Notes under the pieces: model-generated | Databases searched by the model: none | The model's input: the letters and a program-made list of their open reading frames with translations, nothing else | What the model was told of the DNA's origin: nothing | IMG/VR virus record: IMGVR_UViG_3300025789_000026 | Span: 1-64,000 of that record | Origin: a virus | Length of the DNA: 64,000 nt | Strand: one strand, 5' to 3' | Program-made: the position numbers and the translations under genes | Part shown: piece after piece, positions 1 to 64,000 of the stretch | How positions within the stretch are numbered: position 1 is the first letter of the stretch | Layout: every line of letters begins with the position of its first letter

Positions 1-30
1 TTTTTTTCATTTTTTTTTTTATTTTTTTTT

Positions 31-1143
31 TTAATTATTATACCAACTCCATTCATACCCACCAGCAGATTTTCTTTCTTTATTGCATACTTTTGTTATA
101 TTTCCAATTTGAATTCCTAAATGTTTATAAATATCAGTTATTGAATTCCACGTATTGATAATAATACCGTTTTTAGATTGAATAACTTTTTTACCTTTAC
201 TAGCTTTATATGTGGTATCTATTAGATTTTTTTTATTTTCAGTTGTTAATTTAACCTTTAAATTATATTTATCAAGTAATATATTCAATAATTTTTCATC
301 ATAATTTTCAAGATAAAACCAAAATTTATTAAGACAAACACTATTTTTAATTATTGATTGACTTATAGCGGAAGTTGAAACACCATAAAATTTATTAGCC
401 TCTGACAATGAGTGCCACTCTTTAGTAGTTTTTTTATTTATATCATATTCAATAATTTTTTTATTATTTGTTTTACCATTTATGCTACGAATATTATAAG
501 TTCTTTCATGATATTTAGAAATAAAATCTTGAAGATTGGATATGTTTTCAATATCATCCGAGTATCGCCAAATAAAATTATTTAAAGAAAATCTTTTTAA
601 TCTACAAACATCAGTTATTGAACCATAACCGAATTCTTTTTTCACCAAATCAATAGATTCCCATTCTTTAATAAACTCACCATTTAGTGAAAATTGTTTA
701 ACCTTTACTTTTTTAGTATCTAAAAAATCATCACTAAATTTATACCCAGATATACCATCACCACCATTTGTTAAATTAGTTAAAGGACCTAAACCTAAAT
801 CATTTCTACCAATTAATCTAATTAATTCAACCTCTAAATTAAACGCATCATTTTCGAGCAAGTTTTTTTTAACTCTAATAATGATAGGTGATAAATTTTC
901 AGATAGAATTTTTTTAATTTTATTGTTTTTATAACTAGATATAAAATTTAAATTATATTCGTTTAAATGACATTTATCTCTAAATCCAGAACCTTTACCA
1001 ACATAAAAAGGTTCAAAATCAAATTCAAATTCACCATATTTATAATTTGATTTTTTTCTAGGGTCTAAGTAAACGTAAACATAAAATTTATTTTTCTTTT
1101 TGTTGTATTTCTTAGAATATTCAACTTGTTTTTTATTACTCAT
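31..1143 (-). CDS. GIY-YIG homing endonuclease with NUMOD1 repeats
   Basis: Free-standing homing endonuclease of the GIY-YIG family, which nicks or cuts a target in a related genome to spread its own gene. The catalytic core is at about residues 20-130: 'FYVYVYLDP' (GIY strand), 'PFYVGKG' (YIG strand, 45-51), then R and CHL, a Glu near 105, and the subgroup-typical ending 'LTNLTNGGDG'. Three DNA-binding NUMOD1/IENR1-type repeats of about 45 residues follow (roughly 145-195, 230-280 and 315-368), each with a 'W.S...A/I...' helix and ending in an aromatic W/F/Y cluster. The ATG directly follows a late-type promoter motif. No copy of a neighbouring gene's end is visible beside it, unlike the three VSR-type endonucleases elsewhere in the window. 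The family call is firm; the target is unknown. Confidence 0.86.
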   Translation of the reverse strand: MSNKKQVEYSKKYNKKKNKFYVYVYLDPRKKSNYKYGEFEFDFEPFYVGKGSGFRDKCHLNEYNLNFISSYKNNKIKKILSENLSPIIIRVKKNLLENDAFNLEVELIRLIGRNDLGLGPLTNLTNGGDGISGYKFSDDFLDTKKVKVKQFSLNGEFIKEWESIDLVKKEFGYGSITDVCRLKRFSLNNFIWRYSDDIENISNLQDFISKYHERTYNIRSINGKTNNKKIIEYDINKKTTKEWHSLSEANKFYGVSTSAISQSIIKNSVCLNKFWFYLENYDEKLLNILLDKYNLKVKLTTENKKNLIDTTYKASKGKKVIQSKNGIIINTWNSITDIYKHLGIQIGNITKVCNKERKSAGGYEWSWYNN

Positions 1144-1153
1144 AATTTGTATT

Positions 1154-1168
1154 TAATAATAAATATAA
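1154..1168 (-). promoter_or_regulatory. late-type promoter motif before the GIY-YIG gene
   Basis: On the minus strand this reads TTATATTTATTATTA and ends about 11 bases before the ATG. It matches the ATATTTAT-A core found before most structural genes here. Confidence 0.4.
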
Positions 1169-1189
1169 CAAAAAGAAAAATAAATTAAA

Positions 1190-1753
1190 CTATGACAAAA
1201 ATAATTCTTTTTCTTCTTTGATAGCCATTATATTAGCAAATTTAAGTAATTCACCTAATACAGAATTATGATATTTTGATTGCTTATCAGAGTCATCTTT
1301 ATCATGATTAATAATTGCCGCATATTCCACGTCAGTTAGAATAACACCATTTGAAAGTGCATAAAAAGCTGAACGTTCACCAACACGCATAGAAACTTCT
1401 TCATTTCTAAATTCGTACATCTTGCCTTGGTTTTTAATATGCCATTCAGATGTGCAAGGTGTATAAAGATGCGCTTTACCAATTTGGTACAAAAAACAAA
1501 CCTTTATAATTTCTTCCTTAGGTAATCTAAGCTTCTCTGGTAACGCAGCATTAAAAGAAACAGCAAATTTTGTTGTTCTTAATAAATGGTCAATTAAACC
1601 ACCCTCAAACGCATTGTTAAGGTCTTTGTTTGTTGACGCTGGTGCGGCCATGAAATCTTGACCTAAAAAAGCTGTAAGACTTTCAGTCATGAAAGGTTCA
1701 GCTGTTTCAAAATACTTTTTAGTATTCTTAATAATTTTGTCTTTATCTAACAT
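1190..1753 (-). CDS. degenerate HD-domain protein
   Basis: About 187 residues, resembling the HD superfamily of metal-dependent phosphohydrolases and nucleases. 'GGLIDHLLRTTKFA' matches the first His helix of the family, and 'EYAAIINHDKD' matches the later helix. The signature HD pair is replaced: where 'HDLGK' is expected the sequence reads 'YQIGKAHLY'. Metal binding is therefore probably altered or lost. The frame can be extended to a TTG at 1771, but that TTG lies inside the -7 box of a Bacteroidota-type promoter, so the ATG at 1753 was chosen; this leaves a leader of about 10 bases. The gene has its own promoter and lies downstream of two small unknown genes. A regulatory or nucleotide-binding role is possible but not shown. 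Confidence 0.55.
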   Translation of the reverse strand: MLDKDKIIKNTKKYFETAEPFMTESLTAFLGQDFMAAPASTNKDLNNAFEGGLIDHLLRTTKFAVSFNAALPEKLRLPKEEIIKVCFLYQIGKAHLYTPCTSEWHIKNQGKMYEFRNEEVSMRVGERSAFYALSNGVILTDVEYAAIINHDKDDSDKQSKYHNSVLGELLKFANIMAIKEEKELFLS

Positions 1754-1768
1754 ATTTTTTAATTTACG

Positions 1769-1800
1769 CAAATATACAAAAAATATTTTAATAAAGCAAA
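1769..1800 (-). promoter_or_regulatory. Bacteroidota-type promoter (TTTG-N20-TATATTTG)
   Basis: On the minus strand, TTTG at 1800-1797 is followed after exactly 20 bases by TATATTTG at 1776-1769. This fits the Bacteroidota housekeeping-sigma consensus (TTTG about 20 bases upstream of TAnnTTTG). It drives the HD-like gene with a very short leader. Confidence 0.72.
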
Positions 1801-2007
1801 TTAACGATTCATAATTTTTATTGCTGATACACCATTTTCATAATCACCTAAATCATCCCATAACCCATTACTACTGTTAGGTATAAATTTACCATATTTT
1901 TTGTCAATAATATTTAATATCCCATTAAAGGTATCTTCAGTTATTAACTTCTCAACATTTTCTTTGGTTACAGGAATAGGTTCATTTTGATTTTCAATAT
2001 TATCCAT
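1801..2007 (-). CDS. small unknown protein (68 aa)
   Basis: Acidic 68-residue protein beginning 'MDNIENQNEPIPV', with no family recognised. The chosen ATG overlaps the stop codon of the upstream 225-residue gene in the form ATGGATAA, a typical coupled arrangement. A GTG further upstream (2043) would add 12 residues but would run deeper into the neighbour. No signal peptide or membrane segment is seen. It is the last gene of the operon that begins with the glycosyltransferase. Confidence 0.6.
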   Translation of the reverse strand: MDNIENQNEPIPVTKENVEKLITEDTFNGILNIIDKKYGKFIPNSSNGLWDDLGDYENGVSAIKIMNR

Positions 2008-2677
2008 GATTATCATCAATTGAATTAATTCTTTCTTCTTCACTTTTCATTCTACCAAAAAAACTTTCATGTGTTTCATTTTTATCAACCTTAATCATAA
2101 CTTCTTTTGCTTTTTCTAATTTAGGTTTTAACCTATTAACATCAAGTGTTGATGGTTTTTTTATTTGTAAAGCATCTAATTTAACTTTTTGTCTTTTTAA
2201 TGAATTATAAGCAAAATCGTTCTCTTGTTTTATTAAAATATTTAATTCTGGACCTTTAATATCCTCTAACGATTCATTATGAATATCAACAATTTCTGGC
2301 ACATAAAATATTGGTGAAGAGTTACCGTCATAACCATGTAATGTTGCTTCAACGTGTGGTTTGCGCAACTCATCCATGTAGTTAAGTATTTCCTTAACCC
2401 TTTCAGTTTTTATATTCCATTCATTTTTTAATATTAATTCATCTGTATTGGGCTTAAAAATTTTTACTTGTTCAAAATAAGATGGTAAAGGCTTATTAAT
2501 CATAACCTTTTTTATAGAATACTGTAAATTCGACTTACGAATTCTTGTAAGTCTTTCATATTCTTTCATAGTACCTCTTTTACTCTTGATACTAAGATAA
2601 ACTATCAAGACTTTTAATTTTAAATCTTGAATAAATTCGTTAAATTGTCTTTTAATTTTTTGAAATTTCTTTTTCAT
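2000..2677 (-). CDS. unknown protein with basic N-terminus
   Basis: About 225 residues, unrecognised. The first ~45 residues are strongly basic ('KKKFQKIKRQF', then a short hydrophobic stretch 'LKVLIVYLSIK'), and the remainder is mixed charged with a Pro/Lys-rich centre and an acidic C-terminus. Two starts are possible. The ATG at 2677 lies just after the glycosyltransferase stop (TAAAATG), while one at 2695 would overlap the end of that gene by 17 bases; the first is preferred. It is co-transcribed with the glycosyltransferase upstream and overlaps the 68-residue gene downstream, so a role near surface or glycan modification is possible but is only inferred from position. Confidence 0.6.
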   Translation of the reverse strand: MKKKFQKIKRQFNEFIQDLKLKVLIVYLSIKSKRGTMKEYERLTRIRKSNLQYSIKKVMINKPLPSYFEQVKIFKPNTDELILKNEWNIKTERVKEILNYMDELRKPHVEATLHGYDGNSSPIFYVPEIVDIHNESLEDIKGPELNILIKQENDFAYNSLKRQKVKLDALQIKKPSTLDVNRLKPKLEKAKEVMIKVDKNETHESFFGRMKSEEERINSIDDNHG

Positions 2678-2678
2678 T

Positions 2679-4793
2679 TTATTTCTTTTTTTCATTTACC
2701 AGTTTAAGGTATAGGTTTTTTCTATCTTCAGTTACCTTATCCATAGAATACGTATCCTTAACTGTGTTATATAAGTTTTCACTAAGTTGTGTTACTAATT
2801 CTGGTTGTTGAATTAATTTCTTAATTGCTTTAACCCAATCTTTGGTTTGATGTTTACTTGGTTTAATCAAAATACCATTCGCATTAGTATCCCAATTACC
2901 ACCAAATTGTATAGCGTTAGTCACATCAATTTGATATGGACCAAAATCCTGAGCTATAATAGCCTTTTTATGGAATCCAGCTTCGATGACTTTTAATTGA
3001 CTCTTAACCTCATTAAAAATATTATCTTCAATTGGTGCCAATGATACATCAAATAAATTATAATTTGATGCGTATGTACTAATTGGCTTAGTCCAAACTC
3101 TTCTATAAGGTTCGTTAGCTACATTAGGATATTCTTCGTTCTTAAACTTCAATAAGAAATCCTTATACTCTGGACTTACAGTTGAATAGTTATCGGTAAA
3201 TATTTTTTCATACTGATACCAAACGCTTTCAGTTGGCTTGATGGGTCTTTGAGTTTGTTGTTTAGTTTGCTCATCAATAATTGTCATAGTACCTCTAAGG
3301 TCATATCCACATAGTACAAATTGTACTTTATCTATAAGACCTTCACGATTAATGGTTCCAACCACATCGTTAATAAGTTCTAAGTCTTTAAGGTGACTAT
3401 TGCCAATCCACATTGCTTTGCCGTTTCTTCTGACATAGATAATATGATTTTTAACTTCAACACAATAAACATTACCTTTATAATATCTATTATATTGATT
3501 TTCTGTTTTAATTAGAGGGGTATTTTTATTATGCTTACTAGTACTATGATGTTTGGTAAAATTAACCACCAATGAATCATATTGTGACTTTATTCCTCTT
3601 CCTTTAATTTCACTAGTTCGTTTACCTCGATTTGTTATTGTCGCTGAAATACCTATTTTTAAAGCAATTTCTTGTAAATTATTTGCTAACGAAGGTGAGC
3701 AAGTAAATGCTCTGGTTCTTGTATATTTATTATTTTCAATATGGCCGTCACCTTTAATAAACCAATCTAAAAATATTGTTAATTGTCTTGGTGATAAATT
3801 TAATATTTCTTCAGGTACAAATTTATCATATGCATTACCAAAATTTGATAAGTATTCCCATAACATTTTATCAAAAACCCTAACTTGTTTTTTGTCTTTA
3901 GTATACGTTGGTTTGAAACCCATTTTAATTAATAATTCATACATATATGATAAATACCCATTATCTTTTGTTTGTGCTATACCTACTTGATGTAACCCAT
4001 TTGTTTTAGTAGTCCACCCTTCAGCCATCCAAAAACCAAAAAATTGTAACCAATTATCCATATCGATATTTTTATCATAACCATATTTTTCGGATAATCC
4101 ATTATAACGTTTTTTTGATATTAATTTATCAATATAGTTTTCGTTTTCTTCAAATTCAGCGTATTCATTTAGCATTGGTAAAACAAAATATTTTTCTTTT
4201 TTACCAACCCATACTGCATCTTTTTTAACATGGAAATTTTTACCATGTATTTTTTCAGATTGGATTAATTCTAAATCAAGTTTTTTATGTGTTAATGATT
4301 TGGCCACAGAGGCATACATATTGTGGTTTGGTGTAACTTCGTATTCAACTAAACCATTTTTACAACAATTTAATTCACCTTCAAATGGTTCACATATGTA
4401 ACCTGTTGGTTTGTGGTACTCTAATTCATTTGTATTTGGATTTAATGTTGCAACCATTTCGGTTTGATTTAAAGCGTCAAATCTTTTCCAACCTTCATCG
4501 GTCAGAATTTCGGTATCTGGTGTCATACAACTACCACCTAACCAACCAATTCTAAGTCTCTCAGATGGTTCTACATTTGGTGTAAATTGTTTTTCGGTTG
4601 GGTCTACAGCATTTGGAAGTACGAATACGTTTTTATTAAATTTTTTAATTTCATCAGCAAATATGGGTGTTGTTGTTGTAACATTTCTTGAAATCTTAAT
4701 GTTATTAAGAATTAACTTATCAAGACCATGATTTTTTATAAGTAAAAAAGCTGGGTGATGTGGTCCTGGGGACCAATAGTCATCTAAGTCCAT
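2679..4793 (-). CDS. GT-B glycosyltransferase interrupted by an intein (5'-truncated)
   Basis: Extein parts form a GT-B glycosyltransferase of the GT1/GT4 type. 'FVLPNAVDP', 'RIGWLGGS|SHLKDLELI' and the sugar-nucleotide-binding region 'NLFDVSLAPIEDN.FNEVKSQLKVIEAGF' are all present. Residues 89-465 are an intein. The ATG used here is internal to the family. The same frame stays open upstream to 5021 and encodes conserved sequence ('SYFRSSKPHIALEQ', 'YDIIHYHR', 'GIVTIMDLDDYW'), so the real N-terminus lies beyond an endonuclease insertion. As it stands the protein would lack its first ~95 residues. The gene is either broken or expressed in pieces. The family call is firm; function in this phage is uncertain. 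Confidence 0.75.
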   Translation of the reverse strand: MDLDDYWSPGPHHPAFLLIKNHGLDKLILNNIKISRNVTTTTPIFADEIKKFNKNVFVLPNAVDPTEKQFTPNVEPSERLRIGWLGGSCMTPDTEILTDEGWKRFDALNQTEMVATLNPNTNELEYHKPTGYICEPFEGELNCCKNGLVEYEVTPNHNMYASVAKSLTHKKLDLELIQSEKIHGKNFHVKKDAVWVGKKEKYFVLPMLNEYAEFEENENYIDKLISKKRYNGLSEKYGYDKNIDMDNWLQFFGFWMAEGWTTKTNGLHQVGIAQTKDNGYLSYMYELLIKMGFKPTYTKDKKQVRVFDKMLWEYLSNFGNAYDKFVPEEILNLSPRQLTIFLDWFIKGDGHIENNKYTRTRAFTCSPSLANNLQEIALKIGISATITNRGKRTSEIKGRGIKSQYDSLVVNFTKHHSTSKHNKNTPLIKTENQYNRYYKGNVYCVEVKNHIIYVRRNGKAMWIGNSHLKDLELINDVVGTINREGLIDKVQFVLCGYDLRGTMTIIDEQTKQQTQRPIKPTESVWYQYEKIFTDNYSTVSPEYKDFLLKFKNEEYPNVANEPYRRVWTKPISTYASNYNLFDVSLAPIEDNIFNEVKSQLKVIEAGFHKKAIIAQDFGPYQIDVTNAIQFGGNWDTNANGILIKPSKHQTKDWVKAIKKLIQQPELVTQLSENLYNTVKDTYSMDKVTEDRKNLYLKLVNEKKK
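3399..4529 (-). mobile_element. LAGLIDADG intein in the glycosyltransferase
   Basis: An in-frame insertion of 377 residues between 'GWLGGS' and 'SHLKDLEL'. It starts with Cys1 ('CMTPDTEILTDEGW', splicing block A). A block B-like 'YEVTPNHNMYA' follows. The homing-endonuclease motifs are 'FFGFWMAEGW' and 'FLDWFIKGDG'. It ends with the block F/G region 'VKNHIIYVRR...WIGN', followed by Ser+1. The penultimate residue is Gly rather than the usual His, so splicing may be slower or may depend on a substitute residue. Removing it restores the family sequence 'GWLGGSSHLKDLEL', which supports the boundaries. Confidence 0.9.
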
Positions 4794-5021
4794 TATTGTA
4801 ACAATACCTAAATTGTCAAGTCTTTCAAGGAGTGCTGGTAATGCGCTATATTCACCAAGGGTTCTATGATAATGTATAATATCATATTGTTTAAGCCATT
4901 CATCATTATCTAATTGTGGTTCATAATCAATATCAATTGAGAACTCATCTGGGTAATTTTGTTCTAGGGCAATATGTGGCTTAGAACTTCTAAAGTAGCT
5001 TGTCAGCTGACCCCAGTTCTG
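4794..5021 (-). pseudogene. 5' part of the glycosyltransferase, cut off from its start
   Basis: Translating the minus strand in the same frame as the glycosyltransferase gives conserved, stop-free sequence (QLTSYFRSSKPHIA..., ...YDIIHYHRTLGEYSALP..., GIVTIMDLDDYW) back to a TGA at 5024-5022. No ATG lies in it before 4793. Just upstream, in a different frame, 'KVKVLVVPSDRTGVS' is encoded. Deleting 8 bases (TGACAAGC, inside the AGCTGACAAGCT repeat) would join the two as '...SDRTGVSYFRSS...', the expected N-terminus. This second copy of the gene's 5' end is therefore frameshifted. Confidence 0.75.
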
Positions 5022-5067
5022 TCACTAGGTACTACTAATACCTTTACTTTGCGACTAACTGGGGTCA
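5007..5067. repeat. 12-bp inverted repeat around a second copy of the glycosyltransferase 5' end
   Basis: CTGACCCCAGTT at 5007-5018 and its exact reverse complement at 5056-5067 enclose 37 bases. On the minus strand those bases encode part of 'KVKVLVVPSDRTGV'. A third copy of the core, with one change, lies at the other glycosyltransferase fragment (about 6000-6012). The shared ACTGGGGT(C/T)AG core is a plausible recognition or recombination site of the adjacent endonuclease; that is inference. Confidence 0.6.
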
Positions 5068-5069
5068 GA

Positions 5070-5959
5070 TTAATAATGTTTGTTGTCATTTTGTGAAATT
5101 AATTCTCTTATTATATTTTTATTTTTTTTGTAATCCGATTCCCAGATTACAATACAATTATAATTATATTTTTTAGCTAAGTCAAGCTTATTCTTATCAT
5201 ATTCCCATATTTCTTTAGCTGTTTTACTCTTTTTTTTATTATAATACATTGAATCATATTTTTTAGGGTTACAATGCCAGTAATCACCATTATACTCAAT
5301 AAGTAAATTTAGCTCAGGAATATAAATATCAAAAATTTTTGATTCAATAATAAAATTAGGTTCGACTTTTAAATTTATGCTCTCAAGATATTTAATAATT
5401 TCAAACTCTGGTTTTGAGCGATTAAAAGATTTTAACTCTCCGTTAGCAATTCTATTTTTCATAAGAATACTTAACTTGGTTCTAGTCTCTTCCATTTTAC
5501 CACTTTTCCAACGTTCTTTAGCCATAATACTAAACATGTCTTTGTATTCTTGTTTAGACATATGGTCACTAGTTTTAACACCAATTTTTTTATCTGAAAT
5601 TGTTTTTTTTGTAGTATTTGAATGAGTTTTTTTAAAAAACGGATTCCCCCCCCAACTTGTTTTTTTAAAGAACATTTTTTACATTCATGTTTATTTTTTA
5701 AATTTCTATTTAGTAAAGATTTATTGTTTACTGAAAATTTTATTTTTTTATTACATGTAATACAAGTATAATGCCCACACCACATATTACCCTCTTGCCA
5801 AAAATTTTTATAGAAAGACTCGCCAAGCAATCTATTTCTAGTTAAATTTTTGTCTTTTAATATTTTTAAAACTTGATTTTTTGTAATGTTAGGTATTAAT
5901 TTACATATTTTAGTTGACCCAATACCGCTTAAATATAATTCAATTATTTTTTCTTCCAT
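5070..5959 (-). pseudogene. VSR/PD-(D/E)XK-type homing endonuclease, frameshifted
   Basis: Two overlapping frames together make one endonuclease of about 295 residues. The first frame (ATG at 5959) has a helix-turn-helix-like start 'IIELYLSGIGSTKICKLI' and a Cys4 zinc-binding motif ('CGHYTCITCNKK...CKKC'). The second frame has 'KMEETRTKLSILMKN' and then the catalytic core 'FDIYIPELNLLIEYNGDYWHCNP', shared with the VSR-like endonuclease at 57972-58862. The frames are separated at a run of eight Gs on the minus strand (5646-5653). One more G, or two fewer, would restore 'KKQVGG.NPFFKK'. This could be real inactivation, a slippage-dependent gene or a homopolymer read error. It is inserted between two pieces of the glycosyltransferase. 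Confidence 0.75.
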
Positions 5960-5962
5960 ATA

Positions 5963-5973
5963 TTATAAATATA
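5963..5973 (-). promoter_or_regulatory. late-type promoter motif before the inserted endonuclease
   Basis: The minus strand reads TATATTTATAA three bases upstream of the endonuclease ATG. It overlaps the stop codon of the short glycosyltransferase fragment. Confidence 0.3.
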
Positions 5974-6058
5974 CAGAAAATAAAAATAAGTCTAAAAAGC
6001 TAACCCCAGTTCTGTCTGATGCTACTACTAAAACTTTAATTTTTTTGTTTTTTGTCAT
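5963..6058 (-). pseudogene. N-terminal fragment of the glycosyltransferase
   Basis: A 31-codon frame starting 'MTKNKKIKVLVVASDRTGVS' and then running into non-homologous sequence and a TAA. The first 20 residues match the GT-B first strand and the glycosyltransferase N-terminus expected upstream of 'SYFRSSKPH'. The same segment recurs, diverged, at about 5008-5055 (KVKVLVVPSDRTGVS). The endonuclease gene is inserted immediately after it. Either this fragment is the original start and the downstream copy came in with the endonuclease, or the reverse. Confidence 0.7.
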
Positions 6059-6086
6059 TATTTTTATTTTTAAAACGTTATTTTGA

Positions 6087-6116
6087 TTAATATACTAAAC
6101 ATAAAATATTAGTCAA
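6087..6116 (-). promoter_or_regulatory. possible promoter of the glycosyltransferase operon
   Basis: Minus strand TTG at 6116-6114, 19 bases, then TATATTAA at 6094-6087. It differs from the Bacteroidota -7 box in its last two bases, so the call is weak. Confidence 0.25.
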
Positions 6117-6117
6117 T

Positions 6118-6144
6118 AAAAAAGGCCCTATAAGGGCCTTTTTT
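6118..6144 (-). terminator. intrinsic terminator after the five-gene minus operon
   Basis: A 12-bp perfect stem (AAAAAAGGCCCT / AGGGCCTTTTTT) with a 3-base loop, A/T-flanked on both sides, so it can work in either direction. It ends the operon that runs from 9108 down to 6165. Confidence 0.85.
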
Positions 6145-6164
6145 TTATTATAAATAATTTTAAT

Positions 6165-6812
6165 TTAAATAGATTTTCTCTTTGGTGTTACTTTTGGTGT
6201 AATTTTACCTTCTTTAATAAGGGTTGTTATTGTAGCCTTTACGGTTTCTTGTGTAACCATTTTATTATAGCTTTTAGTAAAGTACTCAAGAAGTTTTTTC
6301 TCAACCATACTATTAACCATTTCATTTAATTGAGATTTGCTAACTGTAATTGTGTCACCTTGATTAACTGGTCTTTTGATATTTTCACTTAATTGTTGTT
6401 TAGAACCCTTTAATGGTATACCAGCAACTTTAGCAATATCTTCAGCTGTAAATTTGGATGGTGGTGCTGCAAATTTTGGAACTCTTTTTTCCATCATTAC
6501 TTTTTTAATACTATCTGGTAATTTAGAATTCATAACTTGTTCATCACTATAATTATAAACGTTTGATGGTCCAGAAGGTACGTAATTGTCAAAACTCATT
6601 TCTCGTTCATCACTTTCGCTATACATTTCAGCTGGTCTTGATGATTGCCTTTTTGGTGGTGTTTCAACATAATCAAAATTATCTTCGTAACTTTCTTGAA
6701 TTTGACCGCTTTGTTTTTTAGGGTTTTCTTTTTCTACTTTATTCATTACAGCAGCAGCTTTACCTAAAATACTACCTAACCTACTAAGGTCTACTGGTGG
6801 TGGTGTTGTCAT
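6165..6812 (-). CDS. unknown phage protein (215 aa)
   Basis: No family recognised. The N-terminal half is low-complexity and charged ('VETPPKRQSSRPAEMYSESDEREMS'). The middle has 'FTAEDIAKVAGIPL', and the C-terminal half is predicted helical ('SKSQLNEMVNSMVEKKLLEYF', 'ETVKATITTLIKEGKITPKV') ending in basic residues. Its start overlaps the preceding gene by 29 bases, and a strong terminator follows, so it is the last gene of a five-gene operon. The phasing with small structural-looking proteins suggests a virion or assembly role, but this is inferred only from context. Confidence 0.6.
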   Translation of the reverse strand: MTTPPPVDLSRLGSILGKAAAVMNKVEKENPKKQSGQIQESYEDNFDYVETPPKRQSSRPAEMYSESDEREMSFDNYVPSGPSNVYNYSDEQVMNSKLPDSIKKVMMEKRVPKFAAPPSKFTAEDIAKVAGIPLKGSKQQLSENIKRPVNQGDTITVSKSQLNEMVNSMVEKKLLEYFTKSYNKMVTQETVKATITTLIKEGKITPKVTPKRKSI

Positions 6813-7815
6813 TTGTGTTTGTTTTTAAGTTGTTATTATTTTTTTGTTTCAACTTTTGTTGTAAACGTTTTTTTAATTCTTTTTCTTTTTCAATCTTAGC
6901 ACGAAGTTTTTCTTGTCTAGCTTGTTGTTCTTTTTCTTTTTTTGCTAAATAAGCTTGTTTATCTTCTAGTTCTTTACGTTCAGCATCAAGTTTATCTTGA
7001 TATTCTTGTTCCTCACCACTATTAAACTCTTCTTCGTTTTCTTCGTCTTCATCATTCTCATCTTCATCATTTGCAATATAAGATGAGTTTTTATTTAATT
7101 TAAAACCTTGTTTTTTTAACCAATTTGTTGCAGCATCTAAATCACCGTCAGAATTATTTAACGCTTGTCTAGCATCAAAATTACTAACTCCAGTTGCTTG
7201 TGCTAATTTGTATATAGCATCAGCTGAAACTTCGTTATCTTTAGTTTCTTCTGGATTTTGTTTAATGTAAGAACTAGTATTTGGTTTATTAACTTTATAT
7301 TTTTCTCTATTAGCTTGTATTTTTTGATATTGTTTTTTAAATTCTTCAGGTGATATGTTTGAAACATCTCTTGAAGTAAAATCAGTACTTTTTCTTTGAT
7401 ACTTACTTGTTTTATACTTATCATCGAATGTAGCAATGTCACGTACTGTTTTCATAGTTCTATCACCATTTGGATTAAACTTATCCATTGGTCTATAAAA
7501 CTTCATTTTGGTTGGTTGCCAACTACGGATTCTATCCAACCTAAAAATTTTCCAAGCACTACGACCTGGTGTTGTTTTAGAACCACCACCAACTTGATAA
7601 GCTCTTATGGCTTTATTGTCAGCTATGGTATCTGAAAAGTTATATACTTGAATATACCTTTTACTAGGTGGTGCATCTGGATAATCTTCATAAGTTATAT
7701 TTACAAAGTACTTTCCATTAATAGCATCAATAACAGCCTCATCTGAAACATTTTCAGTTAAAAGACTAGCGGTCTCTTCTAATATAATATTTTCAAATAA
7801 TTTGTAAAGTTTCAT
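6784..7815 (-). CDS. WYL-like domain + TS-N/UBA-like domain protein
   Basis: A 343-residue modular protein. Residues about 35-105 ('GKYFVNITYEDYP...RYIQVYNF...AIRAYQVGG...WKIFRLDRIRSWQP') have the pattern of a WYL domain, a ligand- or nucleic-acid-sensing fold. Residues about 205-240 ('AIYKLAQATGVSNFDARQALNNSDGDLDAATNWLKKQGF') match the TS-N/UBA-like domain at the start of elongation factor Ts. An acidic run and a Lys/Glu-rich coiled coil (about 255-330) follow, and the tail is Asn/Thr-rich. The ATG at 7815 overlaps the previous stop (TAATG); a TTG 27 bases upstream is inside the neighbour and was rejected. The TS-N domain hints at binding a host translation factor or peptide, which is inference. 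Confidence 0.65.
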   Translation of the reverse strand: MKLYKLFENIILEETASLLTENVSDEAVIDAINGKYFVNITYEDYPDAPPSKRYIQVYNFSDTIADNKAIRAYQVGGGSKTTPGRSAWKIFRLDRIRSWQPTKMKFYRPMDKFNPNGDRTMKTVRDIATFDDKYKTSKYQRKSTDFTSRDVSNISPEEFKKQYQKIQANREKYKVNKPNTSSYIKQNPEETKDNEVSADAIYKLAQATGVSNFDARQALNNSDGDLDAATNWLKKQGFKLNKNSSYIANDEDENDEDEENEEEFNSGEEQEYQDKLDAERKELEDKQAYLAKKEKEQQARQEKLRAKIEKEKELKKRLQQKLKQKNNNNLKTNTNDNTTTSRP

Positions 7816-8186
7816 TAATAATAAACTATTACTTGACCACAATTTTTTGTCATATCTGGTTGCTTATAGCAATGATTTGGGTCAAAGCCCCATGTACCTA
7901 AATTTAGGGCAAATGCTGGCTTACGACCAGAACCTTGAGCTACATTTGGATTACCGTTAATATCCAAATCAGAACCACCATTATAATTTATAATAGCTGC
8001 TTGTAAATCATCACCAGTACCCTTTCCGTAATTTGGTGTTGTTTGGTCAGCCAATGCTCTAGTGTGGGTTACTGTATATTCATTTGATGTAATGCAGTTA
8101 TATGTATTTTGTGGAATTAAGCAATTTCTTGCTGAAATTGCTGCAATTTCTAGTGGTGATTGACCACCGTTTACTGGTGCTGGCAT
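7815..8186 (-). CDS. unknown phage protein (123 aa), structural-like
   Basis: A Gly/Asn/Pro-rich 123-residue protein ('MPAPVNGGQSPLEIAAISARNCLIP...', '...LNLGTWGFDPNHCYKQPDMTKNCGQVIVYY'). It has four Cys and no membrane segment. No family is recognised; the composition resembles small virion proteins. It sits 3 bases after the 151-residue gene and its stop overlaps the next ATG, so it is translated within the operon. Confidence 0.6.
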   Translation of the reverse strand: MPAPVNGGQSPLEIAAISARNCLIPQNTYNCITSNEYTVTHTRALADQTTPNYGKGTGDDLQAAIINYNGGSDLDINGNPNVAQGSGRKPAFALNLGTWGFDPNHCYKQPDMTKNCGQVIVYY

Positions 8187-8189
8187 AAT

Positions 8190-8645
8190 TTAAAGTTTTT
8201 CTTTTTTATTGTTATTTAAGTATTCTATAAGATATAGAATTTTTTTTAAATCTTCTTGAAGAGATTCGTTATAAACCTCTTTATTTGTCATTATTTTTCG
8301 AAGGATACTACCTTTATTTAATTTAGGTAAACCACCGACTTTTGTTGGGTTTTTAGATGAATCCTTATCGTGAGTTTTAATAAATTGATTTTCACGACCA
8401 GTATCCATTCCAATCTTCTTTATACCATAAATACTATCTCTATCTTTTTTTAACGTTTCTTCAATAAATTTTAACGCTGCATCACCACCTTTTCTATTAA
8501 ACTCATCCATATTACCATCTTTTTTGGCTTGTGTAAGTCTGGTTTTAGTTGTTTTAAGGTTTTCGTAAGTAATAGCGGTACCTAAAAAACTTCTAAGGTT
8601 TTCTGGTACTGAATACGTCTTACCTTGCATTTGTGAATTAGGCAT
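8190..8645 (-). CDS. unknown phage protein (151 aa)
   Basis: A basic 151-residue protein with mostly helical, charged sequence ('LKTTKTRLTQAKKDGNMDEFNRKGGDAALKFIEETLKKDRDSIYGIKK'). It ends in an amphipathic helix ('YNESLQEDLKKILYLIEYLNNNKKEKL'). No family is recognised. It overlaps the end of the upstream 156-residue gene by 8 bases, indicating coupled translation within the operon. Confidence 0.6.
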   Translation of the reverse strand: MPNSQMQGKTYSVPENLRSFLGTAITYENLKTTKTRLTQAKKDGNMDEFNRKGGDAALKFIEETLKKDRDSIYGIKKIGMDTGRENQFIKTHDKDSSKNPTKVGGLPKLNKGSILRKIMTNKEVYNESLQEDLKKILYLIEYLNNNKKEKL

Positions 8646-9108
8646 CTTTATTTAATTTACTTAATACAGCTTTTTTTATTCTATCTAATTGTTTATCAGT
8701 TAAATCAACATCATTTATTATATCAAGAACCTTTTCAGTCTTTTTATCATATTCTTTATCAAATACTTCACTATTCTTAGACTTCTTAACTAAGTCTTCT
8801 TCAAGTTCTTTTTTGGTTATAACTTTCTTTTTAGTTTCGTTAACTGGGAGACCACGACCAGATTGGCTACGGTAACTGTAAACTGCGAACCAAGGTATAT
8901 TTTGCCTATATCTAGAAGCCCTATCTGTGGTTGTTGAGATGCCTTTTTCATAATCAGAATCGTCATTCCATGGTTTTTGAACAGGTCCAGTTTCAATTTC
9001 ACTATCATTGGTAGCATTTCTATCACCACTGATAATACCACCATCGGCACCAACAAGTTCATCCAATTCAAATTTCTCCTTAATATTCTTTACTTTAATT
9101 ATTGGCAT
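8638..9108 (-). CDS. unknown phage protein (156 aa), first gene of minus operon
   Basis: The N-terminal half is Gly/Asp/Ser-rich ('LVGADGGIISGDRNATNDSEIETGPVQKPWNDDSDYEKG') with 'RYRQNIPWFAVYSYRSQSGRGLP'. The C-terminal half is a charged helical segment ('KVLDIINDVDLTDKQLDRIKKAVLSKLNK'). No family is recognised. It is the first gene of the five-gene operon and is preceded by a late-type promoter motif. A divergent late motif 11 bases away serves the fibre genes on the other strand. This pairing suggests expression together with virion genes. Confidence 0.6.
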   Translation of the reverse strand: MPIIKVKNIKEKFELDELVGADGGIISGDRNATNDSEIETGPVQKPWNDDSDYEKGISTTTDRASRYRQNIPWFAVYSYRSQSGRGLPVNETKKKVITKKELEEDLVKKSKNSEVFDKEYDKKTEKVLDIINDVDLTDKQLDRIKKAVLSKLNKDA

Positions 9109-9119
9109 AAATAATTCTT

Positions 9120-9135
9120 TTATAATAAATATATT
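9120..9135 (-). promoter_or_regulatory. late-type promoter motif, minus operon
   Basis: The minus strand reads AATATATTTATTATAA, 11 bases before the ATG. It is back to back with the plus-strand motif at 9146, making a divergent late promoter region. Confidence 0.45.
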
Positions 9136-9145
9136 GAAAACGCTG

Positions 9146-9158
9146 AATATTTATTAAA
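9146..9158 (+). promoter_or_regulatory. late-type promoter motif, fibre array
   Basis: AATATTTATTAAA, 13 bases before the first fibre gene's ATG. Confidence 0.45.
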
Positions 9159-9171
9159 TAAATAAAGAATA

Positions 9172-9849
9172 ATGGCATTTATTACAAAATTAGACTATTC
9201 ATCAAATAGACAAATATCACAATACCCAGAAACAATAACTTATTTATCTGGTGGAACAGTATTTGGATTACCATTTAATCAATTGGTTACAGGACCGAAT
9301 TTAAATACAAGTGCAATAACACAAACTTACGGTGGTGCTATTAGTACTTTTTCTGGAAATACTGGTACAACTGTTTATACTTGGTATAATTCTGGTATGC
9401 AATTGGCTTATTCTAGACTTTCGGCAATAACACCTTCAAATAGTGCAATAACACAAAATACTGGTGTGGTATTTACTGGTACGAATACCACTATTATTGA
9501 TGGGAATACAGTTAATTTATCTTACAGTGGTGTTGGTTTTGATATTACACCAATTGCTATGATAAGTCTTGGTGGTGGTAATTTTAGTGGTACATCATAT
9601 AGTCAAACAGTTAATTTTTATAGTGCTGGTACTTTAGATTATACTGGGCGTACTATATGGGTTGATGTTAGTGGTATTACAAGAACAAATACTCTTTTAG
9701 CGGATAATATCCAATTAACAGCTTTAAATACCGCACCATCATCATCTGGTGATACTGGTACAACTGGTCAAATAAAAATAAGTAATGGATTTATATATGT
9801 TTGTGTTGCAACAAACACATGGAAAAGAGCAACTCTATCAGGGTTTTAA
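9172..9849 (+). CDS. tail fibre/structural protein (225 aa)
   Basis: A beta-rich, Thr/Ser/Gly/Asn-rich 225-residue protein with few charged residues ('TQTYGGAISTFSGNTGTTVYTWYNSGMQ', 'GGGNFSGTSYSQTVNFYSAGTLDYTGRTIWVDVSGI'). It ends in 'GQIKISNGFIYVCVATNTWKRATLSGF', a pattern common at the C-termini of short phage fibre or collar proteins. It begins the 14-kb plus-strand fibre array under a late-type motif and lies 9 bases upstream of the giant S74 fibre. The exact fibre role is unassigned. Confidence 0.6.
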   Translation: MAFITKLDYSSNRQISQYPETITYLSGGTVFGLPFNQLVTGPNLNTSAITQTYGGAISTFSGNTGTTVYTWYNSGMQLAYSRLSAITPSNSAITQNTGVVFTGTNTTIIDGNTVNLSYSGVGFDITPIAMISLGGGNFSGTSYSQTVNFYSAGTLDYTGRTIWVDVSGITRTNTLLADNIQLTALNTAPSSSGDTGTTGQIKISNGFIYVCVATNTWKRATLSGF

Positions 9850-9858
9850 TATAAAATT

Positions 9859-12800
9859 ATGGGTTATAATATCAATGAAAATAAAACAAATATTGTACCA
9901 TTTCAAAGTGGTAAGGGTATTCCAACACATATATCACCATTAGGTTCAGTCTATATTGATAATACAACTGGTGTACAATATATAAATAAGGATGGTTTAG
10001 CTGGTTGGGCGTTTTTTTATGATTCGACAATACCGATAAGTGGTGGTACTGGTGGCGGTGGTGCTTATGTTCCATTATCTGGTGGTACCATGTCTGGTAC
10101 ACTTTATGCCCCAACCTTTTCTGGTGGTACATTTTATGGTGATGGTAGTCATTTAACTGGTGTTGGTGGTACATTTAATGGTGGAACGGTTACTGGTTCA
10201 ACAATATTTACTAGTGGACTTACAGCAAATACAATATCCGCTACAACATATCAGAATCTACCAGCAACACCATACTTGAATTTATCTGGTGGTACTGTAA
10301 CTGGTAATACCGTATTTACTAGTGGACTTACAGCAAATACAATATCTGCAACCACTTATTTAAATTTACCAGCAACACCATACTTGAATTTATCTGGTGG
10401 TACTGTAAGTGGTAATACTGTATTTTTAAGTGGACTTACAGCTAATACAATATCAGCTACAACATATCAGAATCTACCAGCAACACCATACTTGAATTTA
10501 TCTGGTGGAACTGTAAGTGGTAATACTGTATTTTTAAGTGGACTTACAGCAAACACAATATCCGCTACAACATATCAGAATCTACCAGCAACACCATACT
10601 TGAATTTATCTGGTGGAACTGTAAGTGGTAATACTGTATTTTTAAGTGGACTTACAGCAAACACAATATCAGCAAATACTATAACCGCAAATGCGTTATC
10701 ACCTGTTGGTTATATTGATTTTAATACAGGTACAACAGTAACACCTAAAGGTGGAAGATTATTTTATAATAGTCAATTTGATGGTCCATCATATTATCCA
10801 ACAAATGATACAAATGTTTTAATTAATCTTGGACAACAATTATACATGTCAGTGATTAATGTCTCTGGTTCTTTAATACCAAAGGGTAGTGCAGTTTCAG
10901 TTTTAGGTAATACAAATGGTGTACCTAATATCACTTTAGCGGTAAATGTTCATACTGGAAATAGTTATTTAGTTGGTCTTGCCGCTGATGATATACCAAA
11001 TGGTAATTTTGGTTTTGTATTAAATGAAGGTATATTAAGTGGTTTAACTCTTAATAATTTTAAGATTGGTGATACCTTGTATTTATCACCATTTTCAGCT
11101 GGTACATATACAAATTCAACATTATCATTTCCATATACTGCTAGGACAAACCAAATTGGTTACGTACTTAAAACAGGTTCAACGACTGGTGAAATATATG
11201 TTAAAATATATAATGAAGATACAAATTCAACACTTACAACACTTGAAAGAAATATTGTTGATGGTAACTCTATGGCTACTGGTATCTATCAATTCACTGG
11301 TATTACACAGACATCTAGTACTACATTTAATATAGCACCAGCTTTAGGCTGGGTGGTTAATAATACTTATGAAAAAGCAACGTTACCCGATGTTACAGAA
11401 ATTAGTTATTCTGGTGGTACTAATTTAACAACGCCATATTTAACCATTGCCGATAACACATATGTGTTAATAACTACAGCATCAACCATTACATTTCAAC
11501 CAACATATCCAACACCACAACAAAGAAGACAAAATTTGTTTTTAGGTAAAATTATTCACACTAATAGGTCTTCAATTATATCTATAAATCAAACTGTTGA
11601 TTTTGACGTATCACCAATGGCAGCATTACGTGATTTATGGACACCTTTGGTATTAATTAATCAAGGTATTGTACCTTCAGCATATAGTGCTGGTACGTTA
11701 AGTATTCAAACAAGCTATGGTACATTATGGGGTAATGGTATCGGTTGGACTACAAATCAATTAAATCCAAATAGTGTTACTTTATCTACCACAACACCGA
11801 CTACATTTCAATATAGAACACAATTAGGTGCGGTAACAGGTAACACTGCACCATATACAGGTAATACAATTTATATCGACCCATTACATTATGATTATAA
11901 TGGTGTTGTAACAAATATACCATCGTCTCATGGTAACACAATTTATGCAACTAACCAAAGAATCTATTTATTCCCAACTGGACTTGTAAGAATTCAATAT
12001 GGGCAACAATATTATACAACATTTGCTAGTGCAATTGCTGGTTATAGTAATGAATCATTCCAGGTTTATTCTAATAATGCGACAAATGGTATTTTAATTG
12101 GAATATTAACAGTTGTTAGGGAAACAACTGATTTAACAAATACTTCATATGCTTTATTTTCTTATGTTTCTAAGTTTGGTGAATTATTAGGTGGAACAGC
12201 TGGTATTTCAACAACAACACTTCAACAAGCATATAATAATTCATCAAGTCCTGAAATAGTTATTAACTCAACACTTGATGGTTTAACAATACAAAATGGA
12301 ACAGGTAATCCCGATAATACCACACACTTATTGGAAGGAATGAATGCTTCTGGCCAAGTTACATCATTTATTAAGGCTGATGGTGGTTTCAGTGGTTCTA
12401 GTGTATCCGCAACAACATACTATGGCTTACCTTTAGATATACGTACAACTGGTGCGACTTACTTAAATAATACATTTACGTTTACAAATAATACTGGTGG
12501 AACTTATAGCGTTTTATTTAATACATTAACTGGTTTAACTGTAAACGGTATTTTATCAGCAACAACAATATCTGGTGGTACATTTTATGGTAATGGTAGT
12601 GGGTTAACATTAACTAATTCTCAAATTATTAGTGGTTTAACTTATACACCATATAATGGTGCTACAAATCCGAATGGTTATATTAGTGGTATAACTAGTG
12701 TAATAACTGGTACTGGTGTTAATAATACAGTTGCGTTTTTTAATAATACAAATTCATTAAGTGGGACAACTGGTTTAACTTATAATGGTAATTTAGGTTT

Positions 12801-15258
12801 AGGTACTAATAATCCTTTAGCTTCAACTACAACACGTAAAGCATTTGTTATTAGTGACTTTGTAAATGATACTACTGTTAGATTAGAGGGTTCGAGTAGT
12901 ATAGTTTCTGAGTATTTTACAAATGGAACTATTTCTGGAATAGGTACAAGAACTGCTAATCAATTTACTCTTTTTTCTAATAATGCAACTAGATTAATTG
13001 TAGATTCTACTGGTCTTATTAGTTTAGGTAGTGTAAACCCAACGCATACCTTAACATTTCCTTCAACATCAACAGGTACTGCTTATTATAATACCTCAGA
13101 CCAAACAACTAACTATGAAAGAACTAGAATGTATTGGTCTGGAAATACTTTTTATATAAGTGCAGAACAAGCTGGTACTGGAACAAGTAGAACTATAAAT
13201 TTTATTCAAAATACTCAAACTAAGCTTTCAATAGGTTCAACACAAGTAATTGGTGCTTTAAATATTGGGTTTACCTCAGCAATTGCTGGTTCAATATTAG
13301 GTTTAACACCATCACTAACTGTTTCTAGTGGTATTCAAAGTTCATTAGCTATTATACCAACAGTAAATCAAAGTAGTACTGGTGGTTCTAAGGGTATATG
13401 GATATCACCTTATTTACAAACTACTGGTAGTGGTGGTAACTATTTGATAGATGCTGGTATAAATAGTGCTGCCAGTGGTGGTGGTACACATACCGCTAAA
13501 TTTACGGTTGATACTTCTGGTAATGGTGTTTTTTCTGGTTCATTAACTGCAACTACTATTAATGCAACTACCAAACTTTTAGTAGGAACTAATGTTGATA
13601 ATGGTTATATATTACAGTCTAATGGAACTAGTTGGTTAAATGGTAACACAGTAATAAATGGGACCGCTGCAATTAGTAGTACAATAACACAACCAGTATC
13701 GGCTGGTACACAAATGTATCATACTACAATAACACCACAATTAAATTATACATCTACTGGTCAAACTAATACAGCATTTAGATTATTACCAACATTTTCT
13801 GGTGCAACTGGATTAACACCAATAAATATAATTGCAGATATTGGTGCAAGTGGTGTTGGTTCTCAATTAGTTATAACTGATGCAACAACTGGTTCAACAT
13901 TCTTAGTGAATGATATATCTGGTTTACCAATAGCTGAAGCAACATCAACTTGGGATTTTAATCTGTATAATTATCCAACAAAGGTTTTTCAAAAAACTGG
14001 AACGAATATTAATATAAATGGAGCATTAAATACAACTGGTTCAACAAAAACAACAGCTGGTTTTTATTCTACAAGTGCTTATACTAGTTCGTTTACTCGT
14101 AGTATTGTGATGGATTATGTTACTGGTAATGGTAGAATATCCGTTAGTACAGGAGATACTATAACATTTTATAATGATGGTGTTGCAACAACATCATTAA
14201 TGACTATATCAAGTGGTGGTACTGTTAGTGCAAATGCATTTTCCGCAACAACATCTTTTTCAAGTGTTGGAACTTATGGTACAGCGACTGTAAATGCTGG
14301 TAATACTAATGGTATGATTACTTTTGCTGGGTCAGGTACTATTGGTGGAACTGGTTATACCGATTTTATTAAAGTAACAAATACCTCAGCAGGAGCGACA
14401 ACACCATCTAAAACATTTAGAATTAATAATAATGGTGGTTTTGAAATACTTAATAATGCTTACACTGCATCAACATTAACTCTTTCAGATAACGGTATAT
14501 TATATGTTGGTGGTGGTAATACTTCAACTAGTTCTAATACAGATGGTACATCAAATTACTTATCATTTAATCTAAATAATTCACAAATTTATGATGATGG
14601 TAACATCCACATACATTCAAGGGGTTCAGGTCAATCCATGTGGATTAATACCAATGGTGGACAATTAATGTTATTAAATCAAGCACCTTTAAATAATGCT
14701 GCTTCTGGTACAGGTGTGATAATTGGTAGTGGTACAACAACATTAACTGGATTTGTAACTATAAATGGTTCTAAGAATCAAACGGTAACAAATTATGGAT
14801 ATTTATCACAAGGTGGTGCTGGGCAAATTCCAGGTGGTTCTGGTTCAGTTCCGTATGGTCTATCAGCTGTTGGTCGTATCCAATGTCCAGAGTTTGATGC
14901 AACGTCAGATGAAAGATTAAAAGATATACAAGGTGAGATAAATATACAAGATGCTATTAATTTAGTTAAGGATATTAAACCAATTAAATTTACTTGGAAA
15001 GATAGTATCGATAAAGGCCTTAAGGCTGGTTATTCAGCTCAACAAGTTGCAAAAGTTGGATTTGGTCATTTAATAAGTCAAATACCTAATGAAAACTTAA
15101 CGGAAACAATTGATGATGATGGATTTATGAGCCCAGATAAAGTTCAATTAACAATGAATTATGACCAAGTTACACCTTATCATGGTACAGTATTGAAGTA
15201 TCTATTAGAAAAGATAGAATTGTTAGAGAAAGAAATACAAGACCTTAAAAATAAATAA
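9859..15258 (+). CDS. giant tail fibre with C-terminal S74 (endosialidase-type) chaperone
   Basis: A 1799-residue fibre. The N-terminal region (about 1-75) includes 'GSVYIDNTTGVQYINKDGLAGWAFF', typical of phage fibre heads. Residues about 110-275 hold five tandem 36-residue repeats ('SGLTANTISATTYQNLP', 'ATPYLNLSGGTV'). A long Thr/Gly-rich beta-structured shaft with 'SATTISGGTFYGNGSG' motifs follows. From about residue 1680 there is a peptidase S74 intramolecular chaperone: 'SDERLKD' with the catalytic-type Ser, 'KPIKFTWKD', 'LKAGYSAQQVAKV', and a final coiled coil 'YLLEKIELLEKEIQDLKNK'. In known relatives this domain trimerises the fibre and then cuts itself off. It probably forms a receptor-binding long fibre. 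Confidence 0.85.
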   Translation: MGYNINENKTNIVPFQSGKGIPTHISPLGSVYIDNTTGVQYINKDGLAGWAFFYDSTIPISGGTGGGGAYVPLSGGTMSGTLYAPTFSGGTFYGDGSHLTGVGGTFNGGTVTGSTIFTSGLTANTISATTYQNLPATPYLNLSGGTVTGNTVFTSGLTANTISATTYLNLPATPYLNLSGGTVSGNTVFLSGLTANTISATTYQNLPATPYLNLSGGTVSGNTVFLSGLTANTISATTYQNLPATPYLNLSGGTVSGNTVFLSGLTANTISANTITANALSPVGYIDFNTGTTVTPKGGRLFYNSQFDGPSYYPTNDTNVLINLGQQLYMSVINVSGSLIPKGSAVSVLGNTNGVPNITLAVNVHTGNSYLVGLAADDIPNGNFGFVLNEGILSGLTLNNFKIGDTLYLSPFSAGTYTNSTLSFPYTARTNQIGYVLKTGSTTGEIYVKIYNEDTNSTLTTLERNIVDGNSMATGIYQFTGITQTSSTTFNIAPALGWVVNNTYEKATLPDVTEISYSGGTNLTTPYLTIADNTYVLITTASTITFQPTYPTPQQRRQNLFLGKIIHTNRSSIISINQTVDFDVSPMAALRDLWTPLVLINQGIVPSAYSAGTLSIQTSYGTLWGNGIGWTTNQLNPNSVTLSTTTPTTFQYRTQLGAVTGNTAPYTGNTIYIDPLHYDYNGVVTNIPSSHGNTIYATNQRIYLFPTGLVRIQYGQQYYTTFASAIAGYSNESFQVYSNNATNGILIGILTVVRETTDLTNTSYALFSYVSKFGELLGGTAGISTTTLQQAYNNSSSPEIVINSTLDGLTIQNGTGNPDNTTHLLEGMNASGQVTSFIKADGGFSGSSVSATTYYGLPLDIRTTGATYLNNTFTFTNNTGGTYSVLFNTLTGLTVNGILSATTISGGTFYGNGSGLTLTNSQIISGLTYTPYNGATNPNGYISGITSVITGTGVNNTVAFFNNTNSLSGTTGLTYNGNLGLGTNNPLASTTTRKAFVISDFVNDTTVRLEGSSSIVSEYFTNGTISGIGTRTANQFTLFSNNATRLIVDSTGLISLGSVNPTHTLTFPSTSTGTAYYNTSDQTTNYERTRMYWSGNTFYISAEQAGTGTSRTINFIQNTQTKLSIGSTQVIGALNIGFTSAIAGSILGLTPSLTVSSGIQSSLAIIPTVNQSSTGGSKGIWISPYLQTTGSGGNYLIDAGINSAASGGGTHTAKFTVDTSGNGVFSGSLTATTINATTKLLVGTNVDNGYILQSNGTSWLNGNTVINGTAAISSTITQPVSAGTQMYHTTITPQLNYTSTGQTNTAFRLLPTFSGATGLTPINIIADIGASGVGSQLVITDATTGSTFLVNDISGLPIAEATSTWDFNLYNYPTKVFQKTGTNININGALNTTGSTKTTAGFYSTSAYTSSFTRSIVMDYVTGNGRISVSTGDTITFYNDGVATTSLMTISSGGTVSANAFSATTSFSSVGTYGTATVNAGNTNGMITFAGSGTIGGTGYTDFIKVTNTSAGATTPSKTFRINNNGGFEILNNAYTASTLTLSDNGILYVGGGNTSTSSNTDGTSNYLSFNLNNSQIYDDGNIHIHSRGSGQSMWINTNGGQLMLLNQAPLNNAASGTGVIIGSGTTTLTGFVTINGSKNQTVTNYGYLSQGGAGQIPGGSGSVPYGLSAVGRIQCPEFDATSDERLKDIQGEINIQDAINLVKDIKPIKFTWKDSIDKGLKAGYSAQQVAKVGFGHLISQIPNENLTETIDDDGFMSPDKVQLTMNYDQVTPYHGTVLKYLLEKIELLEKEIQDLKNK
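10186..10690 (+). repeat. five tandem 108-bp coding repeats in the S74 fibre
   Basis: Units recur at exactly 108-base intervals (AGTGGA anchors at 10213, 10321, 10429, 10537 and 10645), each encoding 36 residues. Several stretches are almost identical at DNA level. The same unit occurs three more times in another fibre gene (anchors at 21463, 21571 and 21679). Confidence 0.92.
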
Positions 15259-15259
15259 T

Positions 15260-15973
15260 ATGTCAGTAAACATAAGTCAATCATTTTTTGGAACACCACC
15301 AATTATAACAAATGGGTTAGCCTTATATTTAGATGCTGGAAATCTTGTATCATACCCACAAGGTGGTTCAATATGGTCTGATTTGAGTGGAAATGCGAAT
15401 AACGCTACATTATTTAATTCACCAACATTTACATCAGTTGGTAATATTGGTAACTTCACCTTTAATGGAACGAGCCAATATTGTACTTCAGTAAGTCAAC
15501 CAATAACTAATAACTCTTCTTTTACAATAGCTGCTTGGATATACTTACCTACTTTACCTAACAATTATTCTGTAATTATAGATGGTGGTAATATTGGGGT
15601 TGGTAACATTGGTTATGGACTTGGGTTGGATACTAGTAATCGAGTTTTTATTGCAGCTAATACGGGTTATTATAACGGCCCAGCAATTTCTAGCTCTAAA
15701 TGGTATTTTATAACCGCAACAGCTACTTATGGTTCACCTTATGTATTTAATATGTATTATAATGGGGTATTGCAAGCTAATGCTGGCGCAGCATCTACTA
15801 GTAGTTTAAGTAATATAAGTTCAAGTGTATATATTGCTAAAGGTACCTCAGTATCTTTTCCGTATTATTTTAAAGGAATATTTAGTCAAGCACTAATTTA
15901 TAATAGAGCATTAACAGCACAAGAAGTATTACAAAATTATAATGCATTAAAGGGAAGATTTGGATTAAACTAA
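15260..15973 (+). CDS. LamG-like (concanavalin-type) structural protein, copy 1
   Basis: A 237-residue protein with a single LamG/pentraxin-like jelly-roll. It begins 'GLALYLDAGN..SYP.GGSIWSDLSGNANNATLFNSPTF', continues 'FTIAAWIYLP', and ends with the family-typical 'QALIYNRALTAQEVLQNYNALKGRFGLN'. It is the first of three adjacent paralogues, whose spacers are 5-7 bases. Such domains bind carbohydrate or act as fibre tips, so a capsid/tail-decorating lectin or adhesin is likely. It starts one base after the S74 fibre's stop codon. Confidence 0.8.
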   Translation: MSVNISQSFFGTPPIITNGLALYLDAGNLVSYPQGGSIWSDLSGNANNATLFNSPTFTSVGNIGNFTFNGTSQYCTSVSQPITNNSSFTIAAWIYLPTLPNNYSVIIDGGNIGVGNIGYGLGLDTSNRVFIAANTGYYNGPAISSSKWYFITATATYGSPYVFNMYYNGVLQANAGAASTSSLSNISSSVYIAKGTSVSFPYYFKGIFSQALIYNRALTAQEVLQNYNALKGRFGLN

Positions 15974-15978
15974 TATAT

Positions 15979-16689
15979 ATGGGATTACCAATAGTTACAA
16001 ATGGATTAATATTATGTTTGGATGCTGGAAATATTAAGTCATATTCACAATCGGGTTCAACATGGTCTGATTTAAGTGGAAATGCTAATAATACCACTCT
16101 TCTTAATTCACCAACATTTAGTAGTAATAATAGTGGATATTTTACATTTAATGGTACAAACCAATCAGCTAATAGTGTCAGTACAATAAACTTATCATCA
16201 ACAAACGCAATTAGTATTTCTTTATGGTTTAAAGTTTCTGGAACTTCTTTATATGTTTTAAGTGAATTTGGTACAAATATAAATACAAATGCAAATTCAT
16301 TTCTTTTTGACATAAATGAAGTAGCTACTGGTAAAATTTCATTTGCTGATGTTCTTGGTGTTGGTTCATCATATAATCAAGTTCAAACAGTTAATACATA
16401 TAATGATAATAAGTGGCATAATGTGTGTCTTGTATCAAATAGAGCTTTAAATACTAGTAATCACAATTTTATTTATGTTGATGGAATTTTAGATACAGTT
16501 CAAGGTTCACTTAATAATGCCAATAATTCAAATTATGGTAATTATACTATGTATTTTTTTTCTAGGGCTAATACTAGTTATTTTATAAGTGGTAATTCAT
16601 CTAATTACTTACTATATAATAGAGCATTAACACTACAAGAAATTGAACAGAATTATAACTCTTTAAAATCAAGATACGGATTAAATTAA
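15979..16689 (+). CDS. LamG-like structural protein, copy 2
   Basis: A 236-residue paralogue of the preceding gene. The start motif is shared ('GLILCLDAGNIKSYSQSGSTWSDLSGNANNTTLLNSPTF'), as are the strand patterns 'ISISLWFKVSG' and 'KWHNVCLVSNRAL', and the C-terminal signature 'YNRALTLQEIEQNYNSLKSRYGLN'. The core is diverged while the ends are conserved. This is the pattern expected if the sugar-binding face is changing while the attachment parts stay constant. It lies in one tandem operon with copies 1 and 3. Confidence 0.8.
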   Translation: MGLPIVTNGLILCLDAGNIKSYSQSGSTWSDLSGNANNTTLLNSPTFSSNNSGYFTFNGTNQSANSVSTINLSSTNAISISLWFKVSGTSLYVLSEFGTNINTNANSFLFDINEVATGKISFADVLGVGSSYNQVQTVNTYNDNKWHNVCLVSNRALNTSNHNFIYVDGILDTVQGSLNNANNSNYGNYTMYFFSRANTSYFISGNSSNYLLYNRALTLQEIEQNYNSLKSRYGLN

Positions 16690-16696
16690 TTAGAAT

Positions 16697-17380
16697 ATGG
16701 CTTCATCAATATTTAACCCATCAATAGTAATAAATGGTTTAGTGTTACTTTTAGACTCAGGAAATGTAATATCATATCCACAAACTGGTTCAACTTGGAC
16801 TGATTTGAGTGGAAATGGTAATAGTGGTACTTTATTTAATTCACCAACTTTTACATCTGGTTATTTTACTTTTAATGGGTCAAATCAATATGTTTCTTTT
16901 GGTAAGCAATTAATTAGTAATTTAAGTAGTTCAACTGTAAGTATTTGGGTAAAAGTTTCTAGTGGTGGGGCAATGTATTGTGAGAGAGATTCAAGTGGTA
17001 ATGACATATTTAAGATTGATAATGGTAGTTCTTTTGATGGTTACACAATAGGTTTTGTACAGCGTAATGACGCAGGTAATTTAACACAAGTAAAAACTAG
17101 CACTTCAATAAGAAGTGGAAATTGGACAAATATATGTGTTACAAACAATTGTAATGCAATTACAATATATCTCAATGGAGTATTATCTACAACAGGTAGT
17201 ATTACAAATAGTACGTTAACAAATAGTGGTATTGATGCTAGATTAGGTGCTGATAAGGGAGATGGTACACAATATTATAGTGGTAATATTTCATCATGTT
17301 TATTATATAATAGAGCATTAACAGCACAAGAAACACAACAAAATTATAACGCATTAAAGGGAAGATTTGGTTTAAGTTAA
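16697..17380 (+). CDS. LamG-like structural protein, copy 3
   Basis: A 227-residue paralogue ('GLVLLLDSGNVISYPQTGSTWTDLSGNGNSGTLFNSPTF', 'STVSIWVKVSSGG', 'NWTNICVTNNCNAITIYLNG', C-terminus 'YNRALTAQETQQNYNALKGRFGLS'). Its first and last segments are closest to copy 1. It is shorter than its neighbours in the middle loops. It is immediately followed by a late-type motif and a small structural gene. Confidence 0.8.
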   Translation: MASSIFNPSIVINGLVLLLDSGNVISYPQTGSTWTDLSGNGNSGTLFNSPTFTSGYFTFNGSNQYVSFGKQLISNLSSSTVSIWVKVSSGGAMYCERDSSGNDIFKIDNGSSFDGYTIGFVQRNDAGNLTQVKTSTSIRSGNWTNICVTNNCNAITIYLNGVLSTTGSITNSTLTNSGIDARLGADKGDGTQYYSGNISSCLLYNRALTAQETQQNYNALKGRFGLS

Positions 17381-17385
17381 ACCAT

Positions 17386-17400
17386 GATATTTATAAATAA
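17386..17400 (+). promoter_or_regulatory. late-type promoter motif
   Basis: GATATTTATAAATAA, a near-perfect match, ends 4 bases before ATG 17405. An ATG at 17384 overlaps this motif, so the downstream ATG was taken as the start. Confidence 0.55.
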
Positions 17401-17404
17401 AAAA

Positions 17405-17659
17405 ATGGCACTAACAGCAAATATTGAACCAGTACAAATTATTTCACAAACTGGTGTGAAATTATCATGTTATGTGATAAATTATGACTTACAATCACAA
17501 TCTTGTGATTTATATTGGTGGTTGTCTGATGACAATGGAAACAATATATATAGTGGTAATTATAGTGTTCCACCAGATGTTTTAGCAAATTGGGGGCATG
17601 ATGATACGATTATTATACATGCATTAGCTAATGATAAAGGTTTTATTATAATTGAATAA
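17405..17659 (+). CDS. small structural protein, paralogue of 41989-42327
   Basis: An 84-residue protein. Its C-terminal half 'PPDVLANWGHDDTIIIHALANDKG' aligns with 'TSEQLSTWGSDDSVVLNIIATSLG' of the 112-residue protein at 41989, so the two are related. Each lies next to a fibre array, which suggests a small cap, adaptor or baseplate-attachment subunit. An earlier in-frame ATG at 17384 would add 'MIFINKK', but those codons are the late promoter motif itself. Function is not known. Confidence 0.6.
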   Translation: MALTANIEPVQIISQTGVKLSCYVINYDLQSQSCDLYWWLSDDNGNNIYSGNYSVPPDVLANWGHDDTIIIHALANDKGFIIIE

Positions 17660-17665
17660 TTATTT

Positions 17666-17680
17666 GATATTTATAATAAA
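17666..17680 (+). promoter_or_regulatory. late-type promoter motif
   Basis: GATATTTATAATAAA, ending 5 bases before the ATG of the next fibre gene. Confidence 0.55.
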
Positions 17681-17685
17681 AAGAT

Positions 17686-19398
17686 ATGGGTAATATTAAA
17701 AACTATGATTTTAGAAGGCTTGATTTAAAATTATCCAATAGTGATTATTGGGATTTTTATTTGGCTGATGATTATACAACGATTGGTCCAAGTGATTATA
17801 ATAGTTGTTTAATTATTGATTTTGATTTTAATAACCCAAATATATTCACATCTGGTGCACCAACAACAATTTCTAGTCTCGCTGCATGGACTGGTGCAAC
17901 AAATACTGGTTATACACTCACAACAATAGGTTTAACTGGTATTGATAATGGCTTAGTAACTTTTACAAAAGACCCAACAGACCCAACCAATCAAGCATTA
18001 TTAGCAGCATTAACAGGTTCAACACTTTATATACCTTCTGGTGATAGTCGTTTACACCTAAATATGGTTTCTGGTATGACTGGTGAATATATTTATCCAA
18101 TCGATATTTTAACTGGTACAACGGGTCAATACGCTAAATTATCTGGTGGTTTCTATCAAGGTTATTATAAAATTCATGGTACTAATTACAGAGTTTTACC
18201 AGATAAATACGATAATGGATTTACAGCTAAATTTACACTTTATAAAGATGATACAACCATTTATGATGGTAATACTTTAAATGATAAGTATCCAAATAAT
18301 AAAGGGTTTTTCTTTTATATGGGTACTAGAGCTGAAAATAAATTCTGGGATTTATTTACTGGTGCTGATACTGGTTGTACTAGTGGTTGTACGGTTACAT
18401 CTGGTTGTACAGATATTTTAAGTCCATGGTGTACAATACCAAAGGAAAATCAAATATTCATTCAAGGAACTGTTAATACTGGTGATACAATATCCTTATA
18501 TCCAGACCAAACAAATAAAGAATATATTACAAATCAATTTTTGATTTATGGTCAGGCTGGTCCAAATAATTCAAATTTTTATCCATGTTCAACAGGGCCT
18601 AGTGGTTTAGGTAATCAAACTGCTTGGTCATATGATGGTAAACCAGTTGTTATTGTTACCCCTAAAACTGTTGTAACCAACACACAAAATCCATTTTTAA
18701 TTTATGGACAAGCTGGTCCAAATAATTCAAATTTTTATCCATGTTCAACAGGGCCTAGTGGGTTTGGTAATCAAACTGCTTGGTCATTTAGTGGATTTAC
18801 AAAATCTATTGAGTTTGATAACATAGACTATAAATTAGATGTGGTTGATAATGCTGTTGGTTTTAGAATTAAAGATGATGGTAGTATTGGTTATAGGTTA
18901 TTAACAGTTACTGGACAATGTTCTGGTGGTACTTATGTTAACGGACAATTAACGGGTGGTACATATATAACTGGTGTAACAGTACAAGAAGCCTATTCAG
19001 ATGCTGGTTTGATACCATATCAAACGTGGACTGATATTGTTATTAGATTTACAATGCCAGATTATTATAATCTTAATCAAATTTATAGTAAAAAAAATAA
19101 GACTGGTAATCTTATGTTTTATATTAATGGTAAACTTAAATTTGTTGTAAAGAATTTTCCAGAATATGTTGGTAAACACTTAAATGACCACATGGAAAAA
19201 CAAATTGGTGTTCCATTTAATATTAGTCTTGGCGGTGGTTCACAGGGTCTTATTGAAACGATGACCTTTGATGGGATTGATGCAAGTGATTTGGGTTTAG
19301 ATATTGAAACTAATTTTGCTGGAAGTTTTATTGGTGGAATATCTGATTTTAAATTTTTTAATTGTGATTTAAGTTATGTTGACATTCAATATTTATAA
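17686..19398 (+). CDS. large fibre/structural protein with LamG-like C-terminus
   Basis: A 570-residue protein. The N-terminus is 'KNYDFRRLDLKLSNSDYWDFYLADDY'. The centre is Cys-rich ('TGCTSGCTVTSGCTDILSPWCTIPK', around 228-252) and is followed by a duplicated block (about residues 285-315 and 337-368, 'YGQAGPNNSNFYPCSTGPSG'). The C-terminal third ('YQTWTDIVIRF', 'GNLMFYINGKLKFVVKNFPE', 'GGISDFKFFNCDLSYVDIQ') has the strand pattern of a LamG jelly-roll. It is probably a fibre or baseplate-associated adhesin. The Cys cluster is unusual for an intracellularly assembled phage protein and might bind metal. Confidence 0.65.
   Translation: MGNIKNYDFRRLDLKLSNSDYWDFYLADDYTTIGPSDYNSCLIIDFDFNNPNIFTSGAPTTISSLAAWTGATNTGYTLTTIGLTGIDNGLVTFTKDPTDPTNQALLAALTGSTLYIPSGDSRLHLNMVSGMTGEYIYPIDILTGTTGQYAKLSGGFYQGYYKIHGTNYRVLPDKYDNGFTAKFTLYKDDTTIYDGNTLNDKYPNNKGFFFYMGTRAENKFWDLFTGADTGCTSGCTVTSGCTDILSPWCTIPKENQIFIQGTVNTGDTISLYPDQTNKEYITNQFLIYGQAGPNNSNFYPCSTGPSGLGNQTAWSYDGKPVVIVTPKTVVTNTQNPFLIYGQAGPNNSNFYPCSTGPSGFGNQTAWSFSGFTKSIEFDNIDYKLDVVDNAVGFRIKDDGSIGYRLLTVTGQCSGGTYVNGQLTGGTYITGVTVQEAYSDAGLIPYQTWTDIVIRFTMPDYYNLNQIYSKKNKTGNLMFYINGKLKFVVKNFPEYVGKHLNDHMEKQIGVPFNISLGGGSQGLIETMTFDGIDASDLGLDIETNFAGSFIGGISDFKFFNCDLSYVDIQYL
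18538..18790 (+). repeat. internal duplication, 156-bp offset
   Basis: Two copies of a segment of about 95 bases, encoding 'FLIYGQAGPNNSNFYPCSTG' and then 'NQTAWS', lie 156 bases apart with very few differences. This is a recent in-frame duplication. Confidence 0.9.
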
Positions 19399-19416
19399 AT
19401 TAAATTAGGATTAAGA

Positions 19417-19430
19417 GTATATTTATATAA
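19417..19430 (+). promoter_or_regulatory. late-type promoter motif
   Basis: GTATATTTATATAA, 20 bases before the ATG of the next gene. Confidence 0.45.
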
Positions 19431-19450
19431 AAAGTATTTAATTTAAAAAT

Positions 19451-21145
19451 ATGTCAGACAGTTTAATATTAAGGACATCGATAAGTCCATATGGTGATAC
19501 CACTAAGGGTAGTGTTTTATCTGCACAAGAACTTGATGGAAATTTAATTACGTTAAAGGGTGGTCAGGTTAGCTCTATGAGTCTTACCAATAATGTTCTA
19601 ATGCTTAATCAATTAAATGGTAACGTTTTAGATATTAATTTAAGCTCAATTGTTGCTGATAGTAAATCTGGTATTAATGGAATGGTTTTCGATAATTCCA
19701 ATTATAATTTATCAATTTATAGGAATGATGGTGTAACTTTTACACAAAGTTTAGCTATTTTAGCAACCGATATGACTATTACTGGTGGTACATTTGATAG
19801 TGGTACTGGAACAGCAACCTTTACGAATAATAAGGGTGGTTCATTTCAAGTAACTGGATTTGTTACTGGTTATACTGATACTCATATTACTGGTGTAACA
19901 TTTGATAATTCAAATTATATACTTACATTAGGTGATAACGCTGGTGAAATATTTAACACAAATTTATCTATTTTAGCAACAGATATAACCGTTACTGGTG
20001 GTACGTATAATACAACTACTGGGATAGTAACTTTTACAAATAATAAAAATGGTTCATTTCAAGTTAGTGGTTTTACCGTTGGGTATACAGATTTATATGT
20101 TAGTGGTGGAACATTTTCAAATGATACATTATATTTAAACAGAACAGATGGTGTTAATGAACAAGTTACTGGGTTAAGTGAAAATATTCTATATAATACA
20201 AAAATTCCTTCAGGTACAACGGTTGGTTATAGTGTTGGTGGGATTAGTGGTGGAACATTAGTTAACAGCTTAACTGGACAAACAATAATTAATATTTTAG
20301 ATAATATTTTATTCCCAACAATAAATCCTAATGTACAAACAAATCCGTCATCATCTTTAGGTGTTACTGTAACACCATCGGCTGGTGGTCAATATTTATA
20401 TTTATTAAGTAATAACACTTATTTATTTTTAGTTTCTGGTGCAACAACATTTAATATATATTTAACTGATAGTTATAATGCTGGTTCAGTTTATTTAAAT
20501 GGAACACTTCAAGGAGCTGCTGGTGGTAATGCTAATGTATATACCTTTTATGTACCTAACTCAACATCACCAGTTACCATAGGTTCATCCAATTATAATT
20601 ATATCCTTACACCAACAATAGGTCAATTAACGTCATTTGGTGTCACAACAACTTATGACGTTGGTCCATCATATAAAGATAGTCGTGGTAATAATGTTGG
20701 TAGTCTTGTTCCAGCTGGTAAAACACCAAAAGCATCAAGTAATGTTGAAGGGGTTTATCCATTATATGCTACAGTTTATAATGGTAATATTAGTGCTATT
20801 AGTGCTTTTACACAATTACCATTATTATCAATGGTGAACCCACCATCAACTCAACCTAATGGTACCCAATCTACAAATGGTGCATTTGCAATAAGTTTTG
20901 CGTCTGAAGTTAATCCAAATGGCGGTGCTTGGTTAGGATATAAACAAAAAATAATAATACCAACTGGTATAACAAAAACATTAAATATTATTAAATACAC
21001 AAATAATGTTGGAAATAATGAAACTAATTCTTGGCCAAGGACCACAATAACATATAATGGGTTAGGTTATTATCAATATGTATATAATGGTAGTAATAGA
21101 GGTGCAACTAATGGTGGAAATCAAACGTATATTTACTTTACATAA
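19451..21145 (+). CDS. tail fibre protein (564 aa)
   Basis: Begins with 'LILRTSISPYGDTTKGSVLSAQELDGNLITLKG', a head segment typical of fibre proteins in this kind of phage. Three to four repeats of the type 'TGGT(F/Y)...GTATFTNN.GGSFQV(T/S)GF..GYTD' follow, and then a distinct globular C-terminal half (from about residue 280: 'NPNVQTNPSSSLGVTVTPSAGGQYLYLLSNNTY'). The repeat type is shared with the fibres at 35724 and 39049. It lies 11 bases upstream of another fibre gene. Confidence 0.7.
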   Translation: MSDSLILRTSISPYGDTTKGSVLSAQELDGNLITLKGGQVSSMSLTNNVLMLNQLNGNVLDINLSSIVADSKSGINGMVFDNSNYNLSIYRNDGVTFTQSLAILATDMTITGGTFDSGTGTATFTNNKGGSFQVTGFVTGYTDTHITGVTFDNSNYILTLGDNAGEIFNTNLSILATDITVTGGTYNTTTGIVTFTNNKNGSFQVSGFTVGYTDLYVSGGTFSNDTLYLNRTDGVNEQVTGLSENILYNTKIPSGTTVGYSVGGISGGTLVNSLTGQTIINILDNILFPTINPNVQTNPSSSLGVTVTPSAGGQYLYLLSNNTYLFLVSGATTFNIYLTDSYNAGSVYLNGTLQGAAGGNANVYTFYVPNSTSPVTIGSSNYNYILTPTIGQLTSFGVTTTYDVGPSYKDSRGNNVGSLVPAGKTPKASSNVEGVYPLYATVYNGNISAISAFTQLPLLSMVNPPSTQPNGTQSTNGAFAISFASEVNPNGGAWLGYKQKIIIPTGITKTLNIIKYTNNVGNNETNSWPRTTITYNGLGYYQYVYNGSNRGATNGGNQTYIYFT

Positions 21146-21156
21146 AAAAATAAAAA

Positions 21157-23400
21157 ATGAGAATAACTGGAGATACAATACTAGCTTCTTCATACGAAGT
21201 ACAAAAATCAACACCATTAGATACTAGACAATGGGTTCAAAATTTATCAGATTTAACTGGTGTGACATTTGGTTCATATTATAGTGGTATGACCGTTTCA
21301 GTTTATGGTGATACAGCATCAACAGCTAATAATGGTGTATATTATTTTAATGGCCAAAATCAAACTAGTTTAAGTAGTTGGGTTAAATTAATTGATACAA
21401 CCGTAATTGGAAATTACTTGACACTATCTGGTGGAACTGTAAGTGGTAATACTGTATTTTTAAGTGGTCTTACCGCAACAACAATATCCGCTACAACATA
21501 TCAGAATCTACCAGCAACACCATACTTGAATTTATCTGGTGGAACTGTTACTGGTGCAACGAAATTTACTAGTGGACTTACAGCAAATACAATATCCGCT
21601 ACAACATATCAGAATCTACCAGCAACACCATACTTACCTCTATCTGGTGGAACTGTTACTGGTAATACCGTATTTACTAGTGGACTTACCGCAACTACGT
21701 TAAACGTGGGTCAAATATTTAGTGTTAATAGTAATGGTAATGTTGGGTTTGGTACTAACATTTCAGGTGGTACAACTAATGGAATGTGGTATGATGCTAC
21801 AAATAAAGCATTAAATATTAATAACCAAACACCTCAAAGTACATATAATTTAGAGGTTAATGGTACAATTAGAAGTAATAATGGTATTTTTCTTGGTCAA
21901 TACTCAGCTCCAAGCTTAAGTGCAACAACTGGTACATCGGGTACATTAACAGCTGGTACTTATTATTATATTGTCACAACTGTAGATAACTATGGTAATT
22001 CGACAAATGGTAGTAATGAGGTATCAGCAACATTACCAATTGGTACCACAAATGGTAGTATTTATTTAACTTGGAATCTTATCTCAGGGGCTTCATCATA
22101 TAATCTTTATAGGTCTACTGGTGGTACAAAAAATGAAAACCAATACATTAATGTATCATCATCAATAGGTGCATCAAGTGTTCCAACAACTGTCTCATAT
22201 ACTGATAAAAACTACACTGGTTATACAAATGGTACTGTTCCAGCATTTAATGCATCGGCTCAAATAGCCATACAACCAAGTGCTGGTAGAACAATTACAT
22301 CTGGTGGTGCATTATTTGTTGGTGATGGAAACAATTATTTAAGTGATGTGGTATTAACATTAAATCCATCATTTAGTGTTGCTGGTCCTTCGTCATCTGG
22401 TTCGACACCTAGTAATAGACTTATAGTTAAGGGTTTAAGTTGGAACTCAACATATGGTGCTACACCAAGCGTTGGTTTTTTACAAATGAACAATGTTTTA
22501 AATAATAACAACCCAACGATTGATAAGCTTTCATTTAGTGTTGGTTCGGCTACTCAATCAAATTATAATGGTTCAACACTTAATGGTGTTGAGAGATTCA
22601 ACATACAGACTGACGGTTCATTTAACCATTATCTTTCAAATAAATTTAATGTATCCCAATCATTGACTGGAAATGGAAACATAAATTTATATAGTGGTTC
22701 AACAACTGTTTATGGGAATGTAACTAACTTTTTAACCCAATTTAATATAGGTGATACGTTTACTGCTGGAACTAATGTTTATACTGTAACAGCTATTACC
22801 AGTGATTCACAATTAAGTATAAGTCCAGCATTTTCTGGAACTTTGACATCTAACCAAATAACTATTCTATTATATAGTGGTGCTTCTTCTGGTGTTACAT
22901 ATTATGGGGATGTTAGTAAATGGGCGTTTGCACCTAATACACAAATTACAATAAGTGGTTCGGTATATACTGTGATATCATCTGCCGCTGGTACATTTTA
23001 TTTAGGTACAAACTTTACTGGTACAACTAGTGCTTATACATATACAACATATAATACTTATAATACACCATATTATTTAAATGGTGGTACTAAATTTAAT
23101 GTTAACGCTAATGGTCAAACAACTATTAATGGTAAATTAAGTATTCTTTCTGGTGTTACTGGAAGTAGTGCTTCTGTGGGTACTGCTAAATTTACTTCTG
23201 GTGTTGTGACTTTAACTAATACATGTATAACATCAAATTCTAAAGTGTTCTTAACCGTTACCGCACCTTCTGGTAATATTGGTATACCAACAAGAAGTGG
23301 TACAACAACCAATTCTATGCAAATTGTTAGTTTATCAGCTGGTACAACAGCCGTTCAAACTGGTGATAATAGTACATTTGATTATTGGATTATAAATTAA
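21157..23400 (+). CDS. tail fibre protein (747 aa) with 36-residue repeats and FN3-like segment
   Basis: Residues about 88-185 are three copies of the 36-residue repeat also found in the S74 fibre. Residues about 245-345 ('GTLTAGTYYYIVTTVDNYGNSTNGSNEVSATLP', 'GSIYLTWNLISGASSYNLYRSTGG') look like a fibronectin type III-like beta-sandwich. The rest is a Ser/Thr/Gly-rich shaft. The C-terminus 'GTAKFTSGVVTLTNTCITSNSKVFLTVTAPSGN' resembles fibre-tip domains. The shared repeats imply recombination with the 1799-residue fibre. Confidence 0.7.
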   Translation: MRITGDTILASSYEVQKSTPLDTRQWVQNLSDLTGVTFGSYYSGMTVSVYGDTASTANNGVYYFNGQNQTSLSSWVKLIDTTVIGNYLTLSGGTVSGNTVFLSGLTATTISATTYQNLPATPYLNLSGGTVTGATKFTSGLTANTISATTYQNLPATPYLPLSGGTVTGNTVFTSGLTATTLNVGQIFSVNSNGNVGFGTNISGGTTNGMWYDATNKALNINNQTPQSTYNLEVNGTIRSNNGIFLGQYSAPSLSATTGTSGTLTAGTYYYIVTTVDNYGNSTNGSNEVSATLPIGTTNGSIYLTWNLISGASSYNLYRSTGGTKNENQYINVSSSIGASSVPTTVSYTDKNYTGYTNGTVPAFNASAQIAIQPSAGRTITSGGALFVGDGNNYLSDVVLTLNPSFSVAGPSSSGSTPSNRLIVKGLSWNSTYGATPSVGFLQMNNVLNNNNPTIDKLSFSVGSATQSNYNGSTLNGVERFNIQTDGSFNHYLSNKFNVSQSLTGNGNINLYSGSTTVYGNVTNFLTQFNIGDTFTAGTNVYTVTAITSDSQLSISPAFSGTLTSNQITILLYSGASSGVTYYGDVSKWAFAPNTQITISGSVYTVISSAAGTFYLGTNFTGTTSAYTYTTYNTYNTPYYLNGGTKFNVNANGQTTINGKLSILSGVTGSSASVGTAKFTSGVVTLTNTCITSNSKVFLTVTAPSGNIGIPTRSGTTTNSMQIVSLSAGTTAVQTGDNSTFDYWIIN
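21430..21710 (+). repeat. three 108-bp repeats shared with the S74 fibre
   Basis: Anchors at 21463, 21571 and 21679 give a 108-base period. Long runs are identical to the units at 10186-10690 in a different gene. Confidence 0.9.
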
Positions 23401-23406
23401 AAATAT

Positions 23407-23778
23407 ATGGACTTTTTTATAAATAAAAACTCAACACTTCCTATTCTCAAGCTTGAGCTAATTCAAGATGGTCGAAACGATTTTGAGAAGTTTTTTGAAA
23501 AAATACAAAATGCTAATATATACTTTAGCATGAGTGATATTGTGACAGGTGTTAAGCGTATTGGTTTTAAACCAGCCACTTTATCATTAGTTACTCCTGA
23601 AAGTTGTATGGGTGAAGAATATTACATAACTTATCAATTTTCAGAACAGGAAACAAGTAAAGCTGGTCGTTATGTTGGTCAATTTACAATTCAATTTCTT
23701 GACGGTACTGGAACATTGATAGTTCCTATCAAAGAAGAGTTATATATAAACGTATTGGATGGTGGAATAAAAAAGTAA
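23407..23778 (+). CDS. small structural protein (123 aa)
   Basis: A 123-residue beta-rich protein ('NSTLPILKLELIQDGRNDFEKFFEKIQNANIYFSMSDIVTGVKRIG', 'YYITYQFSEQETSKAGRYVGQFTIQFLDGTGTLIVPIKEELYINVLDG'). The pattern of a short immunoglobulin-like sandwich, with 'G.Y.G.F.I.F....G.L..P..E.L.I.V', resembles N-terminal domains of phage baseplate upper proteins; the resemblance is weak. It is the last gene of the first fibre array, 6 bases after the preceding stop. Confidence 0.55.
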   Translation: MDFFINKNSTLPILKLELIQDGRNDFEKFFEKIQNANIYFSMSDIVTGVKRIGFKPATLSLVTPESCMGEEYYITYQFSEQETSKAGRYVGQFTIQFLDGTGTLIVPIKEELYINVLDGGIKK

Positions 23779-23781
23779 TAA

Positions 23782-23813
23782 TTTGTTTTTTTAAAAAATA
23801 AAACGTATATTTG
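23782..23813 (+). promoter_or_regulatory. Bacteroidota-type promoter P1 of the DNA polymerase gene
   Basis: TTTG at 23782-23785, exactly 20 bases, then TATATTTG at 23806-23813. A full match to the consensus. Confidence 0.78.
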
Positions 23814-23835
23814 TTAAACTTTAAGTAAAGTTTAA
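23814..23835 (+). promoter_or_regulatory. perfect palindrome at the P1 start site (candidate operator)
   Basis: A 10-base arm, TTAAACTTTA, and its exact reverse complement are separated by AG, directly abutting the -7 box of promoter P1. The expected transcription start falls within it. Its position fits a repressor site; no repressor is known in this window. Confidence 0.4.
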
Positions 23836-23856
23836 AAATCTTTTTTAGTTAAATCA

Positions 23857-23888
23857 TTTGGTATTTTAATTTTATCAATGTATATTTG
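23857..23888 (+). promoter_or_regulatory. Bacteroidota-type promoter P2 of the DNA polymerase gene
   Basis: TTTG at 23857-23860, exactly 20 bases, then TATATTTG at 23881-23888, 17 bases before the polymerase ATG. Two full-consensus promoters in tandem suggest strong early or middle expression by host RNA polymerase. Confidence 0.8.
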
Positions 23889-23905
23889 CATAAAATTATA
23901 TATAA

Positions 23906-26900
23906 ATGAGTAAAGTAGATGCTACGATTATTGAATCGTTTCTTAATGGTAACAACCCTAAAAAGTATGTTGTTGGTATTGAAGCCAATTACGGTGAGCC
24001 ATTCGTTAATTTAATTGTTAACGACCCAGATACTGGAAAAAAAATAGAACGCTATCCTTTTAAGCCATTTTTATGGTTTAAAGAAGATGTTGCCAAAATA
24101 CTCTATGGTGGTAGTAAAGTAAAAGCCATGCAAAAAGCTCAAGATTATGGTATTAAAAGCCAAAGATTAATGGTGGGTGATGCAAATGGGAATATCCCTA
24201 AGAGATTAGAAAATGGGTATAGATATCTAGCAACTTGTAATAAATCCTATAACGATTTAATTCGTTACTTTAAAGATGGTGGTGTCGACATCTTTGACAA
24301 AGAATTCTCTAAATTATTTTTCTCTTTTACACCAGTTGAACAATTTATGATTCAAAGTGGTATCCGTATGTTTAAGGGTATGGATGATTATAATGATTTA
24401 CATAGGTTCCAATTTGACTTGGAGACTGAAGGGTTATCTGGTAATGTTGATGGTATATTTCAAATTGGTATGCGAGACAATAGAGGTTTTGAGCAAGTGC
24501 TTGAAACTAAAGGTAATACCTTACAAGAAAAACGTGAATGTGAACGTGAAAATATTAAAGAATTTTTTAGGATAATTGATAGGTTAAAACCAGATATTAT
24601 AACTGGTTACAACTCAGAATCATTTGACTGGACTTTTATTGTTGATAGATGCCAAAGGCTTTCTTTAGATGTATCTAAAATTTCAATATGTTTAGATGCA
24701 AATTCTAGTTTAAAGAGAAAACCAGCAATGCTTAAATTGGGTAATGAGATGGAATCATATAACCAAACATATATGTATGGTTATAATATTATTGATATTG
24801 CACATTCTGTTAGGCGAGCACAAGCGATTAATTCTGATATTAAGGGTTGGGGTTTAAAGTACATTACACAATATTCTGAAATTAATAAAAAGAATCGTGT
24901 TTACATCCCAGGTGATAAAATCCACACAATTTGGTCCGATACAGTAAATGAGTATGCTTTTAATGATAATAATGGTGATTGGTATAAGATATCCGATAGG
25001 ATGGAACTAAAAGAAAACTATGTTATAGTTAAGGGTGATTATCTTATTCAAAGATACTTATTAGATGACTTATGGGAAACTGAACAAATTGATACAATAT
25101 TTAATCAAGCAGCTTTTTTGATTGCTAAATTATTACCAACAACATATAGTCGTAGTTCTACGATGGGTACTGCTAGTCAGTGGAAGCTTATCATGGCCGC
25201 TTGGTCTTATGAGAATGGCTTAGCTATTCCAGAAACAGAACCTAAGCGTGAATTTACTGGTGGTTTATCAAGACTTTTAGAATTAGGTTATGCTAGAAAT
25301 GTTGTTAAACTTGACTATGCTGCGTTGTATCCTAAAACTGAGTTAACACATTTAATTTTTCCAGATTTGGATATTAGTGGTGTGATGGAAGGCTTGTTGA
25401 CTTATGTTGTTGATACTCGTGATACATTTAAATTCTTAACTGGTAAGGAAAAGAAAGTAGCTAAAAAATTAGCTGATGAAATTGAATCAAATAAAGATAA
25501 TTATACACAAGAAAAACTAGATGAATTAAAAGTAGAACAAAAAAATCATAAGGCTTTAGCTAGTCTTTATGATAAAAAACAGCTACCACTTAAAATACTT
25601 GCAAACTCTTGGTTTGGTGCATATGGTGCTCCTTATATTTTTAATTGGGGTGCCTCTGATTGTGCTGAAGAAACAACTTGTCGTGGCCGTCAGTACTTAA
25701 GACTTATGGTTAGACACTTTAGTGAAAAGTATGGGTTTAAAGCACTTGTTGGTGATTCTGTAACATACGATACACCTGTTTATATTAGATATAAATCAAA
25801 TAAAAATTATATTGATGTATTACCTATATGTGATTTATTTAATGAAAATTCAGAATTTTTAGATATTGATAAATTTAGGGATTTTGAAGAAAAACCATTT
25901 GAAGTTTTGACACGTAATGGTTGGAAAGATATAAAATACGTATACAGACATGAAACAAATAAAAAAATTCATAGGATAACAACTAAAGATAGACTAATAA
26001 ATGTTACTGAAGACCATTCGTTATTTAAAAATGGTAAAGAGGTTAAACCATCTGAACTTAAAAGATTCGATGAAATTGACACATATGAAATTCCGAGAAA
26101 TAATGTTGATACAACGTTTAATATTAGTAAAGCATATTTGTGTGGTTTTTTCTTAGGGGATGGTTCTGCCAATTGTTCAACTAGAAAACAAAAATATGTT
26201 TCTAAAAAAACTGGTGAAGTACATATAAATAAAGGTAAAAGAAGTGATTGGAAAATATCTAATTCGAGAATTGGGTTATTAGAAAAATTACAGACTATAC
26301 TTAAAGATGAATATTCCATTGATGCCGTGATTAAGAATCATGTTAAATCAAGCGGTGTTTATAATTTGGTTGTACATAATGTTGATTTTGCTAATAATTT
26401 TTGCGAAAACTTTTATACATCATATAGAGAAAAGAAAATACCATATATGATATTAAATGCAACTGAAGATATTAAAAAAGCATTTATTGAGGGTGTTTTT
26501 GCTTCGGATGGTTATGGTGATACAATAGAGGATTGCTCTGATATTGGTATGAAGTCACAAGTAGCTATGGCTGGTATTAGTTTGTTACTTAAAGAATTAA
26601 ATATTGAATATAAGATTAAAACAAGGTCTGATAAGCAAAATTTTATTTCATTTTCACTAAAAAACAATAATAGAAATAATTCTCCATTTACAGAATTAAC
26701 AAAAAAGAAAACTAATGAGGTTTGGAAAAACGAAATTATTTTAAATAAAGATAAAAATAAATTTGTTTATGATATATCAACAGAAGATGGTACTTTTATT
26801 TGTGGTATAAACGGTATAATAGCACATAATACTGATGGTTTCAACTTTTCTTTTCCTGATAATATCGATAATATTAAGTATTTAGCTAAGGGTTCACATT

Positions 26901-28582
26901 GGAAAACAACTGAAGATGCTGGTAAGGAATTATCTGGCTTAGAAGCTGTTTTGGCTGAGTTTAACGAAACTTATATGATTGGTAGGATGGGTTTGGATAT
27001 TGATGATATTTGTACTTCAACAATCAATTTCTCACGTAAAAACTACGCTAACGATATTAATGGTAAAATTAAATTTGTGGGTAACTCCATCAAATCTAAA
27101 AAGATGCCAGTTTATATTGAAGATTTCTTAAGTAAGGCTATTAGGTTATTATTAGATGGTAAGGGTTCAGAATTTATAGACTTTTATTATGAATACGTTG
27201 ATTTGATTTATAATGGAAATATTCCAGTTGTAAAAATAGCATCTAAATCTAAAGTTAAATCAAGTATTTCAGATTATAAGAAAAAAGCATTTAAGAAAAA
27301 TAAGGCTGGTAATCCAATGCCTAAACAAGCACATATGGAGTTGGCTATTAGGGCCGATTTAGACGTTAATTTAGGTGATACCCTTTACTATGTTAACACT
27401 GGTAATTCAAAGTCTCAAGGTGACCTTAAAAGCGTTAAAAAAGATAATGGTGCAACTGAGTTGCAATTGAATTGTAAACTGATTGACCCGATGATTGTTG
27501 AAAGCAATTTAGAGGTTCTTAAGGAGATTGAAACCATTAAAAAGATTATAGCTACGGAAACAGATGATGATAAGATAGAAAAGCTTCAAAATCAAATTGT
27601 AGAAATGGAATCAACTCTTATTAGAGATGATTATAATGTTGCTAAGTATCTTGAAGCTTTTAATAAAAAGGTAAAGCCGCTTTTGGTTTGTTTTCATATC
27701 GATATTAGGGGTAAAATTCTTTTAAATATCAAAAAAGATAAAAAAACTAAACTTGAGAAGTTGGAAGAAAAAAATATATTCACTAAGTTGCAATGTGAAC
27801 TTGTATCTGGAATGCCAAATAAACCAGAAGACCAAGATTCCTATGAAGAATTGATGACAATGGAAGATAAGGAAATTAAATTCTGGATTAAGGTGAATAA
27901 GATTCCAAATAATATGACCGAAGACGAATTTGATATTATACAAAGAAATTATATTGAAAGAAAACGTATTGAAAGAGAAGAAGGTATTGCTCACGAAAAA
28001 CAACTGTTACAAGATATATTTAAACATCTTGAATATCATGAATTATTAGATATTAAGAATGGTGAAAATATACCAGTTGAGATACTCACAAATAGAGACT
28101 TAAACTTTGAAAATGGTGATATAATATCTAAAAAATGGGATGAAGTTGTTGGTAATTTTAGGGATATCTTTAAATACGAAAAGGAAATTAAAGAAAGACA
28201 CGAATGGTATAAATCAACAAATAATACTAAGGATGATAGATACCAAGATTGGATAAATTATCGTAACGAATTAGAGGTTACTTCAATTAAAGTTCATTTT
28301 GAGGAAGAGCTTGAAGCATTTGATATTAGCGAACCAATTAGAAGGGTAGCTGATAAAATATCAAAAAATGAAATAATTATACCAGTAGTTGTTGAAACTA
28401 AGAAACAAGTTAAAAAAGAAGATGATGACGATGATGAAGAAATTGAAATAGAACCAATTGATGATTTTAGTCCAGAACTCCAACAGTTTGAATTTAATGT
28501 TGAGGTACCAGAAAGTATATCTGAACCACCTATTCAAAAAGTTGAAGAGGTTGAGGAAGAGGATGAATGGAATATGTTTTAA
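23906..28582 (+). CDS. family B DNA polymerase interrupted by an intein
   Basis: Replicative polymerase with proofreading exonuclease. Exo I 'FDLETEG' (about 168-174), Exo II 'TGYNSESFDWTF' and an Exo III-like 'QRYLLDDLWETEQ' are present. Polymerase motif A is 'KLDYAALYPK' (about 468-477), motif B is 'KILANSWFGAYG' (about 563-574), and motif C is 'ALVGD|TDG', split by the intein at residues 618-975. After splicing the protein is about 1200 residues, somewhat longer than T4 gp43. A Lys/Glu-rich segment and a very acidic tail end in 'EEDEWNMF', which resembles a sliding-clamp binding peptide (inference). Two host-type promoters precede it, and a convergent terminator follows. Confidence 0.93.
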   Translation: MSKVDATIIESFLNGNNPKKYVVGIEANYGEPFVNLIVNDPDTGKKIERYPFKPFLWFKEDVAKILYGGSKVKAMQKAQDYGIKSQRLMVGDANGNIPKRLENGYRYLATCNKSYNDLIRYFKDGGVDIFDKEFSKLFFSFTPVEQFMIQSGIRMFKGMDDYNDLHRFQFDLETEGLSGNVDGIFQIGMRDNRGFEQVLETKGNTLQEKRECERENIKEFFRIIDRLKPDIITGYNSESFDWTFIVDRCQRLSLDVSKISICLDANSSLKRKPAMLKLGNEMESYNQTYMYGYNIIDIAHSVRRAQAINSDIKGWGLKYITQYSEINKKNRVYIPGDKIHTIWSDTVNEYAFNDNNGDWYKISDRMELKENYVIVKGDYLIQRYLLDDLWETEQIDTIFNQAAFLIAKLLPTTYSRSSTMGTASQWKLIMAAWSYENGLAIPETEPKREFTGGLSRLLELGYARNVVKLDYAALYPKTELTHLIFPDLDISGVMEGLLTYVVDTRDTFKFLTGKEKKVAKKLADEIESNKDNYTQEKLDELKVEQKNHKALASLYDKKQLPLKILANSWFGAYGAPYIFNWGASDCAEETTCRGRQYLRLMVRHFSEKYGFKALVGDSVTYDTPVYIRYKSNKNYIDVLPICDLFNENSEFLDIDKFRDFEEKPFEVLTRNGWKDIKYVYRHETNKKIHRITTKDRLINVTEDHSLFKNGKEVKPSELKRFDEIDTYEIPRNNVDTTFNISKAYLCGFFLGDGSANCSTRKQKYVSKKTGEVHINKGKRSDWKISNSRIGLLEKLQTILKDEYSIDAVIKNHVKSSGVYNLVVHNVDFANNFCENFYTSYREKKIPYMILNATEDIKKAFIEGVFASDGYGDTIEDCSDIGMKSQVAMAGISLLLKELNIEYKIKTRSDKQNFISFSLKNNNRNNSPFTELTKKKTNEVWKNEIILNKDKNKFVYDISTEDGTFICGINGIIAHNTDGFNFSFPDNIDNIKYLAKGSHWKTTEDAGKELSGLEAVLAEFNETYMIGRMGLDIDDICTSTINFSRKNYANDINGKIKFVGNSIKSKKMPVYIEDFLSKAIRLLLDGKGSEFIDFYYEYVDLIYNGNIPVVKIASKSKVKSSISDYKKKAFKKNKAGNPMPKQAHMELAIRADLDVNLGDTLYYVNTGNSKSQGDLKSVKKDNGATELQLNCKLIDPMIVESNLEVLKEIETIKKIIATETDDDKIEKLQNQIVEMESTLIRDDYNVAKYLEAFNKKVKPLLVCFHIDIRGKILLNIKKDKKTKLEKLEEKNIFTKLQCELVSGMPNKPEDQDSYEELMTMEDKEIKFWIKVNKIPNNMTEDEFDIIQRNYIERKRIEREEGIAHEKQLLQDIFKHLEYHELLDIKNGENIPVEILTNRDLNFENGDIISKKWDEVVGNFRDIFKYEKEIKERHEWYKSTNNTKDDRYQDWINYRNELEVTSIKVHFEEELEAFDISEPIRRVADKISKNEIIIPVVVETKKQVKKEDDDDDEEIEIEPIDDFSPELQQFEFNVEVPESISEPPIQKVEEVEEEDEWNMF
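25757..26830 (+). mobile_element. LAGLIDADG intein in polymerase motif C
   Basis: 358 residues inserted between 'ALVGD' and 'TDGFNF', that is, inside the catalytic GDTD motif. It starts with Ser1 ('SVTYDTPVYIRY'). 'TTKDRLINVTEDHSLF' is the block B-like region. The endonuclease motifs are 'LCGFFLGDGS' and 'IEGVFASDGYGD'. It ends 'GTFICGINGIIAHN', followed by Thr+1. Splicing is required for any polymerase activity. Confidence 0.95.
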
Positions 28583-28584
28583 AA

Positions 28585-28625
28585 AAAATGGGTTCTGTGT
28601 TTATAAATAACACAGAACCCATTTT
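28585..28625. terminator. bidirectional terminator between convergent genes
   Basis: A 15-16 bp perfect stem (AAAATGGGTTCTGTG and its complement) with a 9-base loop, A-run upstream and T-run downstream. It serves both the polymerase gene (plus) and the operon ending at 28632 (minus) only if read from either side; for the minus operon it lies just after the stop. Confidence 0.9.
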
Positions 28626-28631
28626 ATATTG

Positions 28632-29780
28632 TTAATAAACCCAGAATCCCATTGGACGAAATTTAAGTGTAGTGTTTAAATTAGTGGACTCATCTGCTTG
28701 TCGCTGTAATTGTGATGTTGAACTTAATCTAAGAAGTCTTGCATCGAGTCTTTCAAGTACTGCCTTTTTTTCATCGTTACCTTCGGATATAAGTGTTTCG
28801 TAATCCATTGTTCTTTCAGCTTCTGGGGGTCCTACTACACCACCGAATTTACCTCTTGTTCTACCTAAGGCTCTTTTTGATTCCGCTATAAATAATTGTC
28901 TAATAAGGACTTTGGTTGGTTCGTTAAAGTCAGCGAAGTCTAATTTTGCTAATGGTACCTCATTTGGCATTCTAATGATGTCTTTATTAGCTTGTCTACA
29001 TTCATCAACATTTTTTGAATCAGTTTCATAATAATGATACCAAACTTGACAACCAGCAACAGACATTGAGCTACCAACATTACCGATACCAGCACCGAAG
29101 GATAGTTTAGAACCTGGTGTACTTAAAAGATGTAATAATTTTGTACCATCTGGACCAGCTGTAATTTTATAAACTAAGTCACTTCTTACAATTCTATTCT
29201 TTAGATTCATATCAGCGGCTGTTAAAAGAATATCAAATGCTGGTGCAATGTAATAACCACTACGACCACCACCTGTACCAGTACCAGCGGTACCATAACC
29301 ACCACCCATTTGTGCAAATCCACCACCAAAACCATAATCGATACCACCATAGTTAGCTAAAAGAGCTTGACTTACTGCACCTGGTGTTAACCAAAGAACT
29401 TCATTTACTTCTCTACCAGCTGGAATTTGATAAACTTGTCTACCTTCTTCAAGGTTTATGAAGTCTTTCTTAAGTTCCCACGGACCATTAGTTTGAAGAC
29501 CGACTTGCTTAGAGTAAGCATAAGTATATTGGGTTGTTAAATCGAATGACCTTACACTTAAAGCGAATGCCATATCAGTTGTATCTATATTTTGACCTAA
29601 AAGAGATTGCCATTGGTGCTCGATTAGCCATTCTTGAACGTATTGTGAGTAATCTTCGATGGATATTTCCAAAAGAGTACAAAGAGTTTCATCTTCCAAT
29701 TCAATTTGACGAATTGGGGCACCCATTGAATGTCTAAATTGCTTAAAAAGTCTATCTCTTTCTTCGGTACTAACAGCCAT
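28632..29780 (-). CDS. gp13-like neck (head-completion) protein, probable
   Basis: A 382-residue protein. The N-terminal region 'GAPIRQIELEDETLCTLLEISIEDYSQYVQEWLIEHQWQ' has the pattern seen at the start of T4 gp13-like neck proteins and related connectors (a short beta-strand, then a helix ending in 'Y...V'). A Gly/Tyr-rich loop (about 145-175, 'GFGGGFAQMGGGYGTAG') follows. The C-terminal part is helical ('LAKLDFADFNEPTKVLIRQLFIAESKRALGRTRGKF', 'LERLDARLLRLSSTSQLQRQAD') and ends 'FRPMGFWVY'. It has its own late-type motif. The gp15-like gene on the other strand, 5 kb away, supports a head-tail joining role. Moderate confidence. Confidence 0.5.
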   Translation of the reverse strand: MAVSTEERDRLFKQFRHSMGAPIRQIELEDETLCTLLEISIEDYSQYVQEWLIEHQWQSLLGQNIDTTDMAFALSVRSFDLTTQYTYAYSKQVGLQTNGPWELKKDFINLEEGRQVYQIPAGREVNEVLWLTPGAVSQALLANYGGIDYGFGGGFAQMGGGYGTAGTGTGGGRSGYYIAPAFDILLTAADMNLKNRIVRSDLVYKITAGPDGTKLLHLLSTPGSKLSFGAGIGNVGSSMSVAGCQVWYHYYETDSKNVDECRQANKDIIRMPNEVPLAKLDFADFNEPTKVLIRQLFIAESKRALGRTRGKFGGVVGPPEAERTMDYETLISEGNDEKKAVLERLDARLLRLSSTSQLQRQADESTNLNTTLKFRPMGFWVY

Positions 29781-29793
29781 AATGTTTATTTTC

Positions 29794-29804
29794 TTATAAA
29801 TATC
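29794..29804 (-). promoter_or_regulatory. late-type promoter motif before the neck gene
   Basis: The minus strand reads GATATTTATAA, continuing GAAAATAAAC to within 3 bases of the ATG. A strong match. Confidence 0.55.
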
Positions 29805-29817
29805 GTAAAATGTCGAA

Positions 29818-30072
29818 TTAACCTAAAAATTGTTTAGTTAATTCAAACAGTTCATTGATACTTCTAAAAGAAACATTTGGTATAAGTACTTGATTTTTCA
29901 CACGTACCATTGGTACATCATCACATTTGGTGATTTCGTAAAGTTTATTAAACTCTTCTTCATTTTCTGGTAGATTAACATCTACATCAATAAATTCAAT
30001 ACCTTCATTTGTAAGCATTTCTTTTAATTCCTTACAATATGGGCAATTTTCCACACTATATACTCTCGTCAT
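29818..30072 (-). CDS. glutaredoxin
   Basis: An 84-residue thioredoxin-fold protein with the dithiol active site CPYC at residues 10-13 ('YSVENCPYCKELKEML'), the cis-Pro motif 'DDVPMVRV' and a C-terminal helix. It reduces disulfides. In T4-like phages a small glutaredoxin commonly supplies electrons to a phage ribonucleotide reductase, though no reductase is visible in this window. Its start overlaps the end of the helicase gene by 17 bases, so the two are co-expressed. Confidence 0.88.
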   Translation of the reverse strand: MTRVYSVENCPYCKELKEMLTNEGIEFIDVDVNLPENEEEFNKLYEITKCDDVPMVRVKNQVLIPNVSFRSINELFELTKQFLG

Positions 30073-33000
30073 TTTCTAAAAGCATTTTATCTATCATAAT
30101 TTCAAGTATTTCATCATCTGAAAGCTTTGCATCACCCATGATAGTTGAGATGATGTCTTTTTTATTTTTTAAAACATTCCACATTCTTGTTGATATTGTT
30201 TTATCGAACAATTGATAGTAAACATTTACGTCATTCTTTTGGCCAATTCTGTAGCAGTTGTGTACATTATAGTTTCCAACAACAAAAGAATTATCGTCTT
30301 CAACAGATAAATCATAAACTCTTTCTTGACCTCTTTTTGGCTTACTAATGTGTATACCAACTATTGGATATGTAATGTATTCACCGATTTTTTTAATTCT
30401 ATTTAACCCATTTTTATTGTCAATAGAATTTTCAGTTTGATAATATACCATATCATTTATTGGTCTAATAGAAAAACTGACATTATTACCTAAGTTGGCT
30501 GAACATCTTACCAATTCGGAACCTAGCTGACTTGAAGCTGTAATATTTTGCTGTGTATTTTTTCTAAAATACCCATCACCATGATTAAAACCGTTAATTA
30601 ATGATGATAATTGTTCAAAATTTAACTCATTAATCCAATCAGGCATTTTTTTATTTTTAACACCACAACCAAATAACTCACTAAATATAATCGCTAAATT
30701 TTTTGAATAAATAGTACAAGTTTTTACGTTATTCTTATCAATATATGAAGAATGTTTGTCAATATTAAAATGTTTTTTAATTATATCAATAATATACTCG
30801 GCAGAGTCATACATTTTTTTATTTGTTATTTTTTGACAAACATTTACCGATGAAGATTTTGTTTTATTTTCTATTACCGACCAACCTTCTGCAATATAAA
30901 ATCCAAAAGAATATAATAATTCATTAGTTAATTCTATTTTTTCTGGTAGCTCAATTAATCGTCCATTTATTTGTTCAGTATTGTGACTATTTATAAATGT
31001 TTTATTAACATTATTATTAATAATTAGATATTCTTTCCTTGATTCTGGTAAATTATTAGACTTTAAAGTTAAAAAATGTTTTTTAATATCTAAATTTTTA
31101 GCTTCAACCCAACTAAAAATTTCTAATTCTGAATCATAAATAAATAGTTTATGGTCTTCTGTTACTGATAATTCTTTATTGTAACCAAATGCGTTTATAT
31201 CATATCTTAATTTATTCCTTTCTAAATGGGTGTGCTTATTAACAACCTTTTTAAAATTACCCATGTGCGTGTAAACCATATCCCCAATATTAATATCTTC
31301 AATTAATTTATAACCATTATTAGTCATGACTAATTGTCCGCCAAATATACATCTATCTTCAGCTTGTTCATTATTACCAGTAACCCAATCAAATGAATTA
31401 AAAATAACAACTGTAGCTTCAGTAAGTGTTATCCCAACACCAGCTGATTTTATATTACCAATAAAGACTTTAACATTTGGATTATTTTGAAATGAATCGA
31501 CAGAATTTTGCTTATCTCTGTCACTCATAACACCATTATGTGTTACACATAGTTTACCAAAGTGTTCAGCGAGCTCATTAAGCTCATCTGTAAAGCTTGT
31601 AAATATAATTACTTTTTTACCAATTTCAAGAGCATTCTCAGTCATCTCTATTGTTTCTGGAATAGCTTCCATAGCAATAAACTTACGCAAAAGAATCAAT
31701 TCAACAAGGTCTCTTTGTGTTGATGCCTTTTTATTTTCTTTTTCTAATTTTTGAAGGTACTCATCCCAAAGCATATCATACTCTTTCCAACCCTTATCCG
31801 ATAATTCATGATAAACTGGTGTTATCACTTTATCTGGCATATCCAAAACATCTGTTTTAAGTCTTCTAATAATAAGATTTCTTGTTTTAATAGATAATTC
31901 TTCAAGGTTTGATGCACCATCAGTTAACCAGATTTGTTTTCTACTACCATTCTTAAGTGTTCTAAAGAATTTTTTAGCATCACAATATCTACTAGCAAAA
32001 TAATGCCAATTATCAGCTATTGGTGCTTTGATAATCTTAAGCAAATTAAAGAAATCCATTGGTCTGTTAGCTATTGGAGTACCAGTTAAAAGCCAAACCT
32101 TTTCAATACCGTGGTTTACAGATAGGTCAACCATAATTTCACCACGAATGCTCTTATTGTTTTTAAGATTATGTGCTTCATCTACAATTGCAAGGTCAAA
32201 ACGAGAATTAACTATGTGTCTATTAAGTTCAAGAACTGGGTCAGTGTCTTTTTTCTTTTTACCATCACCAATTGTGTGAAAATTCTTAAGTATATCAAAA
32301 TTTATGATTGTAAATTTGGCTCTATCCCATTTTCTACCGTTAACTATTGTTACATCCTTACAAAATACCTCTATTTCACGTTTCCAATTTATTTTAACAG
32401 ATGATGGACATACAACAAGTATATTCTTAGCACCACTTTCTAATGCGGCAATAATTGATTGAGTTGTATTATGTGTAACAACATAGCTATCCATTACATA
32501 TAAATGGTCTTTTGCCTCAACCATAATACATTGACCAGTTGTAACCCTAGAAAATTCTACAGATTTAATACCTCTAGTTGGATGATATTTTTTATTTTTA
32601 TTTAAGTATTTAATTTTTCGATTTAATTTAAATGGTATTATTTCAATTGGTAAATTAATTGTTAAAATAAAACATAATTTACAATCTTTTATTGTTCCAT
32701 CTGGTAGTTTATATTTTCCAACTTTTGAAGTCATTTTTACAACACCACCTAATGATTGAACCAATTCTCTAACATTGTTTGCAAGTTCTTTAGAAACAGT
32801 ATAATATTGTACCGTTCCAAGTTTACTACAATAACCATCTGTATCTAATAATCCTTGAAGTAAATTAATTCTATCATCAATATCACTATATAGATATGGT
32901 TTTGGTATAAATTTAAATTCGGATGTTAAACCCATAAGAGAATATTCATTTAATTCCCTAATTACTAAATTAGTATTATTAACACCACATAAATGATATT

Positions 33001-34039
33001 GCATATCACTGAACATTTTTAATTTATGCCCAAGTGGTAATCGTTTATTTATTTCGCTTATAATTTCAATATCATTTGATGTAAATCTAATATTATGTGA
33101 ACTAAACCCACCGTCACCTAATAAACACCCCATAATATAAGGGTCTAAATTTAAACTAGACTTACAAAATTCAACAGGTTTAACTATTGGTAAATACCAT
33201 TTAACATTACCATTGGTTCCATAAGTTAAATCGGACATAATAGCTTTTAATTCTTTAACAATAAAACCTTTGTTTCTTTTTTTATGGTTAGTAGTTTGAA
33301 CAGCCCATAAGTGTTCATCGCAAGACTCAATCATAGTTCCATCGGTTAACGTTATATTAAAAAATTGTTTTTTAGGTTGCGGATAAACACCTAATATTTT
33401 AGTTGGTTTACCATTTGAACCTATAACGTAATCACCAACTTTTAAATCACCGTTTTTAACCCAACCATAAGGTGTTAAAACAGGTGTGTCGTTAGCTAAA
33501 ACCTTACCAAGTCCCATATCATCTGCGAGGATACATCCGTTACGACTTAATAAAAATTTTATACCTTCTTCTTGGTGTTTATAGAGTTGTTTACCATCTT
33601 TAGCCAATACATTATTATACTTAGTAAAATCAACTTCAATATTAATTTCTTCATAATAAGGGTCATCTAAGACTTGTGTCTTTGGTAGCCAATACATTTT
33701 AGATTGTTGTTGGTTTTGTTTTAGTTTACCATAAACGTGATAAGTTTTTTCACTATCAGCTAAAATATATTCAATAAGTATTTTTTCTGGAATAAAAGAT
33801 AATTCATTTTGTTTTTGTAGTTCTTCACCTAAATAAGGTGATATTCTTATCACTTTATTAATAAGGATTGGTTCTTTATCGTGATTATCAATTATGTATT
33901 TTGTTTGTGTTTCAGTAAGTACAATTTTTTTATTATTTAGATATTCATTTCGTAATTTTTTTAAATACGGATTTATACCTGAATAATTTTCAAGAAAGGT
34001 TATTGCTGAACGGCCCTTTATGTCATCAAGATTTATCAA
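30056..34039 (-). CDS. SNF2-family helicase/translocase with two inteins
   Basis: DNA-dependent ATPase of superfamily 2, SNF2 group. Exteins total about 617 residues. The Q-like and Walker A region is 'LYKHQEEGIKFLLSRNGCILADDMGLGK|TTQS', motif Ia is 'NILVVCPSSVKINWKREI', the DEAH box is 'VDEAHNLKN' (near residue 618), motif III is 'LLTGTPIANRP', motif V is 'GVGITLTEATVVIFNSFDW' and motif VI is 'QAEDR|CYRIGQ'. Inteins interrupt Walker A (residues 180-524) and motif VI (897-1261). Translation starts at TTG directly after a stop codon, and no ATG exists in frame near it. It is probably a replication or recombination remodeller comparable in role to T4 UvsW, but it is not the same family. Confidence 0.9.
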   Translation of the reverse strand: MINLDDIKGRSAITFLENYSGINPYLKKLRNEYLNNKKIVLTETQTKYIIDNHDKEPILINKVIRISPYLGEELQKQNELSFIPEKILIEYILADSEKTYHVYGKLKQNQQQSKMYWLPKTQVLDDPYYEEINIEVDFTKYNNVLAKDGKQLYKHQEEGIKFLLSRNGCILADDMGLGKVLANDTPVLTPYGWVKNGDLKVGDYVIGSNGKPTKILGVYPQPKKQFFNITLTDGTMIESCDEHLWAVQTTNHKKRNKGFIVKELKAIMSDLTYGTNGNVKWYLPIVKPVEFCKSSLNLDPYIMGCLLGDGGFSSHNIRFTSNDIEIISEINKRLPLGHKLKMFSDMQYHLCGVNNTNLVIRELNEYSLMGLTSEFKFIPKPYLYSDIDDRINLLQGLLDTDGYCSKLGTVQYYTVSKELANNVRELVQSLGGVVKMTSKVGKYKLPDGTIKDCKLCFILTINLPIEIIPFKLNRKIKYLNKNKKYHPTRGIKSVEFSRVTTGQCIMVEAKDHLYVMDSYVVTHNTTQSIIAALESGAKNILVVCPSSVKINWKREIEVFCKDVTIVNGRKWDRAKFTIINFDILKNFHTIGDGKKKKDTDPVLELNRHIVNSRFDLAIVDEAHNLKNNKSIRGEIMVDLSVNHGIEKVWLLTGTPIANRPMDFFNLLKIIKAPIADNWHYFASRYCDAKKFFRTLKNGSRKQIWLTDGASNLEELSIKTRNLIIRRLKTDVLDMPDKVITPVYHELSDKGWKEYDMLWDEYLQKLEKENKKASTQRDLVELILLRKFIAMEAIPETIEMTENALEIGKKVIIFTSFTDELNELAEHFGKLCVTHNGVMSDRDKQNSVDSFQNNPNVKVFIGNIKSAGVGITLTEATVVIFNSFDWVTGNNEQAEDRCIFGGQLVMTNNGYKLIEDINIGDMVYTHMGNFKKVVNKHTHLERNKLRYDINAFGYNKELSVTEDHKLFIYDSELEIFSWVEAKNLDIKKHFLTLKSNNLPESRKEYLIINNNVNKTFINSHNTEQINGRLIELPEKIELTNELLYSFGFYIAEGWSVIENKTKSSSVNVCQKITNKKMYDSAEYIIDIIKKHFNIDKHSSYIDKNNVKTCTIYSKNLAIIFSELFGCGVKNKKMPDWINELNFEQLSSLINGFNHGDGYFRKNTQQNITASSQLGSELVRCSANLGNNVSFSIRPINDMVYYQTENSIDNKNGLNRIKKIGEYITYPIVGIHISKPKRGQERVYDLSVEDDNSFVVGNYNVHNCYRIGQKNDVNVYYQLFDKTISTRMWNVLKNKKDIISTIMGDAKLSDDEILEIMIDKMLLENDESI
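30257..31351 (-). mobile_element. LAGLIDADG intein in helicase motif VI
   Basis: 365 residues, from Cys1 ('CIFGGQLVMTNNGYKLIEDI') to 'VVGNYNVHN', followed by Cys+1. The block B-like region is 'ELSVTEDHKLF'; the endonuclease motifs are 'SFGFYIAEGW' and 'LINGFNHGDGYF'. Removal restores 'AEDRCYRIGQ', the arginine-finger motif VI. Confidence 0.94.
32468..33502 (-). mobile_element. LAGLIDADG intein in helicase Walker A
   Basis: 345 residues inserted between 'GLGK' and 'TTQS'. The first residue is Val ('VLANDTPVLTPYGW') rather than Cys, Ser or Ala. The block B-like region is 'MIESCDEHLWAV', the endonuclease motifs are 'IMGCLLGDGGF' and 'LLQGLLDTDGYC', and the end is 'YVMDSYVVTHN', followed by Thr+1. 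A Val1 intein cannot form the usual N-terminal thioester and would need the direct-attack pathway known from Ala1 inteins. Confidence 0.9.
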
Positions 34040-34130
34040 TTAATTTAAATTTATAATAAATAGTTGTTATTGTATAATATACTAATTTTTTAAATAAAAT
34101 CAATACTTATCGAATATTTAGATTAATGTA

Positions 34131-34147
34131 AATATTTATAAAAAAAG
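34131..34147 (+). promoter_or_regulatory. late-type promoter motif
   Basis: AATATTTATAAAAAAAG, 3 bases before the ATG of the following structural gene. Confidence 0.5.
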
Positions 34148-34150
34148 ATT

Positions 34151-34672
34151 ATGCCAAACGATAAGATAGTCCCAATTACGAGAATTAATAAATGGTTCTC
34201 TGAAGAAGATTTTAAATTGGAAGAAAAATTAGGTCGTGAAGCCATTGAGGGTGATGGAAACTTTACTGTGATACTTTATAGAGTTGACCGTGAAAATAGT
34301 GAATATGATGCTGTTTATGGTGAAGCATCTAAAGATGGTATAAGGTACTTTGCACCAATTGAGTTAAAGGTTGTACCTATCTTGGCCGAACCAGAAAATA
34401 AAACTTATAATTCAAATGGTACTGGTAGATACTTACAAGATGGTCAATTAACCTTTGGTATTTATCAAGCACAATTAGATGAATTAGAAGTTGAGATAGC
34501 TTACGGTGATTACATAGGTTATGCGGAGAATGAAACAAATATAAGGTATTATAGTGTTTCAAATGATGGTAAGAAATTTTACGATAATAAACATACAATA
34601 ATGGGTTATAAGGGTGCGTTCAGAACTATTTTATGTGCGCCAGTTAGCTCTTCAGAATTTACAGCTATATAA
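34151..34672 (+). CDS. conserved-looking structural protein next to the gp15-like gene
   Basis: A 173-residue protein, mostly beta ('NFTVILYRVDRENSEYDAVYGEASKDGIRYFAPIELKVVPILAEPEN', 'LTFGIYQAQLDELEVEIAYGDYIGYAEN', 'GYKGAFRTILCAPVSSSEF'). The 'YR.DRE.SEYD..YGEA' pattern and its place directly upstream of a gp15-like tail terminator suggest a head-closure or neck component (the gp14 position in T4). No sequence signature proves this. It lies 2 bases upstream of the next gene. Confidence 0.55.
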   Translation: MPNDKIVPITRINKWFSEEDFKLEEKLGREAIEGDGNFTVILYRVDRENSEYDAVYGEASKDGIRYFAPIELKVVPILAEPENKTYNSNGTGRYLQDGQLTFGIYQAQLDELEVEIAYGDYIGYAENETNIRYYSVSNDGKKFYDNKHTIMGYKGAFRTILCAPVSSSEFTAI

Positions 34673-34674
34673 TT

Positions 34675-35727
34675 ATGTCAGTACCTAAAAACTTTAGAAC
34701 AAATATCAATATTAACCCACCTAAAATTGGATATGATAGGAGGCAAGAAATTATTCATGGAATTGAAGATAATGGTACTTTTTTGCCTAGAGGTGTGAAT
34801 GAAGAAGATATGGATGCAACATTTATTGATTTTGTTAAGAATCAATTAACTATGAGTTTTGACGGTAATAAAGTTCCAGTTTATTTCTTTACAATACAAA
34901 GATGGTCAGAATATACAAAGACTTGGCAATCAACCGATACGTTTAAGGATATTGAGATACCATTTATTAGTATAGTTAGAAGACCAGATATACAAGTTGG
35001 TCAAAATCAAGCTGGTATGTGGAACATACCTGGAAATAGAACCTATACATATTTAAAAGTTCCAACTTGGGATGGAATTAGAAAGGGTGTTGATTTATAT
35101 AAGATTCCACAACCAACTTCAGTAGATATTACATATGAGGTAAGGTTATTTACTGAAAGAATGAAAGACTTAAACCAATTAAATTCAAAAATACATAGGA
35201 CTTTTCAATCTCAACAAGCATATATTAATGTTAAGGGTCATCCAATGCCAATAATTCTTGAATCAATAAGTGATGAAAGCAATATTGATGATTTTGAAAA
35301 TAAAAGATTTTATATTCAATTATTTGAGATGAGGCTTATGGGTTATTTATTATCTGAAGAAGAATTTGAAATAATTCCAACAGTTAATAGAACATTCTTA
35401 TCATTAGAGATTGATTCAAATAAGATGAATAATATGATAACATTTGAGCCTAATAGAAAGGGTAATGTTGTTAATTATTTAGTCGTATTTAAACCAAGGT
35501 CACCATTACAATTTACATTTACAGCACAATATTCATTAATTTTTAATCAGTTAATTAATATTGAAAACTTAAAAAATATAAATATGCAAGTTAATGGTGT
35601 AACCGTTCTTAATGGTTTAACATTAAGTAAACCAATTACATTAAATTCTGGTGATTTAGTATTGATTACTGTATCAAAAAATTTAATGTTATCTGGACAA
35701 TTTCAATTAATAGGTAACACAATATGA
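34675..35727 (+). CDS. gp15-like tail terminator / sheath stabiliser
   Basis: A 350-residue protein whose residues about 140-245 follow the T4 gp15 pattern: 'PTSVDITYEVRLFTERMKDLNQLNSKIHRTFQSQQAYINVKGHPMPIILESISDESNIDD', then '..RRFYIQLFEMRLMGYLLSEEEFEIIP'-type sequence. T4 gp15 caps the finished tail and joins it to the neck. An extra C-terminal beta-domain of about 100 residues ('NVVNYLVVFKPRSPLQFTFTAQYSLIFN...') is not part of the T4 protein and could be a decoration. The stop overlaps the next start as ATGA. Confidence 0.62.
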   Translation: MSVPKNFRTNININPPKIGYDRRQEIIHGIEDNGTFLPRGVNEEDMDATFIDFVKNQLTMSFDGNKVPVYFFTIQRWSEYTKTWQSTDTFKDIEIPFISIVRRPDIQVGQNQAGMWNIPGNRTYTYLKVPTWDGIRKGVDLYKIPQPTSVDITYEVRLFTERMKDLNQLNSKIHRTFQSQQAYINVKGHPMPIILESISDESNIDDFENKRFYIQLFEMRLMGYLLSEEEFEIIPTVNRTFLSLEIDSNKMNNMITFEPNRKGNVVNYLVVFKPRSPLQFTFTAQYSLIFNQLINIENLKNINMQVNGVTVLNGLTLSKPITLNSGDLVLITVSKNLMLSGQFQLIGNTI

Positions 35728-38297
35728 GTCAAAGTATAAACGAAACATTTATTATAGAACCATCAATTGCAATTGCTTTAACTGGTGGTACGTTTAGTTA
35801 TGAAACACAAACACTTACACTAGTTAATGGTGATGGTACTATTGTTAATGTAACTGGTTTTACCGATACCTATGTAACTGGTGGTACTTATTCCAATGGT
35901 ATAGCAACATTTATTAATAATAGTGGTAATACATTTACTATTGGTGGTTTTTATACTGGAACACCAATAACAATATCTGGTGGTACTGGTATATTAACTG
36001 GTGGAACATATCCAAATTTTACGATTACTAATACACTTCCAGACCAAATTGTTACTTTATCAGCTCAAACTGGTATATCAATAGATGGTTCTTATCCTAA
36101 CTTTACATTAACTAATACACTTCCAGACCAAATTGTTACTTTAACAAGTGGTACACAAATAAATATTAGTGGTACATACCCTAATTTTATTATATCAACA
36201 ATTGGGATTACGGACACTTATGTAACTGGTGGTACTTATTCAAACGGTACAGCTATATTCACAAATAATACTGGTGGTACATTTACTGTTTCTGGGTTTA
36301 GTACAAATAATGCTACGCAGTTTACTGGTGGTACAGTTACTGGTGCAACTCAGTTTACTAATGGCCTTACAACAAATTCAATATCAGCAACCACTTATCA
36401 AAATTTACCCTTAGATATAACGGTTACTGGTGGTACTTACTCTAGTGGTACTGCAACATTCACAAATAATACTGGGGGTACGTTTACTGTAAGTGGATTT
36501 AGTACGAGTAATGCCACACAATTTACTGGTGGTACTGTAACTGGTGCAACTCAGTTTACTAATGGGTTAAGTGGTAATACAATCTCTGGTGGTACACTTT
36601 ATGGTGATGCATCAAATTTAGTTAATTTTACGAGTAATCAAATTACAACAGCATTAAGTTACACACCTCAACAACCTTTAAGTGGTAGCGGTATTGTTTA
36701 TGGGAATAATACTAATCCAGTAACATACATTGCTGGTAATGCCAATCAATATGTTAGAGGTGATGGTGTTCTTGCGGATTTTCCATCATCTGCTGGTGGT
36801 GGTGGTGGTTCAATTTATTATTTTAATGGTGGTACGGTTGAGACGACAATAAGTGGGAATACTTTTTTACAAATGAGTAAGATTCCATCATCAAGTACTG
36901 GTGTTAATTTTAGTGCTACAACTACTGGTGATTTTGCTTATTTCTTAACTGATGTCTTAAGTCCAGACCAAACATCTATACCAGCAGGTATATGGACATT
37001 TCAAGCATTTTTCTCAACAAATAGTAATTCCATACCAGCAATTACCGCAAAAATATATAAATATGATGGTGTTAATTTAATACTTGTTGGTCAAAGTCAA
37101 CCTGAAAATATTGATACTGGTAGTATCATAGATTTACATTACTTTGCCGCATCAGTTTCTGGTACATCTTTAAATATTACTGATAGGATTGCTGTTGTAT
37201 TTAATGCTAGTAATATTCAAAGTAATAAAAATGTAACACTATATACACAAGATAATACCTTAAGTTCTGTAAATACTACTTTTCCAGTTGGTATTGGTTC
37301 CCTTAATGGATTAACTTTAGGAACGCAGTACTTCACGGTAAGTACAAGTGGTACATCATTTAATATTATTTCATCAGCTGATACACATACATTTAATATA
37401 CCATTAGCCGCAACAAATAGTGTCACAGCTGGTCTTTTAAGTAACACAGATTACAACACATTTAATACTAAAGTGAATGGTAGTGGTACATTAAATCAAT
37501 TAGCGTATTGGTCAGGTGCGACAGGTATAAGTTCAAGTAATAATTTAACATGGAATGGTTCTTCACTAAACGTTATTGGTAGTATATCCGCAACAACATA
37601 TTATAATCTACCACTAGATATAAGGGTTACTGGTGGTACTTATTCTGCTGGTACAACTACTTTTACTAATAATACTGGTGGTACATTTACCGTTACTGGT
37701 TTTAGTACTAGTAATGCTACTCAGTTTACTGGTGGTACTGTTACTGGTTCAACCCAATTTACCAATGGTCTTACAACAAATTCAATATCAGCAACCACTT
37801 ATCAAAATTTGCCTTTAGATATAAGAGTAACTGGTGGTACCTATTCTACTGGTACAGCTACTTTCACTAACAATACTGGGGGTACTTTTACTGTAACTGG
37901 GTTCAGTACGAGTAATGCTACTCAGTTTACTGGTGGTACTGTTACAGGTTCAACCCAATTTACTAATGGACTTTCGGCTAATACTATATCGGCTACAACA
38001 ATAACTGGTGGTTCTTTAACATTAACAAATTTAATTAATTTAACTGGTACAACTAGTAGAATGGTTGAGGTTAATACTGGTGGTACTGTAACCGCTACTA
38101 CAAGTATAATTTCGGCATACTTAACATCTGGTGGTACAATAGCTAATTTGTTAGAAAATACTAGTAATTGGGATATTGATGGTAACTATACTGGAAGCTC
38201 TATTACTGGAACATATCAAGGTCAAAAACACTATAATGGTAATTATCTTTTTGAGGCGGTTGCTGATAACTTATTTATAAGATTAATTAGAGGATAA
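35724..38297 (+). CDS. tail fibre/adhesin (857 aa) with 'FTNNTGGTFTVTGF' repeats
   Basis: A Thr/Ser/Gly/Asn-rich fibre. It contains at least four copies of a module 'D(I/T)RVTGGTYSxGTATFTNNTGGTFTVTGFSTSNATQFTGGTVTGATQFTNGLS' linked by 'ISATTYQNLPL'. Between them is a folded domain (about residues 365-600, 'GGSIYYFNGGTVETTISGNTFLQMSKIPSS', 'GIWTFQAFFSTNS'). That pattern is common in phage fibres as a BclA-like or jelly-roll insert. The C-terminus 'GQKHYNGNYLFEAVADNLFIRLIRG' is a typical fibre end. It is translationally coupled to the gp15-like gene and to the LamG gene that follows. Confidence 0.7.
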   Translation: MSQSINETFIIEPSIAIALTGGTFSYETQTLTLVNGDGTIVNVTGFTDTYVTGGTYSNGIATFINNSGNTFTIGGFYTGTPITISGGTGILTGGTYPNFTITNTLPDQIVTLSAQTGISIDGSYPNFTLTNTLPDQIVTLTSGTQINISGTYPNFIISTIGITDTYVTGGTYSNGTAIFTNNTGGTFTVSGFSTNNATQFTGGTVTGATQFTNGLTTNSISATTYQNLPLDITVTGGTYSSGTATFTNNTGGTFTVSGFSTSNATQFTGGTVTGATQFTNGLSGNTISGGTLYGDASNLVNFTSNQITTALSYTPQQPLSGSGIVYGNNTNPVTYIAGNANQYVRGDGVLADFPSSAGGGGGSIYYFNGGTVETTISGNTFLQMSKIPSSSTGVNFSATTTGDFAYFLTDVLSPDQTSIPAGIWTFQAFFSTNSNSIPAITAKIYKYDGVNLILVGQSQPENIDTGSIIDLHYFAASVSGTSLNITDRIAVVFNASNIQSNKNVTLYTQDNTLSSVNTTFPVGIGSLNGLTLGTQYFTVSTSGTSFNIISSADTHTFNIPLAATNSVTAGLLSNTDYNTFNTKVNGSGTLNQLAYWSGATGISSSNNLTWNGSSLNVIGSISATTYYNLPLDIRVTGGTYSAGTTTFTNNTGGTFTVTGFSTSNATQFTGGTVTGSTQFTNGLTTNSISATTYQNLPLDIRVTGGTYSTGTATFTNNTGGTFTVTGFSTSNATQFTGGTVTGSTQFTNGLSANTISATTITGGSLTLTNLINLTGTTSRMVEVNTGGTVTATTSIISAYLTSGGTIANLLENTSNWDIDGNYTGSSITGTYQGQKHYNGNYLFEAVADNLFIRLIRG
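36205..38005 (+). repeat. long coding repeats (about 200 bp) within the 857-aa fibre
   Basis: Four copies lie at about 36215-36410, 36415-36565, 37615-37815 and 37820-38000, encoding 'TGGTYS.GTATFTNNTGGTF' and flanking residues. Closely similar units occur in the next fibre at 39140-39430, so the module is shared between genes. Confidence 0.85.
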
Positions 38298-39034
38298 TGA
38301 TATTAAAATTTAATACTAGTGTATTATCGTATAATGGTAGAATTTTAAATTTTGTAACCCCATCTACAGGTACAACTGGAAATTTGGTTACAACAGCTAC
38401 GTTATCTAATGCGAGTATTGTATCTCAAAGTCCATTTACTGGTGCATCATCTGGTAATTCATATTCAGTTACAGCATCTACAACATCCTATTTAAGTGTT
38501 TCTGGTCAAACAGGTTTTGCGATGGGTACTGGTGATTATACAATTGAATGGTTCCAATATGAAACCGATTCAAATTCATTCCCAAGGATATATTGGTATG
38601 GTAGTTCACCTAGTTTGGGTATGAGTTTAGAGGGTAGTTATTATTCTTGGGTTGGTGCTTCTGGAACAGCATTAGGTACAAAGGGTGCTATAACAAATGC
38701 TTGGCAACACTTTGCTTTAGTTAGAATAAGTAGTAAACTTTACTTTTATAAGAATGGAACGTTAGTTTCTAGTGCTGGTGGGGTTAGTGATGCAAGTAAT
38801 ATTACTGATACAACATCAAATTTTATAATTGGTGCTAAAATAGGCGGTTTAACTAGTGAACAATTTGGTGGTTACATAACTAATTTTAGGGTTGTAAAGG
38901 GTCTAGGGGTTTATACTGGTAATTTTACAAGACCAACAAGTGTTTTAACAGCTGTAGCAGCTGCAAATCCTTACGGTGGAAGTAATACCGTAGAAATACC
39001 TAATGGTTACACAAAATTATTGTTAACACCTTAA
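38297..39034 (+). CDS. LamG-like structural protein
   Basis: A 245-residue protein with one LamG jelly-roll. 'FAMGTGDYTIEWFQYETDSNSFPRIYWYG', 'NAWQHFALVRISSKLYFYKNGTLVSS', 'NFIIGAKIGG' and 'GYITNFRVVKGLGVYTGNFTRPTSVLTAV' give the standard strand order, including the conserved closing 'ITNFRVVKG'. It is only distantly related to the three LamG paralogues at 15260-17380. Its start overlaps the stop of the preceding fibre (TAATG). It is probably a glycan-binding tip or decoration protein. Confidence 0.8.
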   Translation: MILKFNTSVLSYNGRILNFVTPSTGTTGNLVTTATLSNASIVSQSPFTGASSGNSYSVTASTTSYLSVSGQTGFAMGTGDYTIEWFQYETDSNSFPRIYWYGSSPSLGMSLEGSYYSWVGASGTALGTKGAITNAWQHFALVRISSKLYFYKNGTLVSSAGGVSDASNITDTTSNFIIGAKIGGLTSEQFGGYITNFRVVKGLGVYTGNFTRPTSVLTAVAAANPYGGSNTVEIPNGYTKLLLTP

Positions 39035-39045
39035 TATTTATTATA
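39033..39045 (+). promoter_or_regulatory. late-type promoter motif
   Basis: AATATTTATTATA, 3 bases before the ATG of the YadA-like fibre, overlapping the preceding stop codon region. Confidence 0.4.
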
Positions 39046-39048
39046 TAT

Positions 39049-41934
39049 ATGGCAACTAAAAATATAAATGCGGAAAAAATACAAGGTAATTTATCAATTA
39101 CTTCTGTATCAGCTACAACATATCAAAATTTACCTTTAGACATAAGGGTTACTGGTGGTACTTATTCAGCTGGTACAGCCACCTTTACCAATAATACTGG
39201 TGGAACATTCACCGTTACTGGTTTTAGTACAAGTAATGCAACGCAGTTTACTGGTGGTACTGTTACTGGTGCGACCCAATTTACTAATGGACTTTCGGCT
39301 AATACTATATCAGCAACAACATATTATAATCTACCTTTAGACATAAGGGTTACTGGTGGTACTTATTCAGCTGGTACAGCAACTTTCACAAATAATACTG
39401 GTGGTACATTTACCGTTACTGGGCTTACAACACCATTTAATGGTGGGGTAGTATCTGGTGCGACTCAATTTACTGGTGGCCTAACAGCTAATACAATAAC
39501 AAAATCTGGTGGTACAGCAACACAAATTCTTGTGGCTAATGGTGGTGTTATAAGTGGTGGTACTGGTATAAATATATCCGCTGGTACAATATCTGTTACG
39601 GGTGTAACTTCTGTTATTGTTCAAGACACTGGTACTGGTAGTACTGTAAGATGTGGTAATAATAACTTAGCTAGTGGTCTTTGTTCTGGTGCTCTTGCTG
39701 GTACTTATAACTGTGCAACAAATGCTAATTCTTTTGTTGGTGGTGGTACACATAATGTTGCTAGTGGTACGGCAAGTGCTGTAAATGGTGGTATCTCTAA
39801 TACATCATCTAATCAGTATTCAACAATAGGTGGTGGTAATACTAATTCGTCATCAGGTTACGCATCAACAGTAGGTGGTGGTCATACCAATTCATCATCA
39901 GGTTATGCATCAACAGTAAGTGGTGGTTATGGTAATGCATCTGTTGCTTATTATTCAACAGTAGGTGGTGGGTTAAGTAATACCGCTTCTGGTTATTGTT
40001 CATTTATTGGTGGTGGTACTTATAATAGTAGTAAGTGTTTTAATTCAGCACTAATTGGTGGACAAAATAATTCATCATCGGGTTATTTTTCAACAGTTGG
40101 TGGTGGTAGATTTGTTAAGGCAATAAATGCTTATTCAACAGTTGTTGGTGGGTTAAGTAATTCGGCTTACTGTAATTATTCATTTATAGGTGGTGGTAGA
40201 CACAATAAAATAAGAAAAGATATAAATGGTACTGTATCTTCACCTCTTTGCGGTAGCGGTGCTAGTGTTATTGCTGGTGGTCAAGGTAACGCTTTAGTCG
40301 GTTATAATAATTTTATTGGGGGTGGTGTGATGAATACTATAGGTTGTGGATTACAAACTTATAATATTATTAGTAATTGTAATAATTCAATTTGTGTTCA
40401 AGGAAATCAACCACAATTAAATGAACATTATGTTGAATATTATAATAACAGTGATTGTTTAGTATATGGTGGACGTATAATATATTCATCGTATTATGGA
40501 GGTTATTCAATTTTTTCAACAACTTTTTATGCGGGAAACAATGCTGGTGGTAATAAATTATATGATTTAACTTCATTAACTAATACCAATAAATGTTATC
40601 ATCATTCAATAATTGTTGGTGGTAAAATGAATACAATTTCTGGTAAATATAGTCCGAGTTCATTCATTGGTGGTGGATATAGAAATACCGCTTCTGGTTA
40701 TTGTTCAATAGTTGTTGGTGGTGGTTATAATTGTTCAAATGGTTCGGGTTCATTTATTGGTGGTGGTGGTGGTAATAGTATAAGTGGTACGTATAATTGT
40801 CAATCGTCAATAGTTGGTGGCCGTAATAATAGTGTTTCTAGTAGTTCTAGTGGGTTTTCATTCATTGGTGGTGGGACTTGTAATTCAATAAGTGGTTATG
40901 ATTCTGCTAATTCATTCATTGGTGGTGGTGCTTTTAATAGTATTTCTGGTTGGTACGCCTATTGGTCTACAATTAGTGGTGGTTATGGTAATCAGATTAC
41001 TGGATATAATTCATGTTATTCAACGATAAGTGGTGGTAGGAATAATAGTATTTCTGGATATAATTCAGGTTGGTCAACGATAAGTGGTGGTAGATTTAAT
41101 ACAATTTCTGGTTGTTATACTCTTTATTCAACAATAGGTGGTGGTCATGGTAATCAGATTACTGGTACAAATTCACAGTATTCAACAATAAGTGGTGGAT
41201 ATAATAATTATATTAATGGAACAAATTCACAGTATTCAACAATAGGTGGTGGTGTTGGTAATCAAATTTCTGGACAATATTCATATTATTCAACAATAGG
41301 TGGTGGTCATGGTAATCAGATTACTGGTACAAATTCATGTTATTCAACAATATCTGGTGGTAGGGTAAATTACATTTCTGGAACTAATTCATGTTATTCA
41401 ACAATAGGTGGTGGTTACGATAATCAGATTTCTGGAGATAATTCATACCTCTCAACAATAGGTGGTGGTATAATTAATACAATTTCTGGTTGTTATACTC
41501 TTTATTCAACGATAAGTGGTGGTTATAATAATCAGATTACTGGAACTAATTCACGATATTCAACAATAAGTGGTGGGATACATAATTATATTAATGGTAT
41601 AAATTCATTGGGTTCAACGATAAATGGAGGTGTAGGTAATTGTATATGTGGTACATACTCACAATATTCTACAATAGCTGGTGGTTATAGTAATTGTATT
41701 TCTGGGCAATATTCATTTGCTGCTGGATATGGTAATACAGTATCAGGTAGTTACTCAGCAGCTATAGGATTTGGGTTAAATGCAACTAGTTGGTGCACTT
41801 TATATATAAATAATTTAGTATCACCAACAATACAAACTAAAAATTATACAAATGACACAACAGCCGCTACTGGTGGAATACCAGTAGGTGGGGTATATCA
41901 TACCGCAGGTGTATTAAAAATAAGATTAACATAA
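39049..41934 (+). CDS. YadA-head-like fibre/adhesin (961 aa)
   Basis: The first ~130 residues carry two 'DIRVTGGTYSAGTATFTNNTGGTFTVTG' modules shared with the 857-residue fibre. From about residue 200 to 900 there is a long series of short left-handed-coil repeats with 'S(T/F)I(S/G)GG..N.ISG.(N/Y)S', like the head of trimeric autotransporter adhesins (YadA/Hep-Hag type). The last 14 are in perfect 18-residue register. The C-terminus ('TKNYTNDTTAATGGIPVGGVYHTAGVLKIRLT') is typical of phage fibre ends. A trimeric adhesive fibre is likely. The middle (about 430-505) contains a less regular, Tyr/Asn-rich insert. Confidence 0.78.
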   Translation: MATKNINAEKIQGNLSITSVSATTYQNLPLDIRVTGGTYSAGTATFTNNTGGTFTVTGFSTSNATQFTGGTVTGATQFTNGLSANTISATTYYNLPLDIRVTGGTYSAGTATFTNNTGGTFTVTGLTTPFNGGVVSGATQFTGGLTANTITKSGGTATQILVANGGVISGGTGINISAGTISVTGVTSVIVQDTGTGSTVRCGNNNLASGLCSGALAGTYNCATNANSFVGGGTHNVASGTASAVNGGISNTSSNQYSTIGGGNTNSSSGYASTVGGGHTNSSSGYASTVSGGYGNASVAYYSTVGGGLSNTASGYCSFIGGGTYNSSKCFNSALIGGQNNSSSGYFSTVGGGRFVKAINAYSTVVGGLSNSAYCNYSFIGGGRHNKIRKDINGTVSSPLCGSGASVIAGGQGNALVGYNNFIGGGVMNTIGCGLQTYNIISNCNNSICVQGNQPQLNEHYVEYYNNSDCLVYGGRIIYSSYYGGYSIFSTTFYAGNNAGGNKLYDLTSLTNTNKCYHHSIIVGGKMNTISGKYSPSSFIGGGYRNTASGYCSIVVGGGYNCSNGSGSFIGGGGGNSISGTYNCQSSIVGGRNNSVSSSSSGFSFIGGGTCNSISGYDSANSFIGGGAFNSISGWYAYWSTISGGYGNQITGYNSCYSTISGGRNNSISGYNSGWSTISGGRFNTISGCYTLYSTIGGGHGNQITGTNSQYSTISGGYNNYINGTNSQYSTIGGGVGNQISGQYSYYSTIGGGHGNQITGTNSCYSTISGGRVNYISGTNSCYSTIGGGYDNQISGDNSYLSTIGGGIINTISGCYTLYSTISGGYNNQITGTNSRYSTISGGIHNYINGINSLGSTINGGVGNCICGTYSQYSTIAGGYSNCISGQYSFAAGYGNTVSGSYSAAIGFGLNATSWCTLYINNLVSPTIQTKNYTNDTTAATGGIPVGGVYHTAGVLKIRLT
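40960..41720 (+). repeat. 54-bp tandem coding repeats (about 14 copies)
   Basis: The period is 54 bases (for example TCAACG at 41020 and 41074), encoding 18 residues of the form YSTISGG.NNQITGTNS. Some units are identical at DNA level, for instance those at about 41125 and 41295, showing recent duplication or gene conversion. Confidence 0.92.
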
Positions 41935-41950
41935 TAAATGTGTTTAATAA

Positions 41951-41968
41951 CATATTTATAATAATAAA
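41951..41968 (+). promoter_or_regulatory. late-type promoter motif
   Basis: CATATTTATAATAATAAA, 20 bases before the ATG of the small structural gene. Confidence 0.5.
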
Positions 41969-41988
41969 AATAAAAAAAAATAAAAAAA

Positions 41989-42327
41989 ATGATTTACGCT
42001 AAAATTAATCCAGTTGCTACAAAGGTAGAACAAATTACACCATTTTCAAGTACGACAATAACAGCAGATACAATAACTGCAATTGCTCGTCCATATATTT
42101 TAGGTTCAGATAAAACTAGATTTGAAGTTAAATATGGTAACGTAACTTTAGATGAAAATAACATTGTAATTAAATTTAATAATATATTATCAAGTGAATC
42201 AATATTAACTTCTGAACAATTATCTACTTGGGGTTCTGATGATTCAGTAGTACTTAATATTATTGCAACAAGTTTAGGAACATCAGTTACAGAAATTTTA
42301 AGTGGTGCCACTAGAAATATGTTCTAA
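41989..42327 (+). CDS. small structural protein, paralogue of 17405-17659
   Basis: A 112-residue beta-rich protein. 'ILTSEQLSTWGSDDSVVLNIIATSLG' matches the C-terminal half of the 84-residue protein at 17405. Both close or punctuate a fibre array and both have their own late motif, so they probably do the same structural job (adaptor, chaperone or cap). It is the last gene before the glycan-modification cluster. Confidence 0.6.
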   Translation: MIYAKINPVATKVEQITPFSSTTITADTITAIARPYILGSDKTRFEVKYGNVTLDENNIVIKFNNILSSESILTSEQLSTWGSDDSVVLNIIATSLGTSVTEILSGATRNMF

Positions 42328-42331
42328 AGTA

Positions 42332-42362
42332 TTGACAAATAGGATTTATATTCATAAATTTA
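42332..42362 (+). promoter_or_regulatory. probable Bacteroidota-type promoter of the glycan/sulfation cluster
   Basis: TTG at 42332-42334, exactly 20 bases, then TAAATTTA at 42355-42362, one base off the TAnnTTTG box. The ATG follows 4 bases later, so the transcript would be almost leaderless. No late-type motif lies here. Confidence 0.42.
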
Positions 42363-42366
42363 CCCT

Positions 42367-43242
42367 ATGAATATAATTTTTCAAATTAATGGTGGTATGG
42401 GTAAGTGTATCATGGCCACCGCAGTATGTGAAGCTATAAAAAAACAATACCCAGATGATACTTTAATTGTAGTATCTGGCTACCCAGACGTGTTTTTAAA
42501 TAACCCAAATATTGATAGAACATACGCATTTAATGGGTTTTCTTATTTCTATGAAGATTACATAGAAAATAAAAAATTTAAAGTTTTAGCTCACGACCCG
42601 TACTTAGAAACAACTCATTTGTTACAAAATGAACACCTTATTATTACATGGTGTAATATGTTTGGTATTACTTATAATGGTGAACAACCTAAAATTTATC
42701 TTAGTGATAGAGAGAAGAAGTTTTACGGGAATAAGTATGTTTTTGAAAAACCAATCTTATTACTACAAACAAATGGTGGTGCAAGTACTGATATGAAATA
42801 TTCTTGGGCTAGGGATATTCCAGTTGTAGTTGCAGCCTCAGTAATTGATGAATTTAAAGATGCTTATACAATTTTACACATAAGAAGAGATGACCAATTC
42901 ATCTTAGAAAACACAATACCAGTTACAGATAATTTTAGGGCATTGGCAGTATTAATTAGTATTAGTAGAAAAAGATTATTCTTAGATAGCTTCGCACAAC
43001 ATACAGCAGCTGCTTTAAATATGAATTCAACCGTTTGTTGGATTGCTAATAAGCCAGAAGTATTCGGTTATGAATTACACGATAATATCATAGCAAATCA
43101 TTTTACCGTTAAACCAGAACTTAAGGGTTCATATTTACAAAAATTTAATATTAGTGGCGATTTATTAGAATTTCCTTTTAATAGTGAAAAGGAAATCTTT
43201 AATATCGAACAAATAATTAATTCAATTAAAAAGCAAAAGTAA
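42367..43242 (+). CDS. GT9/heptosyltransferase-like glycosyltransferase
   Basis: A 291-residue GT-B-like protein resembling ADP-heptose:LPS heptosyltransferases (family GT9). The N-terminal nucleotide-binding strand and loop are 'IIFQINGGMGKCIMATAVCEAIKKQYPDDTLIVVSGYPDVFLNNPNIDRTY'. 'PILLLQTNGG' is the second-domain start, and 'RLFLDSFAQHTAAALNMNSTVCW' corresponds to the family's acceptor and donor loop ('D.....HlAaAlg.p.v'). It transfers an activated sugar; donor and acceptor are unknown. It is the first gene of a four-gene run ending with APS kinase, so its product is probably the glycan that is then sulfated (inference). Confidence 0.7.
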   Translation: MNIIFQINGGMGKCIMATAVCEAIKKQYPDDTLIVVSGYPDVFLNNPNIDRTYAFNGFSYFYEDYIENKKFKVLAHDPYLETTHLLQNEHLIITWCNMFGITYNGEQPKIYLSDREKKFYGNKYVFEKPILLLQTNGGASTDMKYSWARDIPVVVAASVIDEFKDAYTILHIRRDDQFILENTIPVTDNFRALAVLISISRKRLFLDSFAQHTAAALNMNSTVCWIANKPEVFGYELHDNIIANHFTVKPELKGSYLQKFNISGDLLEFPFNSEKEIFNIEQIINSIKKQK

Positions 43243-44151
43243 TTGCAAAACCCTTTTAAAAATATAAAATCATATACCAAACCCAAAAGTAACAATATTG
43301 CGGTATGTTCTGTTTTTTTTAATGCTGGTAATTTTACTAAAACAATAATGAATAATCTATATGTGGATAATCTTCTTAAAAAAAGTGAAATACCTCATTA
43401 TATGATTGAATTAATTTATCCAAATCAAAAACCAACATTTATTGAAAGTGAATTTGTATTTCACGTTAAATCTAATTCATACATGTTTCATAAAGAAAAT
43501 TTATTTAACATTTTAGTAAATAATTTACCTAAGCACATAAACAAGATTGTTTGTTTGGATGGTGATGTTATTTTTGAGAATAAAGATTGGATAAATGATG
43601 TTGATAGCGAATTAGATAAATATGATGTTGTAGTACCGTATCATGATGGTTGTAATTTAGACCCTTATTTTGATAAGGTCTTATTTCATGCTAAAACGCT
43701 TTTAGATATTAGATATGATACTGATGATGGTCCATTTTGTTCTGGTTATGCAATAGCATTCAGACGTAGTTTTTTTGAAACTATAGGTATGTATGAATAT
43801 GCTATTTTCGGTGGTGGGGATAAGATGAACTTAGTTAATTATATAAGACGACCAATAATGATTAATTCATTTAATTCAACAAAAAAAGATGATTATATTC
43901 AAAAACTAAAGTCCTTAAATTTAACATATTCTTATTTAGGTGGTATAGTCTATCATTTATATCATGGTAACGCTTTAGATAGAAAGTATTTAGATAGACA
44001 TGTACTTTTACAAGGTTTACAATTAGACACTGAAATTACAAAAAATGCTGATGGTGTTTTAGAATTTGTAAACCCACAGAAATATAATAAAATAATGTAT
44101 GATTATTTCATTGGAAGAAATGAAGATTATATAGACCCAAATTTACTTTAA
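43243..44151 (+). CDS. GT-A fold glycosyltransferase
   Basis: A 302-residue protein with the GT-A signature. 'IAVCSVFFNAGNFTKTIMNNLYVDNLL' is the first strand and helix, the metal-binding DxD is in 'IVCLDGDVIFENKDW', and 'DDGPFCSGYAIAFRRSFFETIGMYEYAIFGGGDKM' is the acceptor-side loop with the 'GGGD' equivalent of the usual GxED. Translation begins at a TTG abutting the previous gene's TAA; there is no ATG in frame for 30 codons. It is tightly coupled to the GT9-like gene before it and lies 1 base before the sulfotransferase. Confidence 0.75.
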   Translation: MQNPFKNIKSYTKPKSNNIAVCSVFFNAGNFTKTIMNNLYVDNLLKKSEIPHYMIELIYPNQKPTFIESEFVFHVKSNSYMFHKENLFNILVNNLPKHINKIVCLDGDVIFENKDWINDVDSELDKYDVVVPYHDGCNLDPYFDKVLFHAKTLLDIRYDTDDGPFCSGYAIAFRRSFFETIGMYEYAIFGGGDKMNLVNYIRRPIMINSFNSTKKDDYIQKLKSLNLTYSYLGGIVYHLYHGNALDRKYLDRHVLLQGLQLDTEITKNADGVLEFVNPQKYNKIMYDYFIGRNEDYIDPNLL

Positions 44152-44152
44152 T

Positions 44153-44971
44153 ATGATAGAACAAATATTTTATCAGAGTTCAATGCCTCGTGCGGGTTCA
44201 ACTCTATTACAAAACATTTTAGCACAAAATCCAGATATATACGCGACACCAACATCTGGTGTTCTTGAATTAATTTTTGCTGCTAGAGGTAATTACACCT
44301 CATCACCTGAGTTTAAAGCACAAGACCCTGAATTGATGAAATCAGGATTCCTTAACTTTTGTAAAGAAGGTATGTATGGATTTTATAATGGGATTACGGA
44401 TAAAAAGTATGTTATCGATAAGAGTAGAGGGTGGGGAATTCATTATGATTTTTTAAACCTTATACATGGTAACCCAAAGATTATATGTATGGTTAGGGAC
44501 CCTAGGGATATATTTACATCAATGGAAAAAAACTTTAGAAAAGCTAGTGATAAAGCAAGTCCGTTGGTTGATTGGAGTAAAATGCAAGGAACAACGACAC
44601 CTAAGCGTATTGATATGTGGGTTCAAAATCCACCAGTTGGTATGGCATTTGAACGTTTAGGTGAAATGATTAGAATGGGTATTGATAGTAAAATTCATTT
44701 TGTAAGATTTGAAGACTTGTGTCTTTATCCAGAACAAACTCTAGGTAAGATATATGCTTATTTAGATATTCCATATTTTAAACATGATTTTGATAATATC
44801 GAACAAATAACAAAAGAAGATGATGAAGTTTATGGTGTGTATGGTGACCATACTATCAGAACAACACTTGAACCAGTTACATCTAAAGCTAAGGAAATTC
44901 TAGGTAAGGATGTTTGTGATTGGATAATGAATAATTATAAATGGTATAACGATAAATTTAGATACAAATGA
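44153..44971 (+). CDS. PAPS-dependent sulfotransferase
   Basis: A 272-residue protein. The 5'-phosphosulfate-binding loop 'SSMPRAGSTLLQNIL' is at residues 9-23, and the 3'-phosphate-binding motif 'CMVRDPRDIFTSMEKNFRKASDK' starts near residue 112 with the conserved Arg and a Ser. Later come 'VRFEDLCLYPEQTLGKIYAYLDIPY', the family's 'YEdL...P...l..i..fL' element, and a His (in 'GDHTIRTT') that may contact the acceptor. It transfers sulfate from PAPS to a hydroxyl or amine acceptor, here probably a glycan made by the adjacent glycosyltransferases, or a protein. It overlaps the APS kinase gene as ATGA, so the two are made together. Confidence 0.85.
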   Translation: MIEQIFYQSSMPRAGSTLLQNILAQNPDIYATPTSGVLELIFAARGNYTSSPEFKAQDPELMKSGFLNFCKEGMYGFYNGITDKKYVIDKSRGWGIHYDFLNLIHGNPKIICMVRDPRDIFTSMEKNFRKASDKASPLVDWSKMQGTTTPKRIDMWVQNPPVGMAFERLGEMIRMGIDSKIHFVRFEDLCLYPEQTLGKIYAYLDIPYFKHDFDNIEQITKEDDEVYGVYGDHTIRTTLEPVTSKAKEILGKDVCDWIMNNYKWYNDKFRYK

Positions 44972-45396
44972 TAATTTGGTTAACTGGCCAGCCAAGTTCT
45001 GGTAAAACAACAATAGGAAAGGAGTTATTAAAAAGAAAAGAATTTAGTAACGCATTTTTAATTGATGGTGATAAATTAAGGGAATTATTCAATAATCAAG
45101 ACTATTCTGAAAAAGGTAGAAGAGAAAATATTGAATTAGCTCAGAATTTAGCTTACTACATTAATGATAATTTTAAAACGGTTATCGTTGCAATGGTATC
45201 CCCATACAGGGACCAAAGAGAACGTTTTAAGGAAAAAATGGGTGAAGATATTAAAGAATATTATATACATACAAGTGAAATTAGAGGTAGGGAAAACTTC
45301 CATGTAAGTGATTATGAACCACCATTATTTAATTTTATAGATATCGATACAACAGCAAAAACACCTGAAGAGTCATCAAAATTAATATCAATTTAA
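44968..45396 (+). CDS. cysC: adenylylsulfate (APS) kinase, short form
   Basis: 142 residues with the P-loop 'GQPSSGKTT' (7-15), the APS-binding 'DGDKLRELFN' (33-42), 'DYSEKGRRENI' (45-55, equivalent to 'FS..DR.ENI' of CysC) and 'AMVSPYRDQRERF' (equivalent to 'SPYR.DR'). The C-terminal 'DYEPPLFNFIDIDTTAKTPEES' corresponds to 'YE.P..pel.ldT'. It phosphorylates APS to PAPS, the donor for the overlapping sulfotransferase gene. It is about 50 residues shorter than bacterial CysC because the lid and loop region ('PLE..E.RDPKGLY...') is replaced by a compact segment. The ATP-sulfurylase step must come from the host. Confidence 0.85.
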   Translation: MIIWLTGQPSSGKTTIGKELLKRKEFSNAFLIDGDKLRELFNNQDYSEKGRRENIELAQNLAYYINDNFKTVIVAMVSPYRDQRERFKEKMGEDIKEYYIHTSEIRGRENFHVSDYEPPLFNFIDIDTTAKTPEESSKLISI

Positions 45397-45443
45397 AGAT
45401 ATTTTAAACATTTCTAAGAATAACTTATTTTTCTGTTTTTTTT

Positions 45444-45459
45444 GAATATTTATTAATAA
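45444..45459 (+). promoter_or_regulatory. late-type promoter motif before the tail sheath gene
   Basis: GAATATTTATTAATAA, 26 bases before the ATG. Confidence 0.5.
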
Positions 45460-45485
45460 CAATAATTAAATTAAAAAAAAACAAT

Positions 45486-48400
45486 ATGGCAAATCAAGTA
45501 TTCGTTAGTCCAGGTGTTTACACTTCAGAATTAGACCTAACATATGTAACCCGTCAAGTAGGTGTTACAACATTAGGGTTGGTCGGTGAAACAACAAAAG
45601 GACCAGCTTTTCAACCAATTTTCATTAGTGATTATGGTGGCTTCCAAACATTTTTTGGGGGGTTAGATAATACATTAGTAAATGGACCAGATGGTAATGG
45701 TGCTCCATTGTATGAGTTACCATACATTGCAAAATCTTACTTATCTCAATCAAATCAGTTATTCGTAACAAGGATATTGGGTCTTTCTGGATACCATGCT
45801 GGTTTAGCTTGGGGTATCACGCTTAGTGCGGCATTAGACCCGACAACAACTGGTACATCATATGTTTCAACTTATACAGCAAATTATACAGTTACTACTG
45901 GTGATACTCTTTATAGTATCCAAACAACTGATAGTAATTTAAATGCTTATTATCAACAAAACCCATCAGCATTTAGCTTTTTGGCTGGTGCAACTACTGG
46001 GCAAAGCTATACAATATACATACCACAAGTTAAAAATGGTCTTATATTTAGTGGTGGTTATATTACATTTAATATTATTTCTGCCAGTGTTACACCATTT
46101 ATTACTGCTGGTACAGTAACAAATATTTACCCAAATTCTGGTTCATCAACTTTATTAACTTATAAACTTACAACAGGTGGTACTCTTACTTCAATTGTAT
46201 CTACTGATTCATTTGTTAATCAAGTTTATACCGCAACACCTAGTTATTTTAATTTATTTATTACAGCAGCAACTGGTACAGCACAAAATATACTAATACC
46301 ACAAACATCAGATGGTACAACATTCTATGGTGGTAATATTAATTCAAAAGTTCTTTCAACTGGTTATACAGATGCATCAATACCTGTTTCAGCAAGTTCA
46401 CCAACTAATTTTACATATACTGCGTCATCAAATAGTAATGTTCTTTATGGTATAACATCTACTGATTCATTTGTTAATCAAATTTATGCTGCTAGTGCAA
46501 GTAGTTTTAATTTCTTAACTGGTGCTACAATTGGTACACAACAAATTTTAACTGAACCAACATTATTATATGGTGGTAATAACTATAGTGGTGGTTATAT
46601 AACAATTAATGTTGCTACAACTGGTTACTCTAGTAGCATATTAACTGGTAATTCTATATCACAATTTTTTGGTACATATTCAGCAAGTACTGGAAATACA
46701 CTTTATTCAACAACAGCAACTGCTGGTGGTGGTGCTAACGCATATAATCAATATTATCAACAAAATCCATCAGCATTTACCTTTATAGCTAGTGGTGTTA
46801 GTCAAACAATACAAACCCCAAATGTTTATAACGGTATTCTTTATAGTTACAATACATTAGCTATTACACCATATGCAACTGGTTATACAAATGGTGGTAA
46901 TATAACAGCTGTTGGTAATGCAAATATATACCCAGATACTAGTGGTAATGCTCTATTCTCATATACAGCTTCAACCACAGCAAATACACTTAGTAGTTTT
47001 GTATCAACGGATGCAATAACAAATCAAATTTATGCTGCTAGTGCAAGTAACTTTAACTTCTTAACTGGTGCTACATTAAATTCAACTGGTTCTTTAGCTA
47101 CAGCTTATGCTCCAAACGGAATTAATTTTAATTATAGTGGTATTAATTATAATATTAATGTATTAAATTATACAACACCAGTAACAAGTGCTATAACTTC
47201 TGGATATACCGCTGTATATTCAGCTAGTACTAATGGTATACTTTATTCTACATATAGTCTTAATAATTCAATATATAACTTAGTTTACGCTGCTAATCCA
47301 GTTCCTTTTTACTTCTTAGCAACAGCTAATACTGGTGCAACAAGTAATATTGCTATAACACGCACACAAATTGGTGCTTACTTTAGTGGTGGTAATGTAA
47401 GTGTAAATGTACTTTCAACTGGTTTTACAAGTCCATCTAGTGTAAATACAGCTGGAACAGTTGGTGTTGGAAGTAATTACATAACAAATTTAAATGGTGT
47501 TGTATCTTCTTACGCATTGACTAATGTATATGGTAACCCAAATTATGTTACTTATTTTAGTGGTTCAGTATCACCTTCAGCGTTTACTTTCTTAAATACT
47601 GCTAGTACTGGTACTATAACTGGTCCAACATCAAATAACGGTGCTTACTTTACTGGTGGTAGTATTGCAGTAAGTGTACTTTCAACAGGTTATACAAACC
47701 CATCTAGTTTAACAGCATCTACTTCAGTATTTAATGGTACATTCTCTGCAACAACTGGTGGTACACTTAATACAACAAGTGCAACTGGTGGTGCTGGTTC
47801 AGGTTTATATAACTCAGCTTATGCGGCTACACCAAGTGCATTTAACTTCTTAGCAACTGGTGGTACTTATTCAGTTGTAAATGCGCCATCATCGTCTAAC
47901 GGTGCTAATTTTACTAGTGCAAATACTGTAACAATAGTTGCTTTTGCAACTGGTTATACAAACCCATCTAGTGCAACAACAGCAACTACACAGTTTACTG
48001 GTGTATACTCAGCAAGTACTGGTAATACTCTTTATTCAACAAGTGCAGTTGGTGCTGGTTCAGGTTTATATAACTCAACTTATGCAACTACACCAAGTGC
48101 GTTTAACTTCTTAACTGGTGGTACAGGTGGAATTGTAACAATAGGTCAATCATCAAATGGTATTAACTATAGTAGTGGTACACTTAATTTAAGTGTTCTT
48201 TCAACTGGTTATACAAACCCATCAAGTGGTACAACTGTTAGTACATCAGCTTATACAGCAACGTTCTCGGCTAATTCAAGTAATTTACTTTACACAACTA
48301 GTGGTTCAACACCATTGTATAATAGTACATATAGTGTAAATCCTAATATATTTAACGTAATATCTTCAACAGCTACAGGTACAACAGTTAACTTAGCAAC

Positions 48401-51400
48401 AACTTACACACCAAATGGTATTAATTATAGTGGTGCAAATATTAGCGCATATATAGTTTCGACTGGTTATACAAGTCCATCTAGTGCAACTACAATTAGT
48501 TCATTTACTGGTACTTACGCAGTTAATTTAGGAAACCACACAATTATTAGTACACCAACATTTAGTACACCAATTGCTAATCAAATATATTCAACATACT
48601 CAGCTAGTAGCTTTGGTTTTATATATTCAGCAAATAACAATTCTAGTTATGTTGTAAATGTACCTCAAACACAAGTTGGTGCGGTTGCTACTAGTGGAAA
48701 TATGTTAACAACAATTAATAGTATAACACCATCTGGTTCATTTACAAACCCATTATTTAATTATACTGGTAATACGTTTACGTATACGGCTAACTCAAGT
48801 AATGGTAATATTGTTGCTATAAATATTCCAGCGTCTAATTCTGGTACAACATTTTTCTACAATTATGGTCCTTACTATTTTAATGGTTTTGGTCTTTTAT
48901 CTCCAGGTCAATCATTAACACTTAATTATAATATTGATTGGTTACAATATAGCCCTAACTATACTAGTTACATGGACATTTATATGCTTTCACAAAACTA
49001 TGTGGTAACGCAAACTGGTACAACTGGTCAATATATTACAGGTACAACAAGTGGTTTCACTAATGGTTATGCGATTGCTTATAATAACATTACTGTTGGT
49101 GTTGGTGGGAATACGACTATAAATACTACATTATATAATATTACTGGTACAACAACTGGTTTAACTGTAAGTACTACAGGTTATTATCAATCTGTAACTG
49201 GTTCTACTAGTGGTTTAACAACAGTTAACTCTGGTATTTACCAATCAATTACTGGTTCAACAAGTGGTACAAGTAGAACTAATTCTGGTTCATATCAAAG
49301 TATTCAATATAATATGACTGGTACTAGTAGTGTTAACACTGGTATTTACCAATCAATTACTGGTTCAACAAGTGGTACAACTATAATTAGTGGTGGTGTT
49401 TATACTTTACTAATTGGTTCAACAAGTGGTACAAGTCAATCATACACTGGTAATTACCAATCAATTACTGGTTCTACAAGTGGTATTACAACACAATATA
49501 GTGGTTATTATCAAAACTTAACTGGTACAACAAATAATGTCACATTAACATATAATGGTTTCTATAGTAGTATTACTGGTTCTACAAGTGGTAGTAGCTA
49601 TACTTACTATGGTGATAATGCTGGTGATTTAACTGGTTTAACAACTGGTATAAGTTACGCTTATACTGGTAGTGGTTATTCGGATGTTGAAGGAAAGATA
49701 ATAGCACTTTTACGTTCTAGGGCTACGGTTGACGTATCAACTCAATTACCAACATTCCAAATTGCTAATGTAACTGATATTAACTTTAGTTCAACTGCAA
49801 CTGGTGCAACAAAAAATCCTTTAGGTATATTTAATTTGACTGGTACATCTGTAACGCAAGGTATATTTAATTATGAACTTTCATTTGATGTTACTAAAAA
49901 AGATTACGTTCCTAGAGCATTAGGTAGAATGGCTTTTGATAAAAAGACATCAGTATTCGTTGAGGAATTTTACGGTAATGTATTTACTAATGACTTTAAT
50001 GAAGGTAAAATTTATGGTATTAACCAAAGTTTAATTAATTACTCTTCACCAGGTGAATTTGGTCCATTTGATAACTATTTACAACAATATCAATCTGCTG
50101 TTACCCCATATGTGGTATCGGAAGTTAAGGGTAACCAAGTTATTAGATTATTTAGATTCTGGACAATATCAGATGGTAATATGGCTAATATGGAAATTAA
50201 AGTTTCAATTGCTAATATTAGACCTGATACTCAAGAATTTGATGTACAAATTAGAGATTATAACGATACAGATGCTAGACCTAAAATCCTAGAAGCTTAT
50301 AGTCGTTGTAATTTAGACCCAACTTCAAATAATTACATTGGTCAATTAATTGGTACATATGATGGTGCTTATGCGTCAAAATCTTCTTACGTACTTGTTG
50401 AATTAGATGTGAACTCAGATACAACTGATGCTTTCCCAGCTGGTTTTGTTGGGTACCCAGTAAGAGATTACCAAACTAGTGGTAATGATAGTGTATTAAC
50501 ACCAGATATTATGTATTATAAGGCTTACGGTACATATGATAACCCACGTAAATTCTATTTAGGTTTAAATGATACTGTTGGTATCGATACAGACTTCTTT
50601 GATTACAAAGGTTTACCAATAAAAGGTTTAGAATATAGCGAATGGACTGGACTTACACCAGGTTATCACATGGATATTAATGCTAGTGCGGTAACAATTG
50701 CTGATATTGCTGAATACATAAATGGTGGTTCTGGAGCGACTTATAACCCAATATTTAAATTTGATACTGGTGACGCACCATTCCAAAGTGAAGCTGGTGT
50801 TCAAGGTACGCCATACGCAAACTTATATGCTCGTAAATTTACACTTGTACCTTATGGTGGTTTCGATGGTTGGGACATTTATAGAACAAGAAGAACGAAC
50901 TTGGACACTTACGATATTAAGGGTAAGGGTGGTCAAACTGGTTTAAGTTATGGAGCATTTTCTAAGTATCCTCTTCAAGATGGTTCAGAAGGTCTTACAT
51001 CAGATTACTACGCATATTTAGAAGGTATTTGGACATTTATAAATCCTGAAGCTGTTAATATAAATGTGTTTGCAACACCAGGTATTGATACTTTCGATAA
51101 CCAATCATTGGTTAACCAAACTATTGAAATGGTTGAGAATAACAGAGCTGACTCATTGTACATAGTTACAACACCAGATTCTGATTCTACTGGTACTCCA
51201 TTGACGGTTTCAAATGTGGTTGATGAGCTTAATGGTAATTTTGATAGTAACTATACAGCAACGTATTGGCCTTGGGTTCAAATATTTGATTCTGAAAACA
51301 CAACATACATATATGTTCCACCAACAAGAGATGTTGTAAGAAATATCGCTTTAACTGATAACATTTCATTCCCATGGTTTGCTGTGGCTGGTGTTAACAG

Positions 51401-51866
51401 AGGTTCGGTAGATTGTATTAAAGCTAGAGTTAAATTAACGCAAACAGATAGGGATACACTTTATGAAAATAGAATTAATCCTATCGCAACATTTGCTTCA
51501 AATGGTGTTAATATCTGGGGTAATAAAACACTTCAAGTTGCTGATACTTATCTTAATAGAATCAACATTAGAAGACTTTTATTACAAGCAAGAAAACTTA
51601 TTTCTGCTGTTTCAATCAGATTGTTGTTCGAACAAAATGATGCTGTGGTTAGAAATCAATTCTTATCACTTGTTAACCCAATATTGGATAACATTAGAAG
51701 CGAAAGAGGTCTTTCTGATTTTAGAGTTGTGTTAAATAATAGCCCAGAAGATTTTGATAATAATCAATTAACTGGTCAAATATTCCTTAAACCAACAACA
51801 GCGTTAGAATTCATTCAAATTCAATTTGTTATACTTCCATCAGGTGCATCATTTGATAACATTTAA
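45486..51866 (+). CDS. tail sheath protein with giant repeat insertion
   Basis: A 2126-residue contractile sheath subunit. Residues 1 to about 115 ('VFVSPGVYTSELDLTYVTRQVGVTTLGLVGETTKGPAF', 'SQSNQLFVTRILGLSGYHAGLAWGIT') and about 1400-2126 ('VEGKIIALLRSRATVDV', 'KNPLGIFNLTG', 'DYVPRALGRMAFDKK', 'FVILPSGASFDNI') are normal T4/gp18-like sheath and together have the usual size of about 850 residues. Between them lie about 1280 Thr/Ser/Asn/Gly-rich residues in two repeat families. Sheath domains are known to accept surface insertions, but one longer than the protein itself is exceptional. It would cover the tail in a dense coat and offers many hydroxyls for glycosylation. Confidence 0.92.
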   Translation: MANQVFVSPGVYTSELDLTYVTRQVGVTTLGLVGETTKGPAFQPIFISDYGGFQTFFGGLDNTLVNGPDGNGAPLYELPYIAKSYLSQSNQLFVTRILGLSGYHAGLAWGITLSAALDPTTTGTSYVSTYTANYTVTTGDTLYSIQTTDSNLNAYYQQNPSAFSFLAGATTGQSYTIYIPQVKNGLIFSGGYITFNIISASVTPFITAGTVTNIYPNSGSSTLLTYKLTTGGTLTSIVSTDSFVNQVYTATPSYFNLFITAATGTAQNILIPQTSDGTTFYGGNINSKVLSTGYTDASIPVSASSPTNFTYTASSNSNVLYGITSTDSFVNQIYAASASSFNFLTGATIGTQQILTEPTLLYGGNNYSGGYITINVATTGYSSSILTGNSISQFFGTYSASTGNTLYSTTATAGGGANAYNQYYQQNPSAFTFIASGVSQTIQTPNVYNGILYSYNTLAITPYATGYTNGGNITAVGNANIYPDTSGNALFSYTASTTANTLSSFVSTDAITNQIYAASASNFNFLTGATLNSTGSLATAYAPNGINFNYSGINYNINVLNYTTPVTSAITSGYTAVYSASTNGILYSTYSLNNSIYNLVYAANPVPFYFLATANTGATSNIAITRTQIGAYFSGGNVSVNVLSTGFTSPSSVNTAGTVGVGSNYITNLNGVVSSYALTNVYGNPNYVTYFSGSVSPSAFTFLNTASTGTITGPTSNNGAYFTGGSIAVSVLSTGYTNPSSLTASTSVFNGTFSATTGGTLNTTSATGGAGSGLYNSAYAATPSAFNFLATGGTYSVVNAPSSSNGANFTSANTVTIVAFATGYTNPSSATTATTQFTGVYSASTGNTLYSTSAVGAGSGLYNSTYATTPSAFNFLTGGTGGIVTIGQSSNGINYSSGTLNLSVLSTGYTNPSSGTTVSTSAYTATFSANSSNLLYTTSGSTPLYNSTYSVNPNIFNVISSTATGTTVNLATTYTPNGINYSGANISAYIVSTGYTSPSSATTISSFTGTYAVNLGNHTIISTPTFSTPIANQIYSTYSASSFGFIYSANNNSSYVVNVPQTQVGAVATSGNMLTTINSITPSGSFTNPLFNYTGNTFTYTANSSNGNIVAINIPASNSGTTFFYNYGPYYFNGFGLLSPGQSLTLNYNIDWLQYSPNYTSYMDIYMLSQNYVVTQTGTTGQYITGTTSGFTNGYAIAYNNITVGVGGNTTINTTLYNITGTTTGLTVSTTGYYQSVTGSTSGLTTVNSGIYQSITGSTSGTSRTNSGSYQSIQYNMTGTSSVNTGIYQSITGSTSGTTIISGGVYTLLIGSTSGTSQSYTGNYQSITGSTSGITTQYSGYYQNLTGTTNNVTLTYNGFYSSITGSTSGSSYTYYGDNAGDLTGLTTGISYAYTGSGYSDVEGKIIALLRSRATVDVSTQLPTFQIANVTDINFSSTATGATKNPLGIFNLTGTSVTQGIFNYELSFDVTKKDYVPRALGRMAFDKKTSVFVEEFYGNVFTNDFNEGKIYGINQSLINYSSPGEFGPFDNYLQQYQSAVTPYVVSEVKGNQVIRLFRFWTISDGNMANMEIKVSIANIRPDTQEFDVQIRDYNDTDARPKILEAYSRCNLDPTSNNYIGQLIGTYDGAYASKSSYVLVELDVNSDTTDAFPAGFVGYPVRDYQTSGNDSVLTPDIMYYKAYGTYDNPRKFYLGLNDTVGIDTDFFDYKGLPIKGLEYSEWTGLTPGYHMDINASAVTIADIAEYINGGSGATYNPIFKFDTGDAPFQSEAGVQGTPYANLYARKFTLVPYGGFDGWDIYRTRRTNLDTYDIKGKGGQTGLSYGAFSKYPLQDGSEGLTSDYYAYLEGIWTFINPEAVNINVFATPGIDTFDNQSLVNQTIEMVENNRADSLYIVTTPDSDSTGTPLTVSNVVDELNGNFDSNYTATYWPWVQIFDSENTTYIYVPPTRDVVRNIALTDNISFPWFAVAGVNRGSVDCIKARVKLTQTDRDTLYENRINPIATFASNGVNIWGNKTLQVADTYLNRINIRRLLLQARKLISAVSIRLLFEQNDAVVRNQFLSLVNPILDNIRSERGLSDFRVVLNNSPEDFDNNQLTGQIFLKPTTALEFIQIQFVILPSGASFDNI
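45840..48755 (+). repeat. about 11 repeats of about 85 residues in the sheath insertion
   Basis: Each unit has the order 'YSASTGNTLYST', '..Y..NPSAFNFL(T/A)GAT', 'NGI.YSGG.I...VLSTGYTNPSS'. The units are clearly related but diverged in sequence, so the tract is not a simple assembly or slippage product. DNA identity is highest in the last few units, around 47650-48250. Confidence 0.88.
49010..49680 (+). repeat. about 11 repeats of about 18-20 residues in the sheath insertion
   Basis: The units read 'GIYQSITGSTSGTS' with a 4-6 residue variable link. The core TCAATTACTGGTTCAACAAG is reused almost unchanged. A second repeat family therefore follows the first within the same insertion. Confidence 0.88.
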
Positions 51867-51889
51867 TTAGCACAATAAATTAATTTTAA

Positions 51890-51919
51890 AAAAAGGAGAC
51901 AAATATTTGTCTCCTTTTT
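51890..51919 (+). terminator. intrinsic terminator of the sheath gene
   Basis: A perfect 30-base palindrome (arms AAAAAGGAGACAAAT and complement) followed by more T. Its right arm contains the TTTG -33 box of the next promoter. Confidence 0.85.
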
Positions 51920-51937
51920 GTTTTTTTAGTATATTTG
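51906..51937 (+). promoter_or_regulatory. Bacteroidota-type promoter of the VSR endonuclease gene
   Basis: TTTG at 51906-51909, exactly 20 bases, then TATATTTG at 51930-51937. It overlaps the sheath terminator hairpin. Confidence 0.78.
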
Positions 51938-51986
51938 TAATATTTATTTGTAGATAAACATTTGTTAGTATAAAAAATATATAACC

Positions 51987-53543
51987 ATGAAAATAAAGTT
52001 AAATTGTATAAACTGTAATAATGATTTTGAAACGGAGTTTAAATATAGAAGTAAGAAGTTTTGTGGTAGGAAGTGTTTTTTTGAATATTCTAAAGAGCAT
52101 AAAACTATTGGTAGAAAAATAGATGAAGAAATAAGGGAAAAAAGAATTTGTTTAATTTGTAATAAAGAATTTGAGTGTAAGAAAAAACAAGAAAATAAAA
52201 TGTGTTCTAATGAGTGTAGAAAAGAATGGAACTCTATAGAAGAAAATAAGTCTAATAGAATAAAATTAAGTAAAGATACATTATTAATAAATCATGGTGT
52301 TGATTCAATGTTTAAGAAAATTGAATATAAAGCTAACCGTAATCAAATTTTCTTAGATAAAATAGGTGTTATAAATCCGATGAAAGATAAGTTAATTGTA
52401 AATAAACTACAAAAAACTCTGAATGAAAAACAAATTAAAAACTTACTACCAAAACTTAATGAACATAATATAATATTACTTGATGAATACAGTGTAAATA
52501 AAAGTGGTTCAACATCAATGTCTTATAATTTTAAATGTAAAAAGTGTGAAAATATATTTTCAAGTACCGTGCTTGGTTCTGGTAAGATACCAATTTGTAG
52601 AAAATGTACACCGTTAGAAAAAAATTCAAAAATTGAAGAAGTAATAAAGGATTTTTTAAATTTAAAAAATATTAAACACTTAGATAACAGTAGAAAAATA
52701 CTTAACGGTAAAGAGATTGATATATTCTTGAGCGATTTTAATTTAGGTATAGAGGTAGACGGCAATTATTTTCATAGTGAAATAAGTGGTGAAAAAGATA
52801 GTAAATATCATTTAAGTAAAACAAAATTAGCACATGAAAAAAATATAAAATTAATACACATATTTGAAGACGAAATACTATATAAAAAAGACATAGTATT
52901 ATCTAGATTGAGTAATCAGTTAAATTTAAATAATATAAGATACTTTGCAAGAAATTGTGAAATTAGAATTGTAAGTAAAAAAGAATCTACTTTATTTTTA
53001 GATAATAATCATATTCAAGGAAATTCTATTGATTTAATAAGATTAGGGTTATATTATAATAATATATTAATTTCATTAATGACATTTGGTAAAGAGCGAA
53101 AAGCTTTAGGTAATATAGAAACTGAGGATACTTATGAATTGGTTAGATTTTGTAATTTAATAAATTCTAATGTTGTTGGTGGGTTTTCTAAACTTTTAAA
53201 ACATTTTATTGTAACATATAAACCTAAAAAAATTGTAACTTACGCTGATATTAGATGGTCTGGATTAAATGAATTAGATACTGTTTATATAAAAAATGGT
53301 TTTAAGTATATTAAAAATACATCACCAAATTATTGGTACTTAAAAGTTGGACAATATAATCATAGATATCATAGATATAATTTTAGAAAAGATATTCTAG
53401 TTAAAGAAGGTTTTGATAAAAACATGTCTGAATTTGAGATTATGAAATTAAAGGAATTTGATAGAATATGGGACTGTGGAAATATGAAATTTGAATGGAC
53501 TAGAAATTCAATTTGTAATCATGAACTCAGGTGCATCATTTGA
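51987..53543 (+). CDS. VSR/PD-(D/E)XK-type homing endonuclease with zinc fingers
   Basis: A 518-residue free-standing mobile endonuclease. The N-terminus has two Cys2-Cys2-type modules ('LNCINCNNDFETEFKYRSKKFCGRKC' and 'RICLICNKEFECKKKQENKMCSNEC') and a third Cys4 at about 183-205 ('FKCKKCENIF...PICRKC'). The catalytic core at about 235-310 has 'GKEIDIFLSDFNLGIEVDGNYFHSE' (D, E.D..Y.H) and 'KLIHIFEDEI'. A large C-terminal domain (about 325-500, 'SLMTFGKERKALG...YELVRFCNL', 'TYADIRWSGLNEL.Y.KNGF') resembles the DNA-binding part of related phage endonucleases. Its last codons (RCII, stop) lie inside a second copy of the sheath gene's 3' end. It is expressed from its own host-type promoter. Confidence 0.8.
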   Translation: MKIKLNCINCNNDFETEFKYRSKKFCGRKCFFEYSKEHKTIGRKIDEEIREKRICLICNKEFECKKKQENKMCSNECRKEWNSIEENKSNRIKLSKDTLLINHGVDSMFKKIEYKANRNQIFLDKIGVINPMKDKLIVNKLQKTLNEKQIKNLLPKLNEHNIILLDEYSVNKSGSTSMSYNFKCKKCENIFSSTVLGSGKIPICRKCTPLEKNSKIEEVIKDFLNLKNIKHLDNSRKILNGKEIDIFLSDFNLGIEVDGNYFHSEISGEKDSKYHLSKTKLAHEKNIKLIHIFEDEILYKKDIVLSRLSNQLNLNNIRYFARNCEIRIVSKKESTLFLDNNHIQGNSIDLIRLGLYYNNILISLMTFGKERKALGNIETEDTYELVRFCNLINSNVVGGFSKLLKHFIVTYKPKKIVTYADIRWSGLNELDTVYIKNGFKYIKNTSPNYWYLKVGQYNHRYHRYNFRKDILVKEGFDKNMSEFEIMKLKEFDRIWDCGNMKFEWTRNSICNHELRCII

Positions 53544-53566
53544 CAATGTTTAATTAGCACAATAAA
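53527..53566 (+). pseudogene. diverged second copy of the sheath gene 3' end
   Basis: These 40 bases match 51840-51879 (the end of the sheath gene and its downstream 'TTAGCACAATAAA') with three differences. In the sheath frame it reads SGASFDNV and stop, against SGASFDNI and stop. It lies on the far side of the endonuclease gene and looks like the gene end of a donor allele carried in with it. Confidence 0.88.
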
Positions 53567-53572
53567 ATAAGT

Positions 53573-53600
53573 AAAAAGCCTCTAGCAATAGGGGCTTTTT
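53573..53600 (+). terminator. intrinsic terminator after the endonuclease gene
   Basis: A 12-bp stem (AAAAAGCCTCTA / TAGGGGCTTTTT, one G-T pair) with a 4-base loop and T-rich tail. Confidence 0.8.
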
Positions 53601-53610
53601 ATTTTATATG

Positions 53611-53624
53611 AAATATTTATTGAT
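53611..53624 (+). promoter_or_regulatory. late-type promoter motif
   Basis: AAATATTTATTGAT, directly abutting the ATG of the next gene. A weaker match. Confidence 0.35.
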
Positions 53625-54062
53625 ATGAAAAGACTCATAATAAAAGAAAGTCAATTAAAGATTATTGAAAACCACATATTAGAAACAATTGACCCTGAAG
53701 AAGCTAATAACCATGAAAAATCACTACTAATGGTAATTAATAAAAAAAGAAATATTGGATTTTACGGTGGTGCAAGTGAGAAGGATATTAATGATTTAAA
53801 AAAAAGTGGTTTAAAATACATACCAATTAACATGAATAACGCTTATGTATTTTATAACGATGGTTATGAGATTGAAGCTCAAGAGTTAGCTAATATTGCT
53901 AGAAAATTTAGTGGTTTCTTACCATCAACAGGTAAAACTAATTTTAATGGTTTATTCGCAAAACCAGAAGAAGTTTATAGGATAGGAATATTACTTGGTT
54001 ATGATGAAAAATCAGTAAGAGAATTCGTTTTAGAAAAATTCAAAGACTTTAAATTTTACTAA
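53625..54062 (+). CDS. unknown phage protein (145 aa)
   Basis: A 145-residue mixed alpha/beta protein beginning 'MKRLIIKESQLKIIENHILE'. The start resembles that of the next, large protein ('KILLTTEQHEKLMNHLVSE'), and this kind of 'IKE.QL..I' opening recurs in small structural genes of such phages. The central part 'GFYGGASEKDINDLKKSGLKYIPINMNNAYVFYNDGYEIEAQELANIARKF' has no recognised family. It lies 27 bases upstream of the 1041-residue gene, between sheath and tube. Confidence 0.55.
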   Translation: MKRLIIKESQLKIIENHILETIDPEEANNHEKSLLMVINKKRNIGFYGGASEKDINDLKKSGLKYIPINMNNAYVFYNDGYEIEAQELANIARKFSGFLPSTGKTNFNGLFAKPEEVYRIGILLGYDEKSVREFVLEKFKDFKFY

Positions 54063-54069
54063 AAAATCA

Positions 54070-54086
54070 GATATTTATAAATAAAG
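54070..54086 (+). promoter_or_regulatory. late-type promoter motif
   Basis: GATATTTATAAATAAAG, 3 bases before the ATG. A strong match. Confidence 0.55.
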
Positions 54087-54089
54087 TAT

Positions 54090-57000
54090 ATGGCAACAAA
54101 AATATTGTTAACAACTGAACAACATGAAAAATTAATGAATCATCTTGTATCAGAAATGGTTACAAACACCAATGAATTAATTAATGAAAATGGTACCATA
54201 AATGAAAGTGTATGGGAAAAAGTTAAATATGGTCTTTCAAAATTAGGTAGATATAAAGCTAATGGTAAAATTTTTGGAAAGGGAAAAATAGACAAAGAAG
54301 CTGGTGCTAAAATTCAAGCAATTATTGATAAAGAAGGTAATGAACTTATCAAGAATTTAAATGCTAGTATTAAAGAAACTAATCCAGAATTCCCTAATAA
54401 CGAAAAAGGTGACCAATTCTTAAATACTATAATGGAAATTGCAGCTGTTTATGATTCTGTAATCGATGGTGCTAAGAAAGGTACAATACCAGCAGACGCT
54501 GCTAATGGTATTATTAATGACCTTAGAGATTATGTTAAGAAATTTTTAGATATTGATTTAAAGGCAGCTTATTCAGTTGTTGATGAGATTCAAGGTAATA
54601 CTCTTGAATTAACAGAAGAAGAAGCTATGAGCTTAGATGAAGCTTGGGGCCTAGATGAAGAAGATGGTCCAAGTGGTATAAGAAAAAAACCAAATCCAGA
54701 AGATATATATGCTAAAGGTGAACCTGAAGACATATCAAAACCAATTGATTTAAATCCAAATGATACCAGACCAGTTAAAGCAAATTCACAAGTTGCCACA
54801 ACCAATCAAAATACTGGCGTTGCCAACACTAATCAAAATACTGGCGTTGCTACAACTAATCAAAATACTGGCGTTGCCAACACTAATCAAAATACTGGCG
54901 TTGCTACAACTAATCAAAATACTGGTGTTGCCAACACTAATAATAGTAATATTATAGATAAAGGTACTGGTAAGGCTAGTACTAGAAATAAAGATATAAC
55001 AGATATTGATTACGAGGATATACCAAATAATCAAGCATCAAATGGTGGTGCTGCTAGTTCTGCTGGTGGTATTGGGAATGGTGCAGCTGCTAGTTCTGCT
55101 GGTGGTATTGGGAATGGTGCAGCTGCTAGTTCTGCTGGTGGTGGTGCAGCTGGTGGTGGAAAACAAGGTTTAAACGCTAAGGATGTTAGAGCTGGCTTAC
55201 AAGCTAAAAGAGGTGCTGGTGATGATTTTGCTAGTACTAGAATGAATACACTTAAATCAAATAAATTACCAATGACACTTGCTGGTATTGGTGCTAGTTT
55301 GGGTGCTTTTAGTTGGCTTGTTAATACAGATTGGTTTAAACACTTATTTGATGTCGTTAGTAAAAATCCATCTATTGAAATGGTTAACAAACAGGTTGCT
55401 AGTAATTCAGATATTATTGGTAATATAAAACCAGGTCAAGGTCTTACTCAACTTATGAATGCGATGAACCATGCTGGTATAACACCTAAAACAACACCAG
55501 AACAATTTTTAGAACAAGTTAAAATACTAGGTGGTGGTGACGTAAATGCTGGTATTAATGCTTTAGCAGCTAAAGGTGGTATATTTGTTAATCCAGATGC
55601 CGCTAAATCAGTATTGACTGATATAGCAAAAAATCCACATGGTCATGGTGATACTCTAGGTCAAATATTTAAAGGAAAATGGGCTGGTACTGGTAAATCA
55701 GTGGGTGATATGCTTACTTGTAAGGACATGGGCCAAGTAAAAGGACTTATATCTACTACAATTACTAAAGCAGTACCAACACTAGTTATGAAAACAGCTA
55801 TTAAGACTGGTGCTGGATATGCTGCTGCGAAGGGATTAGGAGCCATTCTAGGCCCTATTGGTTTAGCTGCTGTGGGTACGGGTGCATTAGTTAAAATAAT
55901 GCGTATGAAAGGCCAAAAACAGTCAAGGGCTAAAACTCTTAACGACTTGTATCAATCATTAAGAAACATAGATGGTGGTGTTGGTTTAGTTGAACCAGAA
56001 ACAGAAACAGTAAGTGTTGATGCTGTATCAAATCCACAAGAATTAAGTAATATAGCTAGTAGTGATAATGGTGGTGATAAAGGTGGTGATAAAGGTGCTA
56101 ACGTAGCTAATGCTGATACGCAAAAGGGTGGTGACAATAAGATGTCACAAGTTAATGATGACCTTTATAATTCTATTAAAAATTTATTTAAATTTGTTGT
56201 TAATAATAGAAAAAATTTAGGTGTTCGTTCTGCTAATAATGTTGGTACAGCTAATGCTGATAAACTTGTGAAGGGTCAAAAGGTTAGTTGGACCAAAAAG
56301 GATGGTTCTAATACTACTGGAACAATTGTTGGACCAAGTCAAAACCCAAATGAAACAATTGTTAAAACTCAAAATGGTAATCAAATTTCTATTAAGACAA
56401 TAAAACTAACACCAAGTACAAGTCTTAATGAAGGTAAGTACATAAAAGATAAGAGACTTATTCAATTTTTACAGAAAAGCCTATCATACGATAAATTAAA
56501 ATCGTTTGAAGACTTTATGAATAGAGTTGAAATAATCAGGAATAAAATTAAAAAGATTGACCCAATGGGTGATAAGGCTATTCAAAATTTTATGTCTGAA
56601 TATAGTTCAAACCCAATTATGTCAACTGATTTTCAAAAATTATTCTCAATAGACCCTAATAATCCACAAGCTGTAAATGCGCTTAAGGCTTTTATTGATG
56701 ATATTTTTATTACGGTTTATTCTGGTAAATTCAAATATGGTAACATGATTGATAAGATGGCTGGAATCGGTGGAAGTATAAATTCATTGGAAGAAGAAGC
56801 TGGGTATAATTTTAAAGAACCAAATAAATCATTTAAAAAAGATGCTCAAAATAGAGGTTCATTTAAAAATAATTTGGTTAAGTTCTTATCAACAACAATT
56901 AATTTGTTCCAATATATGAATAAATTAAAGGATAGTGGTAAATTAAATTCTGGTAAAAAAACAAGTAATTCTGGTTCACAAAAACCACAAGCACAACCAC

Positions 57001-57215
57001 AACAAAATAAAGAACCACAAGCACAACAAAATAAAGAACCACAAGCACAACAAAATAAAGAACCACAACAAGTACAACAAGCTAAACCAGCTGGTCAAGC
57101 AAATCCGAATAGAAATCCAGAAAAATCAGAAATATCAAATGATATAGAATGGATGGAAGAAAATAAGAGTGTGAAAGAAAATATAGAAAGAATTAAAAAA
57201 ATAATGTTTAGTTAA
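54090..57215 (+). CDS. large unknown virion-type protein (1041 aa)
   Basis: No family is recognised for this protein. The N-terminal ~200 residues are helical and end in an acidic stretch. Low-complexity repeats follow: 9-residue 'TNQNTGVAN' units at about 235-285 and 12-residue 'AAASSAGGIGNG' units at about 315-355. A central region has hydrophobic, Gly/Ala-rich segments ('MTLAGIGASLGAFSWLV' near 395, 'TGAGYAAAKGLGAILGPIGLAAVGTGALV' near 575-600) that could cross or disturb a membrane. A second helical region (about 785-950) precedes a Gln-rich 'QAQQNKEP' repeat and a final 'NDIEWMEENKSVKENIERIKKIMFS'. Located between sheath and tube genes under a late motif, it may be a virion-internal or ejected protein (inference). 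Confidence 0.55.
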   Translation: MATKILLTTEQHEKLMNHLVSEMVTNTNELINENGTINESVWEKVKYGLSKLGRYKANGKIFGKGKIDKEAGAKIQAIIDKEGNELIKNLNASIKETNPEFPNNEKGDQFLNTIMEIAAVYDSVIDGAKKGTIPADAANGIINDLRDYVKKFLDIDLKAAYSVVDEIQGNTLELTEEEAMSLDEAWGLDEEDGPSGIRKKPNPEDIYAKGEPEDISKPIDLNPNDTRPVKANSQVATTNQNTGVANTNQNTGVATTNQNTGVANTNQNTGVATTNQNTGVANTNNSNIIDKGTGKASTRNKDITDIDYEDIPNNQASNGGAASSAGGIGNGAAASSAGGIGNGAAASSAGGGAAGGGKQGLNAKDVRAGLQAKRGAGDDFASTRMNTLKSNKLPMTLAGIGASLGAFSWLVNTDWFKHLFDVVSKNPSIEMVNKQVASNSDIIGNIKPGQGLTQLMNAMNHAGITPKTTPEQFLEQVKILGGGDVNAGINALAAKGGIFVNPDAAKSVLTDIAKNPHGHGDTLGQIFKGKWAGTGKSVGDMLTCKDMGQVKGLISTTITKAVPTLVMKTAIKTGAGYAAAKGLGAILGPIGLAAVGTGALVKIMRMKGQKQSRAKTLNDLYQSLRNIDGGVGLVEPETETVSVDAVSNPQELSNIASSDNGGDKGGDKGANVANADTQKGGDNKMSQVNDDLYNSIKNLFKFVVNNRKNLGVRSANNVGTANADKLVKGQKVSWTKKDGSNTTGTIVGPSQNPNETIVKTQNGNQISIKTIKLTPSTSLNEGKYIKDKRLIQFLQKSLSYDKLKSFEDFMNRVEIIRNKIKKIDPMGDKAIQNFMSEYSSNPIMSTDFQKLFSIDPNNPQAVNALKAFIDDIFITVYSGKFKYGNMIDKMAGIGGSINSLEEEAGYNFKEPNKSFKKDAQNRGSFKNNLVKFLSTTINLFQYMNKLKDSGKLNSGKKTSNSGSQKPQAQPQQNKEPQAQQNKEPQAQQNKEPQQVQQAKPAGQANPNRNPEKSEISNDIEWMEENKSVKENIERIKKIMFS
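54800..54947 (+). repeat. 27-bp coding repeats
   Basis: Five to six units of 27 bases encode TNQNTGVA(T/N), alternating in pairs, which gives a 54-base higher-order repeat. Many pairs are identical at DNA level. Confidence 0.9.
55040..55150 (+). repeat. 36-bp coding repeats
   Basis: Three 36-base units encode SSAGGIGNGAAA. The first two are essentially identical in DNA. Confidence 0.88.
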
Positions 57216-57217
57216 AT

Positions 57218-57247
57218 AAAAAACCCAAGTTAATCTTGGGTTTTTTT
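57218..57247 (+). terminator. intrinsic terminator
   Basis: Stem AAAAAACCCAAG / CTTGGGTTTTTT with a TTAAT loop and seven Ts, 3 bases after the 1041-residue gene. Confidence 0.9.
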
Positions 57248-57305
57248 ATGTGTATTATTTTTATTTATAAATTTTTATGATTTATCCATTTTTTTTTATT
57301 TTAAT

Positions 57306-57320
57306 GATATTTATAATAAA
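57306..57320 (+). promoter_or_regulatory. late-type promoter motif of the tail tube gene
   Basis: GATATTTATAATAAA, the best consensus form. It leaves a leader of about 50 bases, longer than other late genes here. That leader contains a near-palindrome (TTAGTATGCAAATATGCTAA, 57332-57351) that could stabilise an abundant mRNA. Confidence 0.55.
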
Positions 57321-57374
57321 CAATAAACATTAGTATGCAAATATGCTAATAAATATTTTAAAAAAGAAAAAAAT

Positions 57375-57863
57375 ATGTCAGATTTATTAATGAAAATGCC
57401 CTTACCATACGAACCTAAAAGGAAAAATCGTTGGTTAATAACTTTCCCAGCTGATTTGGGTATTCAACAATGGTGGTTAGAAAGTGCTTCTAGGCCTTCA
57501 ATTACACAAAATGAAACAGAAATTCAATTTTTAAACACTTCAACATGGGTTATTGGTAGATTTACTTGGGAAGCAATTGACGTTACATTTAGAGACCCTA
57601 TTGGTCCTTCTGCATCACAAGCACTTATGGAATGGGTTCGTCTTCATTCTGAATCAATTACTGGTCGTCAAGGTTATGCCGCTGGTTATAAGCGTCAAGT
57701 TAATCTTGAGATGCTTGACCCGACTGGTGTTGTTGTTGAAAACTGGCTTTTAGATGGTACTATGCTTACAAACGTTAGCTTCGGTGACTTAGGTATGGAT
57801 GATGATGGTATCGCTCAAATTACAGCAACTTTACGTTTTGATAGAGCTATACTTTTATTCTAG
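57375..57863 (+). CDS. tail tube protein (gp19-like)
   Basis: 162 residues, the right length for a T4 gp19-like tube subunit. 'NRWLITFPADLGIQQWWLESASRPSITQNETEIQFLNTSTWVIGRFTWEAIDVTFRDPIGPSASQALMEWVR' and the ending 'NWLLDGTMLTNVSFGDLGMDDDGIAQITATLRFDRAILLF' are typical of the beta-barrel tube family. Hexamers stack around the tape measure inside the sheath. It has its own promoter and long leader, consistent with high expression. Confidence 0.9.
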   Translation: MSDLLMKMPLPYEPKRKNRWLITFPADLGIQQWWLESASRPSITQNETEIQFLNTSTWVIGRFTWEAIDVTFRDPIGPSASQALMEWVRLHSESITGRQGYAAGYKRQVNLEMLDPTGVVVENWLLDGTMLTNVSFGDLGMDDDGIAQITATLRFDRAILLF

Positions 57864-57870
57864 TATCTTA

Positions 57871-57909
57871 TTCGACAAAGCTATATTATTATTTCCGTCA
57901 AATACTTGA
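57871..57909 (+). pseudogene. diverged second copy of the tube gene 3' end
   Basis: Eight bases after the tube stop codon, TTC GAC AAA GCT ATA TTA TTA TTT reads FDKAILLF, then PSNT and stop; the tube itself ends FDRAILLF and stop. Five of eight codons differ, and four of these changes are synonymous, so this is a remnant of another tube allele rather than a recent duplication. It abuts the promoter of the next endonuclease gene. Confidence 0.85.
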
Positions 57910-57936
57910 CTTGTATTAATTCTTTTAGTATATTTG
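57906..57936 (+). promoter_or_regulatory. Bacteroidota-type promoter of the second VSR endonuclease gene
   Basis: TTG at 57906-57908, exactly 20 bases, then TATATTTG at 57929-57936. The -33 box overlaps the end of the tube remnant. Confidence 0.75.
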
Positions 57937-57971
57937 TATAAATAACAAGTATATTAAAAGAATTTTTATTT

Positions 57972-58862
57972 ATGGTAATTTGTAAAGAATGTAATAGAGA
58001 GTTTGAAACGTTAGATGCTTTAAGAAGACATCGTGTTCAAAAACATAAAGTATCCGCTGAACAAACATATATTGATTATGTATTAGATGGAATTGAACCT
58101 AAATGTAAATGTGGTTGTAATGAAAAACCTAAATTTTTAGGTGTTGAAGTTGGTTTTAGGGATTATAAATTAGGTCATGCTTCTAGGGTAAATAACAATT
58201 GGGGACATAATCCTAATGCTATAAAAAAATCACATGAAACTCAAAAAAAAATGCACGAGAATGGTGAGCTAACAATTTGGAATAAAGGGTTAACAATTGA
58301 AGACGATAGAGTTAGGGATAATATTACTAAAGTTATGTCAAACCCAGAACGTGGTAACAATATCTCAAAAAAATTAACTGGTGTTGCTAAGAGTCAGGAA
58401 CATATTAAAAAAATAAAGGAACATTCAAAATTAAGATGGGAAAATCCAGAAGAACGTGAAAAACAATCTAATAGAAGAATGGAGTATATAATTAAAAATG
58501 GTTTTACACCAACTTCAAAATTAGAAGAAACATTTGAAAAAATATTAATTGATAATTTTAATTTTAAACTTGATAAGGATTATTACTATCAATTTTATGT
58601 TAGAAAAATTAAAGCAATTTTTGATTTTAAAATTTCAGGTAAAAAAATATTAATTGAGGTTGATGGTGATTATTGGCATTGTAACCCAAATTCAAGATAT
58701 GCTGAACCAACTTCAGATGCACAAATAGGTAATTTAATTCAAGACAAAATTAAATCTGAATGGTGTATTGAGAATGGTTTTAAATTACTTAGATTTTGGG
58801 AATCAGATATTAAAAATGATTTAGAATCGGTTATTAAAAAATTAAAAGAAGAATTACTTTAA
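57972..58862 (+). CDS. VSR/PD-(D/E)XK-type homing endonuclease
   Basis: A 296-residue free-standing mobile endonuclease. It starts with a C2H2 zinc finger ('VICKECNREFETLDALRRHRVQKHK', residues 2-26), then a second Cys cluster ('PKCKCGCNEKPKF'). A middle NUMOD-like, basic helical region follows ('KKLTGVAKSQEHIKKIKEHSKLRWENPEEREKQ'). The catalytic core at about 190-290 has 'AIFDFKISGKKILIEVDGDYWHCNP', 'IQDKIKSEWCIENGFKLLRFWESDI'. The core is the same type as in the broken endonuclease at 5070-5959 (both 'DGDYWHCNP' or 'NGDYWHCNP'). It is inserted between the tube gene and the tail chaperone gene. Confidence 0.83.
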   Translation: MVICKECNREFETLDALRRHRVQKHKVSAEQTYIDYVLDGIEPKCKCGCNEKPKFLGVEVGFRDYKLGHASRVNNNWGHNPNAIKKSHETQKKMHENGELTIWNKGLTIEDDRVRDNITKVMSNPERGNNISKKLTGVAKSQEHIKKIKEHSKLRWENPEEREKQSNRRMEYIIKNGFTPTSKLEETFEKILIDNFNFKLDKDYYYQFYVRKIKAIFDFKISGKKILIEVDGDYWHCNPNSRYAEPTSDAQIGNLIQDKIKSEWCIENGFKLLRFWESDIKNDLESVIKKLKEELL

Positions 58863-58884
58863 ATTTACAAAATTTATTACAAAG

Positions 58885-58915
58885 AACCCTATGGATAATT
58901 CTATGGGGTTTTTTA
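58885..58915 (+). terminator. intrinsic terminator after the endonuclease gene
   Basis: An 11-bp stem (AACCCTATGGA / TCTATGGGGTT, two G-T pairs) with a 4-base loop and T6 tail. Confidence 0.75.
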
Positions 58916-58946
58916 TTTGTGGTATTTACAAAAAAATTATATTATC

Positions 58947-58960
58947 TATATTTATTAGAA
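58947..58960 (+). promoter_or_regulatory. late-type promoter motif
   Basis: TATATTTATTAGAA, 15 bases before the ATG of the chaperone/baseplate gene. Confidence 0.45.
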
Positions 58961-58975
58961 TAAAGTTTTAAAAAT

Positions 58976-60139
58976 ATGAGTGATATAAAGCCTAATGTAT
59001 TTCCAAAGGTACAACTAAAAACAACAAATCAAGAAACAACAAATCAAGAAACATTAATTCCAAAACCAGAAGATATTAAACAAATATCAAGTCAACCTGA
59101 GTATGAAGAAAAATTACCAGAACTTATTGATGAATTTTATAATGGTGGTAAAACAAACACGCCGTTAGATGATGCTATTGAGCAAATGAGACTTAGAACT
59201 TTAGAACAATTAAGGCTTAGGAGTGAAGCTAAACAAAAAGAACAAGAAAAATCTAAGGATGAAGTACAAACTGAAAAACCTAAAGAACAAATAAAAGAAC
59301 AACCTAAAGTTATTGTACCAACAAAACAAACAATAACATCACCAATTAAAACAAATTTTAATATGAATTCACAAGATTCTTACATTGAACAATTAAGTCA
59401 ACCTCAATATAATATGAGTTTTGATGTTATTCCTTTACCATCTGAGGGTAAACTTTATAAAAATAAAAAAGCTAATGTTAGAGTAGCTTATATGACAACG
59501 GCAGATGAGAATATTCTTACATCACCTAATTTATTAAAAAGTGGTGAATTTTTAGAGATTCTTATAAATAGAAAACTTCTTGAGCATGATTTAAGATATC
59601 GTGATTTACATGTTGGGGATAGAAATGCGATTATGCTTTGGATTAGGGCGACTGGTTATGGTGAAATGTATCCAGTAACACTTTTTGATGAAAATAATGA
59701 CCCATTTGAAACGGAGGTTAACCTTAATACATTAAAAGTAAATAAATTAGGAGCTGAACCAGATGCTGAAGGGTTATTTAATTTTAAATTACCAGTATCT
59801 AAGTTTAATATTAAATTTAGACTATTAAACGTTGGTGACATTGATGATATACAAAAGATTGTTGATGATGAAGAAAAAAATGGTATACCAATAAATAATA
59901 CATCAACATATGCTTTAGAAAGACAATTGGTTGAAGTAGATGGTGAAAGAAATAAAACCCTTATAAAAGAATTTGTTCAAAATATGAGGGTTGGTGATGC
60001 TAAGGCTTTAAGGGACTATATAAGTAATATTGAAAGTGGTGTTGATTTAAATATTGAAGTTGGAACCCCTGGAGGTGGTTCCATTAAAACATTTCTTCCA
60101 CTTAACTTCAAGTTTTTTTGGCCTAACATTTCAATATAA
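58976..60139 (+). CDS. T4 base plate-type (gp26/gp51-like) tail assembly chaperone, frame 1 product
   Basis: A 387-residue protein. Residues 1 to about 135 are a charged, Gln/Lys/Pro-rich extension with a coiled coil ('DAIEQMRLRTLEQLRLRSEAKQKEQEK'). From about 150 it matches the T4 base plate protein family: 'FDVIPLPSEGKLYKNKKANVRVAYMTTADENILTSPNLLKSGEFLEILINRKLL', 'DLHVGDRNAIMLWIRATGYGEMYP', ending 'LNFKFFWPN'. In this family a Cys-free or Cys-containing beta module ends in FFWP. It is located right before the tape measure gene, the standard place for tail assembly chaperones. A downstream overlapping frame continues conserved sequence and is probably reached by frameshifting near the end of this gene. 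Confidence 0.8.
   Translation: MSDIKPNVFPKVQLKTTNQETTNQETLIPKPEDIKQISSQPEYEEKLPELIDEFYNGGKTNTPLDDAIEQMRLRTLEQLRLRSEAKQKEQEKSKDEVQTEKPKEQIKEQPKVIVPTKQTITSPIKTNFNMNSQDSYIEQLSQPQYNMSFDVIPLPSEGKLYKNKKANVRVAYMTTADENILTSPNLLKSGEFLEILINRKLLEHDLRYRDLHVGDRNAIMLWIRATGYGEMYPVTLFDENNDPFETEVNLNTLKVNKLGAEPDAEGLFNFKLPVSKFNIKFRLLNVGDIDDIQKIVDDEEKNGIPINNTSTYALERQLVEVDGERNKTLIKEFVQNMRVGDAKALRDYISNIESGVDLNIEVGTPGGGSIKTFLPLNFKFFWPNISI
60110..60121 (+). other. candidate programmed frameshift site (AAG TTT TTT TGG)
   Basis: The run of seven Ts at 60113-60119 falls 18 bases before the frame-1 stop. The following conserved sequence lies in the +1 (equivalently -2) frame. A slip on the T-run would join 'PLNFKFF' to 'GLTFQYKAELWEE'. 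No ATG starts the second frame before its conserved part. Confidence 0.6.
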
Positions 60140-60383
60140 AGCTGAATTATGGGAAGAAATATTTCTTTGTACACAACATATGAATGTAACTTATGCTGAT
60201 GTTATTATGATGCCAACTTGCGAAAGAAGATTTTATTTAGGTTTATTAGTTAAAAAGAAAAATAAAGAAAGAGAAATGGTTGATGGGCAAAAAAATTCAA
60301 CTGGAAAGGGTAAAAGACAATCATCAATAAGTGGGAGTGCATTAAAAAGTAAAATAAAAACTGGTGAAATACCATTAAATTAA
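60120..60383 (+). CDS. C-terminal part of the tail assembly chaperone (reached by frameshift, probable)
   Basis: About 87 residues in the +1 frame: 'GLTFQYKAELWEEIFLCTQHMNVTYADVIMMPTCERRFYLGLLVKKKNKERE', followed by a Lys/Ser-rich tail. The 'Y.D...MP..ER.FYL..L.K' pattern matches the second half of gp26-like proteins. The frame is open upstream only to a TTG at 60054, deep in the other gene, and the first in-frame ATG (60183) is within the conserved region. A frameshift extension is therefore more likely than an independent start. As in other tail chaperone pairs, a minority of ribosomes would make the fusion. Confidence 0.65.
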   Translation, partial: GLTFQYKAELWEEIFLCTQHMNVTYADVIMMPTCERRFYLGLLVKKKNKEREMVDGQKNSTGKGKRQSSISGSALKSKIKTGEIPLN

Positions 60384-60387
60384 AAAG

Positions 60388-60408
60388 AACCCCATATGGG
60401 GTTTTTTT
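60388..60408 (+). terminator. intrinsic terminator before the tape measure gene
   Basis: An 8-bp perfect stem (AACCCCAT / ATGGGGTT) followed by Ts, 5 bases after the chaperone stop. The tape measure gene then has its own late motif. Confidence 0.75.
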
Positions 60409-60415
60409 ATTTTAA

Positions 60416-60436
60416 GATATTTATATAAAAATAAAG
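60416..60436 (+). promoter_or_regulatory. late-type promoter motif of the tape measure gene
   Basis: GATATTTATATAAAAATAAA, ending 2-3 bases before the ATG. Confidence 0.5.
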
Positions 60437-60438
60437 TA

Positions 60439-63093
60439 ATGGCAGTTAACGAAAAAAATAATAGTGGTGGTAATGATGGTGGTAAAATTGTACCAAATAG
60501 TAAAGATTTACAAAATTCGGAACAATTAAGTAAAATAATTGACGAATGGGGTTCTAGTGCAGCTAAGTATGTTAGGATACTTAGAGAAACTCATGATGTT
60601 CAAGATTCAATTAAAAAAGATAGTTCAGAATACTTAGAGTATCTTAAAAAGTGGAAAAAAACACAAACTGAAATTAATTTTTTAGAAGAAAGATTATTAA
60701 AATTAAATAAAGAAAATAAAGAGGAAAACAATGAAAGGATTTCTCAGTTAATTAAACAAATAAATTATTTAAAGGAGCAAAATAATGAAATTAAAGAAGG
60801 TCTTGATTCTATTAATAAATGGAATTTAGGTCTTCAAATGTCAGGTAAAATACTTGCAAAAATACCAGATTTAATGATGTCTGGTTTTGGTATGATTAAA
60901 AATAGTGGTGTTTTTGAAATAGATAAAGCTATTAAAAAATCAGCATTAAGTTTAGGTGTTTTTAATGATAAAGCCAATGATTTTAGAGGTAATTTTTTCG
61001 ATGCTGTTGACCAAACTTCACAAATTGGTGGTAACATTGAACAAATGTCCAAAATGCAAAATGAATTCAGTGATGAATTAGGTAGGTCTGTTGAACTTGG
61101 TTCAAAGGGGTTAGTGGCTATGACTCAAATGGCTCAAGGTACTGGTTTAGGTGAAGAAGCCGTAATAAAATTGGCGGCTAGTTTTGATAAATTAGGTATG
61201 TCAGTTGAAGATGCTCGTGATTTTACCCAAGATACTTATCAAGAAGCTAGAAAATTAGGTCTTAAACCTAAAAAAATACTTAACGACATAACCAATAATA
61301 TGGATATGTTAAATAAGTATGATTTTAAAAATGGTGCCAAAGGTTTAGCTAAAATGGCTGAAACAGCTAATAAATTGGGAATTGAGATGAAAACAATTGA
61401 ACCAATGGCTGATAAGGCTTTTGATATTGAAGGTGCTGTTGAAATGTCAGCCCAATTACAAGTATTGGGTGGTAGTTTATCAAGTTTGGCAGACCCATTC
61501 AAATTAATGTATAAAGCACGTAATGATGTTGAAGGATTAACTCAAGATTTTGCTGATGCCGCAAAATCTTCAATGCATTTTGGTAAGAATGGTATAGAAA
61601 TGAACACATATGAGATGTCAAGACTTAGAGAGGCTGCTAAGGCTACTGGTGTTGAATATGATAAGATTGTTACTATGGGTAGAAACCAATTAAAATTAGA
61701 CGAAATTAAAAAAAGAATTAGTCTTTCTGGTGAACCCGATAAAGATTTAGAAGAATTTTTAGCTAATAAAGCACAAATTAGTAAAAATGGTGTAATAACC
61801 TTAAATATTAATGGTGATACTAAAGATATTAAAAATTTAAATAAGCAACAACTTATTAATGAAATGAATAGACAAAAAACTCTTTCGGAGTTGGCTGAAA
61901 ATTCAAAAAGTTTTGATGAGAGTATTGATGGGATTATTAATAAATTTAAAGTTGATTTTGCTAAAGGATTTTTAACAGATGAAAACATGAAACGTATTTC
62001 AAATGGGTTTAAAAAATTAACCGATACGTTAAGTGATAAAGGTTTTCAAGAAGCGATAATTGGTTTTGGTAAGGCAGTTGGAAAAGTATTTTCATTTGTT
62101 GTAGAGAATTGGAAATTAATTGCTGGTGTTTTTCTTGGTGGTAATATGGTAAAGGCTCTTTCAGATGTTGGACAATGGATTGAAAATGGAGTTTTACTTT
62201 CTGAAGGGTTTTTATTTGGAATGAAAAAAAATAATTTAATTAGCCTTACTGGTGGTGGTGGTGGTGGTGGTGGTGGCCCTACTGTAGGTGGTGGTTTAGG
62301 TGTTAGTGCCGCTAATGCAGCTACAACAGCTGAACAAGAAGGTATGATATTTGCTGAGGGTCAAGCTGCTAGAAATGTTACAAATATTAGTAACGATATA
62401 GGAGAAACTGGAACAAATACAATTAATAAAGTTGGTGGGGTTACAACACAAAGTGTTCAAAATGTTGAAAAAGCATCTACTAGTGTAATATCTAAAATTG
62501 GTAACGTTGCAAAAGGTACTTTAGGTGCTATTGGTGGTACTGTAACTGGTGGTCTTTTAGGTAGTGGTGCTTATGAGATGACTAGTGGAAAACAAGCTAA
62601 TAAAGGTGGTACATTTGGTGCGATAGCTGGTGGTGCTTTAGGTACTATTGGTGCTCTTTTATTAGCACAACCAGAATTAATCCCACTTTTTTCAACACTT
62701 GGTTCTTCAGCTGGTTCATATATTGGTAATAAAATTGGTGAGGTTAATGATGGGGTTGTATTTAATCCTAACGATAAATTTATGAAGGTTAATGATGGTA
62801 CGATGATTGCTGGTACTAATGTTAATGGTAATAAAGATTTAGCTAGAGTATTGGGTTCACAACAAGTTAACGCACCATCAACACCTATTAATTCATTACC
62901 AGGTAATTTAAATGTACAATTAGGTGATTTAAAAATAAATGGCTCAATTGAATTAAAATTAGGTAATAATATAACTCAAGAATTGGGTACTCAATTGATA
63001 AATGACCCATCATTTATCAGAAATATATCAAGATTAGTTAACCAGGCTACTCAAACATCTGTTTCTGGTAAACCTGGTTTAGTTAAAAGCTAA
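60439..63093 (+). CDS. tape measure protein (gp29-like)
   Basis: 884 residues, largely helical. A coiled coil at about 45-120 ('SSEYLEYLKKWKKTQTEINFLEERLLKLNKENKEE') is followed by a long alpha-rich region with the phage tape-measure style 'LGKLGMSVEDA..', 'AKMAETANKLGIEMKTIEPMADKAFDIEGA'. A Gly9-like run is near residue 612. Hydrophobic Gly/Ala segments around 690-775 ('GTLGAIGGTVTGGLLGSGAYEM', 'GTFGAIAGGALGTIGALLLAQPELIPLFSTLGSSAGSYIG') could insert into the cell membrane at injection. Its place after the tail chaperone fits the role. It sets the tail length and occupies the tube lumen. Confidence 0.78.
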   Translation: MAVNEKNNSGGNDGGKIVPNSKDLQNSEQLSKIIDEWGSSAAKYVRILRETHDVQDSIKKDSSEYLEYLKKWKKTQTEINFLEERLLKLNKENKEENNERISQLIKQINYLKEQNNEIKEGLDSINKWNLGLQMSGKILAKIPDLMMSGFGMIKNSGVFEIDKAIKKSALSLGVFNDKANDFRGNFFDAVDQTSQIGGNIEQMSKMQNEFSDELGRSVELGSKGLVAMTQMAQGTGLGEEAVIKLAASFDKLGMSVEDARDFTQDTYQEARKLGLKPKKILNDITNNMDMLNKYDFKNGAKGLAKMAETANKLGIEMKTIEPMADKAFDIEGAVEMSAQLQVLGGSLSSLADPFKLMYKARNDVEGLTQDFADAAKSSMHFGKNGIEMNTYEMSRLREAAKATGVEYDKIVTMGRNQLKLDEIKKRISLSGEPDKDLEEFLANKAQISKNGVITLNINGDTKDIKNLNKQQLINEMNRQKTLSELAENSKSFDESIDGIINKFKVDFAKGFLTDENMKRISNGFKKLTDTLSDKGFQEAIIGFGKAVGKVFSFVVENWKLIAGVFLGGNMVKALSDVGQWIENGVLLSEGFLFGMKKNNLISLTGGGGGGGGGPTVGGGLGVSAANAATTAEQEGMIFAEGQAARNVTNISNDIGETGTNTINKVGGVTTQSVQNVEKASTSVISKIGNVAKGTLGAIGGTVTGGLLGSGAYEMTSGKQANKGGTFGAIAGGALGTIGALLLAQPELIPLFSTLGSSAGSYIGNKIGEVNDGVVFNPNDKFMKVNDGTMIAGTNVNGNKDLARVLGSQQVNAPSTPINSLPGNLNVQLGDLKINGSIELKLGNNITQELGTQLINDPSFIRNISRLVNQATQTSVSGKPGLVKS

Positions 63094-63123
63094 TAAATAT
63101 TTAAAAAAATAATTAAAAATAAG

Positions 63124-63154
63124 TTGATTTTATAATTTTTTTTACGTATATTTG
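63124..63154 (+). promoter_or_regulatory. Bacteroidota-type promoter downstream of the tape measure gene
   Basis: TTG at 63124-63126, exactly 20 bases, then TATATTTG at 63147-63154. No start codon follows before a terminator. Confidence 0.65.
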
Positions 63155-63246
63155 CATATAATATATTAAATAACAACTATTAAATAACTATATAATTATA
63201 GATTATAATTATTATTATAATTACAATAAAAAATATAAAATAAAAT
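63155..63246 (+). ncRNA. possible short transcript between promoter and terminator
   Basis: About 90 very AT-rich bases lie between a full-consensus promoter and an intrinsic terminator. They hold no ATG and a partial direct repeat (TATTAAATAAC, twice, about 63164-63189). This may be a small RNA of about 110 bases, or a decayed gene site (for example a lost endonuclease gene). Nothing in the sequence shows a function. Confidence 0.22.
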
Positions 63247-63276
63247 ATAGGCCCTAAATGGGTCTATTTTATTTTA
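63247..63276 (+). terminator. intrinsic terminator
   Basis: An 8-bp stem (ATAGGCCC / GGGTCTAT, one G-T pair) with a TAAAT loop and a TTTTATTTTAT tail. Confidence 0.7.
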
Positions 63277-63310
63277 TACAACCTTTATTTTGTTAAATTT
63301 TTTTATATAA

Positions 63311-63328
63311 TACTATTTATATAAAAAG
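63311..63328 (+). promoter_or_regulatory. late-type promoter motif
   Basis: TACTATTTATATAAAAAG, 9 bases before the ATG; the first A of the core is C here. Confidence 0.4.
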
Positions 63329-63337
63329 ATTTATACT

Positions 63338-64000
63338 ATGCCATTGTATTATAATACATCAATACCAACAGATAGTACTCGTAATACTATAAATAGTGTT
63401 ACTGTTGGTACAGTAACTGGTAATGATATTCGTGACTTCTTATTAAGTAAAAATATCATAAACCCTATTAAATATCCACAGAAAGCTATATTTCAAGGAA
63501 CTGGACCACTTGGTGGTGAACCAGTATTAGATACATTTGCTAATAATGGTGATTCGGTAATTAATCAATTACCAATCGAATCTGAGACTTTTCGTTATGA
63601 AAATAATGTTATTAATAATAGATTTGTTAATTCTGATGGGTTACCACCAACATTTGTTAAAATTGAATACCAACTAATAGAATCTAATCCAGATTATCCA
63701 ACATCACCAAATCCAGATAATGGTACAACTGATTATTATAAAGAAGATAGAAATAAATATGGTATTTTACCTAAATCTAATTTATTATCGTATAGAGAAA
63801 AATCTACATTAAAGAATTTATATGTTGATAATACTAAACAAGTTGATGTATCAGATTATATTGTACTTCAACCAATTAATACTAATTCTCAAATAAGTGG
63901 TGGTTATTTAGATAAATATGGTGGGATAAACTTAGGTCAAGGTGTAGCAGTTCAAGCCGCTAATATTTTAGGTAGTGCAATTAATGGTCAAGGTATTGGT
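63338..64000 (+). CDS. tail/baseplate protein, partial (runs off the window)
   Basis: An open frame of 221 codons with no stop by the window's end, starting 'MPLYYNTSIPTDSTRNTINSV' and continuing '...TGNDIRDFLLSKNIINPIKYPQKAIFQGTGPLGGEPVLDTF'. A Pro/Asn/Asp-rich region ('ESNPDYPTSPNPDNGTTDYYKEDRNKYG') and 'GGYLDKYGGINLGQGVAVQAANILGSAINGQGIG' follow. Its position right after the tape measure gene suggests a baseplate, hub or tail-tip component. No family is recognised from the part visible. Confidence 0.6.
   Translation, partial: MPLYYNTSIPTDSTRNTINSVTVGTVTGNDIRDFLLSKNIINPIKYPQKAIFQGTGPLGGEPVLDTFANNGDSVINQLPIESETFRYENNVINNRFVNSDGLPPTFVKIEYQLIESNPDYPTSPNPDNGTTDYYKEDRNKYGILPKSNLLSYREKSTLKNLYVDNTKQVDVSDYIVLQPINTNSQISGGYLDKYGGINLGQGVAVQAANILGSAINGQGIG

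Follow-up and report, generated by a model that had tools for sequence, protein, structure and literature searches.

A conserved phage cassette of a heptosyltransferase-like enzyme, a sulfotransferase and a compact APS kinase, with a predicted role in sulfation of a glycan, probably on the tail fibre

The window analyzed here comprises bases 1-64000 of a 107,001-bp IMG/VR virus record. Within a block of tail genes, it carries four consecutive plus-strand genes, designated GT1, GT2, ST and APSK, which are separated by 0, 1 and -4 bases, the last spacing being an ATGA overlap of ST and APSK. A check of the open reading frames (ORFs) reproduced exactly the coordinates and spacings given in a first-pass annotation of this DNA, and the PAPS-binding and APS kinase motifs quoted there were all found in the sequence. 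The features of the locus are as follows:

39049-41934, plus strand: repeat-rich fibre-like protein, 961 aa; candidate acceptor
41989-42327, plus strand: small protein between the fibre and GT1, 112 aa; cluster c6
42367-43242, plus strand: GT1, 291 aa, ATG start; putative glycosyltransferase of GT9/heptosyltransferase fold; core gene
43243-44151, plus strand: GT2, 302 aa, TTG start; probable GT-A glycosyltransferase; accessory gene
44153-44971, plus strand: ST, 272 aa, ATG start; predicted PAPS-dependent sulfotransferase; core gene
44968-45396, plus strand: APSK, 142 aa, ATG start; compact APS kinase by family and motifs; core gene
45486-51866, plus strand: tail sheath, 2126 aa (Pfam Phage_sheath_1, PHROG tail sheath); outside the conserved unit

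The cassette is flanked by genes for fibre-like proteins, a lectin-domain protein, the sheath, a baseplate hub and a tape measure protein, and the remainder of the record encodes a single-strand DNA-binding protein, a UvsX-like recombinase, a DnaB-like helicase and ribonucleotide reductase. With both tail and replication genes on the 107-kb record, the phage origin assumed at first pass is confirmed: the source is a large contractile-tailed phage, and outside the cassette the record looks lytic. The nearest matches of the sheath and helicase come from uncultured, Microcystis, Flavobacterium and Bacillus phages at roughly 27-38% identity, and these two comparisons yielded no close cultured relative. 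An Rfam search of positions 40000-48000 gave no match. The 961-aa fibre-like protein consists of 26% Ser plus Thr and 11% Asn.

The two enzymes of sulfur chemistry are the most firmly assigned members of the cassette. ST exceeds the gathering scores of two Pfam families, Sulfotransfer_3 (PF13469; 70.6 bits, gathering score 27, E 3e-19) and Sulfotransfer_1 (PF00685; 50.4 bits, gathering score 22). Its PAPS-binding residues, S9, S10, P12, R13, G15, S16 and T17 together with R115 and S123, span the 5' phosphosulfate loop and the 3' phosphate motif and are at least 98% conserved among 62 distinct relatives. The assignment of ST to the PAPS-dependent sulfotransferases holds at the level of the family, from which sulfate transfer is predicted. 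APSK matches Pfam APS_kinase with 64.1 bits (cut-off 21.1, E 2e-17), and a PDB search with its profile ranks APS kinases highest. Residues G12, K13 and T15, D33-G34-D35, R38, R51 and N54, belonging to the P-loop, DGDxxR and RxxN motifs, are invariant in 30 relatives and align with their equivalents in a solved APS kinase domain; we take them to be the P-loop and the APS-contacting Arg and Asn residues. Against the NCBIfam model apsK (TIGR00455), APSK scores 64.6 bits, under the equivalog cut-off of 138.7, with the match stopping at residue 102, and its C-terminal part is shortened. Because it is short and lies under this cut-off, it is described here as APS-kinase-like, a divergent compact form. 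APS kinases convert APS to PAPS, and PAPS is the donor used by sulfotransferases. A reading of ST and APSK as a make-and-use pair for PAPS is thus supported, and the identities proposed for both proteins at first pass stand on the Pfam gathering scores passed, the conserved motifs and the PDB profile matches.

The two upstream genes were originally described as glycosyltransferases alike, a description that survives for GT1 on grounds of fold and loses ground for GT2. The AlphaFold2 model of GT1 (pLDDT 87) matched GT9 structures in a fold search of the PDB (3tov, E 2e-13; 1psw, E 3e-10; TMq 0.65-0.68), with WaaF, WaaC and TibC among its nearest structures. In sequence searches, GT1 matched no Pfam glycosyltransferase family, the GT9 family PF01075 being absent at E-values up to 0.1; NCBIfam heptosyltransferase III was reached only at E 0.008, and a search of PDB sequences with the GT1 profile found no match. 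As the GT9 fold is matched but PF01075 is not, GT1 is treated as GT9-like by fold and not as a filed member of the family; judged from the model, it looks heptosyltransferase-like. It is 41-79% identical across 28 phage relatives, with dN/dS of 0.05-0.17. GT2 scores 15.2 bits against Pfam Glycos_transf_2 (PF00535), under the cut-off of 23.3 (E 0.021), and is only weakly assigned as a glycosyltransferase. Its homologues are confined to four loci (L002, L003, L007 and L016), all of which keep the TTG start.

Whether these genes belong together can be read from their arrangement in relatives. A scan of IMG/VR with ST recovered 111 relatives, from which the 80 best loci, with identities of 54-100%, were retained; removal of near-identical loci from these 80 left 44 that are non-redundant. 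Among the 40 non-redundant loci that could be scored for it, 34 have GT1 immediately before ST. APSK lies directly downstream of ST in 29 of the 44 and anywhere in the locus in 39, and some relatives have no APSK in the stretch seen. A scan with GT1 as the query found ST in 73 of 80 loci, a set that overlaps the ST-query set and was not made non-redundant. Given the adjacency of GT1 to ST and of ST to APSK in non-redundant relatives, the arrangement is not a matter of chance, and the order GT1-ST-APSK is kept where scattered, unlinked genes would have spoken against a cassette. Of the 32 non-redundant loci scorable for a fibre-type ORF, 24 have one no more than three ORFs upstream of GT1; in the other quarter, none was detected near GT1. 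The 112-aa protein between the two (cluster c6) is present in about a third of loci (26/80), and the small proteins c8 and c23 substitute for it elsewhere. Relative to near relatives, the cassette has dN/dS of 0.04-0.27 and is, on these ratios, under purifying selection.

By gene order, the conserved unit is GT1-ST-APSK. It occurs in dozens of uncultured aquatic phages, where a repeat-rich fibre gene usually precedes it. The first-pass annotation had proposed looking in relatives for all four genes in the same order beside sheath genes, and had placed fibres and sheath on the two sides of the cassette; the three-gene core and the fibre are borne out, but not GT2 or the sheath. All four genes as a single unit were ruled out by the rarity of GT2 (3 of 40 scorable non-redundant loci), which by this distribution is an insertion in a few relatives and lies outside the unit. 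The sheath was likewise rejected as a constant partner, as it follows the cassette in a minority of relatives and other genes lie downstream in many.

Relatives also provide indications of the sugar. Several of them (L010, L013, L014, L018, L036 and L072 among others) carry sugar genes directly downstream of APSK, encoding a cupin protein, a capsule-type phosphatase, an HldE-like kinase and adenylyltransferase and an HldD-like epimerase. Together they look like an ADP-heptose pathway; their matches are clear, with E-values of 2e-25 to 3e-52, yet under the equivalog cut-offs. These genes and the GT9 fold of GT1 together point to heptose, which we infer, with slightly more confidence than doubt, to be the sugar. 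Position is what points to the acceptor: a virion protein, most likely the fibre, is modestly favored. No membrane-helix-type hydrophobic stretch was found in GT1, GT2, ST or APSK, which fits a cytoplasmic protein as the target. TibC heptosylates adhesins (PMC4358343), and GT1 may be likened to TibC and the fibre to the adhesin; the comparison is an analogy and carries no claim of membership.

The main rival to a virion acceptor is that the sulfated sugar is placed on a surface glycan of the host, LPS core or capsule, so as to alter the receptor and block superinfection or re-adsorption. Such a role would agree with the fact that WaaF and WaaC, to which GT1 is structurally close, act on LPS, with the serotype-changing phage glycosyltransferases discussed in PMC12619734, and with the whole sugar pathways and several extra glycosyltransferases found in some relatives. 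However, the cassette lies within the tail gene block, usually beside a fibre; no flippase or lipid-carrier enzyme was recognized in the cassette of the window, whose proteins are without membrane segments, and the rest of the record is lytic in appearance. On this evidence, host decoration appears unlikely, though it is the alternative with the most in its favor, and the fibre is retained as the preferred acceptor.

In most relatives, the core cassette is part of a fuller module. Downstream of it, 30 of the 44 non-redundant loci encode NT, a HIGH-motif adenylyltransferase of about 128 aa, and 31 encode a DUF2061 membrane protein that passes its own Pfam cut-off; both occur together with APSK in 27. 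Conversely, 77 of 78 viral contigs recovered with NT as the query contain APSK. A second group of phages with APSK-NT encodes a protein that resembles a sulfotransferase by motif alone and gave no match in Pfam; this group is left out of the evidence considered here.

NT is also found in cellular genomes. Of 20 close cellular relatives (Marinimicrobia, Flavobacteriales, other bacteria and marine group III archaea), 18 carry it together with an APS kinase, and in one Bacteroidota locus APSK-NT is followed by two sulfotransferases. In SAR11, NT is directly upstream of a QmoC-like membrane protein (AprM) and AprB-AprA in 54 of 60 loci, with AprB and AprA passing curated cut-offs. AprA is present in 65 of 118 SAR11-family genomes; 60 of these 65 contain NT, six contain Sat and none contains CysD, and NT occurs in 15 of the 53 genomes without AprA (Fisher p 2e-13 across the 118 genomes, a guide only, because the genomes share ancestry and not all are complete). 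Of the 15 Bacteroidota genomes that have DUF2061, about 11 place it next to a CysH- or CysD-like gene or an APS kinase; one of the CysD-like neighbors was confirmed by Pfam, and the rest were judged by sequence resemblance. Through these linkages, NT and DUF2061 are both tied to sulfate activation and APS metabolism in cellular genomes. As APS is the metabolite common to the settings of NT, we propose that NT makes APS, or in SAR11 consumes it, and that it is probably an APS-forming enzyme outside the known ATP sulfurylase families.

This proposal has to be weighed against the homology of NT. Its sole Pfam match is CTP_transf_like, with none to the ATP sulfurylase family PF01747, and its best matches in sequence and fold are NadM/NMNAT-type enzymes, as would be expected of an ordinary NMN adenylyltransferase supplying NAD, whose link to APS enzymes would be indirect. 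NT nevertheless remains under the NCBIfam cut-offs for NMN adenylyltransferases (best 38.3 bits, under 409, and 36.2, under 127), and a PDB fold search with its model matched NMNAT and ATP sulfurylase without separating them. Across 195 sequences, it has an invariant GRxxGY and a spacing of 80-85 residues between its two nucleotide motifs, fewer than in one aligned NMNAT. The NAD role is further opposed by the linkage of NT to APS kinase or APS reductase in phages, in several bacterial and archaeal groups and in SAR11, where the presence of AprA predicts that of NT and canonical Sat and CysD are scarce. It appears rather improbable, and an APS-forming role is the reading carried forward here.

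The phage of the window lacks NT, as do the whole 107-kb record and its 139.9-kb near-twin, although either may be incomplete; the window edge was on this ground rejected as the sole explanation. In one relative (L007), NT is encoded elsewhere in the genome. Without NT, the window's phage would need APS from its host and would represent a reduced version of the module. The original claim that the phage makes its own PAPS supply is upheld for the kinase step but not for the formation of APS.

Two further alternatives, in which no glycan is sulfated, fare considerably worse. The target of the kinase and sulfotransferase could be a small molecule or phage DNA, given the varied acceptors among Sulfotransfer_3 enzymes and the glycan hypermodification of phage DNA cited in PMC12619734; this is very improbable, as a glycan is indicated by the position of GT1 beside ST, shared by nearly all relatives, and by the sugar-nucleotide genes that some of them carry, and the cassette is located among tail genes and not in the replication region. 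Least credible of all are auxiliary metabolic genes serving host sulfur assimilation, with PAPS as an intermediate on the way to sulfide and cysteine: an assimilatory sulfur role has been reported for cysC in phages (PMC8190135) and DUF2061 does lie beside CysH and CysD in Bacteroidota genomes, but the constant partners of APSK are a sulfotransferase and a glycosyltransferase, with no PAPS reductase among them or among the annotated conserved ORF clusters of the relatives.

In the preferred reading, therefore, a glycan that probably contains heptose, most likely located on the tail fibre, would undergo PAPS-dependent sulfation, and we regard this reading as reasonably probable in its entirety; the underlying chemistry, in which PAPS is made and then serves to sulfate a glycan assembled by GT1, is proposed with considerable confidence. 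In this scheme, GT1, probably with an ADP-heptose donor, would transfer the sugar to the acceptor, most likely the Ser/Thr/Asn-rich fibre upstream, and GT2, where present, may lengthen the glycan. In the window's phage, APS would come from host ATP sulfurylase, APSK would convert it to PAPS, and ST would transfer the sulfate of PAPS to the sugar. In most relatives, NT is proposed to form APS from ATP and sulfate, with DUF2061 linked to sulfate assimilation. The enzyme families, motifs, gene order, purifying selection and APS linkage of NT and DUF2061 were all read directly from sequence. More tentatively, these aquatic phages may possess a near-complete route from sulfate, via NT as a minimal ATP sulfurylase, APSK, ST and a GT9-like enzyme, to sulfated heptose decorations of the fibre, with NT also being the missing APS-handling enzyme next to APS reductase in SAR11.

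Several known systems resemble parts of this scheme. In mycobacteriophages, virion structural proteins are glycosylated by the phage's own glycosyltransferases (Freeman et al., 2023, cited in PMC12619734), which resembles the role suggested for the cassette; as cited there, the capsid and tail tube carry the glycans and sulfation is not described, whereas the cassette adds a sulfotransferase and a PAPS supply. The TibC/AAH autotransporter heptosyltransferases (PMC4358343) share with GT1 a GT9-like fold, an ADP-heptose donor (for GT1, suggested by relatives) and a repeat-rich surface protein nearby. TibC differs in having about 390 residues in solved chains, extra domains and a dodecameric assembly, while GT1 has 291 residues, is phage-borne and would be coupled to sulfation. 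We know of no sulfation of TibC/AAH adhesins. Sulfotransfer_3 proteins of cyanophages and marine phages (S-SKS1, S-SRM01, S-SCSM1 and OM43 phages) are about 26-30% identical to ST. The gene of S-SRM01 lies beside sugar genes, and no APS kinase product is named in the annotated neighborhoods of S-SKS1 and S-SRM01, where many neighbors are hypothetical. NoeE-family Nod-factor and capsule loci likewise pair a sulfotransferase with dedicated sulfate activation, and ST is a distant match to NoeE (E 4e-7, far under the cut-off); those systems are cellular and act on cellular glycans, whereas the cassette is a compact operon of a phage and includes a GT9-like enzyme. In a limited literature search, mostly outside subscription journals, no description of sulfated virions or of a sulfation cassette in phages was found.

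The function of phage sulfotransferases has been called unclear (PMC10580990). The cassette links such an enzyme to synthesis of its own donor, to a heptosyltransferase-like enzyme and to tail fibres. If virions bear sulfated sugars, this would be a new phage surface chemistry, with likely effects on adsorption. If NT makes APS, it would represent a new type of enzyme for sulfate activation and would account for the presence of APS reductase in many SAR11 genomes without a known ATP sulfurylase.

The phage module made up of a glycosyltransferase (GT1), a PAPS-dependent sulfotransferase (ST) and a compact APS kinase (APSK), joined in most relatives by NT, a HIGH-motif adenylyltransferase of about 128 residues, varies in its arrangement. 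In three related phage loci (L053, L060 and L061), it is inverted relative to the fibre gene and divided into APSK-NT and GT1-ST, with the order reversed, which suggests that the module is mobile as blocks. The sulfotransferase itself varies: a divergent second copy of about 265 aa lies immediately 3' of ST in eight loci (L029, L035, L040, L041, L044, L062, L068 and L069), and the 500-aa ST frame of L021 looks like a fusion of both copies.

In the window, the tail-gene region includes the following features:
45486-51866, sheath protein, 2126 aa
51987-53543, homing or HNH endonuclease-like gene among the tail genes
57972-58862, homing or HNH endonuclease-like gene among the tail genes
The sheath protein carries its sheath domain C-terminally, preceded by a very long Ser/Thr/Asn-rich repeat region; its homologues in L008 and L074 reach only about 1055 aa.

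APSK-NT also occurs, without the cassette's ST, in a distinct second phage group (L208-L264). About 15 of these loci encode a small protein bearing sulfotransferase-like motifs, for which a Pfam comparison gave no match; for example:
L264, 137-760, small protein with sulfotransferase-like motifs

DUF2061 membrane proteins, encoded with NT in many cassette relatives, are also found in Bacteroidota, where CysH-like or CysD-like genes or APS kinase adjoin their genes in about 11 of 15 DUF2061-bearing genomes (L169-L179); this suggests a part in sulfate supply. Among SAR11 loci (L103-L162), genes for the QmoC-like membrane protein AprM and the APS reductase AprB-AprA lie immediately downstream of an NT family gene in 54 of 60, as beside:
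L104, 7959-8339, NT family gene
The canonical ATP sulfurylase proteins Sat and CysD are mostly absent from AprA-bearing SAR11 genomes. In SAR11, the NT family is a candidate to take the place of ATP sulfurylase.
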